A stretch of 64,000 bases of DNA from Alienimonas californiensis (lineage in GTDB: Bacteria; Planctomycetota; Planctomycetia; Planctomycetales; Planctomycetaceae), in the NCBI RefSeq assembly GCF_007743815.1, contig NZ_CP036265.1, positions 5,339,823-5,403,822 on the forward strand, given 5' to 3'. This document shows, in pieces, positions 1 through 64,000 of this stretch (within the stretch, counting starts at the first letter, position 1; each line of letters begins with the position of its first letter). Below the pieces are notes generated by a model. That model made no database searches and was not told where the DNA came from. It worked only from the letters and a program-made list of their open reading frames with translations. A program made the position numbers and the translations under genes.

Positions 1-60
1 CCGTCGGCGGCGACCGAGCCCGTCGCCGCCGCGTCGGAGGCCGTCACAGCCGGCGCCTGA
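1..60 (+). CDS. 3' end of an upstream gene (partial)
   Basis: The first frame reads without a stop from the window edge to a TGA at 58-60, giving an Ala-rich 19-residue tail (ending VTAGA). It stops 22 bases before the TTG used for the next gene, a normal spacing here. The next gene's frame is also open to the left edge, so this short tail cannot be proven to be coding. Function unknown. Confidence 0.35.
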   Translation, partial: PSAATEPVAAASEAVTAGA

Positions 61-82
61 GCCCGAGTCCCCCGAGGTCGTC

Positions 83-1684
83 TTGAACGTCGCGTCCGCC
101 CCCCCCGCCGCCGCGGAGCCCCCCGCCGCCGCGTCCCCGGGGCCGGGGCCGGGGCCGGGGCCGACCGCGGCGACCGCGGCGACCGCGACGCACGGCCTGC
201 CGGCCCGCCTGTCGCTGACCCCGGTGGAGCGGTTCATGCTGGACGACGACCGGCCGTCCCACCCGATGACCGGCATTCACGAGCTGGTCGTCCGCGGCCG
301 GCTGGACGACGACCTGCTGGCGGGCGCCCTGGAGGCGGCCCGCCGCCGGCACCCCCTGCTCTGCCGGATCGTCGACGACTCCGGCCGGGAGCCGGTCTGG
401 GTTCCCGCCCCCGCGGACATGACGGTCGCCGTCGATCGGGCCCCGGCCGGCACGCCCCGCACGCATCCGCTCGGGCACTGGCTGGACGTCCGCCGCGAGA
501 TCGGCCTACGCGTCTGGGTCCGCGACGAGGAACCGGACGCCGACGGCACGCCGGTCTGCCGGTTGTCGGCGGCCGTGCATCACAGCGTTGCGGACGCCCT
601 CGGCGGGATCACCTTCCTCCTCGACCTGTTCGCCCACCTTTCGGCGGCATTGGGCGGCGTTCCCGTGCCGGCTCCGCCGGATCCGGAGCGCGTGCTGCAT
701 CGCGGCCAGTTGTACGAACCGTCCGGCCTCCTGCCCGGCCTGCCGAAGGGGCGGCTGGGCGTGTGGGGGCACCTGCTGATCGGCGCCCGGCGGATGAAGC
801 GCACGAAGACGCTGCCGCTGGCGCCCGGGTCGCGGGGGAAGCCCGTCTCCGCGAAACCGCCCCCCGGCGCCGACGCCGAGGCGGCCGGCGTCCCCCCCGT
901 CGACGCCGTGTCGCCCCCCCGCACCGTCTCCTTCACGGAGGCGGAGACGCACGGTTTGAGGGCCGCTGCGAAGGCCCGCGGGATGACGCTGAACGACCTC
1001 CTGCTGCGGGATGTGTTCCTCACGGTCCGGGAGCACAACGCCCGCTACGACAACGCCGGCGCGACGCTCGACGGGAGCCCCGCGGCGGTGCGGATCAACG
1101 TGCCGGTGAACCTCCGCGACGAGGCCGACCTGCCCGCCGCGCTCCGCCGGTCGCAGTCCCGCGGAGTTCGCGGCGGCGGGCTGACGGTCGTCAACAAAAT
1201 CGGCATGGCCCTGGTCACGCGGCCGACGGCACTGGCCGACGACCCGGAGGCCCTGCTGCGCTCGGTTCACGAGGAGATGAGCTGGGTCCGCCAGACCGAG
1301 CGCGGCCGGCGCTTCGTGGAGGCGGTCCTGCTCTCCTACCGCCTGCTGAAACGGCCGCCGGGGGGCATGTTCGACGGAACCTGTTACGCCACCGCGGTAC
1401 TGTCAAACATCGGCGATCTGTCCCGGGTCATCCCGCCGGAGTTGCGGGACGAACGCGGCCGGCTGCACGCCCCCGCCGCCGACCCCGCCGACGCGCTGAC
1501 GGTCACGGAGTACGCCACCGGCTCTCCCGGTCGCGCCCTCACCCGGGCGACCGTGCTGGCCGCGAGCTACGGGGGCCGCCTGCAACTTCACCTCCGCACC
1601 GATCCGGAGGAGATCGCCCCGGAGGACGCCGCGGCGTTCAGCGCCGACCTCGCCGCCCGCGTCCGCCGCAGCGCCGCGGGGTGA
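83..1684 (+). CDS. condensation-fold acyltransferase-like protein
   Basis: A 533-residue protein that looks like a member of the CoA-dependent acyltransferase/condensation fold (NRPS condensation domains, PapA and wax-ester synthase relatives). The key motif HHSVADALGG (residues 166-175) fits the catalytic H-H-x3-D-x2-G pattern. The region around residues 280-360 (TLNDLLLRDVF, then VPVNLRDE) resembles the second half of that fold. It has no carrier or adenylation domain and no biosynthetic neighbours, so a stand-alone acyl transfer is likelier than peptide synthesis. The substrate is unknown. Residues 5-35 are an Ala/Pro/Gly low-complexity leader. The TTG start at 83 follows a GAGG-like site at 74-77, but the frame is open to the window edge, so the true start could lie upstream, or at the ATG at 236. 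Confidence 0.6.
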   Translation: MNVASAPPAAAEPPAAASPGPGPGPGPTAATAATATHGLPARLSLTPVERFMLDDDRPSHPMTGIHELVVRGRLDDDLLAGALEAARRRHPLLCRIVDDSGREPVWVPAPADMTVAVDRAPAGTPRTHPLGHWLDVRREIGLRVWVRDEEPDADGTPVCRLSAAVHHSVADALGGITFLLDLFAHLSAALGGVPVPAPPDPERVLHRGQLYEPSGLLPGLPKGRLGVWGHLLIGARRMKRTKTLPLAPGSRGKPVSAKPPPGADAEAAGVPPVDAVSPPRTVSFTEAETHGLRAAAKARGMTLNDLLLRDVFLTVREHNARYDNAGATLDGSPAAVRINVPVNLRDEADLPAALRRSQSRGVRGGGLTVVNKIGMALVTRPTALADDPEALLRSVHEEMSWVRQTERGRRFVEAVLLSYRLLKRPPGGMFDGTCYATAVLSNIGDLSRVIPPELRDERGRLHAPAADPADALTVTEYATGSPGRALTRATVLAASYGGRLQLHLRTDPEEIAPEDAAAFSADLAARVRRSAAG

Positions 1685-1790
1685 GGCGGGCGGGCGACCC
1701 GGTGGAGCCCCCCTCCCGCGAGACGTAGCATACGGGCCCGCGCGCCGCCTTCGGCCGGCGCCGTCCCGCCCCCCGCTTCCGGTCTCGCCC

Positions 1791-4229
1791 GTGCGTTTCG
1801 CTCCCGCCGCGCGCTTCGCCCCGCTGTTCGCCGCGGCGTGCGGCCCGTTCCTCGTCCCGCTGACCGCGGGGGCGGCGGACCCGGCGCCGGAGTCCGCGAC
1901 GCATTACGCGGACGTCGTGCGGCCCCAACTCGTCGAGTACTGCGGGGACTGCCACGCCCCGGACGACGAGGACAACCACGTCAACTTCCTCGCCGCCACG
2001 ACCGACGGGGCGATCAACGACGCCCGGGGCCTGTGGGGCAGCGTCGCGGAGCAACTCCGCAACCGCACGATGCCGCCGGCCGATTCGGCGTTCCAACCGA
2101 CCGAGGACGAGCGCCGGGAGCTGGCCGATTGGATCGACGGCTTCCTACGGGCCACCGCCTGCGAGCGCGGGCCGTACGCCGGGCCGGTCGTCGCCCGGCG
2201 GCTGAACCGGCAGGAGTACGACAACACGCTGCGGGACCTGCTGTACGTCGACCTGCGGCCGGCCGAGGACTTCCCCGCCGACGGCGCCGGCGGCGAGGGC
2301 TTCGACAACAACGGCGAAACGCTGTTCTCCTCGCCGATCCTGCTGGAGCGCTACCTCGCCGCGACCGCCGAGGTGTTGGACGCCGCGATCTCCACGCCGC
2401 GGCTCAATCACACGATCCCCCCGTCGAAGTTGCGGCCCGTTCCCGAGGAGAACGCCGACGCCCCGCGGACGCTGAAGCCCGGCGAGACGCTGTCGGCGCC
2501 GCTGACGGTGTACGTCGCCGCGGACGTCACCGTCGCGGTGAAGTTCGAGCGGGACGCCGCCGGCCCGGTGACGTTGAACGTGGACGGCGTGCCGGTGGGC
2601 GCGCTCTCCGTGGACGACGCCGGCGGCGTGCCGCCCCGGGCCAAGGCGACCCTGCGGTTGGAACGCGGCGATCACGTGCTGGAACTGACCAATCCCGGCA
2701 AGTCGCCGCTGCGGATTAACGGGATCGGCGTCTGGGACGATCGCCCGGACGCCCCCCGCGACGACGCCCTTGTCGCCCATGAACGGCTGCTGGGCGTCCC
2801 CCCTTACCAACGGCCGGACGCCCCGCGGGCCGGCGCCCGGGACGCCCTCGCCCGGCTGGCCCGGCGGGCCTTCCGGCGGCCGGTCGAGCCGGCGGAGGTG
2901 GAGGCCCTGATGACGCTCTACGACCGCTCCGCACGCCGCGGCGATCCGTGGGAGGAATCGGTCAAGCTCGCCGCCCGCGGCGTGCTGCTCTCCCCGAAGT
3001 TCCTGTTCCGCACTGAACCGCCGCAGGAGAGCGGGTCCCCGGCGGACGGATCGGAAGAGGGCGAACCGCAACTGGTGGACGACCACGCCCTCGCCTCGCG
3101 GTTGAGCTACTTCCTCTGGGCCTCAATGCCGGACGAGGCGCTGTTCGAACTGGCCGACGCCGGCCGACTGTCGGACCCGGCCGTCCTGGACGCCCAGGTG
3201 GACCGGATGCTGGCCGACCCGAAGGCCAACGGCCTGGCGAAGCACTTCGCCGGGCAGTGGCTCGGGACCCGCGAGGTCGGCGGGCGAATCGCCCCGGACG
3301 TCAACCGCTTCCGGGCGATCTTCAGCGACGAACTGCTGGACGATCTGAACGCCCAACCGGCGGAATGGTTCCTCTATCTGCTGAGGGAGGACCGCCCGCT
3401 GCGGGAGGTGATCGACGCGGATTACGCCGTCGTCAACGAGCGCCTGTCGTACCACTACGGCCTCGCCGAGCCGCCCGAGAAGCTCCGCGGCGACGCCGGT
3501 AAGACGGCCGATCGCGGCAAGAAGTGGATGCACGAGAAGAAGGTCGACTCCGCCTTCCGCCGCTTCGATCTGAAGGGCGAGGACCGCGCCCGCCGCGGGG
3601 GCGTGCTGGGGCTCGGCGGGGCGCTGCTGGCCAGCAGCTATTCGCAACGCACCAGCCCCGTGCTGCGGGGGGCGTGGGTGCTGGAGACGCTGCTCGGGAT
3701 CAAGGTGCCCTCCCCCCCGCCGGACGTGCCGGAGCTGAAGGGCGGCAATAACTCCAAGGGCACGGTGCGGGAGAAGCTGGCCCGTCACCGGGCCGACCCG
3801 GCCTGCTCCGCGTGCCATAACCTGATGGACCCGGTGGGGTTCGCGCTCGACAACTACGACATCCTCGGCCGCTGGCGGACCGAGGAGGGCGGCGCCCCGA
3901 TCGACGCCTCCGCCACCCTGCCGGACGGCGAAGCGTTCGAGGGGCCGGAGGGGCTCCGGCGAGTCCTGTTGAAGCAGGAGGACCGGGTCGTCCGGCACCT
4001 CGCCGCCAAGCTGCTGGGTTACGCCCTGGGACGCAGCCTGGAGGACGGCGACGACTGCACGATCGACCGCGTCGTCGCCGAGGCGACGGAAAACGGCGCC
4101 ACGACGCGGGCCCTGGTGAAGGCCGTCGTCCGCAGCGTCCCCTTCCGCATGATCGCCCGGGACCCGGCGCCGCCGCACGACGCTGCGCATGAAAACGCCC
4201 CGGACGAGCAGTCCGGGGCGAAGCGGTGA
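1791..4229 (+). CDS. planctomycete DUF1592/DUF1588-type cytochrome c protein
   Basis: An 812-residue exported protein of the planctomycete cytochrome family that normally carries PSD3/PSD5/PSD4/PSCyt3/PSD2 (DUF1587, 1595, 1592, 1588, 1585). The GTG start gives a hydrophobic leader ending near AGAADP (about residue 29). A first haem motif CGDCH lies at residues 51-55 and a second, CSACH, near residue 673, followed by the family-typical NLMDPVGFALDNYD. RLNRQEYDNTLRDLL (about 145) and LSYFLWASMPDEALF (about 435) are other family signatures. These proteins are usually followed by a DUF1552 gene. Here the next gene is convergent and unrelated, so the pair is broken. Electron-transfer or haem-dependent periplasmic enzymology is the family expectation; the substrate is not known. 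Confidence 0.88.
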   Translation: MRFAPAARFAPLFAAACGPFLVPLTAGAADPAPESATHYADVVRPQLVEYCGDCHAPDDEDNHVNFLAATTDGAINDARGLWGSVAEQLRNRTMPPADSAFQPTEDERRELADWIDGFLRATACERGPYAGPVVARRLNRQEYDNTLRDLLYVDLRPAEDFPADGAGGEGFDNNGETLFSSPILLERYLAATAEVLDAAISTPRLNHTIPPSKLRPVPEENADAPRTLKPGETLSAPLTVYVAADVTVAVKFERDAAGPVTLNVDGVPVGALSVDDAGGVPPRAKATLRLERGDHVLELTNPGKSPLRINGIGVWDDRPDAPRDDALVAHERLLGVPPYQRPDAPRAGARDALARLARRAFRRPVEPAEVEALMTLYDRSARRGDPWEESVKLAARGVLLSPKFLFRTEPPQESGSPADGSEEGEPQLVDDHALASRLSYFLWASMPDEALFELADAGRLSDPAVLDAQVDRMLADPKANGLAKHFAGQWLGTREVGGRIAPDVNRFRAIFSDELLDDLNAQPAEWFLYLLREDRPLREVIDADYAVVNERLSYHYGLAEPPEKLRGDAGKTADRGKKWMHEKKVDSAFRRFDLKGEDRARRGGVLGLGGALLASSYSQRTSPVLRGAWVLETLLGIKVPSPPPDVPELKGGNNSKGTVREKLARHRADPACSACHNLMDPVGFALDNYDILGRWRTEEGGAPIDASATLPDGEAFEGPEGLRRVLLKQEDRVVRHLAAKLLGYALGRSLEDGDDCTIDRVVAEATENGATTRALVKAVVRSVPFRMIARDPAPPHDAAHENAPDEQSGAKR
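4196..4220 (-). terminator. intrinsic terminator inside the 3' coding end of the facing gene
   Basis: A perfect 10-bp stem (CGCCCCGGAC / GTCCGGGGCG) with a 5-nt loop. Read on the minus strand it is followed by TTTT (AAAA at 4192-4195), the form of a rho-independent terminator for the leftward gene at 4260-5354. It lies within the last codons of the rightward cytochrome gene. Confidence 0.7.
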
Positions 4230-4259
4230 GCAGACCGCGGGGGCGACCGGCGCTGCCGC

Positions 4260-5354
4260 TCACATGTTCGGAACGGGCATCGCGTAGGGGACGGCGTCCA
4301 GCAGCCAGAAGCGTTTGGCCAACCGCACGTCCGTCTCGCCCTTGGGGACGGCGACGATGGTCGGCTCGGGCACGCCGGACGTGGGGTCCGGCTGAGCGGC
4401 GAACTGCCGGGCCACGCGGATTGCCGCCGGGTCCTGCGCCGAGTCGAAGCTGCCGACGGTCACCACGCTGCGGTAGCGGTCGTGCCAGACGTACGCCTCG
4501 TGCCCCTCGCGGTTCCGCAGGATCTGGCACAGTTCCCAGGCGTCGCGGCCGCCGTCGTTGAGGTCGTCGGAGACCGCAACCCGATCGCCGATGTCCTCCG
4601 TCTCCGTCCCGCTGACCTGCGTGAGCGTCTTCCCGCGGAACTCCTTCACCACCACGCTGTATTTTCCCGGGCACCGGTGCAGGGAGTATTCCTCGCCGGC
4701 GTTCAGCGCGGTCAGCAGCGGGTCGCGGATCTTGCGAAGCTGGCGCACCTGTTCGGCGTCCAGCAGCGGGTTCACGGTGACGAACGCCCGGGACAGCGGC
4801 GAACCCGTGTGGCCCTGCGTCCGTTGGAAGAAGCCGCCGCCCCGCGTGCGGGTGTAGCCGCCGTCCGCGGCGACCGGCTCCAGCGTGGGGCACTTAGCCT
4901 TGGTCTTGATGGCCGTGAGGCAGGACTGGGTGACCTGATCGTCGGCCGACTTGAAGTTCCCCGCCAGCACGCAGACGCCGCCCCGCATCGTGGCCATCAG
5001 CCGTTCCCGCTCCTCGCCGTCACGGCTGACGGTGGACAGCGACTGCGTTTCGGTCGGCACGTCGTAGACGTACGCCGGGATGCCCTGCTCGCGGAGTTCG
5101 TAGCAGACCTGATCGGCCGCCGCCGACGGGGTCAGGCCGGTTTTGTTGCCGCCCCGCAGCGGGGAGATCGCGGCGACCATGATCATGTACGGCCCGTTCT
5201 GCTTGCCGAGCGTGTACCGCTTGGTGCGATCGCACTCCACGCCGCCGACCGCCGGGGCCGCGGCGGACAGCAGAACCGCCAGCGCGAGGGCCGCCGGGAC
5301 CAGCCGCGACGGGGCGGAAGGCAGCGGCGAACGAAAGGGGCGACGGGCGGTCAC
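4260..5354 (-). CDS. exported protein of unknown function
   Basis: A 364-residue protein from the GTG at 5354, chosen because it puts a clean signal peptide (two Arg, then LVPAALALAVLLSAAAPAVGG) at the N-terminus. The frame stays open upstream to 5483, but that extension is low-complexity. The mature part has scattered Cys (VECDR, QVCYEL, GGVCVL, QSCLTAIK, HRCPGK) and phrases such as AYVYDVPTETQSLS and KYSVVVKEFRG. It includes a segment around YVWHDRYRSVVTVGSFDSAQDPA that looks like an SPOR-type fold, though this is only an impression. No catalytic motif was recognised. It is followed 104 bases upstream by another leftward gene, so the two may be co-transcribed. Confidence 0.7.
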   Translation of the reverse strand: MTARRPFRSPLPSAPSRLVPAALALAVLLSAAAPAVGGVECDRTKRYTLGKQNGPYMIMVAAISPLRGGNKTGLTPSAAADQVCYELREQGIPAYVYDVPTETQSLSTVSRDGEERERLMATMRGGVCVLAGNFKSADDQVTQSCLTAIKTKAKCPTLEPVAADGGYTRTRGGGFFQRTQGHTGSPLSRAFVTVNPLLDAEQVRQLRKIRDPLLTALNAGEEYSLHRCPGKYSVVVKEFRGKTLTQVSGTETEDIGDRVAVSDDLNDGGRDAWELCQILRNREGHEAYVWHDRYRSVVTVGSFDSAQDPAAIRVARQFAAQPDPTSGVPEPTIVAVPKGETDVRLAKRFWLLDAVPYAMPVPNM

Positions 5355-5458
5355 GGGCCGGTCTCGGATGCGGGTCGAGGGGACGAACGGCGGGGCGGCG
5401 GTGGTAGAACGCGTCGCAGCGCCCGGTCCACCCCGGTTCGCGCGCGACGGACAAGCGA

Positions 5459-6826
5459 TCAGCGGGTGACCGTGAGCCCCCACTGTTCCTTGTACCGCTG
5501 GGTCAACTCACGGGTGCGGGCGCCCTCCAACCGTTCCAGCAGGTCGTGGGCGAGGGCGAAGCGGGCCATCTCGTCGGGCACGTCCACGTTGGAGCCCTCA
5601 CGGCAGCCGGTCTGCGCCGTGCAGTCCGGCGCCGGATGCACCGGGCCGAGCGGGCGGTACAGCGCCCCGCCGAGCGGCTCCACCGCCGCGACGTCCGCCG
5701 GGGCGACGACGGCTACTCGGCCGACCTCCACATCCCCGCTGCCGTTCTCGTCGGGAGACCGGCCGAGCACGGCCCCGGACGCGTCGACCCAGACGCGGGT
5801 CAGCTCGTCGGGAACCGCGATCGGCTCCCCGTCCGCCCCCCGCACGCGGCGGTCCGGGTGAGAGGCGAGAACCAGCAGCCCGTTCCGCACGCAGAAGGAC
5901 CCGTCCCGGGTGAGGACCGGAGTTGCCCCCCCCTCTTTGGGCAGCAGAGCGAACCAGCCCGGGCCGATCAGGGCCAGGTCCAGCGGACGGCCGGTCTCCT
6001 TCACCGGACCGGGGGTCAGGACGACCCGCACGCCGTCGGCTCCGGCCGGTTCGACCCGCCGGAAACCGGGCGTGAAAGCCCCGGCGAGGTTCGCCCGGCC
6101 CGCCGCGACGATCGCTCGCAGCCCCGCAAGATCGCTCTCGGACGGAGCCAGCAGTGCCGCCGGCTCGTCGGCCAGCGGCGTCGGCGTCGGCGGGGTCAGC
6201 GAGGCGGGCGTCTGCGGCAGCGGGGCGAAGGGGACGAGCGAACCGAACTGCTCCCGCATCGCCGTCAGATCGTCCGCGGCGGCCGGCGGCAGATCGGCGA
6301 GGGCGTCCGCCCAGGGGTCCAGCGGATCAGACTCAGCCACGGCCTGGGGCGGCAAGGCGCTCTGTTCGACGTTCACCTCTGCCGGCGGCTCCGCACAGGG
6401 TCCGAACGGATCGAGGCAGCTCTCGCCCGGATTGGACTGGAACGGGATCGGCGGCGGTTCGTAGTCCTCCGGCGGCGACGGCCAGCGGCGGACCGGCCCG
6501 GCCCCCGGCAGCGACGCCACCCGCACCGGCAGCGCGGAGGCCGGCGGCGGTTGCTCATGCGCCGCGACATCTGTTTCCTCGGCGACGGCCGGCGCCGGCA
6601 GGGCGTCCGCGGTCTGCACCGGCTCCGACGGAACCGGCTCTGGGGCGGCGAGGGCGGCGGCCAGCACGGTCGACCCGGCGAACAGCCCCCACCCGCCGAG
6701 CGTCAGCAGGTTCCCCCGGTCGATCCAACGCCCGATCCGCAGCAGCGTGGCGGTCGCGGCCCCCGTCGCGGAAGTCGGTTCAGCGGGGGGAGCGGCGGCG
6801 GGCGGATCGGACGGGGCGGCGCTCAT
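5459..6826 (-). CDS. membrane-anchored FlgF/FlgG-like protein
   Basis: 455 residues from the ATG at 6826. A single hydrophobic segment (about residues 43-60) is followed by a long Pro/Ala-rich stretch to about residue 215. The C-terminal half then resembles flagellar rod/hook proteins FlgF/FlgG. NLAGAFTPGFRRV matches the NNLANxxTxGFK signature. PLDLALIGPGWFAL, then LTRDGSFCVRNGLLV, matches the PLDLAIxGxGFF...TRxGSF core. EGSNVDVPDEMARF matches the C-terminal EGSNVxxxEEM helix. No flagellar genes are nearby, and the membrane anchor and proline spacer are not part of true rod proteins. It may be a divergent rod-like protein for another envelope structure. The similarity is clear to the eye; the role is inference. 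Confidence 0.65.
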   Translation of the reverse strand: MSAAPSDPPAAAPPAEPTSATGAATATLLRIGRWIDRGNLLTLGGWGLFAGSTVLAAALAAPEPVPSEPVQTADALPAPAVAEETDVAAHEQPPPASALPVRVASLPGAGPVRRWPSPPEDYEPPPIPFQSNPGESCLDPFGPCAEPPAEVNVEQSALPPQAVAESDPLDPWADALADLPPAAADDLTAMREQFGSLVPFAPLPQTPASLTPPTPTPLADEPAALLAPSESDLAGLRAIVAAGRANLAGAFTPGFRRVEPAGADGVRVVLTPGPVKETGRPLDLALIGPGWFALLPKEGGATPVLTRDGSFCVRNGLLVLASHPDRRVRGADGEPIAVPDELTRVWVDASGAVLGRSPDENGSGDVEVGRVAVVAPADVAAVEPLGGALYRPLGPVHPAPDCTAQTGCREGSNVDVPDEMARFALAHDLLERLEGARTRELTQRYKEQWGLTVTR

Positions 6827-6891
6827 GCGGGGCGCGTCGCACACCTGCGGCGATGCAGTCAAGATCGGTTCGCGCCCGCAGGAACGGGACT

Positions 6892-6930
6892 CCCCTCTCC
6901 CCCTTTTGGGGGAGAGGGGTCGGGGGTGAG
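6892..6930. repeat. REP-like palindrome, left copy
   Basis: A perfect 12-bp stem (CCCCTCTCCCCC / GGGGGAGAGGGG) with a TTTT loop at 6892-6919, followed by TCGGGGGTGAG. It lies in the spacer upstream of the FlgF/G-like gene. A second copy at 7029-7063 points the other way. Confidence 0.75.
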
Positions 6931-7028
6931 GGGGCTGCGGCGCCCGGACGCTCCTCACAGCCCCCTTCGCTCGCCCCTCCGACAGCCGATCACCGCAGAG
7001 AGCGGGGGCGTGTGAACCGTGCGTCACT

Positions 7029-7063
7029 CTCACCCCCGGCCCCTCTCCCTCAAGGGAGAGGGG
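7029..7063. repeat. REP-like palindrome, right copy (inverted)
   Basis: An 11-bp perfect stem (CCCCTCTCCCT / AGGGAGAGGGG) with a CA loop at 7040-7063, preceded by CTCACCCCCGG, the reverse complement of the tail of the copy at 6892-6930. The two copies form an inverted pair about 100 bases apart, just beyond the 3' end of the kinase gene. Confidence 0.75.
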
Positions 7064-7082
7064 AGACCATACCGTTCCCTCG

Positions 7083-8951
7083 TCAGAGTCCGAGGGACTC
7101 CCCCGCCCCGGCCGCTTCTTCGCGGCGTTGGCGGTCGATGCGGCAGTAGCGCAGGCCGAGCCAGAGCAGCACCGCCGTCCACATCGCCCCGAAGGCCGGC
7201 ACCGCCCACGGGCCGACCGCGGCCAGCGGGAGGGCGGCGGAGAAGAACGCCGCGGCGATCAGGTAGCAGACGCCCCAGGCGTGCCCGCCGAGGGTGTAGA
7301 ACGCCGCCCCAGCCATCAGCGACGCCACGCCGTAGGTCACGCCGCTGTCCCAGCCCTGCCGCCAAGCCATCACCGTGAGCATCCCGCGGGCGACCAGATA
7401 GCCGGACCAGACGGCCCAGATGGGGCGCTCGACGCTGTCGGTCGGCAGTACGCCGTGCCCTTTTCGGCGCGCGCACCACAGCACGGCGGCCAACCCCAAC
7501 AGCATCGCCCCGGCGGGCAACAGGTGGGCGACGAGAAAGCCGTACCCGGCTCGCTCCGCGAAGAAGATGACGACGTGGGCCGCGGCCACCACCCCCGCGA
7601 ACGCCAGCAGGGAGCGGCCCCAGTAGCGGAAGTGATCCTCGTGTCGGCTGGCCGTCAGAGCGCCCGCGACACGGTACGCCAGCCCGCCGGCGCCCCCGCC
7701 CGCCGCCTGCACCGGCTCTCCGGCGAGGAACCGGCGCATCTCCGCGGCGACCTCCGCGGCCCCGCCGTACCGCGACCGTGGGTCTTTCCGCAGGCACTTC
7801 AAGGCGACGGCCTCCAGTTCCCGGGCCGCCCGGGGATTGAGCGACCGGGGCGGCAGCGGGTCGGCGTCGAGCACCCGCCGCAGCACGCCCATCGGTCCGT
7901 CCCCTTCGTCCGTGAACGGCACCCGGCCGGTGAGGAGGTGATACAGGATCGCTCCCAACCCGTAGACGTCCGCCGCCACGCCCACCGCGACGCCGCCGCG
8001 GTCGTGGCCGACGGCCTGCTCCGGCGCCATGTAGCCCGGCGTGCCGACGATCTGGCCGGTGCGGGTCTGGCCGGAATCGACCGTGACCGCCTCGCCGCTG
8101 CCGTCGACCGCCGTCGGGCCGAAGCGTTTGGCGAGGCCGAAGTCCGCCACCTTCGCGACCGGCGCCCCGCGGGCGTCGGGTTCGTCATTGCCCGGCCTGC
8201 CGTACCCGCTGGAGCTCCGTTCCGCGGCGAGGTCCAGCAGGACGTTCGCCGGCTTGAGATCGCGGTGCAGCACGCCGCGGGCGTGGGCGTGACTGACGGC
8301 GTCCGCCACGTCGGCCAGAATCGCCGCCGCCTCCCGCGGGGGCAGCGGCGAACCGGCGGCGTAGTTGGAAAGGTTCGGCCCGGCGACCAGTTCCATCGAC
8401 AGGAACGCCCGCGGCCGACTGCCGGGGGCGCCGGCGTCCGCCGGCAGCACGCCGGCTTCGTACACCCGGACGATGTGCGGGTGGCACAGGGCGGCGCTGG
8501 CGGCCCCCTCGGTGCGGAACCGGGCGAGGTCCGCCGCGGTGAGTTCGTCCGGCCCGGCCCGCAGCACCTTCACGGCACAGGGCCGCGGCGGGGCGAGTTG
8601 CCGGGCCTCCCAGACCACGCCCATCCCCCCGCGGTCCAGCTCGCGGACCAGTTCGTAGTTACCGAACCGCGGCGGCGGGCACTGATCGGCGTCGCCGACG
8701 GGCGGGCCGGCGGCGTCGCGGAGCCGGTCGTGGCCGGAGAAGAACGACCGCAGATCGTCGGCGAGGTCCGGGTGCCGCTCGTACGCCGCCGCTCGGGCCG
8801 CGGAGTTGGGGTCGTCCAGCAGCTCGGCAAGCACGGCGTCGAGCCGCTCTTCCCGATCGTCGTCCCCGGCGAGGAGCGTGATCGGGCGAACCGGCTCGAA
8901 CGCCGCCGTGGGAGCGTCGTCGGAGGCGGCGGTCGGGGGCGAGGGGGTCAC
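7083..8951 (-). CDS. Hanks-type Ser/Thr protein kinase with C-terminal membrane domain
   Basis: 622 residues from a GTG. The first 95 residues are a cytosolic leader with the planctomycete-type stretch RHPDLADDLRSFF. The kinase domain (about 98-370) has all key elements: glycine loop LDRGGMGVVWEA (105-116), AVKVL lysine, HRDLKPANVLLD catalytic loop, ADFGLAKRF magnesium loop, and GTPGYMAPEQA. All catalytic residues are present, so it should be active. The remainder (about 410-605) holds roughly six hydrophobic segments with short loops and no PASTA or WD repeats, and ends in a charged tail. It faces no obvious substrate gene; the ThuA-propeller gene lies upstream on the same strand, 52 bases away. 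Confidence 0.92.
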   Translation of the reverse strand: MTPSPPTAASDDAPTAAFEPVRPITLLAGDDDREERLDAVLAELLDDPNSAARAAAYERHPDLADDLRSFFSGHDRLRDAAGPPVGDADQCPPPRFGNYELVRELDRGGMGVVWEARQLAPPRPCAVKVLRAGPDELTAADLARFRTEGAASAALCHPHIVRVYEAGVLPADAGAPGSRPRAFLSMELVAGPNLSNYAAGSPLPPREAAAILADVADAVSHAHARGVLHRDLKPANVLLDLAAERSSSGYGRPGNDEPDARGAPVAKVADFGLAKRFGPTAVDGSGEAVTVDSGQTRTGQIVGTPGYMAPEQAVGHDRGGVAVGVAADVYGLGAILYHLLTGRVPFTDEGDGPMGVLRRVLDADPLPPRSLNPRAARELEAVALKCLRKDPRSRYGGAAEVAAEMRRFLAGEPVQAAGGGAGGLAYRVAGALTASRHEDHFRYWGRSLLAFAGVVAAAHVVIFFAERAGYGFLVAHLLPAGAMLLGLAAVLWCARRKGHGVLPTDSVERPIWAVWSGYLVARGMLTVMAWRQGWDSGVTYGVASLMAGAAFYTLGGHAWGVCYLIAAAFFSAALPLAAVGPWAVPAFGAMWTAVLLWLGLRYCRIDRQRREEAAGAGESLGL

Positions 8952-9003
8952 GATCGACGAACGCCCGGCCGGCCGGGCCGGCTCATCGGCGGCGCCTTCC
9001 CCA

Positions 9004-12000
9004 TCAGTCCTCTCCCCAACCCAACCAACGCTCGCCGGCGTGGTGGATGGTGCCGAACAGGCGCACCGGGACCGGGGCGGCGTCGGCGTGCTCGTCCGGG
9101 GCGGCGGCGAGATCCGCCGTCACCGAGTACTGCATCACCGGTTCAAGCCGGGGGATCGACAGGAACACGCTGCGGCCGTCCGGGGAGAGCGTCGCCTCCG
9201 CGACCGGCCAGAGGTCGTGCCCCTCGGTCTCCGGATCCGAGGGCCGCAGTTCGTCGGAGCCGTAGTCGGCGCTGCGGAGGTAGGTCCAGGCTTCCACCTG
9301 CCAGGCGGCCGGGTCGGCGGCGGCGTCGGTCAGCTCCGTGGCGAACCGCAGTTCCAGCCCGTCCCGGTACGTGCGGACGGCGGTCGGCAGACGCAGCGGG
9401 GCCTCGGTGCGGCGGAGGCGTTGCAGGCAGCCGTCCTGCACCGCCGCGGTCTGCCAACCGTCCAACCCGCAGACCCACAGGTCCGCGGTCCCCGGGAAGA
9501 ACCGCCCGCGGCAGACGCCGGCCAGAAACTGCACGCCCGGCAGCGGCATCGCGACCCCCTGGGCCCGCGGGACGCCGGAGGCGTGCAGGGCCTCGGTCAG
9601 CACGAGGTTCGCCGTGCACCGACCAAACGACAGGTGCAGCATCGAACCGGCCAGTTCGCCCCAGCTTTCGCCCCGCTCTCCGCAGGGCACCCAGCACTGC
9701 CCGCCGGCGCTGGTGCACACCGCCCGCGGCAGCCACAGGGCCGGCGGGTCGAAGGCGATCGCGGCCTCCCGGTGGGCGGTGGGCACGAACCCGGCGTAGT
9801 ACTCGGCGGCTTCGGCGTCGGAGACCGCCACGCCCGGGTCGATCAGGTGCAGCGGGGTGGCCGGGACCCAGTTGCCCTCGTTGTCCGCGGCAGTCAGCAA
9901 CCCGGCGACGGAGCACCCGTCCGGGCAGAACCCGAGCCCGTTGGGGTGCCGGAAGCCGGTGGCGACGACGTTCATCCGCGACCCGTCGGCCGTCACCTGC
10001 ACCAGGCAGCCGCCCTGCTTCGTCTGGGCGGAGCCGCTTTTCAGGAAGTAGAAATTGCCGGCCTCGTCGGTCTCCAGCCCCATGGCGTAGGCGTGCGGCT
10101 GGCCGAGGATGTCGAGGTCGGCGTTGAAGCTCTCGTAGACGTCCGCCTCGCCGTCGTCGTTCACGTCGATCAGCCTGGTGATGCGGTCGCGGCCGAGCGC
10201 GAAAACCTCCGCTTCGCCCTCCGGCGTAATCCGCACCGTCAGGCCGAGCGGCTGGTAGAACCCGGTGGCGAACCGCCGCCACTCGATCCGCGACAGGTCC
10301 CCGCCGAGCCCCTTCACCTGCCAGACGTCCCCGTGGGCGGCGGCGACGTACGCCGTGCCGTCCGGGGCGAAGCCGAGGCCGGACAGATACAGCAGGGCCT
10401 CGTGCGGGTTCGTGAACGGCAGTTCGACGGTGTCGACGGCGAAGGCCCCGCCGGCTTCCTCAATCGGCTCCCCCAGTTCGCCGGCCGTGACCAGCGGGCC
10501 GTTCCAGCGCGGGTTCGGGTCGGCCGGGAGGGGCGGAAGAGCGTCGTCCAGAATCCGCAGCCGCGGCCCCCCCGCCGGGGCCTTCAGATTCTCTCCGCCC
10601 GGACCGACTTCGAAGCGATATCCGAATCCGGCCCCGTCCGCGACGAATCGCACCGGCTCCCCAGCGATCGTGAAGTGCAGGGTGACGTGTGATGCGTCGG
10701 CGGTGAGCGCGTCGTAGCGCACGTCCGCGACCTCGCCGCCGACCGTCCAACGGGCAGAGTTCGGCAGAACCCAGTCGCAGGAGGCGCCGAACTTCGGCAG
10801 GTCGATGAGCCCGTAGCGCCGGTCGCTGTGGTCAAGGAACGGTCCACGCCAGCCGCAACGGGCGACGCCGGTGAGGGTATCCACGCACAGGTGCCGCTCC
10901 GGGTCGGCGCCCGGTTCGGCAGCCGGAACGGTGATCGCCACCCCTTTGAGGATCTTCTCCCCGTCCGGCAGCGTCAGGCTGCTGAAGGAGAACGGGCCGG
11001 GGTCGGTGCGGCGGATGCGGTCGTCGATCCAGTCCGGCTCGCCCTCGGTTTCGTAGGGCAACTTGGCGTCGGACCGGCTGACGGGAGTCCACAGTTCGTC
11101 GAACGTCCGCACCCCGCCCGCGGGCACCTCCAGCCCGGCGGTCCAGACGATCGCGTTCAGCAGGAACCGGCGGTGATTCGGCTCCGCCCCCTCCTCCCCC
11201 TCGCCCTGCCCGGCGCCGGAGAGGTTTTTCTCGAAGTGCCCGCCGGTGAAACCGACCGCCCTGTGCGTCGGTCCGCCGGCGTTCACGGCCCGCTCCAGGG
11301 CCCAGGCCACGGTCTGTTCCGCCTTCGTGCCGTCGTCGTTGGGCAGCGGGGCGCTCAGCAGCGGCGTCCAGCCGGCCTTCGCCATGGGAAAGGCGAGGTG
11401 GTGGTAGAACTCGTCGTGCAACTTGTGCGGCTCGACGCCCTCGGTGACCGGGTGCCCGGCGGTGACGTCGACGGTGGGTTCGGCGAAGTTGATGCGGCTC
11501 TCCCAGCCGTTCTTGCCGTCGCCGCCCTGGTAGTCGAACCGGCCGCCGACGACCTTCATCGCGGAGGCGTCCAGCCGGTCCGGCAGGAAGGTGGACCAGT
11601 GCAGCAACACCACGCCGCAGCCCCGGGCCGCGGCGGTTTCGAGCTGCGTCCAGCGATCGCCGACCAGCAGCGGGTGGTCTTTCTCGTTGCGGTCGCCGCC
11701 CGCGGAATAGAGGAACACGCAGTCGGCCCGGCCCAGCGCCGTCGGGTCCTCCGGCCAGCCGACGGCGGTTTCGATTTTCAGCCGTTCGCCGACGTTGGAG
11801 TCCTTCAGATAATCCGCCAGCGCCGTGACGGTCGCCTCGTATTCGTGCGTGCCGGCGGGGTGGGAGTCGTCTTTCCCCGCGATCAGCAGGACGGTGCGGG
11901 GCGCGACTGCGGCCTCGGCGGCGCTCGCCCGGGCGACGGACGGGTCGACCGAACCGCCGTCGCCGAACGGCGGCGGGGCCGGGACGGCCACGAGAAGAAC

Positions 12001-12024
12001 GGACAGAGCGGCGGAAGCGAACAC
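9004..12024 (-). CDS. ThuA-domain / beta-propeller secreted protein
   Basis: 1006 residues from the GTG at 12024, which follows AGGA on the minus strand with about 10 nt spacing and opens a signal peptide (FASAALSVLLVAVPAPPP). The frame is open upstream to 12108, but that extension would overlap the start of the divergent chaperone gene. Residues about 40-310 are a ThuA-like glutamine-amidotransferase fold (RTVLLIAGKDDSHPAGTHEYE, GVVLLHWSTF, HDEFYHHLAF). The middle is a DUF6797-like segment. The C-terminal half resembles planctomycete membrane-bound dehydrogenase propellers (LSGLGFAPDGTAYVAAAHGDVW, ITRLIDVNDDGEADVYESFN, GFRHPNGLGF). It is likely periplasmic and carbohydrate-related by family. 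The exact reaction is unknown. Confidence 0.8.
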   Translation of the reverse strand: MFASAALSVLLVAVPAPPPFGDGGSVDPSVARASAAEAAVAPRTVLLIAGKDDSHPAGTHEYEATVTALADYLKDSNVGERLKIETAVGWPEDPTALGRADCVFLYSAGGDRNEKDHPLLVGDRWTQLETAAARGCGVVLLHWSTFLPDRLDASAMKVVGGRFDYQGGDGKNGWESRINFAEPTVDVTAGHPVTEGVEPHKLHDEFYHHLAFPMAKAGWTPLLSAPLPNDDGTKAEQTVAWALERAVNAGGPTHRAVGFTGGHFEKNLSGAGQGEGEEGAEPNHRRFLLNAIVWTAGLEVPAGGVRTFDELWTPVSRSDAKLPYETEGEPDWIDDRIRRTDPGPFSFSSLTLPDGEKILKGVAITVPAAEPGADPERHLCVDTLTGVARCGWRGPFLDHSDRRYGLIDLPKFGASCDWVLPNSARWTVGGEVADVRYDALTADASHVTLHFTIAGEPVRFVADGAGFGYRFEVGPGGENLKAPAGGPRLRILDDALPPLPADPNPRWNGPLVTAGELGEPIEEAGGAFAVDTVELPFTNPHEALLYLSGLGFAPDGTAYVAAAHGDVWQVKGLGGDLSRIEWRRFATGFYQPLGLTVRITPEGEAEVFALGRDRITRLIDVNDDGEADVYESFNADLDILGQPHAYAMGLETDEAGNFYFLKSGSAQTKQGGCLVQVTADGSRMNVVATGFRHPNGLGFCPDGCSVAGLLTAADNEGNWVPATPLHLIDPGVAVSDAEAAEYYAGFVPTAHREAAIAFDPPALWLPRAVCTSAGGQCWVPCGERGESWGELAGSMLHLSFGRCTANLVLTEALHASGVPRAQGVAMPLPGVQFLAGVCRGRFFPGTADLWVCGLDGWQTAAVQDGCLQRLRRTEAPLRLPTAVRTYRDGLELRFATELTDAAADPAAWQVEAWTYLRSADYGSDELRPSDPETEGHDLWPVAEATLSPDGRSVFLSIPRLEPVMQYSVTADLAAAPDEHADAAPVPVRLFGTIHHAGERWLGWGED

Positions 12025-12106
12025 GGGCGGGCGTTCCTGGGGGCGAACGCCGGTTATCCTACCCGGGTCCGACGCCCGCCGTCCCGTCCTTTTGTACCCT
12101 CCCGTC

Positions 12107-14065
12107 ATGAGCGTGCCCGCCGACCCCGCGAACGCCGCCGAACCCGCCGGTTCCAGCGATCACCGGTTTCAGGTCGACCTGCGGGGCGTGATCGAACTGC
12201 TCAGCGAGCACCTGTACTCCGGCCCGCGGGTCGTCGTGCGGGAACTGCTCCAGAACGGCGTGGACGCCCTCACCGCCCGCACGGCGAAGGACGAAGGCTT
12301 CGACCTGTCCGACGGCCGGGTGACGTTGGAACTGCTGCCCGGCCGCACGACGGAGGACGGCACGCAGCATCCGCCGACCCTCAGCGTGCGGGATAACGGC
12401 GTCGGCCTGACCGAGCCGGAGGTGCACGAGTTCCTCGCCAAGATCGGCCGCAGCGCCAAGCGCGGCGACCTGCAGGAAGACAGCTTCATCGGCCGGTTCG
12501 GCATCGGACTGCTGGCGGGGTTCCTGGTGGCGGAGGAGATCGTCGCCGTCACCCGCAGCGTGATGCCGGGGTCGCAGCCGGTCGAGTGGCGCGGCCGGGC
12601 GGACGGCACCTACACCGTCCGCACGCTGAACGTCGACCTCGCCCCCGGCACGCAGGTGTTCCTGCGGGCCCGGGAGGATCGGCTGGAGCACTTCGAGCCG
12701 GAAGTCGTGAAGAAGCGGGCCGCCTCCTACGGCTCCCTGCTACCCTTCCCGGTCACCTTCAAGCACGGGGCCGCGGACGAACTGCTGAACGAAACCCCGC
12801 CCTGGGAACGCTTCCCCACGGACTCCCCCGCCGACCGCGAGGGCCTGTTGGAATGGGCTGAGGGGGCGCTGGGCAAGTCGTTCCTCGACGCCTTCCCGGT
12901 GAAGTCCGACGCCGGCAAGGTTCGCGGAGTGGCGCTGGTGCGGCCGGAATCGACCGTCCGCAGCCGGACCGGCGATCATCGGGTCTATCTGAAGCGGATG
13001 TTGCTCTCGGAGAAGGCGGACGGCCTGCTGCCGGACTGGGCCTTCTTCGTGACCTGCGTGCTGAACGCCGACGGCCTGCACCCCACCGCCAGCCGGGAGG
13101 AACTGCGGGACGACGAGGACCTCGCCGCCGCCCGGGAGGAACTGGGCATGAGCCTGCGGCGCACGCTGCTGCGGTGGGCCGCCAAGGACCGCGACCGCCT
13201 GCACCGGCTGATCGACGTGCACTACCGGGCCGTCAAACGGCTGGCCGTGGAGGACGAGGAGTTCCGCAAGCTCGCCGCCGACTGGCTGCCCTTCGAGACC
13301 ACCGCCGGCCGGCTGCGGTTGGAGGAGATCCGCAAACGCTCCGACGACCGGCTGCGGTTCGCCGCGACGATGGACCAGTTCCGCCAACTCGCTCCGGTGG
13401 CGAGCGCCCAAGGGATGGTCGTCATTAACGCCTGCTACACGGACGAGCAGGAACTGCTCGAATCCCTGCCGGACACGCTGCCGGTGACGACGGAGAAGGT
13501 GACCGCGGCGGACCTGTCGGAGGAGTTCAGCGAACTGGACGACGACGCCTGGGACGCCGCCGCCGACCTGCTGAACGTCGCCGCGGACGCCCTCGCCCCC
13601 CTGGACTGCACGCCGGACGTGCGGCGGTTCGATCCGCAAACGCTGCCGGCGCTGTACGCGATCGGGGCGGAGGCCCAATTCCTCCGCGACGTTGAGCGGT
13701 CCAAGGAACAGGCCGATGACTTGTGGGGCAGCGTGCTGGACGACATGGCCGCGGGCCGGCCGCAGGTGGACGGCCCGCGGCTGTGCCTGAACTGGGCGCA
13801 CCCGCTGGTGCGGAACCTCGCCGCCACCGCCGCCACGCCGGACGAAAAAGGCGGCGCCGTGGCCCGCGGCACGGTGCGGACGGCGGTGGAACTGCTGTAC
13901 GTCCAGAGCCTGATGCTCGGGCACTACCCGCTGGGCGAGGCGGAGTTCGAACTGTTTGGCGACAGCCTGCTGGGCCTGATCGCCGCCGCCGTCGAGGGCC
14001 GCGGCGTCGGCGGGAACGGCCCAGGCGCCGGGAGTTCCAGCGACCGCGGGGGGGCCGATGGCTGA
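12107..14065 (+). CDS. HSP90/HtpG-family chaperone
   Basis: 652 residues from the ATG at 12107. The GHKL ATPase is intact: helix ELLQNGVDAL (46-55, with the catalytic Glu and Mg-binding Asn), VRDNGVGLT (ATP-binding Asp 96) and GRFGIGLLAGF (129-139). The middle domain carries YLKRMLLSEKADGLLPDW (near 294) and LHPTASREELRDD (near 325), matching HtpG YVKRVF... and NVSREMLQ including the conserved Arg. LNWAHPLVRNLA near the C-terminus matches the dimerisation region. It ends in a short Ser/Gly/Asp tail with no MEEVD peptide. It differs from standard HtpG in the lid and N-box wording (QNGVDAL for SNASDAL). It overlaps the next gene by 8 nt and heads an operon with four related helical proteins. 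It is a specialised paralogue rather than a housekeeping HtpG, by context. Confidence 0.88.
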   Translation: MSVPADPANAAEPAGSSDHRFQVDLRGVIELLSEHLYSGPRVVVRELLQNGVDALTARTAKDEGFDLSDGRVTLELLPGRTTEDGTQHPPTLSVRDNGVGLTEPEVHEFLAKIGRSAKRGDLQEDSFIGRFGIGLLAGFLVAEEIVAVTRSVMPGSQPVEWRGRADGTYTVRTLNVDLAPGTQVFLRAREDRLEHFEPEVVKKRAASYGSLLPFPVTFKHGAADELLNETPPWERFPTDSPADREGLLEWAEGALGKSFLDAFPVKSDAGKVRGVALVRPESTVRSRTGDHRVYLKRMLLSEKADGLLPDWAFFVTCVLNADGLHPTASREELRDDEDLAAAREELGMSLRRTLLRWAAKDRDRLHRLIDVHYRAVKRLAVEDEEFRKLAADWLPFETTAGRLRLEEIRKRSDDRLRFAATMDQFRQLAPVASAQGMVVINACYTDEQELLESLPDTLPVTTEKVTAADLSEEFSELDDDAWDAAADLLNVAADALAPLDCTPDVRRFDPQTLPALYAIGAEAQFLRDVERSKEQADDLWGSVLDDMAAGRPQVDGPRLCLNWAHPLVRNLAATAATPDEKGGAVARGTVRTAVELLYVQSLMLGHYPLGEAEFELFGDSLLGLIAAAVEGRGVGGNGPGAGSSSDRGGADG

Positions 14066-15308
14066 ATCGGACGCCGACGCCGGCAGCCCGCTCGATCCGT
14101 TCTTCAGCGAACTGTTCGAGCTGGAGGTGATGCCGCCCGGCGCCGCGAAGGTCGCGGCCTTGGCGGACCTGGCCCGCCGCACCGAGGCGGCCGGAAACCC
14201 GGGCCGTCTGCGTCGCGCCCGCTGGGCGCTGCTGATCGCTGCCGCCGGCACGGAGTTGGGCGACGACCGCGTGCTGCCCACCTTCGCGGCCCTACTGGCG
14301 GACTTCGACGCCGACCCCGACGCCGCCGCCGCGAACGGCTCCCCGCCCGACCGGCTCCTCACCGCCTACGCCGAGGTCCTGCGGTACACCACCCGCTACC
14401 CCTCCATCCCCCGGGAGCGGGTCGAGGCGCTGCTGGACGACTTCGCCCGCCGGGTCGAGGCGCTAGGCGGGGACGAGGCGGACATGTACGAGACCCGCCT
14501 GCACGCCCGCGGCACGCTGGGCGATCTGGAGGCGGTGCCGGCCCTGTGCGTGGCGATGAAGCGGGCCCGGGCCGCCGCCGATCTGCCGCCGTCGTGGGAC
14601 GGCGAGGCCCTCGCCGGTATCTACACCGCCCAGCCGGAACGGGCGCTGGCGGCGATGCGGCCGGTGATCGCCAACCGCGTTCCGGGGGCGTGGATGTGGC
14701 GGAGTTCCTTCCTCGAATGGTCCCTGCGGCCGCTGATCTGGGCGGGGGCGGAGGAGGAAGCCGACCGCAACTTCGCCGAGGCCGACGCCCGCTCCGGCTC
14801 CTGGTTGTTCGGGGACATCCTGCTGACCGAATACGCCTCCCGCCGCCTCGCCCGCACGCCGGAGCGGATGACCGACGAAGACGTCCGCCGGCTGCGGACC
14901 CGCGTCCGTCGGCTGCTGCGGACGGCGCCCGGCATGGGGCCGAGCTTCCGCGGGCAGGCCTATCAGGCCTGCGGCTTCGCCTGCGAGGCCCTCGCCGCCG
15001 CCGACCGCGACGCCCCCGCCCCGCTGCTCTTGCCGGGGGAGGAACTGTCGGAGAACCCCTCGCCGCGGCGGCCCTCCGAGGTCGTCGCCCCGCTGCTCGC
15101 CGAAGCGGACCGGCTGGACGAAGCCTTCGCGGCCCGCAACGGCAACGCCTACCTGGCGGTGGAGACGGCGGGGAACCGGGCGTTCGTCTTCGGCCCCGGC
15201 AGCGGCGTAGACCGCGTGCCGACGCCGCGGCGGGACCGCCTGAGGGACCTGTGGGAAGAGGTCGAGGCCTCCGGCGATCCGCTCCCGCGGCCGGGTCACG
15301 GCGGATGA
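14058..15308 (+). CDS. HSP90-operon helical protein 1 (RNGN family)
   Basis: 416 residues whose ATG overlaps the chaperone stop by 8 nt, so translation is probably coupled. It is all-helical, Ala/Leu/Arg-rich, and reads like a TPR/alpha-solenoid scaffold. It shares with the following three genes a mid-protein helix (YPSIPRERVEALLDDFARRV, from about residue 114) and the C-terminal signature LDEAFAARNGNAY with RNGN at 360-363. It lacks the CxxC pair of its siblings and carries a longer C-terminal tail. It has no signal peptide or membrane segment, so it is cytosolic like the chaperone. By analogy with TPR co-chaperones it could be an adaptor or client loader, but this is inference; no named family was recognised. 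Confidence 0.8.
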   Translation: MAESDADAGSPLDPFFSELFELEVMPPGAAKVAALADLARRTEAAGNPGRLRRARWALLIAAAGTELGDDRVLPTFAALLADFDADPDAAAANGSPPDRLLTAYAEVLRYTTRYPSIPRERVEALLDDFARRVEALGGDEADMYETRLHARGTLGDLEAVPALCVAMKRARAAADLPPSWDGEALAGIYTAQPERALAAMRPVIANRVPGAWMWRSSFLEWSLRPLIWAGAEEEADRNFAEADARSGSWLFGDILLTEYASRRLARTPERMTDEDVRRLRTRVRRLLRTAPGMGPSFRGQAYQACGFACEALAAADRDAPAPLLLPGEELSENPSPRRPSEVVAPLLAEADRLDEAFAARNGNAYLAVETAGNRAFVFGPGSGVDRVPTPRRDRLRDLWEEVEASGDPLPRPGHGG

Positions 15309-16453
15309 CGGACGACCTGAACCAAGCGCTGGAGGACGCCGCCGACCGGCCCTACGACGCCCGCCGCGTGGACGCGTTCGCGGAACTGGCCCGGCAGGCG
15401 GACGCGGAGGGGTCCGCCGAAGCCGCGTTCAACGCCCGGTTGGGGCTGCTCGACGCCGCGGTGATGACGAACCGGTTCGACGTGGCCCTCGCCGCCTTCC
15501 CCCGCCTGCTGGCCGACGTCGACGCCGAACCCGGCCGCTTCGCCCTGGAGGACCAACTGTTGTTGGCCTTCCCCATGCTGCTGGGCGGGGCGACGAGCTT
15601 CCCGGAGATCCCGCGGAGCCGGCTGCGCGAGCTGGGCGAGGACTACGCCGGCCGGGCCGCCGCCGCGGGGCGGCACGCCTCGGAGATCGCCGGCGGGCTG
15701 TTCCGGCTGGCCGCCGCGACCGGCGACTTGGACCGGGCCGCGGAGTTACTGCGGCAGATGTCCGATCCATGGGGCGGGCACTTCGCCGAGTGCCCGCACT
15801 GCCGCCTGCGGCACGAACTGATGCTCCCCTGGTGCGCCGACGATCAGCCCGCCGTGCTGCGGCTCGTCCGCCGGCTGATCGACGACGATCTGCACTGCAC
15901 CCGCTTCGAATTCTGCGGCCCGCGGGAGGCGCTGATCCTCCGCCCCCTTGCCCTGCGGGACGCCTTACCGGAGGCCGTGCGGCGGTATCGGGCGGCGGCG
16001 TCCGGCATTCGGTCCGGCCCGTTCTGGGTCGTGATGCCGGGGCTGCACGTGGGATTCCTCGCTCATCTGATTCGCCGCGGCGGAACCTCGGACCTGAGCG
16101 TCGCCGACGCCGCGGACGCCCTCCGCCGTCTGCTGATCCGCTGTGCGGCGCTGTCCGAGGGCGTCAGCCCGGACAACCGCATGGAACTGCTGACCGCGGC
16201 GGCGCCGGCCGTCGCGGCGCTGGCGGAACTCGACGCCGTCCCCGCCCTGCGACTGCCGGCCGGCGATTCCCTCGCCCCGCTGGCCGGCCGCGCGGGACAG
16301 GCGGCCCCGGACGCCTTGGCGGCGGCGATGAACGCGGAGGCGGAGGCCCTCGCCGTCGCCTTCGACCGCCGCAACGGCAACGACTTTCACCTCCGCCACC
16401 ACCGCCGTCACCGGGCGTTCGCCCTGGGTCGAACCGACCCGGACGGCGCCTGA
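15305..16453 (+). CDS. HSP90-operon helical protein 2 (RNGN family)
   Basis: 382 residues; its ATG overlaps the previous stop as ATGA. It is a cytosolic, helix-rich protein with the same architecture as its neighbours: FPEIPRSRLRELGEDYAGR helix (from about 99), FAECPHCRLRHE with Cys163 and Cys166, and the terminal signature ALAVAFDRRNGND (RNGN at 356-359) followed by a His/Arg-rich stretch FHLRHHRRHRAFAL. It is more divergent from the two downstream copies than they are from each other. Function unknown; membership of the chaperone operon is firm from overlap and strand. Confidence 0.8.
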   Translation: MTDDLNQALEDAADRPYDARRVDAFAELARQADAEGSAEAAFNARLGLLDAAVMTNRFDVALAAFPRLLADVDAEPGRFALEDQLLLAFPMLLGGATSFPEIPRSRLRELGEDYAGRAAAAGRHASEIAGGLFRLAAATGDLDRAAELLRQMSDPWGGHFAECPHCRLRHELMLPWCADDQPAVLRLVRRLIDDDLHCTRFEFCGPREALILRPLALRDALPEAVRRYRAAASGIRSGPFWVVMPGLHVGFLAHLIRRGGTSDLSVADAADALRRLLIRCAALSEGVSPDNRMELLTAAAPAVAALAELDAVPALRLPAGDSLAPLAGRAGQAAPDALAAAMNAEAEALAVAFDRRNGNDFHLRHHRRHRAFALGRTDPDGA

Positions 16454-16486
16454 ACCCAGCCCGCCCGCCCCTTCGAGAAGCCCGCC

Positions 16487-17602
16487 ATGACCGATCCTGA
16501 CGATCTGCCCCCCGAGGTGTTCGAGGCGGCGGAACTCGCTTATTTCGCGCCGGAGGGGCCGACGAAGGTGGCCCTGTGGGAGGCCGCCGTCGCCCGGGCC
16601 GACGCCGCCCGGCTGCCGGCGGAGGTCCGGATGGGCTTCCGGGCCGAGTTGGTCGAGGCGGCGGCCTCCGACGGCGTGAAGCAGTACGACCGGGCCTTCG
16701 GTCCCTGGGCGACGCTGCTGGCCGAGGCCGACCGCGATCCGGAGGCGGACTGGGTCGATTGGTTCGATCTGCTGTGGAAGTACAAGTGGCTCAGCGATTC
16801 GACCGGCGAGTACGCAGCGATCCCGCGGGCGAGGATCCTCGCGGTGCTGGACGACTTCGCGGCCCGGGCGGCGGCGCACGGGTTCAGCGCCCGGCCGGCG
16901 GAGAACTACCGCGCGAACAATCTCTGGCTGATGGGCGACTCGGACGCCGCCGCCGAGGCGATGCGGCGATTCGAAGCCGCGGACCGCGACGACCTGAGCG
17001 ACTGCCACGCGTGCGAGACGGCCCGGGCGGTGCAGTTCGCGGTGCACGTCGGCGACGACGCCGGCGCCGTGAGACGATTCCAACCCCTCGCCGCCGGCCG
17101 GATGGCCTGTGCGGAGGAGCCGGAGAACACGCATGGCGTGCTGCTCGCCCCGCTGGTCCGGCTCGGCCGGCATGAGGAGGCCGCGGAGCGGAATCGCATC
17201 GGTTTGGAGGGACTACGGCGCTTCCCGCATTTCGTGGCCCGGGCGGCGGAACACCTCGACTACCTCACCCGCACCGGCGATCTGACGACCGGCGCCCGAG
17301 TGTTTCGGCGGTTCACCAGAGCCGTCCCGGCGGTCTCCGATCACGACCGCTGGCGGTTCCTCGGGGCGGCGGAGACCTTTCTGGAAGCGGTCGCGGCCAA
17401 GTCGGACCGGCCGAAACGCTTCGCGCTGCCGGACGGCTTCCCCGTGCCGGACGCCGGGGGCCCGGTGAAGCCGTCCGAGCTCGTCCCGCAGTTCAAGGCG
17501 GCCGCGGACGCGATCGAGGCCCGGTTCAACGCCCGCAACGGCAACGACGTCTTCACCCGCCGCCGGGCGGAGGCGCGGGCCTTCGCCGAAGGCGCCGGGT
17601 AA
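16487..17602 (+). CDS. HSP90-operon helical protein 3 (RNGN family)
   Basis: 371 residues, starting 33 bases after the preceding gene. It is strongly similar along its length to the next gene: both share LLWKYKWLSD, ARPAENYRAN/LRPAENYRAN, LSDCHACE/LSDCQACE (Cys173, Cys176 here), CAEEPE-TH, and SDRPKRFALPDGFPVP/SDRPRRFRLPSDFPVP before the terminal IEARFNARNGNDVFTRRR (RNGN 350-353). Helical repeats of about 35-40 residues suggest a TPR-like solenoid. It is cytosolic. The role is unknown; it probably arose by tandem duplication with the next gene. Confidence 0.82.
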   Translation: MTDPDDLPPEVFEAAELAYFAPEGPTKVALWEAAVARADAARLPAEVRMGFRAELVEAAASDGVKQYDRAFGPWATLLAEADRDPEADWVDWFDLLWKYKWLSDSTGEYAAIPRARILAVLDDFAARAAAHGFSARPAENYRANNLWLMGDSDAAAEAMRRFEAADRDDLSDCHACETARAVQFAVHVGDDAGAVRRFQPLAAGRMACAEEPENTHGVLLAPLVRLGRHEEAAERNRIGLEGLRRFPHFVARAAEHLDYLTRTGDLTTGARVFRRFTRAVPAVSDHDRWRFLGAAETFLEAVAAKSDRPKRFALPDGFPVPDAGGPVKPSELVPQFKAAADAIEARFNARNGNDVFTRRRAEARAFAEGAG

Positions 17603-17679
17603 CCTGCAATCGACCCGCGGGTCGAACCGATCCGGCTCCGTCCGGGTCGGTCGATCGTTCCCCGTGCCCCCGCGTTGCG

Positions 17680-18783
17680 ATGTCCGACGGCCTGCCCCCC
17701 GAGGTGGCGATCCCGCTGGAACTGGCGACCTCCGCCCCGCACGGGCCGGCGGCGGTGGCGCTGTGGGAGACCGTCGTCCAGGCCGCCGACGCCGCCGGGC
17801 TGCCGGTCGGCCTGCGGATGGACTTCCGGCTCGAACTGGTCCGCGAGGCGGCGATGCACGCCAAACTCTACGACCGGGCGCTGGGGCCGTTCGCCGTCGT
17901 GCTGGCCGAGGCCGACCGCGACCCGGAGGCCCGCTGGATCTTCTGGCCGGGGCTGCTGTGGAAGTACAAGTGGCTCTCAGACGCGCTGGCGAGCTTCGTC
18001 GCCTTCCCGCGGGAGCGCGTGCTGTCCGTGCTGGACGACTTCGCCGCCCGCTGCGTCGCCCACGGGTTCAGCCTCCGGCCGGCGGAGAACTACCGGGCGA
18101 ACGCCCTGTGGCTGCTGGGCGAGGAGGACGCCGCCCGGGACGCCTTCGCCCGCTTCGAGGCCGCCCCGCGGGACCCGCTGAGCGACTGCCAGGCCTGCGA
18201 GGCCAGCCAGTCCGTCACCCACGCCGTGCGGTTGGGCGACGACGCCGGCGCCGTGGAGCGGGCCGCTCCGCTGCTGGGCGGGCGCCTGAGTTGTGCCGAG
18301 GAGCCGGAACGCACCCACAGCAAAGTCCTCGCCCCCCTGCTCCGCCTGGGCCGGGAGACGGAGGCCGCGGAGCAGCACCGCCTCGGGCTGGCCGCCCTCC
18401 GCCGGTTCCCGGCCTTCACGTTCTGCGCCTCCCGGCACTTCCTCTACCTCGCCCGGCGGGGGGAGACGGAGGAGGTGGGCGGCCTGCTGCAACGCACCGC
18501 CGGGCCGGTCGGCGCCACCTCGGACGATAACCGCCGCGAGTACCTCGCCGCCGCCGGCGTGGCCCTGAACGCTTTAGCAGATCACTCCGACCGCCCCCGC
18601 CGGTTTCGTCTGCCGAGTGACTTCCCGGTGCCGAACCCGGACGGCGTCGTACCGCCGTCCGAGCTGGCCGTGGCGTTTCGGCAGGCCGCAGACGAACTCG
18701 CTGCCCGGTTCGACGCCCGCAACGGCAACGACGCCGTCTCCCGCCGCCAGCAGGCCGAACGGGCCTTCGTTCGGCCAAGTTGA
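17680..18783 (+). CDS. HSP90-operon helical protein 4 (RNGN family)
   Basis: 367 residues, the last gene of the operon, 77 bases after its closest paralogue at 16487-17602. It shares with that gene LLWKYKWLSD, RPAENYRAN, LSDCQACE (Cys170, Cys173), CAEEPERTH, the DRPRRFRLPSDFPVPNPDG segment and the C-terminal LAARFDARNGNDAVSRR (RNGN at 347-350). It is cytosolic and helical. The ATG at 17680 is preferred to nearby starts because it aligns with the paralogue's MTDPDDLPPEV start (MSDGLPPEV). The operon ends at a hairpin overlapping the stop codon. Function unknown. Confidence 0.82.
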   Translation: MSDGLPPEVAIPLELATSAPHGPAAVALWETVVQAADAAGLPVGLRMDFRLELVREAAMHAKLYDRALGPFAVVLAEADRDPEARWIFWPGLLWKYKWLSDALASFVAFPRERVLSVLDDFAARCVAHGFSLRPAENYRANALWLLGEEDAARDAFARFEAAPRDPLSDCQACEASQSVTHAVRLGDDAGAVERAAPLLGGRLSCAEEPERTHSKVLAPLLRLGRETEAAEQHRLGLAALRRFPAFTFCASRHFLYLARRGETEEVGGLLQRTAGPVGATSDDNRREYLAAAGVALNALADHSDRPRRFRLPSDFPVPNPDGVVPPSELAVAFRQAADELAARFDARNGNDAVSRRQQAERAFVRPS

Positions 18784-18799
18784 GCGAACTGCTCGCTCA
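18781..18799. terminator. short bidirectional hairpin between convergent genes
   Basis: TGAGCGA / TCGCTCA, 7-bp perfect stem with a 5-nt loop. It begins at the stop codon of the HSP90 operon and ends in the stop codon of the facing dehydrogenase gene. There is no U-tract, so terminator function is tentative. Confidence 0.45.
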
Positions 18800-19849
18800 C
18801 ACCTCGTTGTTCCGCACGGCGGCCCGTTCGGTGAGGCCGGTCAGGGCGGAGCGGCTCAGCGGGGTCTCCACTTCGTACCCCTTCTTCGCCGCGGTGACCT
18901 GATCGCCGATCGGCCCGGGGGCGTCCGGCATCGCCCGGCCCAGCAGGCCGAGCAGATCGAGGCTGAAGTTACGAAAGACGCCGTGGAAGGTCGCGACCGC
19001 GGCGAACGGCCACGGGGTGATCACCTCGGCCCGACCGTCCTTCACGGCCTCCAGCGCCGCGTCGGCGGCGTACTCGGCACTGCAACTGAGGCCCGGGAGG
19101 CTGTCCAGAATCTTGAAGCCGGCGTACTCCACCTCGTGCTTGCCGCGGATCAGGGCGTGCCGCGGGGAGCCGGTCCGCATCAGGCCGGGGCAGACGGTGG
19201 TGACGTACACGCCGAACTTCACCGCCTCGGACCGCAGCCCCTCGCTGTAGCCGACCAACGCGTGCTTGCCGACGGTGTAGGCGTTGCCGTGCACCAGCGG
19301 CACGCGGCCGCCGATGCTGGCGACGTTGAGAATCCGCCCGCTCCGCCGCCGCTTCATCATCGGCAGGACTTCCTCGCTGAAGAAGTACGGCCCCCAGAAG
19401 TGGGTGGCGAGGCTGTTCTCGTAGTCGCCGGCCGTCAGCGAGGCCTGCGGGCCGAAGGAGATCAGCCCCGCGTTGTTCACCAGCAGATCGACCGGGCCGA
19501 GGGCCTCCGTCACGGTCTTGAGGAACCGCCGCACGTCCTCCCGGTTTGTGACGTCGCAGACCCCGCCGACGACCCGGCCCGGTTCGCCCCGGCGGGCCAG
19601 CTCGTCGGCGGCCCGGCGGACCTGATCGGCGTCGCGGGCGCAGATCGCCACGGCGGCCCCGGCCCGCACCAGCTTGCGGGCGATCACCAGCCCGAACCCC
19701 CGCGAGCCGCCCGTGACCACGCAGGTCTTCCCGGCGAAGCTGTAGCGGCCCCGCAGAACGCGGGTCGTCAGCTTGTACCCGGCGGCAGTCCCCGCGGCGG
19801 TCAGCGTCGCCGCGACGGCAGTCCGGGCGAGTTTGGAGGACAGCGACAT
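18797..19849 (-). CDS. short-chain dehydrogenase/reductase
   Basis: 350 residues, an SDR-superfamily NAD(P)-dependent oxidoreductase with an N-terminal extension. The cofactor motif TGGSRGFG follows a hydrophobic leader (about residues 1-35) that may anchor it to the membrane. CDVTNREDV, the NNAG motif, ASIGG (catalytic Ser) and YTVGK (catalytic Tyr and Lys) are all present. The GKTCVVTGG entry and length beyond the usual 250-280 residues put it with the extended or lipid-type SDRs. The substrate is unknown. It converges on the HSP90 operon and is divergent from the ROK gene (155-base shared upstream region). Confidence 0.88.
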   Translation of the reverse strand: MSLSSKLARTAVAATLTAAGTAAGYKLTTRVLRGRYSFAGKTCVVTGGSRGFGLVIARKLVRAGAAVAICARDADQVRRAADELARRGEPGRVVGGVCDVTNREDVRRFLKTVTEALGPVDLLVNNAGLISFGPQASLTAGDYENSLATHFWGPYFFSEEVLPMMKRRRSGRILNVASIGGRVPLVHGNAYTVGKHALVGYSEGLRSEAVKFGVYVTTVCPGLMRTGSPRHALIRGKHEVEYAGFKILDSLPGLSCSAEYAADAALEAVKDGRAEVITPWPFAAVATFHGVFRNFSLDLLGLLGRAMPDAPGPIGDQVTAAKKGYEVETPLSRSALTGLTERAAVRNNEV

Positions 19850-20004
19850 GCGGACGGGCGCGGGCGGGACGGACGGAACGGGAACAGTTCGGCGATCTTA
19901 CCCGGGACTGACCCCCCTCGCCGCGGGAGCGACCCGCCCTTCAAGCGCTGGGGGCGGCTCGGTAGAGTCCGCGCGCTTCGTCCCCCCCGCTGCGCCGAGC
20001 CGAC

Positions 20005-21027
20005 ATGCCCCTCTCTGGTCAGACCACCCCCGGCGGACCGCCGCTGCTGGGCATCGACGTGGGCGGCACCAACATCAAGGCCGCGGTGGTGGACGCCGGC
20101 GGGGTCGTCCGCGGGCACGGATCGGTCCCCACGGAGCAGGAACTCGGCCCCGGCGCGGGACTGGACCGGATCGAAGCGGCCGCGAACGCCGCCTTAGAGG
20201 ACGCGGGCGTCGGGCTATGGGACGTCGCCGCCGTCGGCCTCGCCACGCCGGGTCCGATGAACCTCAAGGCGGGCACGCTGCTGTGCCCCTCGAACCTGCC
20301 CGGCTGGCAAAACTGGGCGATCCGCGAGGCCGTCGAAGCCCGCTTCTCCAAGCCGACGACCCTGCAGAACGACGCCAACGCCGCCGCCTACGGCGAGTAC
20401 TGGTCCGGCGCCGGCCGCGACGCGGACAGCCTCGTCCTCTGGACGCTCGGCACGGGCATCGGCTGCGGGATTATCCTCCGCGACGCCGTCATCGAGGGGG
20501 AACACAGTCACGGCAGCGAGTGCGGCCACATCATCATCGACTGTCGCCCCGACGCCCGCGTGCACCCCGGCACCGGCATGCGGGGCACGCTGGAGGCCTA
20601 CTGCGGTGCCCGCGGCGTGATCGCTCGCGCCCGCGACGCGCTGAACGTCGACCGCGGCCAATCGGCGATGCACGAACGGCTCGCCGGGGGGGCGAAGCTC
20701 ACGCCGAAGCTGATCTGCGAGGTCGCCGCCGAGGGCGACGAACTGGCGCTGGGCATCCTCACCGAGACCGCCCAACTGTTGGGGGTGGGCACCGTTTCGA
20801 TTTTGCACACGATCGACCCGGACTGCGTGCTGCTGGCCGGGGCGATGACCTTCGGCGGTCCCGGCACGACCACCGGCGACCTGTTCCTCGACACGCTCCG
20901 TTTGGAGGTGAAGCGCCGGGCCTTCCCCACGGTCGCGGAGCACCTCGACGTGAGCTTCGCCGGCCTCGGCGCCGACGCCGGCGTGGTCGGGGCAGCCGGT
21001 TGCGCCCGGCGGGCCTTCGCCGGTTGA
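20005..21027 (+). CDS. ROK-family sugar kinase (glucokinase-like)
   Basis: 340 residues. The phosphate-1 motif IDVGGTNIKAAVVD lies near the N-terminus. ATPGPMNLKAG and NLPGWQNW form the sugar side, NDANAAAYGEYWSGAG contains the catalytic Asp, and LGTGIGCGIIL is the ATP loop. ROK proteins usually carry a zinc site C-x-C-G-x2-G-C-x-E. Here the equivalent stretch reads HPGTGMRGTLEAYC, so the Cys cluster is missing, although the upstream His (ECGHIIID) and the Glu remain. It is probably a cytosolic hexokinase-type enzyme; glucose is the default guess. The ATG at 20005 places the Walker-like motif at the usual distance. Confidence 0.88.
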   Translation: MPLSGQTTPGGPPLLGIDVGGTNIKAAVVDAGGVVRGHGSVPTEQELGPGAGLDRIEAAANAALEDAGVGLWDVAAVGLATPGPMNLKAGTLLCPSNLPGWQNWAIREAVEARFSKPTTLQNDANAAAYGEYWSGAGRDADSLVLWTLGTGIGCGIILRDAVIEGEHSHGSECGHIIIDCRPDARVHPGTGMRGTLEAYCGARGVIARARDALNVDRGQSAMHERLAGGAKLTPKLICEVAAEGDELALGILTETAQLLGVGTVSILHTIDPDCVLLAGAMTFGGPGTTTGDLFLDTLRLEVKRRAFPTVAEHLDVSFAGLGADAGVVGAAGCARRAFAG

Positions 21028-21215
21028 GGGGAGGGGCGATCCCTGAACGTCCGGCGACCGATCCGGCGTCGGGGCGATCGGACAGCGGCGGGGACGGGGT
21101 CGATTCCACGTGGCAACGGCGATTGGCGCCGAACTTGCGTCCCGAATGATTCGCCCGTGAATCGGTCGCCGTGACCGCGGAATTGCCGCTCGATCCTCCC
21201 ACCCTGATTATTTCC

Positions 21216-21620
21216 ATGAAGGCTCTCATCGCATCCGCCGCCATTGCCGGCGCCGCCCTCCTTGGCTCCGCCGCTCCAGCCGACGCCGGCGGGGTGAGCA
21301 TCGGATACAGCTCCGGGGGCTACGGGTATAACTCCGGAGGCTACGGTTACAGCCCCTACAGCTACGGCGTCCGGCCGAGCTACGGCTATGGCATTCGTCC
21401 TTCCTACGGCGTCAGCCCCTCCTACGGTTACCGGAGCTACGGCTACCGCGGGTACAACCCGGGGTTCAGCAGCGGGTTGTACGGCGGCCGGGTTTACGGC
21501 AGCGGCCTCTACAACAGCGGTTACGGCTATAACCGTGGCTACGGCTATAACCGTGGGTTCTACAACCGCGGATATGGCAGCGGCTACGGCGGCAGCGGGT
21601 TCAGTCTGATTATTCGCTGA
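21216..21620 (+). CDS. small secreted Gly/Tyr-rich repeat protein
   Basis: 134 residues from the ATG at 21216, chosen because it begins a clean signal peptide (MKALIASAAIAGAALLGSAAPADA). The rest is almost entirely Gly, Tyr, Ser, Asn and Arg in short repeats of YGY, SGGYGY, RPSYG and YNRGYG. There are no Cys and no catalytic motif. The composition resembles glycine-tyrosine-rich structural or matrix proteins. It lies between a ROK kinase and the Cys-rich secreted protein on the same strand, with a terminator right after it, so it is probably a single-gene transcript. Function unknown. Confidence 0.75.
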   Translation: MKALIASAAIAGAALLGSAAPADAGGVSIGYSSGGYGYNSGGYGYSPYSYGVRPSYGYGIRPSYGVSPSYGYRSYGYRGYNPGFSSGLYGGRVYGSGLYNSGYGYNRGYGYNRGFYNRGYGSGYGGSGFSLIIR

Positions 21621-21646
21621 GGTCCGCGACTCCCGTCGCCTCACTT

Positions 21647-21678
21647 CGCCGTCGCGCCCTCCGGTGCGACGGCGTTTT
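21647..21678 (+). terminator. rho-independent terminator
   Basis: Stem CGCCGTCGC / GCGACGGCG (9 bp, perfect), a 10-nt loop, then TTTT. It sits 27 bases after the stop of the Gly/Tyr-rich secreted protein gene. Confidence 0.8.
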
Positions 21679-21854
21679 GCTGCGCGAATCGGAACGGGGG
21701 AGCGGTGACGGAGTGAGCCGGAGCGACGCGAACCCGGGGTTCGCGCGCGACGGATCGTGTGCGATGACCGCGACGCGACCCCCCGATCGGCGCTCCGAAC
21801 CGGAAGTCGAGGTCGCGACCCACATTCGCCCCCGTCTCAAGGAAGAGACCGCTG

Positions 21855-23408
21855 ATGAACGCCCTGAAACTCGCCGCCGTCGTCGCGATCGGCTTTGGCA
21901 CGGCCTCGCTGACGACCGCCGCCCCGCCCTCTTGCGGCGCCTGCCCGTCCAAGGCCAAACGGACCGTCCAGGTCGAGACGGCCGACGCCACGCTGACCGC
22001 GTCCGACCTCTTCGTCACGGTCGCCGCCTGCTCCGAAGGCTCCTGCCCCACCGCGGACTGCCCCGCGACCTGCACCGGCCCGGGCTCCGCCTGCTGCGCC
22101 GAGATGGGCTGCTGCAAGAAGACCGCCGCCTGCACCGGCGCCGCTTGCGAGAAGACCGCCGCCTGCACCGGCGCCGCTTGCGAGAAGACCGCCGCCTGCA
22201 CCGGCGCCGCCTGCGAGAAAACCGCCGCCTGCACCGGCGCCGCCTGCGAGAAAACCGCCGCCTGCACCGGCGCCGCCTGCGAGAAAACCGCCACCTGCGA
22301 CGCCCCGGCCCCGACCGCCTGTTCGCTGGCCACCTGCAGCGACGCCGTGCCCGCCACCGCCGTAGTCGTCTGCTCCGCCTCGTCCGAAGCCGCCCCGCCG
22401 GCCCCGAGTCGCACGTTCGCCTGTAGCGGGACCGCCTGCCCGATCACCGTCTGCGTTGCGACCGCCGACGCCTGCCCGACCGCCGCCTGCGGGACCTCGG
22501 CCTGCACGACCGCCGCCTGCACGAAGACCGCGTGCGAAACCGCCGCCTGCTCCGCCGGGTCTTGCGAGATCGCCGCTTGCGGCACGAACGCCTGCGGCTT
22601 GCGGGGGGTGATCGCCAAGCAGTTCACCACCATCGTGACCAGCGCCGCCAACGACCTGTCCTCCTGCGCCGCCGAGTGCGCCCTCGCCTGCGGCACGGCG
22701 TGCCGCGGCGCCGCCTGCGACGGCGGCCCCTGTCCGAGCGGCGTGTGCAGCGAGATCGCCTGCGAGACCAGCCCCTGTAAGTCCGCGCCGGCCTGCACCT
22801 CGACCGACGACTGCCCCGGCTGGGTCTCCGCCCCGGCGCTCGCCGCCCCCTCGCACGCGATCCCCTACCCGATCGCCTACGAACCGGCCGGACTTTACGG
22901 CGTGCAGCGGACTGCCGCCGTCGACGCCACGTCGTTCGGCTACGCCGCCCCGGCCGCCTACGCCGTGCCGGTCGAGACGAACTCCGCCCTGCCGGTCGGC
23001 CGCTGGACCCGCACCCTGAACGACCAGTCCGTCACGATCGCCGTGAGCCCCAACGGCTCTTTCACCGCGACCTGCACCGTGCCGAACGCCGGCTGCTCCC
23101 TGAGCGTCTCCGGCGACTGCCGGGCCACCGAGGACGGCCTGCTGTTCGGCGTCGTCACCTCCGCGAAGGTCTGCCCCGGCTCCGGCAGCCACGACGGCTC
23201 CGTCGATCCGGTCTCCTGCGTGGAAGTCGAAGGCTTCTGCCGGGCCCTGATCGATCAGCCCTTCAGCGCCCGCTGCCGGGTGAAGGACCAGTCCATGACC
23301 GTCTCGCACGCCCTGTTCGGCGGCATCGGCTTCATTGGCACCCCCGGCCCCGGCGAACCGGCTCACCTCGCCCTGACGATGTTCAGCGGCGCCTACCAGG
23401 CCGAGTGA
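21855..23408 (+). CDS. secreted Cys-rich repeat protein
   Basis: 517 residues; the ATG follows a strong ribosome site AAGGAAGAG at 21839-21847. A signal peptide (MNALKLAAVVAIGFGTASLTTAA) leads into a Cys- and Ala-rich region. Residues 90-144 are five near-identical 11-residue units of the form TAACTGAACEK, and looser TAACxTACxxxAC repeats continue to about residue 310, with Cys every 3-8 positions. From about residue 370 the protein changes to a compact domain (GRWTRTLNDQSVTIAVSPNGSF, then SGDCRATEDGLLFGVV) with paired Cys, resembling an exported beta-barrel or lipocalin-like fold. A disulfide-rich or metal-binding envelope protein is likely. It ends 32 bases before a strong hairpin. Confidence 0.82.
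   Translation: MNALKLAAVVAIGFGTASLTTAAPPSCGACPSKAKRTVQVETADATLTASDLFVTVAACSEGSCPTADCPATCTGPGSACCAEMGCCKKTAACTGAACEKTAACTGAACEKTAACTGAACEKTAACTGAACEKTAACTGAACEKTATCDAPAPTACSLATCSDAVPATAVVVCSASSEAAPPAPSRTFACSGTACPITVCVATADACPTAACGTSACTTAACTKTACETAACSAGSCEIAACGTNACGLRGVIAKQFTTIVTSAANDLSSCAAECALACGTACRGAACDGGPCPSGVCSEIACETSPCKSAPACTSTDDCPGWVSAPALAAPSHAIPYPIAYEPAGLYGVQRTAAVDATSFGYAAPAAYAVPVETNSALPVGRWTRTLNDQSVTIAVSPNGSFTATCTVPNAGCSLSVSGDCRATEDGLLFGVVTSAKVCPGSGSHDGSVDPVSCVEVEGFCRALIDQPFSARCRVKDQSMTVSHALFGGIGFIGTPGPGEPAHLALTMFSGAYQAE
22122..22286 (+). repeat. five tandem 33-bp coding repeats
   Basis: Five head-to-tail 33-bp units beginning ACCGCCGCCTGCACCGGCG at 22122, 22155, 22188, 22221 and 22254. 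They differ only at a few third positions (GCT/GCC, AAG/AAA) and encode the 11-residue Cys repeat. A degenerate sixth unit follows. The near-identity at DNA level suggests recent expansion and possible copy-number variation. Confidence 0.9.
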
Positions 23409-23440
23409 CGCCGCCCGGCGCTCGCTGAAAACGCACCCGC

Positions 23441-23473
23441 AGCGTCCCGGACCCTCCAAGGGTCCGGGACGCT
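23441..23473. terminator. bidirectional terminator hairpin, shared stem copy 1
   Basis: Perfect 15-bp stem AGCGTCCCGGACCCT / AGGGTCCGGGACGCT with a 3-nt loop (CCA), between the convergent Cys-rich gene and sulfatase gene. The same 30 stem bases recur at 62939-62971 with only a loop base changed. Confidence 0.8.
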
Positions 23474-23495
23474 TCCGTGCGCGGGCGCTCAGACG

Positions 23496-24995
23496 TCAGG
23501 GCGATTTGAAGTCCCGCGGCGGGACCATCTCCGCATTCACCTCGTCCCACTCCCGAATGAGCCGCTCGTAGAACTCCGGCTGCTCGCCGGAGATGTCACG
23601 CGACTCTCCGGGATCTTGGGCGAGGTGATAAAGTTCCCAATCGGCCCCGTCTCGGGGACGGACGAGTTTGAGGGCGCCCACCCGCAGGGCCGCCTTCCCA
23701 CCCATCCGCCAGTACAGCGGGCGATAGGGGATCGGGCTTTCGACGGGCGTGACGCCCTCCGGCACCGTGAGCGCCGGCCGCAGGTCCATACCGTCCCACT
23801 CCCGCGGCACCTTCCCGCCTGCGGCGGCGAGGGCGGTTGCGGTGAAATCGAGGCTCCACATCGGCTCCTCGAAGTCGACGCCGGCCGGGAACACGCCCGG
23901 CCAACTCGCGAGCATCGGCACCCGAATCCCGCCCTCGTACAGGCTGCCCTTGCCGTCCCGCAGGGGCAGATTCGTGCTCGTCAGTTCGGCCGTCGGGCCG
24001 CCGTTGTCGGAGACGAACAGGACCAGCGTGTTCTCACTCAGGCCCCGTCGCTCCAACGATCCGCGGAGGGCGCCGACGCTCTCGTCCAAGGCCTTTAACA
24101 TCCCGCCGAACACCCGCCGCTGGGGGTCGGCGAACTCCGCGAACGCCGCGTAATCCCCTGGCAACGCCTGCATGGGCGAATGCACCGCGGAGTAACTGAG
24201 GCACAGGAAGAACGGCCGGCCGGTCGCGTCGTCCAGGAAGCGGTCGGCCTCCCGGGTGAGGACGTGGGTGAAGTAGCCCTCCGGCGTGACCGGCGTGCCG
24301 TCGGCGAGGACCGGATTGTTGGCGTCGTAGGGCGGTTCGGCGATCGGGGCGCCGGTGTGCAGGAACAGGCGGCCGTTCGGGCTCTGCCAGGCCCCGTCGG
24401 TCCGCCCGTCCGGCAGCGTTTTGCGGCGGAGGAAGGAGACGACCGGCGGCCCGGCGAACGGGTCGGCGTAGGTGTGGCCCTCGTGCAGGAAGCCCCAGAA
24501 CCGCTCGAACCCCCGCCGCAGCGGGTGGGCCGTCGGGTGGCTGCCGAGGTGCCACTTGCCAATCAACGCCGTGGCGTAGCCCTGTGACTGCAGATGATCT
24601 GCGAGCGTTTTCCGGCCGACCGGCAGCCCGGCGTTCGGGTGCTCGTTCGCCGCCCCCACGGGGTTCAATTCATGTCCGAACCGAGTCTGGATCACGCCGG
24701 TCAGCAACCCGGCCCGACTGGGGGAGCAGTAGGAGGCCGTGACGTAGCCCTGCGTGAACCGCACACCGTCGGCGGCGAGGGCATCCAGGTGCGGCGTCGG
24801 CACGGCACCGACGCCGCCCTCGGCGACGGACTGCGTGCCCGGCCCGTGCTGGAAGCCGCATTCGCCCCAACCGAGGTCGTCCGCGATCAGCAGCACGACG
24901 TTCGGCCGCGGGGCCTGCGCTGCGTCGGACTCGGCGGCCGCCAGCGGGCCGGCGACGAGCAGCAGGGCGCACAGGGCGAAGGGCGGACGAATCAC
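23496..24995 (-). CDS. sulfatase (arylsulfatase type)
   Basis: 499 residues from the GTG at 24995, picked because it opens a signal peptide (VIRPPFALCALLLVAGPLAAAE); the frame is open upstream to 25244 but low-complexity there. It is a family S1 sulfatase: metal-binding RPNVVLLIADDLGWGE, then the formylglycine signature YCSPSRAGLLTG with Cys90 as the residue to be modified. IGKWHLGSHP, and SDNGGPTAE further on, also match. All key residues are visible. The export signal places it in the periplasm or outside, where such enzymes desulfate algal polysaccharides. No maturase (FGE) or glycosidase gene is adjacent. Its end faces the shared terminator at 23441-23473. Confidence 0.93.
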   Translation of the reverse strand: MIRPPFALCALLLVAGPLAAAESDAAQAPRPNVVLLIADDLGWGECGFQHGPGTQSVAEGGVGAVPTPHLDALAADGVRFTQGYVTASYCSPSRAGLLTGVIQTRFGHELNPVGAANEHPNAGLPVGRKTLADHLQSQGYATALIGKWHLGSHPTAHPLRRGFERFWGFLHEGHTYADPFAGPPVVSFLRRKTLPDGRTDGAWQSPNGRLFLHTGAPIAEPPYDANNPVLADGTPVTPEGYFTHVLTREADRFLDDATGRPFFLCLSYSAVHSPMQALPGDYAAFAEFADPQRRVFGGMLKALDESVGALRGSLERRGLSENTLVLFVSDNGGPTAELTSTNLPLRDGKGSLYEGGIRVPMLASWPGVFPAGVDFEEPMWSLDFTATALAAAGGKVPREWDGMDLRPALTVPEGVTPVESPIPYRPLYWRMGGKAALRVGALKLVRPRDGADWELYHLAQDPGESRDISGEQPEFYERLIREWDEVNAEMVPPRDFKSP

Positions 24996-25074
24996 GGGGG
25001 GCTCTCCGATCGACGTGGGCGGGCGGGTAGGATGATGGGAACTCCCGCTTTTCCCCGCACGCCCCGCCGGTTCC

Positions 25075-26019
25075 ATGCCCCGCTCCGCCTCCCGCCCCCG
25101 CCGCGGCCGGCCGGCGTCCCTCGTCGCCGCCCTGCTGATCGTGTTGCCCCTATCGGTCGGACCGGCGGCCGGGTCGGCGGTCGGGCAGGACGAGCCGCTG
25201 TTGCCGGGCCTGCCGGAGGGCCTCGCCGCCCCCGAGGGGTCCACCGGCGAGGCCCTACGGCAACCTCCGCCGCAGGAACGAGTTCAGGAGAACGGCATCG
25301 ACGCCCGCCGCTTCACCCCGGTTCCCTCCGCCCCCGGCTCCCCCGGCGACGCGTCGCCGGACATGCGCTCCCGCGACGACGGCGCCCGGCCGTCGAACGG
25401 CTACGAGTTCAACGCGCCCTCCGGGCAGGTCGTCCCGCCGGCGCCCGTCGTCCCGGGGGCGCGACTCGCCCCCGGCCTGGGCGGCCGGCCCGGGTTCGAT
25501 CCGGACGACAGCCCCGTGCTGCTGGGCGTGAACGGCACCGACACCACCGCCGGCGTGCTGGTCACCAACGTGATCCCGGGCACCCCCGCCGACCGGGCCG
25601 GGCTGGAACGGGGCGACCGCGTGCTGACCGTCGCCGGCTATCAGGTCGGCGTGGTCGGCACGCCGGGCGGGCCGCGGGTTTATCCGCTGGGGGTCGAACT
25701 GGCCCGCCGGCTGGACGCCCGCGGGGAGGCCACGTTGCTCGTGCAGGATCACCGCAGCGGGCAGATCACCCCCGTCAGCGTCCGGCCGATCCCGCGCTAC
25801 GGCCCCACCAATCCGCCCGGATACGGCGGCGGCCCCGGCGGGCCGTATGGCAGCGACGGCGGTTCGATCTACGGTCCCGACCCCGGCTTCGGCGCCGGCG
25901 CCCGCCCTTACGACTCGAACCTGTACGATGCGAACCGCTATGACGGCGGGCTGTACGACCAGCGGAACGACGCCCTCGAACGCAATCCGCTGTACCGCGT
26001 CGGCACGCCCCGCCGCTGA
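25075..26019 (+). CDS. secreted PDZ-domain protein
   Basis: 314 residues, starting with an Arg-rich leader and hydrophobic segment (SLVAALLIVLPLSVGPAAG) that reads as a signal peptide or anchor. After a Pro/Gly-rich stretch, residues about 138-235 form a PDZ domain: SPVLLGVNGTDTTAGVLVTNVI, TPADRAGLERGDRVLTVAG, and VELARRLDARGEATLLVQ. No protease domain is attached, so it is a stand-alone PDZ adaptor. The last 70 residues are Gly/Tyr/Asp-rich low complexity (GGPYGSDGGSIYGPD, DANRYDGGLYD). It is divergent from the sulfatase gene and 36 bases before a reductase gene on the same strand. Function unknown beyond a peptide-binding fold. Confidence 0.82.
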   Translation: MPRSASRPRRGRPASLVAALLIVLPLSVGPAAGSAVGQDEPLLPGLPEGLAAPEGSTGEALRQPPPQERVQENGIDARRFTPVPSAPGSPGDASPDMRSRDDGARPSNGYEFNAPSGQVVPPAPVVPGARLAPGLGGRPGFDPDDSPVLLGVNGTDTTAGVLVTNVIPGTPADRAGLERGDRVLTVAGYQVGVVGTPGGPRVYPLGVELARRLDARGEATLLVQDHRSGQITPVSVRPIPRYGPTNPPGYGGGPGGPYGSDGGSIYGPDPGFGAGARPYDSNLYDANRYDGGLYDQRNDALERNPLYRVGTPRR

Positions 26020-26055
26020 CCGCGCTCCCCTTCGTCCCTTCGCCCCCGCTTTTCG

Positions 26056-27075
26056 ATGCGCGCCTACCTCGTTTCCTCCGACGGCGGCCCCGACGCCATT
26101 CAGCGGGTCGAACGTCCCGACCCCATGCCCGGCCCCGGGGCCGTGCGGGTGGCGATGCGGGCCGCCAGCCTGAACTACCGCGACAAGATGGTCGCCCTCG
26201 GCGGCTATCCGCGCAACGACTCCCGCCCGGTCGTGCCGCTCTCCGACGGCGCCGGCGTCGTCGAGGCGGTCGGCGAAGGGGTGACGGAGTTCGCCGTCGG
26301 CGATCGCGTGGTGAACTGCTTCTTCCGCGACTGGGTCGCCGGGGAGCCGGACGACGCGATCATGCGAACCGCCCACGGCGGCGGGATCGACGGCGTGCTC
26401 GCGGAGCGGGTCGTCTTCCCGGAGCGGGCCCTGCTGCCGATCCCGGGCGACCTCTCCTTCGAGGAGGCCGCCTGCCTGCCCTGCGCCGCCGTGACCGCGT
26501 GGCAGTCGCTGTTCGTGAAGGGCGGTCTCACCGCCGGCCAGAGCGTGCTCTGCCTCGGCACCGGCGGCGTGAGCGTCTTCGCCCTGCAGCTGGCCAAGGC
26601 GGCCGGGGCCACGGTGTTCATCACCTCCTCCAGCGACGAAAAGCTGGAGCGGGCGCGGGAACTGGGGGCGGACGGGACCGTCAACTACAAGGCGACCCCA
26701 GACTGGCACAAAGAGGTGCGAAAATTGACTGACGGCCGCGGCGTCGATCACGTGGTGGAGGTCGGCGGCCCGGGCACGCTGGCGAAAAGCATGCGGGCCA
26801 GCGCCTTGAACGGCCGGATCGGTCTGATCGGCGTACTGACCGGCGCCGACGGCGAGGTGAACCCCCTGCCCTGCGTGTTCGAGCGACTGTCGATCCACGG
26901 CATCTACGTCGGCAGCCGGGAGATGTTCGCCGACATGAACCGCCACATCGCCGCGAACGGCATTCGCCCGGTCATCGACCGCACGTTCCCCTTCGACGAC
27001 GCGATCGCCGCCTACAAGCACCTGCAAAGCGGCGCCCACTTCGGCAAGGTCGTCGTGACGATCGACGCCGATTAG
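26056..27075 (+). CDS. zinc-free MDR alcohol dehydrogenase / quinone-reductase-like enzyme
   Basis: 339 residues of the medium-chain dehydrogenase/reductase superfamily. The GroES-like half (about 1-130) has LNYRDKMVALGGYP, and VPLSDGAGVVEAVGEGVTEFAVGDRV. The Rossmann half has LCLGTGGVSVFALQLAKAAGATVFIT and GVDHVVEVGGPGTL. The catalytic zinc ligands of true alcohol dehydrogenases (Cys near residue 40) and the four-Cys structural zinc lobe are absent, placing it with quinone oxidoreductase or zinc-independent MDR enzymes that use NADPH. The substrate is unknown. It is followed by a hairpin overlapping the junction with a convergent gene. Confidence 0.9.
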   Translation: MRAYLVSSDGGPDAIQRVERPDPMPGPGAVRVAMRAASLNYRDKMVALGGYPRNDSRPVVPLSDGAGVVEAVGEGVTEFAVGDRVVNCFFRDWVAGEPDDAIMRTAHGGGIDGVLAERVVFPERALLPIPGDLSFEEAACLPCAAVTAWQSLFVKGGLTAGQSVLCLGTGGVSVFALQLAKAAGATVFITSSSDEKLERARELGADGTVNYKATPDWHKEVRKLTDGRGVDHVVEVGGPGTLAKSMRASALNGRIGLIGVLTGADGEVNPLPCVFERLSIHGIYVGSREMFADMNRHIAANGIRPVIDRTFPFDDAIAAYKHLQSGAHFGKVVVTIDAD

Positions 27076-27077
27076 AG

Positions 27078-27096
27078 CGCTCTCTTCAAGAGAGCG
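27078..27096. terminator. hairpin between convergent genes
   Basis: CGCTCTCT / AGAGAGCG, 8-bp stem with a 3-nt loop, 2 bases after the reductase stop and 6 before the stop of the facing flavoprotein gene. A likely shared terminator. Confidence 0.6.
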
Positions 27097-27102
27097 GCTC
27101 AC

Positions 27103-28230
27103 TCACCCCGCCAGGTGTCGCACCAGCGGCCGAGCGAGGCCCGGAGCCCGATTGAGCGCCGCGGCGGCGACGGTCGCGGCCAGCGGCGTGCGGGCGGCGA
27201 CGGCGACGGCCCGGCACCAGCCCTTCCGGCGGCCGACCCGCCGTTGGTATATGCGCCGCCACTGCGCCTCGGCGGCGGCGTCGCCGTTGAGGAGGGCGTC
27301 GATCGGGTCCGCGGCGGCCCGGGCGGAGGCGAGCGCCCAGCCCATGCCCTCGCCGGTGAACGGTTCGACATAGCCGGCCGCGTCGCCGACGAGGAACACC
27401 CCGTCCGCGGCCACGTCGCCGGCGGTGCGGGTCAGCGGCGGGGTGCCGGTCCAGTCGGCGTCCGCCATCCCCTTCGCCACCGGAAAGCCGGCCGCCTGGA
27501 AGATCGCCGCCGACGCCGCCCCCGGTCCGCCACACTCCTTCAGGAAGGCCAGGTCGTAAGCCCCGGCGAGGTTCAACTCGCCCCCCTCCGTGACCGTCGC
27601 CCCCACATAACCGCCCGCGGCGACGGCCATGTGAATCGTGCCGGGGCCGAAGAACGCGGCGTCGAACGCCCCCCGCGCGAGTTCGCACCCCGCCCCCACC
27701 CGGCTGCCGGGGCGGACGGCGGAGGCGAGCGATTCGAAGCCCCGTCCCGCTCCCGGCAATCCGCAGGCGAGCGCCACCGCCCCAGCCCGCAGCGTGCCGG
27801 CGTGTGCGCCCTTCAACGTCAGCGTGCGGTCCGAACCGAGGGTCGCCCCCGCCCCGTACAGAACGACGGCGCCCGCGGCGACGGCCGCGTCGGCGAGGGC
27901 GGCGTCGAACCGGCTCCGCGACAAGGCGAAGCCGCCGACCGTCTGCACGAACGCCGCCCGCGGCGCCCGGTCCTTCGCTTCGACGCCCAGACGGAAGCCG
28001 GTCTGCGGGATCGCCCCGGACTGCTCCAGTAGACCGTCCAGCCCCGCGGCGGTCAGTTCGCGGACGGCGTGGCCGCTCAGGCAGGCGCCGCAGACCTTGC
28101 GACGGGGAAAGGTGGCTCGTTCGATCAGGACCACCGACCGCCCCCGCAACGCCAGTTCGCGGGCCAGCACGGAGCCCGCCGGGCCGGCGCCGACGATCGC
28201 CACGTCGCAACGGTTCGGCGGGGCGCTCAC
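27103..28230 (-). CDS. FAD-dependent geranylgeranyl-reductase-like oxidoreductase
   Basis: 375 residues from the GTG at 28230, which overlaps the methyltransferase stop as GTGA; the frame is open further upstream but inside that gene. FAD dinucleotide motif DVAIVGAGPAGSVLAREL at the start, ERATFPRRKVCGACLSG (family-typical PxxKxCG), and GVFLVGDAAGYVEPFTGEG as the second FAD motif. These match geranylgeranyl reductase, digeranylgeranylglycerophospholipid reductase and tryptophan halogenase relatives. Its membrane substrate is unknown. The overlap with the methyltransferase makes a two-enzyme unit. In planctomycetes, similar pairs are often linked to a type III polyketide synthase, which is not present here. 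Confidence 0.88.
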   Translation of the reverse strand: MSAPPNRCDVAIVGAGPAGSVLARELALRGRSVVLIERATFPRRKVCGACLSGHAVRELTAAGLDGLLEQSGAIPQTGFRLGVEAKDRAPRAAFVQTVGGFALSRSRFDAALADAAVAAGAVVLYGAGATLGSDRTLTLKGAHAGTLRAGAVALACGLPGAGRGFESLASAVRPGSRVGAGCELARGAFDAAFFGPGTIHMAVAAGGYVGATVTEGGELNLAGAYDLAFLKECGGPGAASAAIFQAAGFPVAKGMADADWTGTPPLTRTAGDVAADGVFLVGDAAGYVEPFTGEGMGWALASARAAADPIDALLNGDAAAEAQWRRIYQRRVGRRKGWCRAVAVAARTPLAATVAAAALNRAPGLARPLVRHLAG

Positions 28231-29012
28231 GTCGCGGCCCCGTCGGCGGGCTGCTGCCAGACGAACAGGAACCGCTGCGGCCAGACGGTGCGGATCTCGT
28301 AGCCGGAGAGCCCCGCGGCGTCGGCGACCCGGCGGAACTCCTCGATGGTGAAGGCTGCCCGCACGCTCTGCGGCCCGTCGTAATGCACCACCGGACTGCG
28401 GGAGAGCGCCCGGCAGGCGACATGGGCCATCGCCAGTCCCAGCCGCGTGCGGCGGAGGTCGGAGATCACCACGGCGTTCGCGGCCGCGGCCATGTTGCGC
28501 AGTACGCGGGGGGCGTCGTCGTCTTCGAGGTGATGCAGAAACAGGCTGCTGACGGCGGCGTCGTAGCGTTCGCCGCCCGGGTCCGGGAGGCTTGGCGCCG
28601 GCAGCGGACCGGCGAGGGCGTCGGCCTCGCGGAATTCTGCGTCGAGCCCGGCCTCCAGCGCCAGTTGGTTCGCCGCGGCGACGGCCACTGGCGAAAGGTC
28701 GCACCCGTCGACCTCGACGGTGCGACGGAGCAGAATCGACAGTCGCTGCGCCAACGCGACGGCCCCGTCGCCGCCCCCGCAGGCGACGTCCAGCACCCGC
28801 GGAGTGCGGACGGCGGGAACGGCACTGAGGATCGGCTGGAGCGCCCTCGCCAGCGACGCCGTCGTACCGCTGACGGCGTTGAGCCGCCGCAACCCGGTGA
28901 GGGCGGCCCGGTGGGCAGCGGGATCGAGGCCCGGATCGTCCATCACCTCCGGTTCGACCCGCCGCACGGCGAGCGGGGCGGTCGGAGCGGGGGAGGTGGG
29001 GGCGGTCGGCAC
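28227..29012 (-). CDS. SAM-dependent methyltransferase
   Basis: About 261 residues from the GTG at 29012; the frame is open further upstream, and an ATG at 28943 is the other candidate. SAM-binding motif I reads VLDVACGGGDGAVALAQRL, followed by an acidic motif II (VDGCDLSPVAVAAANQ), and the motif IV region YDAAVSSLFLHHLEDD. The C-terminal portion has ISDLRRTRLG and the family-typical FTIEEFRRVADAAGLSG. A class I methyltransferase of the small-molecule type. It overlaps the flavoprotein gene by 4 nt. The substrate is probably a lipid or polyketide, by context only. Confidence 0.86.
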   Translation of the reverse strand: MPTAPTSPAPTAPLAVRRVEPEVMDDPGLDPAAHRAALTGLRRLNAVSGTTASLARALQPILSAVPAVRTPRVLDVACGGGDGAVALAQRLSILLRRTVEVDGCDLSPVAVAAANQLALEAGLDAEFREADALAGPLPAPSLPDPGGERYDAAVSSLFLHHLEDDDAPRVLRNMAAAANAVVISDLRRTRLGLAMAHVACRALSRSPVVHYDGPQSVRAAFTIEEFRRVADAAGLSGYEIRTVWPQRFLFVWQQPADGAAT

Positions 29013-29193
29013 GGCGTCATCGTACGATCCGACGCGGACGAAACGCACGGGCGCGTACGCCAAAGCCCGGCCGCACGCCCGGCGCGTTATCCTGCGGTCG
29101 TCCGCCACCGCCGCCCAGTCCCGGCGGGCGTTTACCCCCGTCACCCCCGACACATTGTGGGACAAACAGTGGTTTGGCTTTAAATAGAGCTTG

Positions 29194-29199
29194 AAGGAG
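29194..29199 (+). promoter_or_regulatory. ribosome binding site deciding a TTG start
   Basis: AAGGAG at 29194-29199. It gives 7 nt to the TTG at 29207 and 4 nt to the in-frame TTG at 29204, so 29207 is the better start for the small gene that follows. Confidence 0.55.
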
Positions 29200-29206
29200 A
29201 GGTTTG

Positions 29207-29605
29207 TTGAGTCCTACAGAGCTTCGTGATCGGCTCGTCGGCATCTTTCCAGCACTGGCGACGGAATTCTCCACATCGCTCTTTCGCGAGCCTGACGGAA
29301 CGCTCCCTTTCTGTGGCATTCTTGCGGAGTGCAGTCACTATGTGCGCGACCACATTGACGAGCTACTGCCATATCAGTTGGGCCGACTCGGCACCTTGGT
29401 TTCCGAGAGCATGATTGTCAGGGGGACAGAACTCGACGAAGCGGCGGCGACGTGCTTTCTTGAGAACCTTGCGTTCGAACGTGGTGCGGAAAAACTCACG
29501 CCGTTCCTCTCAGGCAATGCAGCGAGCTTCCTCGAGCAGTTCGGCGCGGCCGAACGCCGGTTGCAGGGCTCGTGGGACCGGGCATCATTTCATTCTTCTG
29601 GCTAA
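29207..29605 (+). CDS. orphan small protein of lower-GC patch, unknown
   Basis: About 132 residues. The TTG at 29207 is preferred for its spacing from AAGGAG. The protein is acidic and helical (LRDRLVGIFPALATEFSTSLF, then YVRDHIDELLPYQLGRLGTLVSESM, then LDEAAATCFLENL), ending FGAAERRLQGSW. It has no signal peptide or membrane segment. It resembles small immunity-type or DUF7674-like proteins in size and style, but no family was firmly recognised. Its DNA is visibly poorer in GC than its surroundings (34 of 60 bases are G/C at 29281-29340), suggesting acquisition. The next orphan gene follows after 31 bases. Confidence 0.6.
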   Translation: MSPTELRDRLVGIFPALATEFSTSLFREPDGTLPFCGILAECSHYVRDHIDELLPYQLGRLGTLVSESMIVRGTELDEAAATCFLENLAFERGAEKLTPFLSGNAASFLEQFGAAERRLQGSWDRASFHSSG

Positions 29606-29636
29606 TTGTGGGTCCACGCCCCCGAACCTCTCATTT

Positions 29637-30041
29637 ATGTTGCACCAGCCCGCCGGCCCCGTCCCCGTCCCCGTAGTGGCGCTGCGGCTTGGTCAGTGCG
29701 AGTGCCGCAACGACCTTGAGTGCCGATTCCTCGAGCGCCTCGACGACCGCGCGAACTGCGGCGGCTCGTACGCCGATTCATGGTCGCACACGACGGACCA
29801 CGCGCTGATCGCTATCTCGCTTGTACGAGACAACTGCGTGTACCGCGACCTGCGGGCCGACTTTCTTGGCGACCGCCTGCTGGTCGGATACGACGAGACG
29901 CACCAGTTCGGCACGCCGCTGGACGCTGCCCGACCTGGCGTGACGGAGGTCGTCCTGCCAACGCCGGAGGCGATGGCCGAAGCCGCTGCCGACTGGTTCG
30001 AGCGTGAACTCGCCGCGGACGCCGCCGCGCGTGCAACATAA
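29637..30041 (+). CDS. orphan small protein of lower-GC patch, unknown
   Basis: 134 residues from the ATG at 29637 (the frame is open to 29415, but the upstream part overlaps the previous gene). After a Pro/Val-rich start (PVPVPVVALRLGQ) come a CECRNDLECRFLERL segment with three Cys, WSHTTDHALIAISLVRDNCVYRDL, and GYDETHQFGTPLDAARPG, ending in an acidic helix (AEAAADWFERELAAD). The beta-strand pattern followed by a C-terminal helix is typical of small immunity-type proteins, but this is a guess. There is no signal peptide. The stop codon lies inside an 8-bp hairpin. Confidence 0.6.
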   Translation: MLHQPAGPVPVPVVALRLGQCECRNDLECRFLERLDDRANCGGSYADSWSHTTDHALIAISLVRDNCVYRDLRADFLGDRLLVGYDETHQFGTPLDAARPGVTEVVLPTPEAMAEAAADWFERELAADAAARAT

Positions 30042-30056
30042 CGTTCTTACGTTATG
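30037..30056. other. AT-containing hairpin at the right edge of the lower-GC patch
   Basis: CATAACGT-TCTT-ACGTTATG, an 8-bp perfect stem overlapping the stop codon of the second orphan gene. A weaker outer pair, CGTGCA (30030-30035) and TGCACG (30063-30068), encloses it. It may be a terminator (no T-tract) or the boundary of an inserted segment. Confidence 0.5.
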
Positions 30057-30128
30057 CAGTTCTGCACGGCGGGTTCGGGCGGTGCCGGCGAACCAGGGGC
30101 CGAGCGTTGGGGCGGCCGGTCCGCCCAG

Positions 30129-30941
30129 TCAGGCGGGCGGCTTCTCCGGCAGGGGCCGCGACAGCGCCGCGAGGATCGCGCCGCAGGCGACGGCGGCGTT
30201 CAGGCTGGTGACGGGGCCGACGTTGCCCGGACCCGGGGGGAGTTGGCAGACCTCGTCGCACAGGTCCAGCGTGCGGCGGCGCAGGCCCTTCTCCTCCCCG
30301 CCGATCACGACCAGCCAGGGGCGGTCGCGGTCCACGTCGAAGGCGGAGCCGGAGGGCGTGCTCGCCGCCTCGCCGAGGATGCCGGCGTGCTCGCTGGTAC
30401 CCAGCGTCCACAGGCCGGCGTCCTTCGCGTTGGAGAGGGCGGCGGCGAGATTCGTGGGGGCGGCGTGCGGCACCGCTTCGACCCCGCCACAGGCCACGTC
30501 GTAGGCGGCGGCGGTCAGCGGGGCGGATTGGTCGCGGGTGAACACCACGCCCCGCACCCCGAAGAACGCGGCGCTGCGGAAAATCGCCCCCAAATTGTGC
30601 ACGTCCTGGATCCGGTCCAGCGCGAGCCACAGACCCGGTTCGTTTTGCTTCACCCCGGCGAAGAGTTGCCCCAGGCTGACGGCCGGCTTGGGAGCGACGT
30701 TCGCCTCGCCGCCGCCGCCGCGGGCGTCGCGGTCCGGCGGACCGCCGCGGCGCTGGCGACGCCCGCCGCCCGAGCGCGGGGCCGCGTCGACCAGGGGCAC
30801 ACCGGCCTCGTAGGCGGCGTCCAGCACGGCGGCCCACGCCGGCGAGGGGCGGCCGGCGGGCGGGGAGACGGACGTGACCGACCCGGGCCGCAGCCGCAGG
30901 GCGGCCAGTACACTGTGGGGATTACGCAGGGAGAGGCTCAT
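30129..30941 (-). CDS. TrmH/SpoU-family RNA 2'-O-methyltransferase
   Basis: 270 residues from an ATG. The SpoU knot motifs are present: LDRIQDVHNLGAIFRSA (motif 1 with the catalytic Asn and Arg), VIGGEEKGLRRRTLDLCD (motif 2), and NVGPVTSLNAAVACGAIL (motif 3). The N-terminal 90 residues are a short substrate-binding part (SLRNPHSVLAALR) followed by an Arg/Gly-rich linker. It uses SAM to methylate a ribose 2'-OH in rRNA or tRNA. RlmB (23S G2251) is the closest common type, but the short N-terminus leaves this open. It converges on the lower-GC orphan pair. Confidence 0.88.
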   Translation of the reverse strand: MSLSLRNPHSVLAALRLRPGSVTSVSPPAGRPSPAWAAVLDAAYEAGVPLVDAAPRSGGGRRQRRGGPPDRDARGGGGEANVAPKPAVSLGQLFAGVKQNEPGLWLALDRIQDVHNLGAIFRSAAFFGVRGVVFTRDQSAPLTAAAYDVACGGVEAVPHAAPTNLAAALSNAKDAGLWTLGTSEHAGILGEAASTPSGSAFDVDRDRPWLVVIGGEEKGLRRRTLDLCDEVCQLPPGPGNVGPVTSLNAAVACGAILAALSRPLPEKPPA

Positions 30942-31037
30942 CGCCGGGACCTTAGCCGATTCGGCCCGCGGCGGCAGCGGACCGCCGCTCAGCGTGCCGA
31001 ATGCTTCACGCGTCCGGGACGCGATCTTTCGGGGGCC

Positions 31038-31409
31038 TCACAGCACGTGGGCGGCCAGCAGGCGGGCGACGTCGTCCTCGCCCCCGGACGGGAACTTCCA
31101 GACGAACGGCTCCGTCGCCCCCCGCACCCAGACCTTCACGTCGCTGTCGAGGTCCGCCCGGCCGGCGGTTTCGACGCTGAACATCGTGACCTGCTTGTAG
31201 GGCAGCGACAGATACTCCCGCTTCTTGCCCGTCACCCCCTGCTTGTCCACCAGCACGATGCGGCGGTCGGTGAACACGATCAGGTCGCGGACCAGCTTGA
31301 AGGCCTTTTCGATACTCTCCTGTGGGGCGAGCAGCGACTGGAACTCGGCCTCGATCGCTTCGGTGTCGGCTTCGCCGGCGTGACCGAGCAGCGTGCTGAA
31401 CAGACCCAT
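31038..31409 (-). CDS. bacterial PH-domain protein
   Basis: 123 residues matching the bacterial PH domain family (bPH_1, DUF1696): AEFQSLLAPQESIEKAFKLVRDLIVFTDRRIVLVDKQG, then KREYLSLPYKQVTMFSVETAG with DLDSDVKVWV, and a C-terminal helix (DDVARLLAAHVL). The FTDRRIVLVDKQG core is diagnostic of the family. It is cytosolic with no signal peptide. Such proteins form rings or bind partners; the exact role is unknown. It sits alone on the minus strand between the SpoU gene and a rightward lipoprotein gene, 96 bases from the former. Confidence 0.88.
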   Translation of the reverse strand: MGLFSTLLGHAGEADTEAIEAEFQSLLAPQESIEKAFKLVRDLIVFTDRRIVLVDKQGVTGKKREYLSLPYKQVTMFSVETAGRADLDSDVKVWVRGATEPFVWKFPSGGEDDVARLLAAHVL

Positions 31410-31601
31410 GAGGGGACGGCGGTGGGGGGTACGCGGGGGAGAAGGCCCCCACCCTAACGACCGCGGCCGCCCGTCGGTTCACCCGGCGCCGGGCGCCTTC
31501 GGCCGGGCGATTCGGTTCGGAACCGATCTTGCAGTGCGCGGTCGCTGCGGCCTAAGCCCCGAGCACGCTCGCTTCGCTGACCGTTCATCCGGGATCTCCT
31601 C

Positions 31602-32354
31602 ATGCGTTCCACGGCCCCCGCCGCGGCCTGCGCCGCCGCCGTCCTGTTGCTGACGGGGACCGGGTGCGCCACGACGCGTAGCTCCGACACCGCCCGCACG
31701 GCGATGGAGCAGTTGCTCGTCTCCGACGCGATCGACCGCAGCATCTCGAAGATCGACCTGCGGCCGCTCGCCGGCAAGAACGTGTTCGTCGATTCGCAGT
31801 ACTTGGACTGCGTCGACAAGGGCTATCTGATCAGCAGCATCCGGCACCGGGTGATGACCTCCGGCGCCCGCCTGGCAGCCAAGGCCGAGGAAGCGGACGT
31901 GATCGCCGAACTTCGCAGCGGCGGCGTCGGCACCGACCGTCAGCAAAGCTACATCGGTACTCCCAACATCTCCCTGCCCGGCATTGCCCCGGTCGAGATT
32001 CCCGAGGTCAAACTCTGGACCCGCGATCGGCAGATGGCCACCGCGAAGATCGGGCTGGCCCTCTACGACGCCAAAACCCGTCAGCCGCTGGGTTCCGGCG
32101 GCATGAGCCTCGCCCGCAGCGACGACAACAACACCTACCTGATGGGCATCGGCCCCTGGCAGAACGGCACGGTGAAGGAGTCCATCTCCGTCGGCGAACG
32201 CACCGGGCGGCCGATCAATCCGCTCCCGTATCAAGTGGCCGTCAACGCCCCGCCCGCCGACAGTTCCCCCGTGCGACTGGCCGAGGCGAACGAGGACGAG
32301 GCGAAGCCGGTCCCCGCCGACGCCACGGCCGACCTATTCGAAACCGAACCGTGA
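31602..32354 (+). CDS. lipoprotein of planctomycete DUF6655-like type
   Basis: 250 residues. A lipoprotein signal (MRSTAPAAACAAAVLLLTGTGC) places the acylated Cys at residue 22. The mature protein starts with ATTRSSDTARTAMEQLLVSDAID and has LRPLAGKNVFVDSQYLDCVDKGYLISSIRHRV, a pattern seen in uncharacterised planctomycete lipoproteins (DUF6655-like, tentatively). IGTPNISLPGIAPVEIPEVKLW and a C-terminal LMGIGPWQNGTVKESI follow. The tail is Glu/Pro-rich. It overlaps the membrane-kinase-like gene by 4 nt (GTGA), so the two are translationally coupled. Role unknown, probably outer-membrane or envelope assembly. Confidence 0.82.
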   Translation: MRSTAPAAACAAAVLLLTGTGCATTRSSDTARTAMEQLLVSDAIDRSISKIDLRPLAGKNVFVDSQYLDCVDKGYLISSIRHRVMTSGARLAAKAEEADVIAELRSGGVGTDRQQSYIGTPNISLPGIAPVEIPEVKLWTRDRQMATAKIGLALYDAKTRQPLGSGGMSLARSDDNNTYLMGIGPWQNGTVKESISVGERTGRPINPLPYQVAVNAPPADSSPVRLAEANEDEAKPVPADATADLFETEP

Positions 32355-33028
32355 CCGTCGCGGAGACGCCCGGTCGCCTCTCGCCGGCGGAGTGGCGCCG
32401 GCGGGCGCTGCACATGAGCCCCGGCCTGTTGCCGGTGATCCTGTGGTTCGTGCCGCACCGGGTGCCGATCTCCCCGATCCTGCGGGGGATCCTGCTGGCG
32501 GCGTTCGCGGCGCTGACCGCGACCGCCTGGTTCCGCTGGCGGGAAGTACGACGGTCCGACGGCGAGGACGCATCGTTCAACGGCCGCTTCGCCAGCGTGT
32601 TCGGCTACGCCGGCGGGGTGTTGCTGACCCTGTTCGCCTTCCCCGACCGGCCGGAGTGCGGGTTCGCGGTGCTGGGGGTGCTGGCCTTCGGCGACGGCTC
32701 CGCCACCCTGTTCGGCAAGCTGGCGGCCGGCTCCCGCTGGCACGCCCGCCTGCCTTGGAACCGGGAGAAGTCTTGGGTCGGGCTGATTGCGTTCGTCCTC
32801 TGCGGCACGACCGGGGCGGCGCTGCTGTACCGGGGGGAATCGTTGAACCTCGAAGCCGTCACCCCCCCGGCGAGTTGGGGCGTGGCCTTCCTCGTCGGCC
32901 TGAGCGGCGCCCTGCCGGCGGGGCTGTGGGAGAGCGCCCGCAGCCGGATCAACGACAACGTCCGCGTCGCCCTCGCGGCGGCGCTCGGCGTGCTGACCGC
33001 CCACGCGGTCCGTGTCGGCGGATTCTGA
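32351..33028 (+). CDS. phytol/dolichol-kinase-like membrane protein (phosphatidate cytidylyltransferase superfamily)
   Basis: 225 residues with a GTG start overlapping the lipoprotein stop. About six hydrophobic segments. LHMSPGLLPVILWFVPH near the start, GVLAFGDGSATLFGKL in the middle, and LPWNREKSWVGLIAFVLCG after it. The GDGxATxxGK plus WNxxKSWxG pair is the signature of the SEC59/VTE5 and CdsA-like prenol kinase family, which transfer a phosphate from CTP to lipid alcohols. The substrate is unknown. Coupling to the lipoprotein suggests a joint role in envelope lipid handling. Confidence 0.82.
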   Translation: MTVAETPGRLSPAEWRRRALHMSPGLLPVILWFVPHRVPISPILRGILLAAFAALTATAWFRWREVRRSDGEDASFNGRFASVFGYAGGVLLTLFAFPDRPECGFAVLGVLAFGDGSATLFGKLAAGSRWHARLPWNREKSWVGLIAFVLCGTTGAALLYRGESLNLEAVTPPASWGVAFLVGLSGALPAGLWESARSRINDNVRVALAAALGVLTAHAVRVGGF

Positions 33029-33099
33029 CCGACCGAGACGCCGGGCTCGCGGGGTCCGGCGGGGTCGCCGAACGCGGCGGACGGGCGTAGGTTCCCGCC

Positions 33100-34125
33100 G
33101 TGCCCACCGCGCTCGCCCCGCCGCCCGCCAGCCCGTCCGCCGCGGAGCCCGCTGCCGGGGAGGCCGCCCTGCGGTTGAGGAACCTCCGTAAGTCGTACGG
33201 GGACCTCACCGCCGTGGCGGACGTGAGCCTGGAGGTCGCCCCCGGGGAGATCTTCGGCCTGCTCGGCCCGAACGGGGCCGGCAAATCGACCACCATGATG
33301 ATCGCCTGCGGCGTGCTGCCGGCGGACGGGGGGACGGTGGAGCTCAGCGGCGAGATCCTCTCTCCCGACCGCCGCGACCTGCGGCGCCGGCTGGGCGTCG
33401 TACCGCAGGATCTGGCGATCTACCCGGAACTGACCGCCCGCCAGAACCTGCGGTTCTTCGGGCGCCTGTACGGTCTGGGGGGCACGGAGCTCAACGACCG
33501 TGTCGCCGACGCCCTGGAACGTACCGGACTGACGAACCGGGCGGACGACCGCGCGGAGCACTACAGCGGCGGGATGAAGCGCCGTTTGAACTTCGGCTGC
33601 GCCCTGCTCCACCGGCCGAGCGTGCTGATCCTCGACGAACCGACCGTCGGCGTGGACCCCCAGAGCCGGGCTCACCTGCTATCCAGCGTGAAGGACGTGG
33701 CCGCCGAGGGCGCCGCCGTCGTGTACGCCAGCCACTACATGGAGGAGGTCGAGGAGATCTGCGACCGGGTCGCGGTGATCGACGCCGGCCGGGTGCTGGC
33801 GGCGGGCACGATCCCGGACCTGCTGGCCCCGCTGGAGAGCGTCTTGCGGCTGCACGTCACCCCGCCGCCGGGCGATCCGGACGGAGCCACGCTGCTGCCG
33901 CCGGCGTTCGCGGGGCTGTTCGACGTCGTCGCCCAGCCGAGCGGCGTGCTGACGTACGCCCTGCCCCGAAGCCGGTTGAACCGCGACACCACGCTCTCCG
34001 GCGTGCTCGCCCCGGTGCTGGAGCACGTCAAGGGGGCCGGCGGCCGGCTGGACGCGGTCCATACCGACGAGCCGGACCTCGAACGCCTGTTCCTCAAGCT
34101 CACCGGGAACACCCTGCGAGATTAG
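33100..34125 (+). CDS. ABC transporter ATP-binding protein
   Basis: 341 residues from a GTG. Walker [11 protein letters not shown]-loop VPQDLAIYP, signature [10 protein letters not shown], Walker [13 protein letters not shown] and H-loop VYASHYMEE are all intact. After the ATPase (about residues 22-245) a C-terminal extension of about 90 residues ends [11 protein letters not shown], the form seen in ABC-2 exporter ATPases of the CcmA/NatA or DrrA type. It pairs with the permease gene 101 bases downstream on the same strand. The exported substrate is unknown. Confidence 0.93.
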
Positions 34126-34144
34126 CCAGGGAGGCTGAAGGGGT

Positions 34145-34214
34145 GAGGAGGGAGGGGCGAAGCGGCTCGCCCGAGGCGCTCCCCCGGCCCCTTCCTCCTC
34201 CCCCCTCCCTCCTC
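34145..34214. repeat. purine/pyrimidine inverted repeat between exporter genes
   Basis: GAGGAGGGAGGGG (34145-34157) and its exact complement CCCCTCCCTCCTC (34202-34214) enclose 44 bases. It lies between the ABC ATPase and permease genes. It could fold into a stem that tunes expression of the second gene. Confidence 0.6.
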
Positions 34215-34226
34215 CCCTGACGGCCT

Positions 34227-35630
34227 ATGTCCGCCCTCGTCATCACCGCGAAGGATCTTCTGCTGCTGGTCCGCGACCGGCGGACGGCGGCGATGTTGCT
34301 GATCCTGCCCCTGTCCTTCATCGCGATCATCGGACTGACGACCGGCCGGTTGCCTGGACTGGGCGGGGCGGCCCCGGCGGTGCGCGTCGTGGTGGCGGAC
34401 GCCATCGATTACGACGCGATCGGCGCCGGCGGCTTCGAGGACCCGCCGGACGCCCCGCCCGCGCCGGACCTGCTGCCCTCCCCGGCGTTCCCCCCGGCCG
34501 AAGCCGCCGCGGAGCGCACGAAGGCCCATAACACCGTCGCGGAGGTGCTGGAAGGATTGAACGCCAAGGAGGTCGGCGGCATCCGGGCGGACACGCCGGA
34601 GCATTGGGCGACGATTCTCGACGACCACCTGGCCGGCTCCCTGCCCGACGACCCGGCCGAGGCCGCCCGGGCACTGGTCGATCGCGGGCTGGTGGATCAG
34701 GCGGTGATCTTCGGGCCGAGCTTCTACCGTCGGGCCTACACCGTCGACGCGGACGCGCTGTTCGGCTCGAACGAGGGCCCGCTGGCGAACGGCAACCTCG
34801 CCCCGTTGGACGTGACGCTCTACAGCGGCGACGAGGAGGAGCCCTCCGGCGGCATCCGGCTGGCGGTCGCCGGGCTGGTGATCCCGCGGCTGGGCCGCCT
34901 GCTGATCTGCCGCAACCCCCGGGCCGCGACGGCCCTGCCCGGCGCCTGCGACCGCATCGCCGCGGAGGCGAACGCCCCGCCGCGGGAGATCCCGCTGTCG
35001 ACGCCCCCCGCCGGCGGGGGCGTGGTCTCGAACGTCTACGACGAGATCGTCCCCGGCTACACCGTCATGTTCGTGTTCTTCCTGGTGAACCTGATGGCCC
35101 GCAGCTTCCTGTACGAACGGGACCTGGGCACCCTCCGCCGCCTGCGGACGACTCCGGTGCGGCCGACGTCGATCCTCATCGGCAAGACGCTGCCCTTCTA
35201 CCTGATCTCGCTCGCCCAGACGGCGATCCTGTTCCTGACGGGCAAGGCCCTGTTCGGGATGGAATGGGGCCCGCGGCCGTGGTTGCTGCTCCCGATCGTG
35301 TTGGCGTGCAGCGCCGCGGCGACCGGGCTGGGGCTGCTCGTGGCCACGCTGGTGGACAGCGAGGCGCAGGTTTCCGCCTACGCCACCAGCACGGTGATCC
35401 TGCTGGCCGGCATCAGCGGGTGTTTCATGCCGCGGGACTGGCTGCCGGAAAGCGTGCAGACGCTGAGCCTCGCGACGCCCCACGCCTGGGCCCTCATCGG
35501 CTACGACCAGGTGCTCGCCACGCCCCGACCGGACGCCGGCCGGGTGTTTGAATGCGCCGGGGCCCTGTGCGCCTTCGCCGCGGTGTTCCTGGCGCTGGGC
35601 GCGTGGCGGTTCGGTCGGCGTACGGTTTAG
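34227..35630 (+). CDS. ABC-2 type transporter permease
   Basis: 467 residues with one N-terminal membrane segment (AAMLLILPLSFIAIIG), a large extracytoplasmic region (about 50-280), and about five closely spaced segments in the last 190 residues (YTVMFVFFLVNLMARSF, LPFYLISLAQTAILFL, LLLPIVLACSAAATG, STVILLAGISGCFM, and ALCAFAAVFLALG). YERDLGTLRRLRTTPVRPTSILIGK is the ABC-2 signature between the loop and second segment. It forms the membrane half of the exporter with the preceding ATPase. Its end overlaps the facing TIGR03790 gene by 4 bases. Confidence 0.9.
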   Translation: MSALVITAKDLLLLVRDRRTAAMLLILPLSFIAIIGLTTGRLPGLGGAAPAVRVVVADAIDYDAIGAGGFEDPPDAPPAPDLLPSPAFPPAEAAAERTKAHNTVAEVLEGLNAKEVGGIRADTPEHWATILDDHLAGSLPDDPAEAARALVDRGLVDQAVIFGPSFYRRAYTVDADALFGSNEGPLANGNLAPLDVTLYSGDEEEPSGGIRLAVAGLVIPRLGRLLICRNPRAATALPGACDRIAAEANAPPREIPLSTPPAGGGVVSNVYDEIVPGYTVMFVFFLVNLMARSFLYERDLGTLRRLRTTPVRPTSILIGKTLPFYLISLAQTAILFLTGKALFGMEWGPRPWLLLPIVLACSAAATGLGLLVATLVDSEAQVSAYATSTVILLAGISGCFMPRDWLPESVQTLSLATPHAWALIGYDQVLATPRPDAGRVFECAGALCAFAAVFLALGAWRFGRRTV

Positions 35631-37933
35631 TCGGCGTCGCTCTGTGCGACCCGTTGCCAGCGCTCGGCGGTCGCGGTTTGCAGACCCCGCCGCCCCCACT
35701 GCACGTCCAGCACGGGGCCTTTCTCCGGCGTGCGGCCGGTGAGGACGAACGTGTGCCGGCCCGGTTCGAGCCAAACCGGCACGCACCGCCACGCCTTTGC
35801 GGCGGCGGAGGCCTCCGACGGCTCCATCATCGCCGGGGCCGGCTCGCCGTCGACGGCGATCGTCACGCCGCAGTTCGTCTTCAAGGCGAGACAATGCAGC
35901 CCCGTCTCCGTCGCCGTCACGACCGCGGTGAGGGTGAAGTTCGCCTCCGCCGGCGCCCCCGCCTTCGCCAACCACCCGGCCGGCAGGCCGTTGGCGAGGG
36001 GGACCGGCTCCCCGTCCGCCCACCGCAGCGCCGGGCCGTCGAGCAGTTCGACCTCCTCCGCGACCGTCGCCACCCGGTTCGGCGGGGGGACGATCGTGAG
36101 GTGCAGTGGTGCCGCCCGCACCGGCGTGCCGGGCTCGCCGTCGTCTCCGGCCGGCGTCGCTTCCGCCCGCAGCGTGACCGGGCCGAGGCCGAGGGGGCGG
36201 GTGTCGAGCCATGCGGTCGTCTGTCTCGCGACCTCTGGTCCGGAGGCGCTGAACTGCGAGCCCGGCAGTTCGGCCAACTCGTCCGAGCCGTGAAAGAAAG
36301 CCGCCCGGCCGTGCCGGTCGCCCCGCGTGACCACTGGGACGCTCAGCGGTTCGCCCCACGTCGCCTCGGTCGTCCCGGGCGCGAGTTCGAGGATGACGCG
36401 TTCTGCCGCATTCCGGGTGAACGCCCCCCGCACCGCCCGGCCGCGGCTCTGGGCGGGGTCCGCGGCGACGGCCACGGCGGCGAACTGGTGGGCACCGTCC
36501 GGCAGGTCGGTCGTGTCCCAGTTGAACGGCTGCCCCGGCGGGAGCACGGCAATGCGTTTCCCGTCGACGTATAGCTCCCAACCGGCGAGCGGCACCGGGT
36601 TCCCCTCCCCGTCCGCGGCGCCGAGAGTGATCGGGACGACGCCGCTCAGCGGTTCTTCCCTGCTGCTCTCCGGCATCCCCAACGTCACGATCGGCCGGCG
36701 GGCGTAGGGGTTGCTCAGGGGGTCGCCGACCGTGAGGTACTGATACGGGCCGGAGACGCTGCGGAGAACCGCCTCCGCCAGCGTCAGGCCGCGGAGGCGG
36801 TGGAGATGCACGAACGGGGACGGGAACTTGAACGGCACCGCATAGGGTTCGTGCACCGTGCCGCCGGAGGCCGCGGCGCCGAACCGCAGCCAGTCGACCG
36901 CCGTCACCTGCCCGTGGGCCCGCTCGGACAGCACGGCCCCCCAACTGGTGAGGTTGTCCGCGAAGGCCCCGGGGGCGAAGCCGACGTCGGCAATCGTCCA
37001 GTCCATCGGCTTCACCCCGGGCAATCCGGCGGTCAGACCGACGAGCGCCCGCTCCCGCCGCGGCAGGGCGGTCGTGACGATCTCCGCCCGCACGTCGAGG
37101 CCCCGCGCGGCGGCCTCGGCCTCGATCCCCGCGACGGCGGCGGCGAACTGCGGTTGGCGGGTCGTGCTGCGGACGTCCTTCGTCTCGCAGAAGATCACCG
37201 CCCCCGCCGGCCGCGTGCCGTCGGCCGCGGCGGCGGTTCGCAGGCGGTCGACGACCTCCTCCAGCGTTTCGCCCCGGCCGGTGGTCACGCCGAGGACCGT
37301 GCTGAGCAGGTACCGCCGGCCCGGCCCAATCGTCGGTTTGCGGTCGGCGCCGAAGCCGAGCGCCCGCCGGAACCCGACCGTCGCGGGGGCGACGACGGTG
37401 CCCTCCGCGTCCCGCTCCGGCCCGGCGAACGCGGCGTTGGCGTTGGGGGCGAGGTACTCCGCGGCCCGCTTCTGCAGGACCGGTTCGTAGAGCGTCGTCA
37501 GCCCGGTCAGGGAGCCGTAGGGGGTGAAGATCTTGTGCGGCGCCGGGCTCTCGCCGAGGACCTCTGCGGTCAGATCTTCGGACAGGCGGATCTTGGTCGG
37601 GATCGCCGTGCTGTAAGCGATTGCGTCGAGTTGCGGGGCGAGGCCGCGGTCGTTCGCCCCCGTTAAGACCGGCGTCAGGATGCGGTCACGGAAGGTGCCG
37701 ACGTCGGTCGCCTCCCAGTCCGGCAGGTCGTGCAGCGTGACGACCGCCACGTTCGCGAGGCCCCGGGCGGCGATGTAGTGATTCGCCGCCGTGCGGGAGG
37801 CGAGGCTGTCGCCGTTCACCACCAGCACGACGTTCTCCGGCCCCAGATCCGCCCGGGCGACCGCGGCGACGCAGCAGGCCGCCGCCGTCAGCAGAACGCG
37901 AACCCGGCAGAGACGTTCGATGCGATTCCCCAT
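35627..37933 (-). CDS. TIGR03790-family secreted protein
   Basis: 768 residues. A signal peptide (VRVLLTAAACCVAAVARA) leads into LGPENVVLVVNGDSLASRTAANHYIAARGL, the opening of TIGR03790 family proteins found in planctomycetes and myxobacteria. AIAYSTAIPTKIRL and VDWLRFGAAASGGTVHEPYAVP follow. The first 400 residues are the family domain; the rest is beta-rich (about 400-760) with Ig-like stretches (GNPVPLAGWELYVDGKRIAVLP, and GEPLSVPVVTRGDRHG) and a PA14-like end (TETGLHCLALKTNCGVTIAVDGE). The molecular function of the family is unknown. Its 3' end overlaps the convergent permease gene by 4 bases. Confidence 0.85.
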   Translation of the reverse strand: MGNRIERLCRVRVLLTAAACCVAAVARADLGPENVVLVVNGDSLASRTAANHYIAARGLANVAVVTLHDLPDWEATDVGTFRDRILTPVLTGANDRGLAPQLDAIAYSTAIPTKIRLSEDLTAEVLGESPAPHKIFTPYGSLTGLTTLYEPVLQKRAAEYLAPNANAAFAGPERDAEGTVVAPATVGFRRALGFGADRKPTIGPGRRYLLSTVLGVTTGRGETLEEVVDRLRTAAAADGTRPAGAVIFCETKDVRSTTRQPQFAAAVAGIEAEAAARGLDVRAEIVTTALPRRERALVGLTAGLPGVKPMDWTIADVGFAPGAFADNLTSWGAVLSERAHGQVTAVDWLRFGAAASGGTVHEPYAVPFKFPSPFVHLHRLRGLTLAEAVLRSVSGPYQYLTVGDPLSNPYARRPIVTLGMPESSREEPLSGVVPITLGAADGEGNPVPLAGWELYVDGKRIAVLPPGQPFNWDTTDLPDGAHQFAAVAVAADPAQSRGRAVRGAFTRNAAERVILELAPGTTEATWGEPLSVPVVTRGDRHGRAAFFHGSDELAELPGSQFSASGPEVARQTTAWLDTRPLGLGPVTLRAEATPAGDDGEPGTPVRAAPLHLTIVPPPNRVATVAEEVELLDGPALRWADGEPVPLANGLPAGWLAKAGAPAEANFTLTAVVTATETGLHCLALKTNCGVTIAVDGEPAPAMMEPSEASAAAKAWRCVPVWLEPGRHTFVLTGRTPEKGPVLDVQWGRRGLQTATAERWQRVAQSDAD

Positions 37934-38041
37934 GCCTTCAGACTAGCGAGATCGTCCCTGGCGGGAGCGTTCACCGATGTGTCGGGGGGTGAGCCACGGT
38001 AGAATGCCCGCCCCGCCCGGCCCGTCCCCCGGACCGACCCC

Positions 38042-40627
38042 ATGCCCGCCCCGCGCCCGATTTTGACCTCCCTCCCGTCACTCGCCGCGGCGACCGTCTG
38101 CCTGTCGCTGACGCTCGGCGCGGCGCACGCGGCCGATTCGGCGCCGGATCCGGCGGCGGTGGAGCACTTCGAGAGGCACATTCGCCCGCTGCTGGCCAAG
38201 CGGTGCTTTGAGTGCCACGGGGCGGAGAAACAGCAGGGCGGCGTGCGGCTGGACCGGCGGGCGACGGCGTTCTCCATCGAGGAACTGAGCACCGGCGCCC
38301 CCGCCATCGCGGCCGGCAATCCGGCCGGCAGCCGGTTGATCGAGGTGCTGGCCCACGGCGACTACGACACCGGCATGCCCCCCACCGGCAAGATGCGGGA
38401 CGAGGAGATCGCCCTGCTGACGAACTGGGTCGAACGCGGCGCCGTCTGGCCGGAGGACTCCCCGACGCCCGCCGAGGGCGAGGCCGTCGACCTCACGCAG
38501 CACTGGTCCTTCCAGCCGGTGACCCATCCGGCGGTGCCCGACGCCCCGGGCGCCACGCCGATCGACCGGTTCCTCAACGCCAAGCTGGCCGCCGCCGGGG
38601 CGACCGCGGCCCCGGAGGCCGACCGCCGCACGCTGATCCGCCGGGCCTACCTCGACCTGCTCGGGCTGCCGCCGACCTGGGAGGAACTGCAAAGCGCCCT
38701 CGCCGACGAATCGCCCGATTGGTGGCCGCGGCTGGTTGACCGCCTGCTGGCCGACCCGCGACTCGGCCCCCGCTGGGCCCGGCACTGGCTGGACGTGGCC
38801 CGCTACGCGGACACCAAGGGCTACGTCTTCACCGAGTCGATCGAGTACCCCTTCGCCTGGACCTACCGCGACTACGTCAGCCGATCGTTCAACGACGACA
38901 AGCCGTTCGATCAGTTCGTGACGGAGCAGCTCGCCGCCGATCGGCTGGGCCTGCCGGAGAACGCTCCGGAACTGGCGGCGCTGGGGTTCCTCACGCTGGG
39001 CGACCGCTTCCGCAACGACGGCATCCTCATCGCCGACGACCAGGTGGACGTCACCTCCCGCGGCCTGCTGGGGCTGACGGTCGCCTGCGCCCGCTGTCAC
39101 GACCATAAGTTCGACCCGATTCCGACGGAGGACTACTACGCCCTGTTCGGCGTGTTCCGCAGCAGCGAGGACCGGGAGGAACTGCCGCGGATCGGCGAAC
39201 CGGCCGACACGCCGGAGGTGCGGGCCTTCCTCGCCCAACGGGGCGAACTGGAAGCCGCCGCCGCCGCGGAGCAGGCGAAGCAGACCGAGGCGATCGTCGC
39301 CGACCTGCGGGCGAAGTTCGGTCAGTACCTCGCCGCCGGGGCGGAGCTGATGCCGGGGGACGACCCGCGTCGCAAGGCCCTGCGGGACGCGGCGGTCCGG
39401 CACTTCCGCGACACGCTGAAGCGGCTCAAGGAGGACGACGCTCAGTTGGGCGAGTGGGTCCGCCTGCAAAAGCAGGGGAAAGACGCCGACGCGGAGGCCG
39501 TCGCCGCCCTGATCGAACGGTTCGACGCCCCGCAGGCCGACGCGGCCCTCGCGGCGGCGGATCAGTACGCCGTCGTGCCGGAGGGGCAGTTCGTGCCCTT
39601 CGCCAATCAGGCGGAGCGGAACGCCCACCGCAACGCGGTGAAGAAGCTGGAGACGTTCATCGCCGACAGTCCGCACGCCCCGGCCCGGGCGCAGGCGTTG
39701 AAGGACGCCGATCGCCGGGAGCGGAACACCGTGTTCCTCCGCGGCGACCGCGGACGGCGGGGAAAAGAGGTTGTGCCGCACGCCGTGCCGTCAATCCTCA
39801 CTGAGGGGGAGTTGGTCGAACTGACGGCGGACCCCAACTCCGCCAGCGGGACGAGCGGGCGGCGGGAACTGGCGGCGGCGATCGTCGATCCGCGGAACCC
39901 GCTCACGGCCCGGGTGATCGTGAACCGGGTGTGGGCCTGGCACTTCGGCACCGGCATCGTCGCCACGCCCAGCGACTTCGGACTGCAGGGCGAACCGCCC
40001 TCGCACCCGGAACTGCTGGACTGGCTGGCGACGGAGTTCGTCGCCAACGGCTGGAGCCTGAAATGGCTGCACCGCCAGATCGCTCTCACCGACGCCTACC
40101 GCCGCACCGCCGGGCCGGCCGCGGGCTCGGAGATCGACCCCGGCAACCGCCTGCTGGCCCACTTCCCCCGCCGCCGGCTCGCGCTGGAAGCGTGGCGGGA
40201 CAGCGTGCTGGCCGCCGCCGGGGCGCTCGATCAGGACGCGACCGGCCGCCCGGTCGAGGCGTTTGCGGAACAGCCCGTGAACGTCCGCACGATCCGTGCG
40301 CGGGTGAACCGGAATGACCTGCCGGGCGTGCTGCGGAACTTCGACTTCCCCGCCCCGGACTCCAGCGCCGCCGCCCGGACCGAAACCGCGGTACCCCAGC
40401 AGGCGTTGTACGCCCTCAACGGCCCGCACCTGTCGGCCTGGGCCGCCGCGTTGGCGCAGCAGACCGGACCGGACGCGGGCGCCCTGTACCGCCGCGTGCT
40501 GCTCCGCGAGCCGACCGCTGACGAACGCACCCGGGCCGAGGCCTACCTCGCCGCCGGCGGGGCCGATGCCCCGGCGCTGCTGGCGCAGGCTTTGCTGATG
40601 AGTAACGAGTTCGCCTTCCTCGAATGA
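38042..40627 (+). CDS. planctomycete DUF1549/DUF1553 cytochrome c protein
   Basis: 861 residues. Signal peptide (to about residue 30, LGAAHAAD), then a PSCyt1 haem-binding region with CFECHG at 55-60 and EKQQGGVRLDRR. DUF1549 (PSCyt2) occupies about 180-390: DRRTLIRRAYLDLLGLPPTWEE, RYADTKGYVFTE and ACARCHDHKFDPI with a second CxxCH. DUF1553 (PSD1) begins near residue 615 (TSGRRELAAAIVDPRNPLTARVIVNRVW). Residues 390-560 are a charged helical insert. The next gene (DUF1501) overlaps it by 4 nt, the usual partner. The pair is widespread in planctomycetes and thought to act in the periplasm; its substrate is unknown. Confidence 0.93.
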   Translation: MPAPRPILTSLPSLAAATVCLSLTLGAAHAADSAPDPAAVEHFERHIRPLLAKRCFECHGAEKQQGGVRLDRRATAFSIEELSTGAPAIAAGNPAGSRLIEVLAHGDYDTGMPPTGKMRDEEIALLTNWVERGAVWPEDSPTPAEGEAVDLTQHWSFQPVTHPAVPDAPGATPIDRFLNAKLAAAGATAAPEADRRTLIRRAYLDLLGLPPTWEELQSALADESPDWWPRLVDRLLADPRLGPRWARHWLDVARYADTKGYVFTESIEYPFAWTYRDYVSRSFNDDKPFDQFVTEQLAADRLGLPENAPELAALGFLTLGDRFRNDGILIADDQVDVTSRGLLGLTVACARCHDHKFDPIPTEDYYALFGVFRSSEDREELPRIGEPADTPEVRAFLAQRGELEAAAAAEQAKQTEAIVADLRAKFGQYLAAGAELMPGDDPRRKALRDAAVRHFRDTLKRLKEDDAQLGEWVRLQKQGKDADAEAVAALIERFDAPQADAALAAADQYAVVPEGQFVPFANQAERNAHRNAVKKLETFIADSPHAPARAQALKDADRRERNTVFLRGDRGRRGKEVVPHAVPSILTEGELVELTADPNSASGTSGRRELAAAIVDPRNPLTARVIVNRVWAWHFGTGIVATPSDFGLQGEPPSHPELLDWLATEFVANGWSLKWLHRQIALTDAYRRTAGPAAGSEIDPGNRLLAHFPRRRLALEAWRDSVLAAAGALDQDATGRPVEAFAEQPVNVRTIRARVNRNDLPGVLRNFDFPAPDSSAAARTETAVPQQALYALNGPHLSAWAAALAQQTGPDAGALYRRVLLREPTADERTRAEAYLAAGGADAPALLAQALLMSNEFAFLE

Positions 40628-42108
40628 ATCACCCCATGTTCGCCCCCGCGTTCGCCACCGGCGCGCCGCTGTCCCGTCGCCAGATGCTCGTCCGGGCCGG
40701 GACCGGCCTGGGCATGGTCGGCCTCGCGGCGACGCTGGCCCAGGACGCCCCGGCGTTCGTCCGGGAACGCGGCGGAGCCGGCGCCGTGGGCGGGCTCGGC
40801 AGCCTGCCGCACCATCCGCCTAAGGCGAAGGCGGTCATTCACTTGTTCATGAACGGCGGGCTGTCGCACGTCGATTCGTTCGATCCGAAGCCGGAACTGA
40901 CGAAATACGACGGCAAGAGCCTGCCGATCGAACTGCGGACCGAACGGAAGACGGGGGCCGCGTTCGCTAGCCAGTACAAGTTCACGCAGTACGGCGAGAG
41001 CGGGCTGCCGGTCAGCGAGATGTTCCCGCACGTCGGGGCTCACGCCGACGACCTGTGTTTGCTGCGGGGCATGCACGCGGACGTGCCCAACCACGAGCCG
41101 TCCCTGATGCTGATGAACACCGGCGACGGCCGGTTGGCCCGGCCGGCGTTCGGCAGCTGGCTGACGTACGGCCTCGGCAGCGAGAACCACAACCTGCCGG
41201 GTTACATCGTGCTCTGCCCGAACGGCTACCCGACCGCCGGCGCCGCCAACTGGCGGAGCGGCTTCCTGCCCGGCGTGCACGCCGGCACCCACGTCAATCC
41301 CCGCCACACGGAGGTGGAGAAGCTCGTCGAGCACGTCCGCCCCCGGCTCGCCCCGCGGGAACAGGAAGCCCAGCTCGATCTGCTGCGGGCGATGAACGCG
41401 GAGCACGCGGCCCGGGCCGCCGCGACCGCCGGCGCCGACGCGAAGCTGGAAGCCCGGATCCAGAGCTTCGAAACCGCCTACCGGATGCAGGGCGACGCCG
41501 CGGAGGCGTTCGACCTGTCCAAGGAGCCGAAGGAGGTCCGGGAGCTCTACGGCCTGGACGAGAAGGAAACGGCCCTGCACGGCCGGATGTGTCTGCTCGC
41601 CCGCCGTTTGGTGGAGCGGGGCGTCCGCTGCGTCCAGCTGTATCACGGCCAGGGCCAACCGTGGGACCACCACGACGACATCGTGCCCCGCCACATGGAG
41701 CTGGCGAAGCAGTGCGACAAACCGCACGCCGCGCTGCTGACGGACCTCAAGCGGCTCGGATTGCTGGACGAAACGCTGGTGATGTGCGGCGGGGAGTTCG
41801 GCCGCACGCCCGTCGTGGAGCTGCCCACGCCGGGCTCGAACGCCGGCAAGGTGAACGGCCGCGACCACAACCACCACGGCTTCACCGTCTGGATGGCGGG
41901 CGGCGGCGTGAAGGGCGGCCACGTCCACGGGGCGACCGACGAGTTCGGCTTCGCCGCCGTGGAGGGCCGCACCCACGTCCACGACCTGCACGCCACGATG
42001 CTGCATCTGATGGGCGTGGACCACGAACGCCTCACCTACCGCCACGCCGGCCGGGACTTCCGCCTGACGGACGTGCACGGGCACGTGGTGACGGACATTC
42101 TCGCCTGA
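40624..42108 (+). CDS. DUF1501 family protein
   Basis: 494 residues with the ATG overlapping the previous stop (ATGA). A twin-arginine-type leader (LSRRQMLVRAGTGLGMVGLAA) indicates Tat export. The sulfatase-like DUF1501 body shows KAVIHLFMNGGLSHVDSFDPKPEL, NHEPSLMLMNTG, RCVQLYHGQGQPWDHHDD, MCGGEFGRTP, and GRDHNHHGFTVWMAGGGVKGG; the DHNHHGF stretch is probably metal-binding. The partner of the DUF1549/DUF1553 gene just upstream. Function is not known experimentally. Confidence 0.94.
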   Translation: MNHPMFAPAFATGAPLSRRQMLVRAGTGLGMVGLAATLAQDAPAFVRERGGAGAVGGLGSLPHHPPKAKAVIHLFMNGGLSHVDSFDPKPELTKYDGKSLPIELRTERKTGAAFASQYKFTQYGESGLPVSEMFPHVGAHADDLCLLRGMHADVPNHEPSLMLMNTGDGRLARPAFGSWLTYGLGSENHNLPGYIVLCPNGYPTAGAANWRSGFLPGVHAGTHVNPRHTEVEKLVEHVRPRLAPREQEAQLDLLRAMNAEHAARAAATAGADAKLEARIQSFETAYRMQGDAAEAFDLSKEPKEVRELYGLDEKETALHGRMCLLARRLVERGVRCVQLYHGQGQPWDHHDDIVPRHMELAKQCDKPHAALLTDLKRLGLLDETLVMCGGEFGRTPVVELPTPGSNAGKVNGRDHNHHGFTVWMAGGGVKGGHVHGATDEFGFAAVEGRTHVHDLHATMLHLMGVDHERLTYRHAGRDFRLTDVHGHVVTDILA

Positions 42109-42194
42109 GGCGGCCGGGCGACGGCGGACGTGGCCGATTCGCCACGCAGGCCGCCCAGCCGTGCGGTCGGCAGGACTGATTGCCCGCGGCGGGA

Positions 42195-43406
42195 ATGTTG
42201 ACCGGCGAAGCGTTCGCCCCGAGCGGGAAGGCGGGGGCGGTCGGTATCGTGGCGGCTCTCGCCATGCCGATCGCCGCCCTCCGCCCGCCGCTGCCCGAAA
42301 CCGCCCCGCGTCCGCGGAACGGCTCGGCGTCCCGTCCCGCTGAGCCGCCCTCCGCCGCGTCGGTCGCGGGAGGAACGGCAACAGGGGCGAAGCGAACGGT
42401 CTCGCGGCTCCGCCGTGGGGCGTTCGGGACGCTCGCCGTGGCGTTCGCCCTGCTGATCGTCGTCGGGATCGCCCTGCGGCTGACGGTCCGCGATGGCTTC
42501 ACTCTGCTAGCCCCGCTGTTCTACGCCCTTAGCGTGCCGTCTCTGGTCGTCCTCACACTTGCGGCGGTGCTGACCGGGGCGCTGGCGCGGGGATTACGGG
42601 TGACGGTCAAGCGGGTTGCGGCGTTCGCAGCGTTCGCCCTGCTGGCGGCGGCGAACGCGGCGATCTTTCTCTCGCCGGACGCTTCGTTCGACGACCGCCC
42701 GCGGGTCGTGGTTTGGAACGTGGCCCGCGGCGCCGCGGGGTGGGAGGGCGTGGCCGACGCGCTGGCGGCGCAGCGTCCGACGCTCGCCGTGCTGATTGAA
42801 AGCGGCGAGGACGACGTCGCCGACGCCCTCTGGCAGGAGCGGTTCGGCGGCCAGTATTTCGTCGCCCGGCCGGGGGGAGGGATCACAGTGCTCTCCCGCG
42901 GGCCCGTCAGTTCGGTGGAGCTCGTCAATCTTCCGGGCGAAGGCGACGGTCGCGCGGTGCGGTTGATGACGTCGTTGGGGGCCGAACGGATTGCGGTGCT
43001 GGCGGTCGATGTGGTTTCGAATCCCAGGATCGACCGCGGCCCCTCGATTCGCCGCGTCGTTCACTTGGCCCGGGAGTCCGCCGCCGAGCGGCCGACGCTG
43101 GTCGCCGGGGACTTCAACACCCCGCCGGACAGCGTGCACTTCGACGCCCTGCGGCAGGCCGGCTTCATCCATGCCTTCGAACGCCACGGCAGCGGATACG
43201 CCGCCACCTGGCCGGTGCCGGCCCCGGTGCTGCACGTCGATCACCTCTGGCTGAGCCCCGGATTCGACACGGGCGAGGTCTCCCACGGTTGGACCGCCCG
43301 CAGCGATCATCGCCCTGTACTGGCGCCGACCCGCGTGGCGCCGGAGAAACACGCCGCCTACCAGTCCGCACTTCGCTCCCTCCCCGCCCCGTCCAATCCC
43401 GAATGA
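42195..43406 (+). CDS. membrane-anchored endonuclease/exonuclease/phosphatase-family protein
   Basis: About 403 residues from the ATG at 42195; a TTG at 42180 and an ATG at 42264 are the alternatives. Three hydrophobic segments (about 85-155: LAVAFALLIVVGIAL, PLFYALSVPSLVVLTLAAVLTGAL, and AAFAAFALLAAANAAIFL) precede the EEP domain: VVVWNVARGAAG, LIESGEDDVADAL, LVAGDFNTPPD, VLHVDHLWLSPGF, SDHRPVLA. The catalytic Asn, Glu, Asp-x-Asn and terminal SDH are all present. The active site should face the periplasm. It may act on phosphodiesters or be an AP-endonuclease-like phosphatase. It overlaps the cupin gene by 4 nt. Confidence 0.82.
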   Translation: MLTGEAFAPSGKAGAVGIVAALAMPIAALRPPLPETAPRPRNGSASRPAEPPSAASVAGGTATGAKRTVSRLRRGAFGTLAVAFALLIVVGIALRLTVRDGFTLLAPLFYALSVPSLVVLTLAAVLTGALARGLRVTVKRVAAFAAFALLAAANAAIFLSPDASFDDRPRVVVWNVARGAAGWEGVADALAAQRPTLAVLIESGEDDVADALWQERFGGQYFVARPGGGITVLSRGPVSSVELVNLPGEGDGRAVRLMTSLGAERIAVLAVDVVSNPRIDRGPSIRRVVHLARESAAERPTLVAGDFNTPPDSVHFDALRQAGFIHAFERHGSGYAATWPVPAPVLHVDHLWLSPGFDTGEVSHGWTARSDHRPVLAPTRVAPEKHAAYQSALRSLPAPSNPE

Positions 43407-43768
43407 CCCAGCCGCGTGCGGAGAAGGTGTCGCTGCCGGACCTGCCGGGCGTGCCCTGCCCCTGCGGGACGGCCCGCCGGGCGTTCGCCGACGCCGCCGA
43501 CTTCCCGGCGACGGTGCACCTGACGACGATCTCCGCCGACGCGGAGACGCATCACCACCAGCAGCAGACCGAGGTGTACGTGATCCTCGAATGCGGCCCC
43601 GACGCGGCGCTGGAACTGGACGGGGAGCGCCTGCCGGTCAAACCGCTGGACGCGATCCGCATCCCGCCCGGCGTGCGGCACCGGGCGGTCGGGGCGATGC
43701 GCGTGCTGATCGTGTGCAGCCCGAAGTTCGACCCGGCGGACGAGTTCGTCGAACTTCGCTCGACCTAA
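43403..43768 (+). CDS. small cupin-domain protein
   Basis: 121 residues with an ATGA overlap to the previous gene. A cupin barrel: ETHHHQQQTEVYVILECGP is motif 1 (His-His and Glu as metal ligands), and PLDAIRIPPGVRHRAVGAM is motif 2 (PxGxxH). With its size it is a single-domain cupin, possibly a metal-dependent isomerase or sugar/phenolic enzyme. N-terminal VPCPCGTARRAF carries two Cys. No partner enzyme other than the EEP gene is apparent. The stop codon lies within a palindrome shared with 59071-59100. Confidence 0.86.
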   Translation: MTQPRAEKVSLPDLPGVPCPCGTARRAFADAADFPATVHLTTISADAETHHHQQQTEVYVILECGPDAALELDGERLPVKPLDAIRIPPGVRHRAVGAMRVLIVCSPKFDPADEFVELRST

Positions 43769-43793
43769 GCCGGACGCATGCGTCCGGCATAGC
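43764..43793. repeat. palindrome between convergent genes, copy 1
   Basis: Left half CCTAAGCCGGACGCA is identical to the left half at 59071. The right half TGCGTCCGGCATAGC differs from perfect by two bases. It includes the cupin stop codon and lies before the end of the facing DUF2007 gene. A likely shared terminator. Confidence 0.75.
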
Positions 43794-43799
43794 CACTGT

Positions 43800-44111
43800 C
43801 TACTCCTCTTCGCGGTAGGGGTGGAGGCGGTGGTCCTCCTCGATTTCCGCCCGCATTTCGCGGATCAGACGGGAGGCGACCTCGGCGTCGTGCTCGCGGA
43901 CCCAGAGCTTCGGTTCGGTCCGGCTGCCCAGCGGGATGCCGCCGCCGCCCACGCCGGAGCCGGGCTGCACGACGTTGCAGGGAATGCCGGCCTCGTTGAG
44001 GGCCGCGGCGAGACCGCTGGCTTCGGCGTCGTCGCCGCAGCTGGCCACCTCGACGATTTCCTCGTCGTCGGACGGGTTCCAGGCGGGCGCGGGGGAGTCT
44101 GGAGTGTTCAT
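43800..44111 (-). CDS. DUF2007-type putative signal-transducing protein
   Basis: 103 residues from the ATG at 44111, chosen over an in-frame upstream ATG because it aligns with the usual short N-terminus. EEIVEVASCGDDAEASGLAAALNEAGIPCNVV matches the start of DUF2007 (GlnB/ferredoxin-like small fold), followed by LWVREHDAEVASRLIREM. An acidic C-terminal tail ends the protein. The family is small, cytosolic and of unknown function. It is divergent from the P450 gene, sharing about 153 upstream bases. Confidence 0.75.
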   Translation of the reverse strand: MNTPDSPAPAWNPSDDEEIVEVASCGDDAEASGLAAALNEAGIPCNVVQPGSGVGGGGIPLGSRTEPKLWVREHDAEVASRLIREMRAEIEEDHRLHPYREEE

Positions 44112-44264
44112 CGCCGTATCGTAACCGACTAACCCGTCGCTTTGCCCGTACCACATCGGCAGACTGGGGGGAGTGAACGGGGCGGGCGTTGACCGACGGG
44201 GGCGGGATGCACTACTCCTTCATAGAAGTCCCTTTTCCGGTCCGTTTGCGCCTGGACGCGCCCC

Positions 44265-45797
44265 ATGCAGCCCCACGCGAACCACGCCGGCTGTCCGTTC
44301 GCCGCCGCCGCCGCCGCCGCTGCTGTCGGCGGGGCCGGCGGCGACGCCGAACCGACCGCCGCCCCGTCGATCCCGATGGCGCCGCCCGCGGGCAAGCCCA
44401 TCACGTTGGGCGACCTGCGCGAGTTCCCGGCCGATCCCGCCGCCTGCATGATGCGGCTGTACAGGAAGCACGGGTCGCTGGCCCAGTTGCGCGCCGAGGA
44501 CGGAATGTCGCTGACGTTCGTCTTCAGCCCGGAGCTGAACCGGACGGTCCTGAGCGACGGCAAGCGCTTTCACAGCAAGTTCTTCGCCATCCGCGGCAGC
44601 CGCCGGAGCGCCCAGCGCCGCGTCACCAGCGGCCTGCTGACGATGAACGGCGCCGACCACAAACGGCATCGCCGGATGGTCATGGAGCCGTTCTCCAAGC
44701 GGATCATGCCGGCCTACCACGAGGCGATCTGCGACCTCACCGCCGACCTGCTGAACGACTGGACGCCCGGCGGCGCGATCGATCTCCACGAGGAGATGAA
44801 CGGCTACATGCGGAAGCTGACCAGCGCCATCCTGTTCGGTCTGGACGACCCGGAGCTGGCCTACCGCACCGGCGAGAAGATCGACCGCTGGGTTCATCTG
44901 AACCACAACACCGGCCTGGGGGCGCTGGTCTCCGACGCCGGCTACCTGGAGAGCTACGACGAGCTGCTCGACCTCGCCGAGAGCCTCGAGGGGGACATCG
45001 AAGCGATGATCAAGGCCCGCCGCGGCCGCCCCCCCGGCCGCGACGTGCTGAGCATCCTGATCGACGCCGCGGAGCAGGACCCCGAGGGCGGCGGCATCAC
45101 GGACTCGGAACTGATCGGCCACGTCACGCTGTTATTCGGAGCGGCCCACCTGACGACCGCCCACAGTCTGACCTGGACGCTGTTCCTGCTCGCTCAGCAC
45201 CCGGAGATCGCCCGGACCCTCGCGCGGGAAGTCGCCGCGGGCGTGGCCGGCGACGCCGCCACCCCTGGCGAGGCGGACGCCCTGCCCCTGCTGGACCAGG
45301 TCATCAAGGAATCGATGCGCTGCCTGCCGGCCAGCGGCTACAGCCAGCGGTTGACGGCGGAGACGGTTGAACTCGGCCCGCTGACGTTGGCGCCCGGCTC
45401 GACGGTCATCTTCAGTCAGTACGTCACGCACCACCTGCCGGAACTTTACGCCGACCCGATGCGGTTCACGCCGGAGCGGTGGGAGGACCTCAAGCCGCCC
45501 TCCTACGGCTACATCCCCTTCGGCAGCGGCCCGCGGCTCTGCCTGGGGGCGATGCTGGCGACGACCGTGTTGAAGACGGTCATCCCCAGCGTGCTGAAGC
45601 GCTACCGGCTCTCCTGCGTGACCGACAGCACGGTGAACGCCAAGATCGTCTCCACGATGCTCGGCCCCACCACGACCGTGCCGATGGAAGTCCACCCCGC
45701 CGACGGCCTTTGGCAGCACCGCCCGGTGCACGGCAACGTCAACACGCTGGTGGACCTGTCGCACACCCACGCCCAGCCGCTGCGCAAAGCGGCGTAG
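44265..45797 (+). CDS. cytochrome P450
   Basis: 510 residues, of normal length. Glu349-x-x-Arg (ESMR) is the K-helix motif. Haem loop FGSGPRLCLGA has its ligand Cys at residue 426, and FTPERWEDL lies before it. The I-helix reads LFGAAHLTTAHS, close to (A/G)Gx(D/E)T(T/S) but with His in place of the usual acidic residue. The N-terminal 45 residues are an Ala-rich low-complexity leader with no clear membrane anchor, so it is probably soluble. No ferredoxin or reductase gene is nearby. The substrate is unknown. It is divergent from the DUF2007 gene and followed by a long inverted repeat. Confidence 0.95.
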   Translation: MQPHANHAGCPFAAAAAAAAVGGAGGDAEPTAAPSIPMAPPAGKPITLGDLREFPADPAACMMRLYRKHGSLAQLRAEDGMSLTFVFSPELNRTVLSDGKRFHSKFFAIRGSRRSAQRRVTSGLLTMNGADHKRHRRMVMEPFSKRIMPAYHEAICDLTADLLNDWTPGGAIDLHEEMNGYMRKLTSAILFGLDDPELAYRTGEKIDRWVHLNHNTGLGALVSDAGYLESYDELLDLAESLEGDIEAMIKARRGRPPGRDVLSILIDAAEQDPEGGGITDSELIGHVTLLFGAAHLTTAHSLTWTLFLLAQHPEIARTLAREVAAGVAGDAATPGEADALPLLDQVIKESMRCLPASGYSQRLTAETVELGPLTLAPGSTVIFSQYVTHHLPELYADPMRFTPERWEDLKPPSYGYIPFGSGPRLCLGAMLATTVLKTVIPSVLKRYRLSCVTDSTVNAKIVSTMLGPTTTVPMEVHPADGLWQHRPVHGNVNTLVDLSHTHAQPLRKAA

Positions 45798-45802
45798 GGG
45801 GG

Positions 45803-45892
45803 GAATTTCCAAGGCACAAGAAATCAAGAACCAAATCTCGGCTTCGCCGCACTGACGTATTGCTTCTTGATTTCTTGGTGCTTGGAACTTCC
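45803..45892. repeat. long AT-richer inverted repeat between convergent genes
   Basis: Arms of 24 bases (45807-45830 and 45864-45887), beginning TTCCAAGGCACAAGAAATC and ending TTGGAA, with about two mismatches and weaker pairing outward to 45803 and 45892. The loop is 33 bases. It contains TCAAGAACCAA, also present in the repeat at 63667-63741. It separates the P450 and dus genes. Confidence 0.75.
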
Positions 45893-45902
45893 GCGAAGCG
45901 GC

Positions 45903-47042
45903 TCACCAGCGTTCGACCGGCCCCTTGGGCACCGGGACGTGCATGTCCGGCAGCAGGCCGGTGCGGGTGAGTTGGCCGACGGGGCCCTCGTCCCACACCC
46001 GTTGCAGGGCGGCTTCGAACTCCGCCCGGGTCTTGGCCTGCTGAACGACGCCGCGCAGTTCGGCCCGGACCTTCATCGCCTTCAGGTACCAGTGGGCCAT
46101 CTTGCGGAACCGGGGCACGGCCCGCTCCTCGCCGTGGCGGTCGCACAGGTCGCCGAACTGCCGTTTGAGCAGGTCCATCCGGTCCGCGAACGACCCCGGC
46201 GGGTCGAACCGGCCAGTCGTTTCCCACTGAATCAGTTGGCGGAAGATCCACGGGTTCGCCAGGGCCCCGCGGCCGACGCTCACGCCGTCGCAGCCGGTCT
46301 CCTTCAGCATGCGGTCCGCGTCGGCGACGGTGCGGACGTCGCCGTTGCCGATGACCGGGATGCTTCGCACCGCGTCGCAGACCGCGGCGATCCCCGGCAG
46401 GCTGATCGTGCCGCTGAACCCCTGCGCCCGGGTGCGGCCGTGGATCATCACCGCAGTCACGCCGCAGTCCTCGAACCGCCGGGCGAAGGTGGGGGCGGTG
46501 AGCCGCGAATCGTCCCAGCCCAGCCGCATCTTGACGGTCACGGGCACGCTCACGGCCTGCACCACGGCGGTCACCAGATCGGTCGTGCGGCGGGTGTCCT
46601 GCATCAGCTTCGAGCCGGCCCCCGTCTTGCAGACGCGGTCCACCGGGCAGCCCATGTTGATGTCGATCGAATCGACGCCGCGGCCCTCGACCAGCTTGGC
46701 GGCCTCGCTCATCAGGTGGGCGTCGTTCCCGAACAACTGCACGGCGAACGGTGAGTCGCCGGGGCCGGTCTCGATCAGTTCGAGGCTCTTCACGCTCCCT
46801 TCCAACAGCCCCCGGGCGTTGACGAGGTCCGTCGTCCCCAGCCCCACCCCGCCCAACGACCGTGCGATGCGGCGGAACTCCAAATTCGTGAACCCGGCCA
46901 GCGGCGAGAGCAGCCAGCGCGTCGGTAGTTCGAGCGACCCGAAATGGAGCGTCTGAGGAGAGCGCTCCCCCGGGTTCGCCGTCGCCGGTAGGCGGCGTGC
47001 GTCCGGGGTGCGGGTCGGCGTCGGGGCGATCGTCGCGGTCAT
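45903..47042 (-). CDS. tRNA-dihydrouridine synthase (DusB-like)
   Basis: 379 residues. Flavoenzyme TIM barrel of the Dus family: LLSPLAGFTNLEFRRIAR, DINMGCPVDRVCKTGAGSKLM (catalytic Cys in MGCP and RNA-binding tail), TVKMRLGWDD, MIHGRTRAQGFSG and PVIGNGDVRTVADADRML with GRGALANPW. It reduces uridines in tRNA D-loops with NADPH and FMN. The 30-residue Pro/Thr-rich N-terminus is unusual but harmless. It lies downstream of pheT, separated by a hairpin. Confidence 0.93.
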   Translation of the reverse strand: MTATIAPTPTRTPDARRLPATANPGERSPQTLHFGSLELPTRWLLSPLAGFTNLEFRRIARSLGGVGLGTTDLVNARGLLEGSVKSLELIETGPGDSPFAVQLFGNDAHLMSEAAKLVEGRGVDSIDINMGCPVDRVCKTGAGSKLMQDTRRTTDLVTAVVQAVSVPVTVKMRLGWDDSRLTAPTFARRFEDCGVTAVMIHGRTRAQGFSGTISLPGIAAVCDAVRSIPVIGNGDVRTVADADRMLKETGCDGVSVGRGALANPWIFRQLIQWETTGRFDPPGSFADRMDLLKRQFGDLCDRHGEERAVPRFRKMAHWYLKAMKVRAELRGVVQQAKTRAEFEAALQRVWDEGPVGQLTRTGLLPDMHVPVPKGPVERW

Positions 47043-47060
47043 GGGGCGATCATACGGAAA

Positions 47061-47104
47061 GAACCGCGACCGTCAGGGAGCCGGCGCCCTGACGGTCGCG
47101 GTTC
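47061..47104 (-). terminator. strong hairpin between pheT and dus
   Basis: Perfect 18-bp stem GAACCGCGACCGTCAGGG / CCCTGACGGTCGCGGTTC with an 8-nt loop. It begins 7 bases after the pheT stop and lies 19 bases upstream of the dus start, so it can end the pheT transcript or attenuate dus. Confidence 0.8.
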
Positions 47105-47111
47105 CAGTAGG

Positions 47112-49169
47112 CTACTCCCGCAACTCCGCCCCGGCGGCGGCGCTGACGGCGTTCACCACCTGGACGACGGCGGCGTCGACCTCTTCGCCGGTGAGGGTGC
47201 GGTCGGATGAGCGGAAGGTCAGGCGGGCGACGAGGCTCTTCTTGCCGGCCGGCAGCTTGTCGCCGCGGTATTGGTCGGCGAAGGCGACGTTCCGCAGCAG
47301 CGGACCGCCGGCGTCGCGGGCGGCGGCGGCGAGGGCGGCCCAGGGGGTTGCCTCGTCCAGCACGAAGTTCAGGTCCCGCTCCACCGTCGGGAACTGCGGC
47401 GGCGGGCTGACCTGCGGGACGAACTCGCACAGCCCCTCCAGCGGGGCGAGGTCCAGTTCGCACAGCGTCACGCTCCCGCGGAGGTTCCACGGGTTCGCCG
47501 ACAAAATCTTCTCGTCCCCCTCCCCCAGCCAGCCCCAGCGGGCGCCGTTCAGCTTCAACTCGGCGGCCCGGCCTTTGGCGAAGGGGGCGTGGTCGCAGGG
47601 TTCGGCGGTCAGTTCGGCCATCACGCCGAGGCGCGCAAGCAGCGTTTCCAAGACGCCCTTCGCCTGGAAAAAGTCCCAGCCGCAGACGAAGCCGAGGCGG
47701 GACGGTTCCGCGGCCGGGTCGCCGGGGTCGGCGGCGAGGTAGGCGCTGGCCAGTTCGAACAGGGCGACGTTCGCGTTGCCCTTCCGTTCGTTCTCCCGCC
47801 GGGCCTTCACCAGACCGGGCAGCAGGCTGGGCCGCAGCACGTTCTCCCGCTTGCGGCTGCTGTGCGCGACGGTGAGCAGGGGCCGGCTTTTTGGGGAATC
47901 GGCGCCGTCCGGGCGGAACAGGTTCGCTTCCTGCTCCGAGGTGAAAGTGAGGGTGTACGCCTCGAAGGCGCCGTAGGCGACCAGCGTGTCGCGGATCACG
48001 TCCGCGACGAGGTCCCGCACCGGCGTGACGGCGACGGCGGTGGGGATGACGGCGTCGTCGGGGACCTGCTCATAGCCGTGGATGCGGGCGATCTCCTCGA
48101 TCAGGTCCGCCTCGCGGGTCACGTCGCGGCGGCGCCAACCGGGGGGGCGGAAGGCGGCGGAGCCGTCGTTCCGCTCGACTGTCTCGAAGCCGAGGCGGTT
48201 GAGGATCGCTTCGCTCTCCTCGGTGCTCACCGCCATGCCCAGCAGGGCCGGGACGCGGTGGAACCGCAGCGGGACCGAGTCCGGCTCGGTCGGCGGCGTG
48301 CCGGCGATGGTCACGCCCTCCTCCAGCGTCCCCCCGGCCAGTTCGATGATGAGGGCCGCGCACCGCAGGCTGTGGGCGTTCAGGGCGGAGACGTCGACGC
48401 CGCGCTCGAACCGATGGCTGGCGGCGGTGAGCAGGTTCAGCCCCCGGGCGGCGTCCCGCACCATCTTCGGGCTGAAATCGGCGGCTTCGAGCAGCACGTC
48501 GGTCGTGCCCGCGCCGATCTCGCTGTCCTCGGAGCCCATCACCCCGGCGACGGCGACGGGATGATCTTCGTCGGCGATCACGCCCGTGCCGGCGGGCAGT
48601 TCGTACTTCTTCCCGTCGAGGGCGGTGAACGGTTCGCCCTGCTCCGCCCGCCGGACGACGATGCGGCCGCCCTTCAGCTTCGCCAGGTCGAAGGCGTGGA
48701 ACGGCTGGCCGGTTTCGAGCATCGCCAGGTTGGTGGCGTCGGCGACGTTGTTGACGCTCCGCTGGCCCAGTGCCGCCAGCCGGTCCTTTACCCACTGGGG
48801 GCTCTCGCCGACCTTCACCCCGCGGATCACGCGGGCGGTGTAGATCGGGCAGAGGTCCGGGGCCTGGATCTCGACGGGGATCGAGGCCTGAGAAGAACTC
48901 GCGCCGCCTAACGGCGACGGCGAACCTTGGGGGGCGTTGAGTTTTTCGCCGTAGAGGACGGCGATTTCGCGGGCGACGCCGACGTGGCCGAGGCAGTCGC
49001 CGCGGTTGCTGGTCACCTCCAGGTCGATCACCACGTCGTCGCCGGTCTCGCCGGCGAAGGGCTCCACGCCCTCCAGGTTCAACCCGGACATCGTGAGCCG
49101 GTCCGTCAGCTCGTCCAGATCGGACGGCAACGCGACGAGTTCGGAGAGCCAGTTGCGGCTGACGAGCAT
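47112..49169 (-). CDS. pheT: phenylalanine--tRNA ligase beta subunit
   Basis: 685 residues. Start MLVSRNWLSELVALPSDLDEL, then directly DLEVTSNRGDCLGHVGVAREIA of the B1 domain; bacterial PheT usually has an OB-fold tRNA-binding domain (about 100 residues) in between, which is missing. B3/B4 appears as YTARVIRGVKVGESPQWVK, GQPFHAFDLAKLKG, and PVAVAGVMGSEDSEI. The synthetase-like core has TAASHRFERGVD, then LFELASAYL and the ferredoxin-like C-terminal domain (TVERDLNFVLDE, and KSLVARLTFRSSDRTLTGEE). The alpha subunit is not in the window. Residues around SPSPLGGASSS contain an inserted repeat. Confidence 0.95.
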   Translation of the reverse strand: MLVSRNWLSELVALPSDLDELTDRLTMSGLNLEGVEPFAGETGDDVVIDLEVTSNRGDCLGHVGVAREIAVLYGEKLNAPQGSPSPLGGASSSQASIPVEIQAPDLCPIYTARVIRGVKVGESPQWVKDRLAALGQRSVNNVADATNLAMLETGQPFHAFDLAKLKGGRIVVRRAEQGEPFTALDGKKYELPAGTGVIADEDHPVAVAGVMGSEDSEIGAGTTDVLLEAADFSPKMVRDAARGLNLLTAASHRFERGVDVSALNAHSLRCAALIIELAGGTLEEGVTIAGTPPTEPDSVPLRFHRVPALLGMAVSTEESEAILNRLGFETVERNDGSAAFRPPGWRRRDVTREADLIEEIARIHGYEQVPDDAVIPTAVAVTPVRDLVADVIRDTLVAYGAFEAYTLTFTSEQEANLFRPDGADSPKSRPLLTVAHSSRKRENVLRPSLLPGLVKARRENERKGNANVALFELASAYLAADPGDPAAEPSRLGFVCGWDFFQAKGVLETLLARLGVMAELTAEPCDHAPFAKGRAAELKLNGARWGWLGEGDEKILSANPWNLRGSVTLCELDLAPLEGLCEFVPQVSPPPQFPTVERDLNFVLDEATPWAALAAAARDAGGPLLRNVAFADQYRGDKLPAGKKSLVARLTFRSSDRTLTGEEVDAAVVQVVNAVSAAAGAELRE
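48900..48924. repeat. in-frame dispersed repeat inside pheT
   Basis: A 25-base copy beginning CGCGCCGCCTAACGGCGAC on the plus strand, matching the reverse complement of the left arm at 54644-54668 with one difference (T/C). It is part of a 30-odd-residue low-complexity insertion between the first and second domains of PheT. Confidence 0.7.
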
Positions 49170-49245
49170 GGAGAACCGAGCGGGCGAGCGTGGGGCGTTA
49201 GCCCCATGAGGGCCAAACGGGGAGGGCGGACGCGGGCGGCGAAGA

Positions 49246-50628
49246 CTACGACTCCGGCGGGGCGTCCTCCACCCGCACCAGGTCCACCTTGCGGTTGTCG
49301 GCCTCCAGCACGGTCACGCGGACGCCCTTCCAGTCGAAGGTTTCGCCGGCGTTGGGGACGCGGGTCAGCTCGCTGAGGACGAACCCGCCGAGGGTGTCGA
49401 AGTCGCCGTCTTCCGGCAGGGAGAAGCCGGCCGTCTCGTTGAAGTCGTCGGTGCGGACCCAGCCCTCGACCTCGAAGGAGCGGGGCAGCGGCGTGCCGTT
49501 GACCTTCGCCGCCCGCAGACGGCTGCGGCGGTCGCGGGGATCGCCGTCCCCTTCCGGCAACGGGGCGGAGAGGCGGCGGATGCCGGTCTCGGCCTCGGTG
49601 ATCGGGTCGTGTTCGTCGACGATCTCGCCGACGATCTCCTCCAGCAGGTCTTCCATCGTGACGAGCCCCGCGACCCCGCCGTATTCGTCGACGACCAACG
49701 CGAGGTGCGTCTGCTCCGTCTTCATCCGGCTCAGCAGGGTGTCGAGCTTGGTGGCGTCGGGGACGAACAGCGGCTCCCGGGCCAGTTCCGCCACGCTGGG
49801 GACCGGGCCGTCCCCGGCCCGCGAGGCGCCCAGCGAGGCGAGCAGGTCCTTGGCGTAGAGCACGCCGCGGATGTCGTCCAAACTCTCCCCGTGGACCGGC
49901 AGGCGGCTGTGACCGCGGGCCATGAAGAGTTCGCGGGCCTCCTCCAGCGTGGCGGTCGCCGGGACGGTGTCCATCGCGGTGCGGGGGGTCATCACCGCGG
50001 CGACGTCCTCGTCGTGCAGTTCGATCACCTGACGGATCATGCGGCCGGCGTCGATCTCCAGCAGGCCCTCGCGCTCGCCCTCGTCCACAACGCTCTTGAG
50101 TTCGTCGTTCAGCACGCTGGCGTCGTCGCGGTCCGGGTCGGCCCGGCCGGCGAGCCGGTGCATGGTGCGGTCCAGGTAGTTGGAGAGCGCCACGAAGGGG
50201 GCGAAGGGCTTCGCCAGCACGCTGGCCAGCGGCCAGGCGCGAGCCAGTAGGGCCTCGGAGGTGACCCGGGCCACGGTCCAGGGCAGCACGCTGAGCAGCA
50301 GCACGGCGATCGCGGTGAACGCGGCCCACTCCGCCCAGGTCTCCCACCGGCGCCAGACGGCTTCGTCGGCGTGCCCCGGCAGCGGCAGGCCCAGCCCGCC
50401 GGCCGCCAGCAACAGGCAGGCGGCGTTCAGCACGAACGTCGCGGCCCGGGTGACGACCAGCACGGATTCGCGGTTCTTCAGCACCTCCCCGAAACGATCG
50501 TCGAGGCCGCGTGCGGTGCAGAGGTCGTGGAGTTTGCCGCGCGAAAACTCCCGCAGACTTTGCGTGAAGACGCCGCAGACAAACGCCGCCGCCCCGGTCA
50601 GGGCGGCGTACAGCAACGGGGGTTCCAT
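49246..50628 (-). CDS. CorC/HlyC-type CNNM-domain protein
   Basis: 460 residues. CNNM (DUF21) membrane domain in the first 170 residues with about four segments (LLYAALTGAAAFVCGVF, LNAACLLLAAGGLGL, and AAFTAIAVLLLSVLPW). Then a CBS pair (VAAVMTPRTAMDTVPATATLEEA, and LALVVDEYGGVAGLVTMEDLLEEIVG), and the C-terminal CorC_HlyC FAD-like domain (WVRTDDFNETAGFSLPEDGDFDTLGGFVL). The family is linked to magnesium/cobalt efflux or membrane stress. It belongs to the phoH-pgpH-ybeY-corC neighbourhood, 33 bases after ybeY. Confidence 0.93.
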   Translation of the reverse strand: MEPPLLYAALTGAAAFVCGVFTQSLREFSRGKLHDLCTARGLDDRFGEVLKNRESVLVVTRAATFVLNAACLLLAAGGLGLPLPGHADEAVWRRWETWAEWAAFTAIAVLLLSVLPWTVARVTSEALLARAWPLASVLAKPFAPFVALSNYLDRTMHRLAGRADPDRDDASVLNDELKSVVDEGEREGLLEIDAGRMIRQVIELHDEDVAAVMTPRTAMDTVPATATLEEARELFMARGHSRLPVHGESLDDIRGVLYAKDLLASLGASRAGDGPVPSVAELAREPLFVPDATKLDTLLSRMKTEQTHLALVVDEYGGVAGLVTMEDLLEEIVGEIVDEHDPITEAETGIRRLSAPLPEGDGDPRDRRSRLRAAKVNGTPLPRSFEVEGWVRTDDFNETAGFSLPEDGDFDTLGGFVLSELTRVPNAGETFDWKGVRVTVLEADNRKVDLVRVEDAPPES

Positions 50629-50661
50629 GGACCTCTGTGGAGGAAAGATTGGGCCGGCAGT

Positions 50662-51243
50662 CTAGCCGGAGCGTTGCCCCTCGGATACGCCCGAACCCCC
50701 ATCGCCGCCGGGAGAACCGTGACCGGGAGGGACGGCGACGTCGCAGGCGGCCAGCGCGGCAGCCTCGGCGGCGCGCATTTCGGAGAGCTGCGCGTCGGTC
50801 TGATCGTCGAACCCGCAGACGTGCAGCGTGCCGTGGGCCACGTACAACATCAGCTCTCGCAGGTCCGCGGACAATTCATGCGGCGGCCAGGCGTGTCCGG
50901 CGGCCTCCCGAAAGGCGTAGTCCGGATTGACGATCACCTGCCCCGACAGCGGATCGCCCGGCGTGCCCGCCCCGCCGAGGGGGAAGCTCAGCACATCGGT
51001 CGTGTAATCGTGCTTCAGCCAGCGGACGTTGAGCGCGTGCATCTCCGCGTCGTGCACCACGGCCAGTTCCAGCTGGGCCGCGACCGCCCCCCCGACCTTC
51101 AGCGCCGCGACCGCCGCGGCGGCGAGGCGGTCGGCGTGCGGGACGGTCTCGTCCACCTCCACCGCCAACAGCGTCTCCCCGGCCAGTTCGTCCCCGTCGC
51201 CGAGCGCCGGGCCGTGACCGGCGTCATCTCCCGGGCCGCCCAT
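50662..51243 (-). CDS. ybeY: endoribonuclease YbeY
   Basis: 193 residues, with a start ATG overlapping the upstream HD-gene stop by one base (TGATG). The N-terminal 20 residues are Gly/Asp-rich. LKHDYTTDVLSFPLG is the family mid motif, and the metal site reads HGTLHVCGFDD. Typical YbeY has HGxLHLxGxDH, so the third His is Asp here. It is a metalloprotein needed for 16S rRNA 3'-end maturation and ribosome quality control. A Gly/Ser-rich C-terminal tail follows. Located in its classical neighbourhood. Confidence 0.93.
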   Translation of the reverse strand: MGGPGDDAGHGPALGDGDELAGETLLAVEVDETVPHADRLAAAAVAALKVGGAVAAQLELAVVHDAEMHALNVRWLKHDYTTDVLSFPLGGAGTPGDPLSGQVIVNPDYAFREAAGHAWPPHELSADLRELMLYVAHGTLHVCGFDDQTDAQLSEMRAAEAAALAACDVAVPPGHGSPGGDGGSGVSEGQRSG

Positions 51244-53750
51244 CAGTCCTTCTGGTCCGGGTATTTGATGCGGCCGTGGTGCATGCCGATCAGGCTTTTC
51301 ACCAGCGAGTCCTCAACGATGCGGATTTCCCGCAGCGTGAGAGAACTCTCGTCGAACTGCCCGTCCAGCAGGCGGTCCAGGGTGATGGACTTCACCAGGT
51401 TCTCGATGCGGCCGGGGGTCGGTTCGGAGAGACTGCGGGTGGCGCTCTCGACGGCGTCGGCCAGCATCATCACGCCGGCCTCGCGGGTCTGCGGCTTGGG
51501 GCCGGGGTAGCGGAAGGCGCTTTCCTCGGCGTCGCCCTCGTGGCCCGGTTCGGCTTCGGCCCGCTTGCCGGCCTCGTGATAGAAGTACTTGACCAGCGTC
51601 GTGCCGTGGTGCTGTTCGATGAAGTCCACGATCCGCTGCGGCAGGCCGTGTTGCCGGGCGAGGTCCACGCCGTCCCGGACGTGACCGATGATGATCAGGG
51701 TGCTCATCGCCGGGGCGAGTTCGTCGTGCCGGCCGCGGTCCTCGGCGGTCTGGTTCTCGATGAAGTAGTGCGGTTTGAGCATCTTGCCCACGTCGTGGTA
51801 GTAGGCCGCGACGCGGAGCAGCAGGCCGTTGGCGCCGATGGCGTCGGCGGCGGTCTCGCCGATCGTGGCCATGGCGATGCTGTGGTTGTAGGTGCCCGGC
51901 GCCCGCCGCACGAGGTCCTGCAACAGCGGGTGGGAGACGTCGCTCATCTCCAGCAGGGAAATGTCCGTGACCACCCCAAAGCTGCGTTCGATGAACGGCA
52001 GCGAGCCGGCGACGAAGTACCCGGCCAGCAGGCACCAGCCGGCCCCGCGGAGGCCGTTCATCAGCACGGGCTGGGTGACTTCCCAGGCGCCCGGCAGGCC
52101 CGCGATGAGCGGCTGCCGCTCGATCAGGCCGACGCACAGGCTGACCGTGAGGTAGACGGCCGCGGCGAAGAAGCCCACGCCGATCACCGTGGAGCGGCTG
52201 GGCACGCGGGAAAGCGGCAGCACCGCCGCCGCCGCCGCGCTGCCCAGCACCAACAGATGTCCGAGGTTCGCCGTCGTGCTGAACACGACGATCGCGCTGA
52301 CGGCCAGTCCCGTCAGCCCGGCGAGCCACTGGTTGTAGGCGACCGCGAAGGTCATCGCGCAGGCCAGCACGGGCACCGCCTCCGCCCGCCACGGATCGAA
52401 GGACAGCCAGCGGCCCAGGGCCACCGCGACGACGATCAGCGTGAGGTACGACGCCAGCCGGCCCGGATCGGCGATCAATCGCGGCTCGTTCCGTTTGATG
52501 AACGCGCCGATCAGCCCCGCGATCACCGCCAGCACGCCGGCGACGACCGCCGCCCGGGCCAGCTGGGCGTCCGGACCGCCCAGCGCCACCAGGGCGTCGT
52601 GCTCCTCGGCCAGCAGATTGGCCGCGTCGCCGTCGATCACCTCGCCGGGGCCCACCAGAATGTGGCCCCGCACAAACGTCGTGACGGCCGGTCGCACGTT
52701 TTGCTCCGCGGCGAGCTTCGCCTGCTCCGTCGCCGCGGCGTCCGCCGACAGCGAGGCAGGCACCGAGCGGATCAGCCACCGCTCCACCGGCGCCCGCAGC
52801 GCGGAGAGCCCCGGGGCGGCGTTCCAGGCGACGTCCAAGCTTTCCGATTTCGTCAGCAGCCAGTCGATCGTGTGCGTTTCCGCGGTGACCGCCGCCTCCG
52901 CGAGCGTCTCCGGCGGGGGCGTCGGCTCCTCGGGATCCAATGCGAGGATGTAGGAATCGTCCGTGAGGTCGTTCGTCCGCAGGGCCTCGTCATTCAGGGT
53001 GCCGATCTGCCCCAGCGCCTCCAGCAGGGGGCGGAGTTCCTGGGTGAGGGCCTCGATCCGCTCCGGGGCCGCGGCCCGATCGTCGCCGCCCTCGGCGGCC
53101 CGCCCCAGCAGCACGCTGCGGAAGGTCTGGAACTGGTTGCGGGCGGCGGTCTCGGCGGCCTCGCGGCCGGCGCCGGTTTCCGCCACCGCCAGGCCGAACG
53201 CGGCCCGGGCCGGCGCCGGGACCTGCTCCCAGCTTTCCGAGGAGGCCAGCGTCTTGAGCTGCCGGCCGAACAGCGCGTCCAGGCCCGCCAGCTTCGCGGG
53301 ATCATTGCGGAAGATCGGCGGGACCGCGGCCCGGGCGGTCTGCCGGAGGCTGTCCGTCTGGATGATGTCCTCCACGCTGAACGGCACCCGAGCGGCGATG
53401 CCGTCGCCGGCGAAGTCGCCCAGCCGGGTCTGCTGCGTGGGCTCCCAGCCCTGCACCGCGACGACGACCGCGACGCAGGCCGTCGCCGCCATCGCCAATC
53501 GGGCAGCCGCTCCGCGGCGGGTCAGCAGCGTGTCCCGCCAGGTGTCCCCCGGGGCGCTCTTCCCGGACCCGCCCCGTCCGCTCCGCCCTTTGGACGACGA
53601 GGAGCGGGACCGTCCCGACGACTTTCCCCCGCTCGACCCGCTCCCGCTGCGGGAGCCGGGACGGGACGACGGCGCCTTGGACGTCAGCAGACGGCCGGCG
53701 GGCGCCCCGCCCCGGGACGGCTTGCTGCGAGTGAGAAACGGGACGTTCAC
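51243..53750 (-). CDS. 7TM-HD family phosphohydrolase (PgpH-like)
   Basis: 835 residues from a GTG. The first 75 residues are a Ser/Arg/Gly-rich basic cytosolic tail (SGSGSSGGKSSGRSRSSSSK). A membrane helix follows (AMAATACVAVVVAVQG), then a large 7TMR-HD extracellular domain (about 100-390), about seven membrane segments (VVAGVLAVIAGLIGAFI to VLMNGLRGAGWCLLAGYF), and the HD domain near residues 600-790: GTYNHSIAMATIGETAADAIG, AAYYHDVGKMLKPHYFIENQ, IIIGHVRDGVDLARQHGLP and FIEQHHGTTLVKYFY. All HD metal ligands are present. In Listeria the homologue hydrolyses c-di-AMP. Coupled to ybeY by a 1-nt overlap. Confidence 0.93.
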   Translation of the reverse strand: MNVPFLTRSKPSRGGAPAGRLLTSKAPSSRPGSRSGSGSSGGKSSGRSRSSSSKGRSGRGGSGKSAPGDTWRDTLLTRRGAAARLAMAATACVAVVVAVQGWEPTQQTRLGDFAGDGIAARVPFSVEDIIQTDSLRQTARAAVPPIFRNDPAKLAGLDALFGRQLKTLASSESWEQVPAPARAAFGLAVAETGAGREAAETAARNQFQTFRSVLLGRAAEGGDDRAAAPERIEALTQELRPLLEALGQIGTLNDEALRTNDLTDDSYILALDPEEPTPPPETLAEAAVTAETHTIDWLLTKSESLDVAWNAAPGLSALRAPVERWLIRSVPASLSADAAATEQAKLAAEQNVRPAVTTFVRGHILVGPGEVIDGDAANLLAEEHDALVALGGPDAQLARAAVVAGVLAVIAGLIGAFIKRNEPRLIADPGRLASYLTLIVVAVALGRWLSFDPWRAEAVPVLACAMTFAVAYNQWLAGLTGLAVSAIVVFSTTANLGHLLVLGSAAAAAVLPLSRVPSRSTVIGVGFFAAAVYLTVSLCVGLIERQPLIAGLPGAWEVTQPVLMNGLRGAGWCLLAGYFVAGSLPFIERSFGVVTDISLLEMSDVSHPLLQDLVRRAPGTYNHSIAMATIGETAADAIGANGLLLRVAAYYHDVGKMLKPHYFIENQTAEDRGRHDELAPAMSTLIIIGHVRDGVDLARQHGLPQRIVDFIEQHHGTTLVKYFYHEAGKRAEAEPGHEGDAEESAFRYPGPKPQTREAGVMMLADAVESATRSLSEPTPGRIENLVKSITLDRLLDGQFDESSLTLREIRIVEDSLVKSLIGMHHGRIKYPDQKD

Positions 53751-53968
53751 GCCGGGGGCGGGCGCCGGTGGGGGTGGGGGCCTCGGGCAATGCTACTCCC
53801 GAGGCGGTCGCCGGGGCGAACCCGACCCGGTCCGGACAGCGAACCCGACGCACCCGGGGCGGCATACGCGCCCCGTTCGGAACGACGAACCGCCCCCGCC
53901 GTCGCCGACGGGCGGCCTCGTCGGGAGGCGACCGGGGGGACCCAACGCGGGGACCCGCGGCGGGGGCG

Positions 53969-55036
53969 TCAGTCCTTCCGTTCCTCGTCGTAGGCCTGCA
54001 CGATGTCGCGGACGAGCCTGTGCCGCACGATGTCCGCCCGGCCGAGGTTCGCCACGCCCACGCCCTCGACGTGGGACAGGCGGCCGACGGCGTCCTTCAG
54101 GCCGCTGGGCACGTCGTCCGGCAGGTCGAGCTGCGTCACGTCGCCGGTCACGACGATCTTTGACTCCTCGCCCATGCGGGTGAGGAACATCTTCATCTGA
54201 GTCACGGTCGTGTTCTGGGCTTCGTCCAGAATCATGAACGTGCTGTTCAGCGTCCGCCCCCGCATGAAGGCCAGCGGGACGACCTCGATCATGTCCTTCG
54301 CCATGTACCGGCGGACCTGCTCGTAATCGAGCATGTCGTTGAGGGCGTCCAGCAGCGGTCGGAGATACGGGTTCACCTTGGCGAGCATGTCCCCGGGCAG
54401 GAAGCCGAGCTTCTCGCCGGCCTCCACCGCGGGGCGGGCGAGCACGATCTTGCGAACGCGGTCGGTCCGCAGGGCGTGGATCGCCATCGCCACGGCGAGG
54501 TAGGTCTTCCCGCAGCCGGCCGGGCCGGTGCAGAACACGAGGTCCTTCTCGCGGATCGCCTCGATGTAGGTCGCCTGCCCCGGGCTGCGGGGTTTGACCT
54601 CCCGGCTCTTTTCGTACAGGGAGACGCCGTTGACCCCCACCGCTTCGCCGTCGCCGTTGGGCGGCGCGCTCGCTGCGGGGGACGCGCCGCCCAAGGGCGA
54701 CGGCCGGCTTTCCCCGAGGGAGGGGGAGATTGAACTGAACTCGCGGTTCGGGCCGTCCTCCACCGGGTCGAAGGGGCGGGAGAACTCACCGGCGAGGGCG
54801 CGGGAGACGTCGGCGGTCTCCACGCGGCCGCCGCGGCGGGCCAGCCGGGCCAGTTCCTCGAACACCGCTTTGCCGTGGCGGACCTGTTCCCGGTCGCCGC
54901 GCAACCGCAGTTCTTCGCCGCGCAAGACCGCGGAGAGACCGAGTTCGTCGCGCACCTTGCGCAGGTGACGGTCGCGGTGGCCGAACACCACGCGAACCTG
55001 ATCCGGGTCGGGGAACCGCAGGACGGCTTCGGACAC
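53969..55036 (-). CDS. PhoH-family ATPase
   Basis: 355 residues from a GTG. Short KH-like N-terminus, then the PhoH helicase-type P-loop: FCTGPAGCGKTYLAVAMAIHAL, LARPAVEAGEKLGFLPGDM, MILDEAQNTTVTQMKMFLTRMG, and VVTGDVTQLDLP. Walker A and B (DEAQ) and sensor motif are complete. Residues about 93-138 (SSISPSLGESRPSPLGG to AASAPPNGDGEAVGV) are a low-complexity insertion produced by an inverted repeat inside the gene. It heads the leftward phoH-HD-ybeY-corC set, 218 bases upstream of the HD gene. Its role is ATP-dependent RNA metabolism by family. Confidence 0.92.
   Translation of the reverse strand: MSEAVLRFPDPDQVRVVFGHRDRHLRKVRDELGLSAVLRGEELRLRGDREQVRHGKAVFEELARLARRGGRVETADVSRALAGEFSRPFDPVEDGPNREFSSISPSLGESRPSPLGGASPAASAPPNGDGEAVGVNGVSLYEKSREVKPRSPGQATYIEAIREKDLVFCTGPAGCGKTYLAVAMAIHALRTDRVRKIVLARPAVEAGEKLGFLPGDMLAKVNPYLRPLLDALNDMLDYEQVRRYMAKDMIEVVPLAFMRGRTLNSTFMILDEAQNTTVTQMKMFLTRMGEESKIVVTGDVTQLDLPDDVPSGLKDAVGRLSHVEGVGVANLGRADIVRHRLVRDIVQAYDEERKD
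54644..54704. repeat. in-frame inverted repeat inside phoH
   Basis: Left arm TTCGCCGTCGCCGTTGGGCG.. (54644-54668) and right arm CGCGCCGCCCAAGGGCGACG.. (54683-54704) pair over about 22 bases with a single mismatch. The same 25-base unit occurs once in pheT at 48900-48924. It encodes the low-complexity insert of PhoH. Confidence 0.75.
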
Positions 55037-55385
55037 GATGCGTTGCGGCCGACGGGTCGTCGGCGGGCCTGACGGGAGGAAGGGGTGGGAAGGACGCGGC
55101 GGGGGCGAGACAGGTTCGCCCGCCCTCCCCGTTCGCCGGCGGAGGCGGCCCCGGGCGGCGCCGCGGGGGATGCGGCGCCGAGCGGACGACCAGCTACGTC
55201 GGTGAACGGGGACGCGGCGCCTGATCGTAGGCCGCCCGGCCGTGGGGAAAAGCGGGGTCGGCCCGCGGGAGGGTCAGGGTCGCGCTCAAGGCGCCGGTCC
55301 GAACGGACGATGGGAACAGGGAGGTCGGCTGCTAAGATGGGCCGGCTCCCCGTCCGTCCGCGCCCCCTCCTTTCGCCCGTTCGAT
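55037..55385. other. 349-base divergent intergenic region without a convincing gene
   Basis: It lies between the phoH start (leftward) and an acidic protein start (rightward), so it should hold both promoters. Two open frames cross it (55085-55456 and 55242-56243 upstream of its ATG), but their products are Arg/Pro/Gly-rich with no structure, and I reject them. No clear hairpin or RNA gene was seen. A GCTAAGAT at 55331-55338 could be a -10-like element for the rightward gene. Confidence 0.5.
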
Positions 55386-56243
55386 ATGGCCGCGGCCCGC
55401 CCCCCGCAGCAGTCCCGCGACGACGGGCCCTCGCAGGCCGACCGGGGCGAGCATGACGAGGGCGAAATGGCGTCCTACGAAGTCGGCGCCGGTGTGCCGT
55501 CGGCGGACGACGCCGCCCGGCGCCCGTTCCTGCGGGCGGTGCTGTCCGACGGCACCCGTACGCTGCTGGACGAGGAAGGCGATCGGGAGGTCGTGGTACA
55601 CGACCGTTTCGCCCGCCTGGACGCCGGCCTACCGCCGCTGCCGGCCCCGAACGACGACGCGGACGCGGAAAATCTCTCGCCGGCGCCGTTCGTCCATCGC
55701 CCGAGCGCCCCCCCCGCCCGGCCGGCGGCCGCGGAACGGGCGGCGGGCGAGTCGTCCCCCGCCGAACGCCCTGAGGGCGAGCCGTCCTTCGCCGAGCGGT
55801 CCGGGGATCAGGCGGGCCGCAGTTCCTGGCAGCACCTCGCCCCCCCGCCGCCCCGCCCGGTCGTCCTGTCCCGGCCGACGCCGGCCGAGGAACCGGCGAC
55901 CCCCGCCGAACCGGCCCCGCCGGCCGTCGCCGCGACCCGGATCGTCCCCGACCCGGAGCCCCCCCCCCGCGACCGGGAGCCGCGGAGCGTGGTGTCGTTC
56001 TTCGCCGAGGACGACGAGGACGACGAACCCCGTTCGGTCGACTTCGAGTCCGCCGCGGACCAACTGACGGAGCCGGTCACCGACCGTTACGCCCCCTCCA
56101 ATGCGGAGGACGAGGACGACGAGCCCCAGCCGACCGCCACGCGGTTCGACGCCACGGCGTCCGACGACGAAGACGACGACGCCCCGCCCCCGAAGCCGAA
56201 CCCGCCCTGGCGGCGGAGCATCTTTCGGGCGTTCTCCGGCTGA
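55386..56243 (+). CDS. acidic low-complexity protein of unknown function
   Basis: 285 residues from the ATG at 55386. Only a short region (about 20-70: MASYEVGAGVPSADDAARR, FLRAVLSDGTRTLLDEEGDREVVVHDRF) looks folded. The rest is Pro/Ala/Glu-rich linker followed by acidic clusters EDDEDDEPRS, EDEDDEPQP and DDEDDDAPPPKP, then a basic end WRRSIFRAFSG that may be amphipathic and membrane-associated. There is no signal peptide or Cys. The acidic clusters resemble ion-binding or partner-binding tails. It sits between phoH and glgB; function unknown. Confidence 0.6.
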   Translation: MAAARPPQQSRDDGPSQADRGEHDEGEMASYEVGAGVPSADDAARRPFLRAVLSDGTRTLLDEEGDREVVVHDRFARLDAGLPPLPAPNDDADAENLSPAPFVHRPSAPPARPAAAERAAGESSPAERPEGEPSFAERSGDQAGRSSWQHLAPPPPRPVVLSRPTPAEEPATPAEPAPPAVAATRIVPDPEPPPRDREPRSVVSFFAEDDEDDEPRSVDFESAADQLTEPVTDRYAPSNAEDEDDEPQPTATRFDATASDDEDDDAPPPKPNPPWRRSIFRAFSG

Positions 56244-56435
56244 AACTCGGCGCCGCGACCGTCCCGTCCGACTGGCGAACCCGGCGGCCGGCGGTGTGAA
56301 ACCGGGCTGGCGGTCGGCGCTGGCCACGCATTTCGGGACGGCCTCACCGGGGTTCGGCGGTTGCGGGGGTGAAGCGACGGGCGGTACGGTCCGCGACCCG
56401 CCCCGCCTCCCCCCGAATCCCCCGGCCGCCTCCGC

Positions 56436-58343
56436 ATGGCCCTGTACGATCACCTCGGCGCCCACCCCGAGGACCGCGACGGGGTCGCCGGTACGCGCTT
56501 CGCCGTCTGGGCGCCGAACGCGGATTCCGTCAGCGTGATCTGCGACGGCAACGGCTGGACCCCGGACTCCGACGAACTGTGGGGCAGTTCCAGCGGCGTG
56601 TGGGAAGGCTTCATCCCGGGCTTCGGCCGCGGGGACCGCTACAAGTTCGCCATTCGCACGCGCACGGGCGAACTGCTGGAGAAAAGCGACCCGTTCGCCT
56701 TCCACGCCGAGCACCCCCCGGCGACGGCGAGCGTCTGCTGGGACCTCTCCCGCCACCGCTGGGAAGACGCCGCCTGGATCGACCACCGCCGCGACACCGA
56801 CTGGCTCAAGGCGCCGGTCAGCGTCTACGAGGTGCATCTGGGCAGCTGGCGGCGGCCGTCCGACGGGCGGCGGTATTTCAGCTATCACGAACTCGCCGAG
56901 GCCCTCTGCAATCACGCGGAGCAGTACGGGTTCACCCACCTGGAGCTGATGCCGATCACGGAGTTCCCGTTCGACGGCTCCTGGGGCTATCAGGCGACCG
57001 GCTACTTCGCCCCGACGAGCCGCTTCGGCACGCCGGACGACTTCATGCACTTCGTGGACGTATGCCACGGCCGCGGGATCGGGGTGATCGTGGACTGGGT
57101 GCCGGCCCACTTCCCGACCGACTCCCACAGCCTCGCCCGGTTCGACGGCACCTGCCTGTACGAGCACGCCGACCCCCGTCAGGGCTATCACCCGGACTGG
57201 AACACGCTGATCTTCAATTACGGCCGGGACGAGGTGCGGCGGTTCCTCACCGCCAGCGCCCGGTTCTGGATCGAGAAGTACCACGTCGACGGCCTGCGGG
57301 TCGACGCGGTCGCCTCCATGCTGTACCTCGATTACAGCCGCAAAGCCGGCGAGTGGGTGCCGAATAAATACGGCGGCCGCGAGAATCTGGAAGCGATCGA
57401 CTTCCTCAAGGAATTGAACGTCGAACTGCACCGCGACTTCCCCGGCGTGATGACGATCGCCGAGGAGAGCACCAGCTGGGGCGGCGTGAGCCATCCGACC
57501 TACAACGGCGGGCTCGGGTTCAGCTTCAAATGGGATATGGGGTGGATGAACGACACCCTCCGCTACTTCGAGCGGGAACCGCTGTATCGCAGCTATCATC
57601 AGGGCGAGCTGACGTTCCGCAGCGTCTATCAATTCAGCGAGAACTACATGCTCCCGCTGTCGCACGACGAGGTCGTGCACGGCAAGGGCTCCCTGCTGGA
57701 GAAGATGCCTGGGGACGTCTGGCAGAAGTTCGCCAACCTGCGGTTGCTCTACGCCCACCAGTGGCTCAACCCCGGCAAGAAGCTGATCTTCATGGGCTGC
57801 GAGCTGGCCCAGTGGACCGAGTGGAACCACGACGCCCAACTCGACTGGGCGCTGGAGGGCCAGCCCTATCACGACGGCGTGCGGCGGTTCCTCGGCGACC
57901 TGAACCGCCTCTATCGCACCCGCCCCGCCCTGCACGCTACGGACTGCGATCAACGCGGCTACCAGTGGGTCAGCGGGGACGACGCCGCCCGCAGCGTGGT
58001 GGCGTTCCTCCGCAAGACCGCGGACGGCTCCGCCCAACTGCTCTGCGCGTTTAACTTCACCCCGGTCCCCCGCCCCGACTACCGCCTCGGCGTGCCCGTC
58101 GCGGGGTACTACAAGGAGGTGTTGAACAGCGACGCCGGCATCTACGAGGGCGGCAACGTCGGCAACCAGGGGGGCGTCTACAGCGAGGAAATCCCCTCCC
58201 ACGGCTTCAAGCACAGCGTGCAGATCAGTCTGCCGCCGCTGGGGGCGGTCGTATTCGACGCCCTCACCGGGCAGGCCGTGCCGCCGCGGCCCAAGACGAT
58301 CGACGCCAAGGCGTCGATCACCAACGAGACGAAGCGGCGCTGA
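56436..58343 (+). CDS. glgB: 1,4-alpha-glucan branching enzyme
   Basis: 635 residues. N-terminal CBM48 ([21 protein letters not shown]), then the GH13 barrel: [48 protein letters not shown] (nucleophile Asp290), [10 protein letters not shown] (acid/base Glu near 343) and [14 protein letters not shown] (transition-state Asp). The C-terminal beta domain is present. It transfers alpha-1,4 chains to 1,6 branch points in glycogen. The length (about 635) is that of the short bacterial type, without the extra N-terminal module of E. coli GlgB. No other glycogen genes are adjacent. Confidence 0.96.
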
Positions 58344-58454
58344 TCCGCCGCACGACGGGCCGCACGACCGCCAGAACCGGGCCAGTCGGACCGCACGCGA
58401 ACCATTCGCGCCGCGCGCGGACGATCGGGTGACGGGGGACCGGCGGGGGCGTCG

Positions 58455-59063
58455 ATGTCGGAGGCGAACCGTTCGGGCGCCAGGGAAGGCGTTCTCCGCC
58501 TCCCCTTCCCTCGCAACGCCGTGAATCGGGACCTCCGCATCGGGCTGTCGCTCTCCCTGCTGGCGCTGGGCGTCGCGGGGGCGTTTTGCTTCCGGGCGGA
58601 CCCGGCCGCCGTCGACCCGGCCGTCGCCGGACTTGAGTCAGACCCGGACGAGACGAACGCCCTGCCTCTCGCCCCGCCGCCGCCGCCCGTGCGGCTGGGC
58701 CCCCCGCCCGCTCCGCCGACGGTCGCGGCGAGGCCTGTCGGTCCGCCGCCGCTGCCGGTGCCCGCCGTCGGCCCTCCGCCGGCCGTCGTGACGCCGCGTG
58801 CGGAGCCCGTCCTGCAGGCCTTCGCGGACCCGCTCCCCCCGTTCCCGGAGCCCTTCGATGATCCTCCCGAGGAGCCGGCGCCCGCCGCCCCGCAGACCTA
58901 CACCGTGGCCCCCGGCGACACCCTCACCGACATCGCCGAGCGAACGCTCGGCAGCCACCGCAAGTACCACACGCTCTACGAGGCGAACCGCGACGTGCTG
59001 GAGCACCCGGACGCGCTGCGCGTCGGCATGACGCTACGGATCCCCGACGGGAAGACGCTCTGA
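58455..59063 (+). CDS. membrane-anchored LysM-domain protein
   Basis: 202 residues from an ATG. One hydrophobic segment (RIGLSLSLLALGVAGAFCF, about residues 26-44) anchors it; it is followed by a Pro/Ala-rich spacer (residues 60-140). The C-terminal 55 residues are a LysM module: TYTVAPGDTLTDIAERTLGS, then YHTLYEANRDVLEHPDALRVGMTLRIP. LysM binds peptidoglycan N-acetylglucosamine chains, so it probably bridges membrane and wall. The stop is followed after 7 bases by a perfect palindrome. No partner enzyme was seen. Confidence 0.85.
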   Translation: MSEANRSGAREGVLRLPFPRNAVNRDLRIGLSLSLLALGVAGAFCFRADPAAVDPAVAGLESDPDETNALPLAPPPPPVRLGPPPAPPTVAARPVGPPPLPVPAVGPPPAVVTPRAEPVLQAFADPLPPFPEPFDDPPEEPAPAAPQTYTVAPGDTLTDIAERTLGSHRKYHTLYEANRDVLEHPDALRVGMTLRIPDGKTL

Positions 59064-59070
59064 CCGTTTC

Positions 59071-59100
59071 CCTAAGCCGGACGCATGCGTCCGGCTTAGG
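59071..59100. repeat. perfect 30-bp palindrome between convergent genes, copy 2
   Basis: CCTAAGCCGGACGCA / TGCGTCCGGCTTAGG, a perfect palindrome with no loop. It begins 7 bases after the LysM stop and includes the xer stop (59096-59098). Its left half is identical to that at 43764. Confidence 0.85.
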
Positions 59101-60022
59101 CGCCGCGTGGTGAAGCGTGCGGGTGGGCGGCGTCGTAGGTCTCCTTGAGGCGGGTCGTGGAGACGTGCGTGTAGATCTGCGTGGTGGTCAGGTTGGCGTG
59201 GCCGAGTAGTTCCTGAACGCTCCGCAGGTCCGCCCCGCCGTCGAGCAGGTGCGTGGCGAAGCTGTGCCGCAACGTGTGCGGGCTGGTTTTGCCGTCCAAG
59301 CCGGCGGTCAGGATGTGTTTGTCGAGCATCCGGGCGACGCTGCGGGTCGTCAGACGGTTGCCGAAGCGGTTGAGGAACATCGCGGCCCGGTCCTCCGCCG
59401 TCGCCTTCTCCGCCGGTCTGCGGACGGCCAGCCACGCCTCCAGGGCCCGGCTGGCGTGGGCGCCGATCGGGCTGACCCGCTCCTTCTTGCCCTTCCCTCG
59501 GACCCGCAGCACGTCGGCGTCGCGGTCCCAGTCGTCGACGTTCAACCCGGCCAGTTCCGCCACACGCAGGCCGGCGGAGTACAACGTTTCCAGCATCGCC
59601 CGATCCCGCTTGCCGTCTTTCGTGTCTGGGTCCGGCGTTTCCAGCAGGATCGCGGCCTGCTCGACCGAGAGGAAGTGCGGCAGCTTGCGGCCGGTCCGGG
59701 GGGTGCGGAGGACCTTCGCCGGGTTGCTCGCCACCTCCCCGCGACGCTGGAGGAACCGGAAATAGCTCCGCAGGCAGGCCAGCCGGCGGGCGACGGTGGT
59801 TTTCGCGTAGCCGCAGGCGTGCAGGTAGGCGAGGTACTCCCGCAGCACGGCGACCGTCAGGTCCCGCGGGTGAGCCGCCGAGCGGGCCGGCAGCGTGGTG
59901 CAGGCGTCCTCGAGGAACTCCAGCAGGCTGTCGAAGTCCTCGCTGTACCCCTTCACCGTGTGCTCGGAGCTTTGCTTTTCGACCCGCAGGTGCCGGAGGA
60001 ACAGGTCGATCGACTCGTGCAT
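59096..60022 (-). CDS. XerC/XerD-type tyrosine recombinase
   Basis: 308 residues, the usual length. SAM-like core-binding domain ([30 protein letters not shown]) and the catalytic domain with the tyrosine-recombinase residues: Arg in [13 protein letters not shown], Lys in the [10 protein letters not shown] hairpin, [12 protein letters not shown] (His-x-x-Arg), [16 protein letters not shown] (His and nucleophile Tyr). It resolves chromosome dimers with FtsK at dif in this family. XerC and XerD cannot be separated by eye. A repeat pair lies just upstream. No integrated element is associated, so housekeeping use is likely. Confidence 0.92.
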
Positions 60023-60033
60023 GGTCTTCCTGT

Positions 60034-60127
60034 GAGCCCGAAGCGCAAGCGAGGGGGGTGGCGTGGCGGAGGGATCGGCCGTCGAATCGCCGGCGAGAGT
60101 CGCGCCCCGCGCTGGCGCTTCGGGCTC
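60034..60127. repeat. inverted dispersed repeat upstream of xer
   Basis: Arms GAGCCCGAAGCGCAAGCGAG.. (60034-60055) and CCCGCGCTGGCGCTTCGGGC.. (60106-60127) match over 20 of 22 bases, enclosing 50 bases. It lies between the xer start and the end of the next leftward gene. Confidence 0.65.
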
Positions 60128-60142
60128 AGGGGGCGCTGCCGC

Positions 60143-60376
60143 TCACCCTTCGCGGATGCGCTCGGCCAGCAGCGCCGCGTCGGCGGCCGTGAGGGAGAGC
60201 GACGGGTCGGCCGCGTGCACGGCGAGGCGGGCGAGGCAGTCCGCGACGCGGTCGGCCCGGAACAGATAGACGAAGCGTTCCTCCCCCCGCGTCAGCGCCA
60301 CGACCCGCACGCCGCTCGGCGGAGCGGCGCCCGGTGCCGGGGCGGCGGGCAACGGCTGGGGGCGGCGAGTCAGCAT
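60143..60376 (-). CDS. small protein, unknown
   Basis: 77 residues from the ATG at 60376; the frame is open to 60496, but the upstream part is Arg-rich and unlikely. The protein reads as a Pro-rich start followed by VRVVALTRGEERFVYLFRADRVADCLARLAVHAADP and a C-terminal helix TAADAALLAERIREG, a compact strand-helix pattern. It may be a small cytosolic protein of unknown function. It is on the strand of xer, upstream of it. Confidence 0.5.
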   Translation of the reverse strand: MLTRRPQPLPAAPAPGAAPPSGVRVVALTRGEERFVYLFRADRVADCLARLAVHAADPSLSLTAADAALLAERIREG

Positions 60377-60524
60377 CCGCGTTCCTCCGCATCCCGGTCC
60401 GAGGGCGATCCGCACTGGGCATCGGCCGCGGCGCTCCCCCCGGCGGAGCCGAATGCCCTGGCGTCGGGTTGGGGGGGCGAGGCGTGCTCCGCTCAACCCG
60501 GGGCAGCGAGCGCGACGGCGGGCC

Positions 60525-61358
60525 TCAGGGGATCTCGGGGCAGCGGACGGTGTATTCCCGCTCCGCGAGGCCGCCGTGGAGTTCGAGCATCTCGCGGATG
60601 CTCCGCCGACAACAGAAGCGGATGAAGTCCTCGCTGCGGTTGAGCTGGGCCTCCCAGCCGCCGCTGCGCAGGTCGCCGGAGACGGCCCGCCGATCGCGGA
60701 GGGCGGCGGCGACGTCCTCGTCCGCCCCGTCGTACAGCCGCACGTAGCTCATATAGGGCAGCGGCTCCGGCAGGTCGGACGGCACTCCGGCCGCGGTTCC
60801 GGCACTCGCGGGGCCAGCGTCGAATCGCCCCGGGCTTTGCGCGCGGAACAGGTCGGCGGTCCCGCGGACGGCCCGACGCCAGGTCGGCGTTTCGCACTCG
60901 GCCGCCTCCCCGAGCGCCCGGCGGGCGGCGGGGTCGGTCGTGGCGCCGGGCAGGAAGATCGCCGGATCGCGGGCGTACCAGGCCGTCTTCAGCCCCACCC
61001 GCGGCGGGTAGTACGGGGAGTAGTCGGTCACGGCCCCCAGCACGATGGAATCCGCCCCCACCAGCTTGGCCAGGGCGATTGCCTCCGTGGGGTTCGACGG
61101 ATCGAGCCCGCTGGTCGTCATCGCGACCTCGACCACGCCGACGGGGATCACCTCGAAGCCCGGCACCTGCTGGAGTTCGGTGGCGTAGGCCAGGGCGAAC
61201 CGGCGGCCGTCCGTCGAGGGCTCCGCCGACAGGTTCAGGAACGGGGCGACCGCGACCACCGGCAGGTTCGGGGCCGGATTGACGACCGCGGTCTGCACGA
61301 TCAGGCAGCCCGGCAGCGCCAGGGCGGCGGCGAACAGCGTCGCGGCGACGACGCTCAG
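60525..61358 (-). CDS. probable lipoprotein with CsgG/GNA1162-like fold
   Basis: About 277 residues. The lipobox ALPGC sits 18 residues after a CTG that overlaps the TGA of the upstream small gene (CTGA). No ATG, GTG or TTG in this frame lies close by, so CTG is the best guess and the exact start is uncertain. The mature protein runs VVAVAPFLNLSAEPSTDGRRFALAYATELQQVPGFEVIPV, like envelope lipoproteins of the CsgG/TolB type, then IALAKLVGADSIVLGAVTDYSPYYPPRVGL. Two adjacent Cys near the C-terminus (FIRFCCRRS) are notable. Outer-membrane envelope role, inferred. Confidence 0.65.
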   Translation of the reverse strand: MSVVAATLFAAALALPGCLIVQTAVVNPAPNLPVVAVAPFLNLSAEPSTDGRRFALAYATELQQVPGFEVIPVGVVEVAMTTSGLDPSNPTEAIALAKLVGADSIVLGAVTDYSPYYPPRVGLKTAWYARDPAIFLPGATTDPAARRALGEAAECETPTWRRAVRGTADLFRAQSPGRFDAGPASAGTAAGVPSDLPEPLPYMSYVRLYDGADEDVAAALRDRRAVSGDLRSGGWEAQLNRSEDFIRFCCRRSIREMLELHGGLAEREYTVRCPEIP

Positions 61359-61630
61359 GCGGCCCGCCGCCCCGCGTCGGGTCGGGGACCGGCGGGTCCG
61401 GCCGAGGGGCCGCGGCGCTCCGCGTCCATTGACCGGGCGATGTGCAGCAAATCGGCGAGGTCTGGCGAGACGAGCACCGTTTCGTCCGCAAAGTCGCTCA
61501 ACCACAGCGGTCCTCCGTCGGTTTCCTCCGTGGACACGCCGCAGGCGCCCAGCAAGTCGCCCAACGACACCGTCACCGAGGGCGTCGGAGCGTCCGGCGG
61601 ACCGGCGAACAGGCGGAGGGTGGGCGGCAT
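61355..61630 (-). CDS. small protein, unknown, upstream of lipoprotein gene
   Basis: 91 residues from the ATG at 61630. The body LRLFAGPPDAPTPSVTVSLGDLLGACGV, then WLSDFADETVLVSPDLADLLHIARSM is compact and mildly acidic; the tail is Arg/Gly/Ala-rich. It overlaps the downstream lipoprotein gene by 4 nt if that gene starts at CTG. No family was recognised. Coupling to the lipoprotein is the main clue. Confidence 0.55.
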   Translation of the reverse strand: MPPTLRLFAGPPDAPTPSVTVSLGDLLGACGVSTEETDGGPLWLSDFADETVLVSPDLADLLHIARSMDAERRGPSAGPAGPRPDAGRRAA

Positions 61631-61877
61631 TCAACGTCATCGCGATACGGACGGCGGGCCGGACTCCGGGCGGGCCGGGGGCGGACGCTCCCGGGGGCCG
61701 CACGGGCGGTTCGTTCGTCATCGGCCCCGCGACCGACAGAACTGCACCCTCCCGCCGAGACCGCCCCCCGGGGGGCGCGAAGGTTCGCGGCCGTGGACCG
61801 CCGACGCCCCGGCCGCTAGGCTTCCGGCGCGCCGAACGGCCGTTTCCACGTCGATTCCTACCGAAGCTCCTTTCCCG

Positions 61878-62909
<1,032 letters not shown>

Positions 62910-62938
62910 TTCCGGCCGTCTGACAATCAGGGATCGCC

Positions 62939-62971
62939 AGCGTCCCGGACCCTCCGAGGGTCCGGGACGCT
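62939..62971. terminator. bidirectional terminator hairpin, shared stem copy 2
   Basis: The same 15-bp stem as 23441-23473 (AGCGTCCCGGACCCT / AGGGTCCGGGACGCT) with loop CCG. It separates convergent fba and ruvA. Confidence 0.8.
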
Positions 62972-62996
62972 TCGCTGCGCCCTCTGCCGATCGTTC

Positions 62997-63620
62997 TCAG
63001 GTGCGTCCCAGCCGATAAATCTCCGTCAGCAACGTCTCGACGGTCTTGCCCTTCGCCCCGGCGTCGCGGGCGGCCTCGACCTTTTTGCGGGCCTCGACCT
63101 GCGAGTGGCCGAGGGCGACGAGGGCTTCGACGGTCTCCCGTTCCACGTCCGTCTTGGGCGATTCGCCGTCCGGCAGGTCGCGTTCGGGCATCAGGGCGAA
63201 GCGGGTCATTTTGCGGCGGAGCTTCGCCACAATCCGTTCCGCCATCGCGGCGCCGATGCCGGGGAGCGTGGTGATCTCCTGGACGTCCGATTCCTCGATC
63301 GCCGCGGCGACGTCCCGCACCGGGCGGACCATCGCCCGCAGGGCCTTCTTCACGCCGACGCCGTCGACGCTGCAGACCAGTTCGAAGAACTCCCGCTCCA
63401 CCGGCGTGAGGAACCCGATCAGCCGCGGCGTCAGCCGGCCCTTCTGCGGGTTGCCCTCAATGAACTCGATCGTCCGCAGCGTGACCTCTTCACCCCGCTT
63501 CGGGCCGAGTTGCCGGCGGACGAAGTCCGGCACGAACACCTCGTGTTCGACGTAGCCGCACTGGAGGTACGCCGCCGTCTCGGAGAGTTCCGTCAGGCGG
63601 CCGGTGATCTTGGTAATCAT
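62997..63620 (-). CDS. ruvA: Holliday junction DNA helicase RuvA
   Basis: 207 residues. OB domain ([31 protein letters not shown]), then helix-hairpin-helix [27 protein letters not shown] and [19 protein letters not shown], and the C-terminal domain III ([25 protein letters not shown]). It tetramerises on Holliday junctions and recruits RuvB. It lies downstream of ruvC, the classical pairing, separated from it by 132 bases with an inverted repeat. Confidence 0.95.
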
Positions 63621-63666
63621 GCAGCAACAGTAGCGACGAGGGCGGCGGCGGCCGTTGGATGAAGCA

Positions 63667-63741
63667 TCAAGACCAAGAACTCAAGAACCAAGGCCCCGGC
63701 AGCGGGACGCTCCTTTTTGGTTCTTGAGTTCTTGGTCTTGG
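63667..63741. repeat. long inverted repeat between ruvC and ruvA
   Basis: Arms TCAAGACCAAGAACTCAAGA.. (63667-63691) and its complement (63717-63741) match over 24 of 25 bases around a 25-base GC-rich loop. The arms are AT-richer than the flanks and contain TCAAGAACCAA, as in 45803-45892. Confidence 0.8.
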
Positions 63742-63752
63742 AATTTGACCTT

Positions 63753-64000
63753 CTACGCCGCGACGGCCCGCAGGCGGCCGAAGACGCACAACGCGGCGGC
63801 GGCGGCGTCGGCCACGTCGTTCGGCTCCAGCACGGCTTTCAGGCCCAACTCGGCGCTGACGGACCGCTGCATCTGGGCCTTGTCCGCTCGGCCGTTGCCG
63901 CAGGCGCGGGCCTTGATCGCGGTCGGGGCGAGGGCCTCCACCGGCACGCCCTCCTCGCCGGCGGCGAGCAGGATGGCGCCGCGGCAGTGAGCCAGTTTCA
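63753..64000 (-). CDS. ruvC: Holliday junction resolvase RuvC, C-terminal part (cut by window edge)
   Basis: The last 82 residues, running off the right edge: KLAHCRGAILLAAGEEGVPV, then LAPTAIKARACGNGRADKAQMQRSV, and LEPNDVADAAAAALCVF. The GNGxADKxQMQ and final DVADAxAxALC (catalytic Asp) match RuvC. The N-terminal catalytic half is outside the window. It is upstream of ruvA on the same strand, the standard order. Stop at 63753-63755. Confidence 0.9.
   Translation of the reverse strand, partial: KLAHCRGAILLAAGEEGVPVEALAPTAIKARACGNGRADKAQMQRSVSAELGLKAVLEPNDVADAAAAALCVFGRLRAVAA

Follow-up and report, generated by a model that had tools for sequence, protein, structure and literature searches.

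A bacterial HSP90 paralogue family and its linked family of predicted helical solenoid proteins, as found in Alienimonas californiensis and other genomes

Eukaryotic HSP90 works with TPR co-chaperones, including Hop/Sti1 and FKBP51/52. For bacteria, the accessible portions of Press et al. 2013 (PMC3708813) state that no obligate Hsp90 co-chaperones had been identified, and the hsp90C paralogue family was set aside in that work; HtpG of M. tuberculosis acts with DnaJ2 according to the title of a 2023 paper (PMC10269695). The protein family described below, NCBIfam NF010683 (PRK14083), is probably equivalent to Group C HTPG of Chen et al. 2006 (PMC1525184) and to hsp90C of Press et al. 2013, an equation that we infer, and the available excerpts of both papers describe no partner for it. 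The NF010683 model likewise names the HSP90 alone. No description of the HSP90-partner pair was found in the open-licence literature that was searched.

The HSP90 gene and its operon

The window, a 64,000-nt stretch of the A. californiensis genome, was found to carry an operon of five rightward genes at positions 12107-18783, all on the + strand and with ATG starts, encoding proteins of 652, 416, 382, 371, and 367 aa (Table 1). In gene order, the genes are joined by overlaps of 8 and 4 nt and separated by gaps of 33 and 77 nt, confirming the compact arrangement reported in the first-pass annotation. GC contents at codon positions 1, 2, and 3 were 0.74-0.80, 0.47-0.56, and 0.90-0.93, respectively, in all five genes, matching coding DNA of a window with 72% GC.

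Table 1. Features of the A. californiensis HSP90-partner operon (positions in the window)
Feature	Position	Strand	Basis
HSP90 family protein (NF010683, PRK14083 type; "HtpG-C"), 652 aa	12107..14065	+	NCBIfam score; translation
HSP90 GHKL motif, residues E46 to N50	12242..12256	+	E46, N50 identical in 81/81 aligned relatives
HSP90 GHKL glycine-rich stretch, residues 129-136	12491..12514	+	G132, G134 identical in 81/81
HSP90 R330	13094..13096	+	R in 81/81
HSP90 C501, family-typical cysteine	13607..13609	+	C in 79/81 relatives
Partner 1, 416 aa, predicted TPR-like solenoid, without cysteine triad	14058..15308	+	Alignment; model pLDDT 88.7; triad columns DPG
Partner 1 RNGN signature	15135..15146	+	R and N identical in 87/87 partner domains
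Partner 2, 382 aa, triad cysteines 163, 166, 198	15305..16453	+	Sequence; family alignment
Partner 2 RNGN signature	16370..16381	+	Sequence; family alignment
Partner 3, 371 aa, predicted TPR-like solenoid	16487..17602	+	Model pLDDT 96.4, pTM 0.93
Partner 3 CxxC (C173, C176)	17003..17014	+	Triad CCC in 84/87 partner domains
Partner 3 third triad cysteine C208	17108..17110	+	Family alignment
Partner 3 RNGN signature	17534..17545	+	Family alignment
Partner 4, 367 aa, triad cysteines 170, 173, 205; 58% identity with partner 3	17680..18783	+	
Partner 4 RNGN signature	18718..18729	+	Sequence; family alignment

The first gene product scored 653.9 bits against NF010683 'HSP90 family protein' (cut-off, 455), with residues 17-631 aligned to positions 4-598 of the 604 in the model, and is therefore a member of this family. 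Against the HtpG equivalog (NF003555) it was aligned over residues 19-603 and scored 149.2 bits, below the cut-off of 371. Of the initial description of an HSP90/HtpG ATPase with intact GHKL motifs, the intact motifs were confirmed: residues R45, E46, N50, D53, D96, G98, G100, F131, G132, G134, and R330 were identical in all 81 aligned relatives, whereas identity as HtpG was ruled out by the curated cut-offs in favour of NF010683. By homology, we take E46 to be the catalytic Glu, N50 the ATP/Mg Asn, and R330 the middle-domain catalytic arginine of HSP90. In a midpoint-rooted tree, the protein was placed outside the HtpG clade (clade support 0.72, moderate), and an HtpG-like gene is present elsewhere in the A. 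californiensis genome. These results indicate that the protein, although of the same ATPase family as bacterial HtpG (Hsp90A, E. coli type), lies in a separate clade and belongs to an old bacterial paralogue family distinct from HtpG, hereafter HtpG-C.

The partner family

The other four proteins had been described as related, with the same C-terminal signature. This was borne out by pairwise identities of 28-32% (58% between partners 3 and 4), 49 invariant columns in the alignment of the four, and RNGN near the C-terminus of each; they are thus paralogues, and of these partner 3 fits the family profile best (E 5.3e-117). Structure prediction, carried out for partners 1 and 3, gave helical TPR-type solenoids in both cases, in keeping with the earlier description of the proteins as helical; that the partners should share a fold had been set beforehand as a check, and these two share the predicted solenoid. 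In comparison with the PDB, the partner 3 model matched APC subunit 5 (Z 21.3, 5.9 Å, 329 aligned residues), MalT domain III (Z 20.4, 5.3 Å, 320 aligned), and NprR (Z 18.3, 4.4 Å, 303 aligned). Solenoid matches of this kind are commonplace among helical repeats. The RRNPP/Rap/MalT solenoids, of which the RRNPP regulators are peptide-binding TPR solenoids with a regulatory output, are the closest solved bacterial folds; they differ from the partner in sequence (5-13% identity), and no DNA-binding Pfam domain was detected in 52 partner members at E ≤ 0.01.

No NCBIfam model names the partner family. Pfam TPR models gave weak matches, each to at most 4 of the 52 aligned members, and none recognized the four window partners. 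The pair resembles eukaryotic HSP90 and its TPR co-chaperones in combining an HSP90 with a predicted TPR-type solenoid; unlike those co-chaperones, the partner is predicted to be a long irregular solenoid, and its window copies go unrecognized by the Pfam TPR models. In both actinomycete partners that were checked, further TPR repeats follow the partner domain. With the partner profile, no homology was detected to TPR proteins that adjoin HSP90-like genes of other clades, nor to the TPR portion of a Streptomyces partner.

Linkage, co-occurrence, and copy number

Relatives of the window HSP90 were searched for in approximately 85,000 species genomes, and the best 80 of at least 550 confirmed loci were analysed. 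Each of the 80 scored at least 384 bits against the window HSP90; beyond this set, the pairing may be kept less strictly in remoter members of the family. A partner gene was found at 75 of these loci, both before and after retraining of the partner profile, and at 74 it lay just downstream of the HSP90 gene on the same strand; according to record titles, the 80 loci span at least 8 phyla. From the HSP90 stop codon to the start of the partner domain, extrapolated back to position 1 of the model, the median distance was 11 nt, with 70 of the 74 at 60 nt or less; distances are given per domain because start-codon counts favour short gaps. For four of the five loci without an adjacent partner, a partner was found elsewhere in the genome, and in the genome of the fifth (L070) the partner profile found none. 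Six relatives scored above the NF010683 cut-off, five of them with an adjacent partner and the sixth (G030) with a partner elsewhere in the genome. The profile, built mostly from HSP90-adjacent copies, may overlook orphan partners that have diverged far. The adjacency to HSP90 noted in A. californiensis is thus conserved in other genomes, and together with the predicted fold shared by partners 1 and 3 it supports the earlier idea of a dedicated module of an HSP90 and helical partners.

HSP90 and partner were nowhere fused into a single reading frame in the best 80 loci, and no broadly recurring third gene family was found in their flanks after ORFs overlapping the core were dropped. Among the flank families listed, the most widespread spanned 4 groups (5 loci) and 3 groups (6 loci); others, occurring in up to 8 loci or in 10 (Streptomyces only), have the look of single-lineage synteny.

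Co-occurrence was assessed in 691 sampled genomes of three phyla: 20 contained both genes, 1 the HSP90 only, 1 the partner only, and 669 neither (Fisher p ~2e-36, a statistic that ignores relatedness). The HSP90 thresholds were set by us (E 1e-120 in one sample set and 1e-100 in the others), and scoring covered no more than the 6 or 10 best first-look candidates of each genome. The linkage and co-occurrence samples probably overlap, since L092 and G200, which gave identical matches, are likely to be one genome. The two genes also occur together where they are not linked, as in G030 and in G145, which has them on a single contig at distances of about 8 kb and 376 kb. In the HSP90-only genome (G226), the HSP90 is a fragment cut by the contig start, and the partner was not detected. 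The partner-only genome (G507) had no HSP90 of the HtpG-C type; its partner has the signature RAGT instead of RNGT and is adjoined by an opposite-strand ORF, presumably an IS110-type transposase, and looks to be in decay. Coupling of HSP90 and partner is well supported by these observations, and the pairing is old.

Usually one partner copy was present per HSP90. Four occur in the A. californiensis locus and six in A. chondri, two at L098, L033, G638, and a Listeria locus (L050), and G359 and G497 each have two HSP90s and two partners. The module proposed in the first-pass annotation stood; its set of four partners reflects amplification within this genus, since most other loci have a single partner.

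Possible functions of the pair

We consider it rather probable that the pair is an obligate bacterial HSP90 machine, consisting of HtpG-C and a dedicated TPR-type solenoid that serves as its co-chaperone or adaptor. Its two parts, the old HSP90 paralogue and a solenoid that would bind it physically, would be mutually dependent, and the partner may recruit particular clients or tune the ATP-driven clamp. Against an obligate pairing stand the three genomes in which one gene was found without the other (G226, G507, and that of L070). Exact EEVD or EDVD endings were found in none of the 81 HSP90 sequences. This differs from eukaryotic HSP90 with its carboxylate-clamp TPR co-chaperones; docking by way of the tail, as in eukaryotes, is therefore inapplicable, and a partner of HtpG-C would have to dock on another surface. 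In Alienimonas, a single ancestral partner would have been amplified in tandem and then diverged, such that one HSP90 may serve several adaptors with different clients.

A good deal less likely is a reading in which the partner is a client specific to HtpG-C. It would then be a scaffold or sensor of solenoid type that needs its own HSP90 to fold or become active, as steroid receptors need eukaryotic HSP90, with the functional output residing in the partner. Several diverging partners per HSP90 in Alienimonas, as well as the two-partner loci, fit several clients of one chaperone, and the nearest bacterial folds (MalT domain III, NprR, and Rap) are ligand-sensing solenoids. However, a client of this kind would be expected to have an effector part, and a Pfam search of the 52 aligned members and of all four partners from the window revealed none; mutual dependence over many phyla would also be more usual for subunits of one machine. 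Linkage and co-occurrence by themselves do not discriminate between a dedicated client and a co-chaperone.

That the little-studied HtpG-C is seldom without this partner, in bacteria of many kinds, points to a dedicated helper protein for some bacterial HSP90s. With a partner rarely absent across at least 8 phyla (by record titles), the question of whether bacteria have HSP90 co-chaperones becomes testable, as does the function of the HtpG-C paralogue. If the co-chaperone or adaptor reading is true, docking would be independent of the eukaryotic C-terminal tail, and the loci would provide a natural series of one to six adaptors per HSP90.

The conserved cysteine triad of the partner domain (C-x2-C...C) most probably forms a metal or thiol site with a structural or regulatory role, which partner 1 would have lost. 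At the column of HSP90 C501, another residue was found in 20 of 21 other HSP90s and a gap in 1, column placement being uncertain in the far HSP90s of this comparison. C501 was considered as a strict companion of the triad and rejected: L077, L089, and Listeria L050 are without C501, yet their partners keep the triad, indicating that C501 is not needed for it. A bolder version of the co-chaperone reading appears unlikely: an ancient obligate family in which the three cysteines form a metal- or thiol-based switch gating the chaperone, with C501 perhaps completing a site shared across the interface in most members, and in which amplified triad-free copies act as constitutive adaptors.

The patchy presence of the pair (10-11 of 294, 7-8 of 198, and 3 of 199 genomes) and the complete pairs on three Streptomyces plasmid records would fit a conditional stress or anti-phage module moving between genomes. 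This we regard as improbable, and the defence role suggested at first found no support in the searches made. In PADLOC, none of the four partners had a match at E ≤ 1, and the HSP90 had one weak match, to TmtA, in its ATPase part; no recurrent defence family was seen among the flank families listed, which were counted and not annotated singly. The CIRCE heat-shock operator gave no exact match in 172 loci, and none in the window even when up to 3 mismatches were allowed.

A short-chain dehydrogenase gene adjoins the partner array in both Alienimonas species, indicating that the wider locus was inherited vertically in this genus, but a coincidental operon of neighbours kept by descent and not functionally coupled is highly improbable in view of the linkage across many phyla and the co-occurrence where the genes are unlinked.

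Identity of the HSP90

The five genes of the row in the window, which encodes an HSP90 followed by four homologous helical proteins (partners 1 to 4, in gene order), overlap by 8 and 4 nt and are then separated by gaps of 33 and 77 nt. The HSP90 passed the 455-bit cut-off of the NCBIfam model NF010683 'HSP90 family protein', scoring 653.9 bits, and with 149.2 bits fell below that of the NCBIfam HtpG equivalog model (371). The genome, a single contig of 5,475,215 bases, contains a second HSP90, which scored 328.5 bits with the Pfam HSP90 model versus 25.6 for the window HSP90. In a midpoint-rooted tree, a single clade (support 0.72) of 16 sequences related to the window HSP90 was separate from 21 other HSP90s, and the second HSP90 (xL001) was grouped with HtpG-like proteins.

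Coordinates of the features described
Feature	Location	Strand	Description
HSP90 and four partners, operon-like row	window 12107-18783	+	HSP90 652 aa; partners 416, 382, 371, 367 aa
Small Gly/Tyr-rich ORF	window 21171-21620		
Cysteine-rich ORF	window 21855-23408		517 aa; repeated TAACTGAACEK-like unit
Second HSP90, same genome	4.396-4.398 Mb		
Alienimonas chondri partners	L053:8886-15905		six in tandem
Extra partner piece	G010:C183:42748-43793		
Extra partner piece	G010:C201:67681-68729		

Among 81 aligned HSP90s (the window and 80 loci), the ATPase residues were identical in all, C501 was present in 79, and none had an EEVD or EDVD C-terminal end. C501 was found in none of the 21 other HSP90s, one of which had a gap at that column, and was also absent from the Listeria HSP90 of locus L050, which is not among the 81. 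Chen et al. 2006 (PMC1525184) recognise three groups of bacterial HTPG and describe two HTPG copies in S. coelicolor, each from a different group; in Press et al. 2013 (PMC3708813), long-branch clades are named hsp90B and hsp90C, and hsp90A alone is analysed. From its length and its occurrence in Streptomyces, we infer that NF010683 corresponds to Group C HTPG.

Linkage and co-occurrence of HSP90 and partner

Genome contigs were scanned with the HSP90 alignment, and the best 80 of 550 confirmed relatives were taken as loci. According to record names, these 80 span Planctomycetota, Myxococcota, Acidobacteria, Bacillota, Bacteroidota, Actinomycetota, Desulfobacterales, Deinococcales and one betaproteobacterium; Alienimonas chondri is the nearest named relative among them (HSP90 identity 88%). 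A partner profile made from 12 seeds, with one retraining that left the locus count unchanged, detected a partner at 75 of the 80 loci, lying 3' of HSP90 on the same strand at 74 and downstream on the opposite strand at L088. The distance from the HSP90 stop to the partner domain start, extrapolated to model position 1, had a median of 11 nt and was 60 nt or less in 70 of the 74. No partner was detected by the profile at loci L054, L070, L078, L092 and L113, with 166 nt of downstream DNA in the locus sequence of L054 and 2 nt in that of L070; whole-genome search located one at another site in the L054, L078, L092 and L113 genomes, and the L070 genome yielded none. In a further set of relatives, the HSP90s of six other genomes passed the NF010683 cut-off, and the partner adjoined HSP90 in G001, G010 (with an internal stop), G031, G036 and G037; the sixth, G030, had no partner nearby and one elsewhere on the same contig. 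At actinomycete loci, the ORF containing the partner domain extended to at least 957 aa unless cut by the locus end, and TPR repeats were present C-terminal of the domain in both actinomycete partners checked. No third gene family recurring broadly in the locus flanks was found.

Plasmid records carried one partner each in three Streptomyces and one Paenibacillus, and two on a Listeria record. Two Listeria records labelled plasmid look chromosomal: NZ_LR134399.1 bears queG, trmL, fri and lplA1, and NZ_CP030101.1 is 2.9 Mb.

Co-occurrence was scored at E 1e-120 or 1e-100 for HSP90 and 1e-5 for the partner. HSP90, partner and both were present in 11, 10 and 10 of 294 Planctomycetota genomes, in 7, 8 and 7 of 198 from the phylum of Streptomyces scabiei, and in 3, 3 and 3 of 199 from the phylum of Paenibacillus silagei. 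Pooling gave 20 genomes with both, 1 with HSP90 only, 1 with partner only and 669 with neither (Fisher p ~2e-36, relatedness not corrected for). The exceptions were G226, where the contig start truncates HSP90 and the following 2.8 kb contain no partner, and G507, with a partner, no NF010683-type HSP90 and a locus that looks decayed. HSP90 and partner were unlinked on one contig in G145 and G030 and lay on separate contigs in G057, G200 and G315; therefore, the coupling is more than retained adjacency. As a control, five genomes with other HSP90 matches (G004, G005, G018, G028, and G033) had no partner, so an ordinary HSP90 does not imply one. Two genomes of the Streptomyces-phylum sample, G359 and G497, had two such HSP90s and two partners each, every partner being beside one HSP90.

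Sequence, predicted fold and copy number of the partners

The alignment of partners 1 to 4 spans the greater part of each protein and has 49 invariant columns; pairwise identities were 28-32%, except for 58% between partners 3 and 4. None scored above cut-off in Pfam or NCBIfam. For 52 members of the family, NCBIfam gave two single weak matches and Pfam gave weak TPR matches to at most 4 members per model. AlphaFold2 predicted partner 3 to be nearly all helix (pLDDT 96.4, pTM 0.93); the model of partner 1 had a pLDDT of 88.7. Both resembled TPR-type solenoids among solved structures, partner 3 matching APC subunit 5 (Z 21.3, 5.9 Å, 329 aligned), MalT domain III (Z 20.4, 5.3 Å, 320 aligned) and NprR (Z 18.3, 4.4 Å, 303 aligned), and partner 1 matching NprR (Z 18.7, 4.4 Å, 305 aligned) and APC subunit 5 (Z 17.5, 6.0 Å, 330 aligned). 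Foldseek by itself returned just 3 matches at E ≤ 0.001, to designed PPR proteins and LGN. Since helical repeats readily match one another, these matches back the fold type, not a function. Homology implies that partners 2 and 4 would share this fold.

Of 87 partner domains, 84 had CCC at the columns of the cysteine triad (C173, C176, and C208, partner 3 numbering); window partner 1 and copies C1 and C2 from A. chondri did not. In the RNGN signature near the C-terminus, R350 and N351 were invariant in all 87. A metal or thiol site formed by the cysteines is plausible, because they fall, judged by residue number, at or beside helix starts and loops of the partner 3 model.

Whole-genome search gave a total of four partners in the window's genome. 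Identities between A. chondri and window partners were 85% (C2 and 1), 76% (C3 and 2), 81% (C5 and 3) and 72% (C6 and 4); C4 was 51% identical to partner 2, and no window partner exceeded 39% identity to C1. The triad-free C1 and C2 come first, adjoining HSP90. With six copies in A. chondri and four in the window's genome, the four copies are a changing, genus-level state and not what defines the module. G010 has additional partner fragments, either split or interrupted by internal stops, upstream of HSP90 and on a different contig, suggestive of decayed copies.

Possible role of the pair

Homology, layout, linkage, co-occurrence, conservation of the active site and cysteines, and predicted fold, all shown by the analysis, best support an HSP90 with an obligate solenoid co-chaperone or adaptor. 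The partner would bind HSP90, presumably docking away from a C-terminal tail, and may recruit clients, with a putative metal or thiol role for its cysteine site. The main alternative, that the partner is a dedicated client of its HSP90, accounts for the genomic data nearly as well, but the adaptor is preferred, as no effector part is apparent in the partner and the two depend on each other. A defence function, raised in the first-pass annotation, is disfavoured; PADLOC at E ≤ 1 gave no match for any of partners 1 to 4.

Pairs of an HSP90 and a TPR partner are known from eukaryotes. According to Press et al. 2013, obligate co-chaperones of Hsp90 had yet to be identified in bacteria. No description of the present pair was found in open-licence literature; it is a bacterial, probably independent, pair of HSP90 and solenoid whose partner family has no name.

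The combination of HSP90 and a TPR protein may be more widespread in bacteria. TPR proteins of 774, 946, 872 and 340 aa were observed directly 3' of HSP90-like genes at L052, L045, L041 and L040, respectively, the HSP90-like proteins being from other HSP90-like clades and under the NF010683 cut-off; no TPR protein was directly downstream at L039, L042 and L043. L051, on a Pseudanabaena plasmid, encodes an HSP90-like ATP-binding protein of 877 aa next to a TIR-domain protein, with a DEAD/DEAH helicase nearby and a TPR protein two genes downstream.
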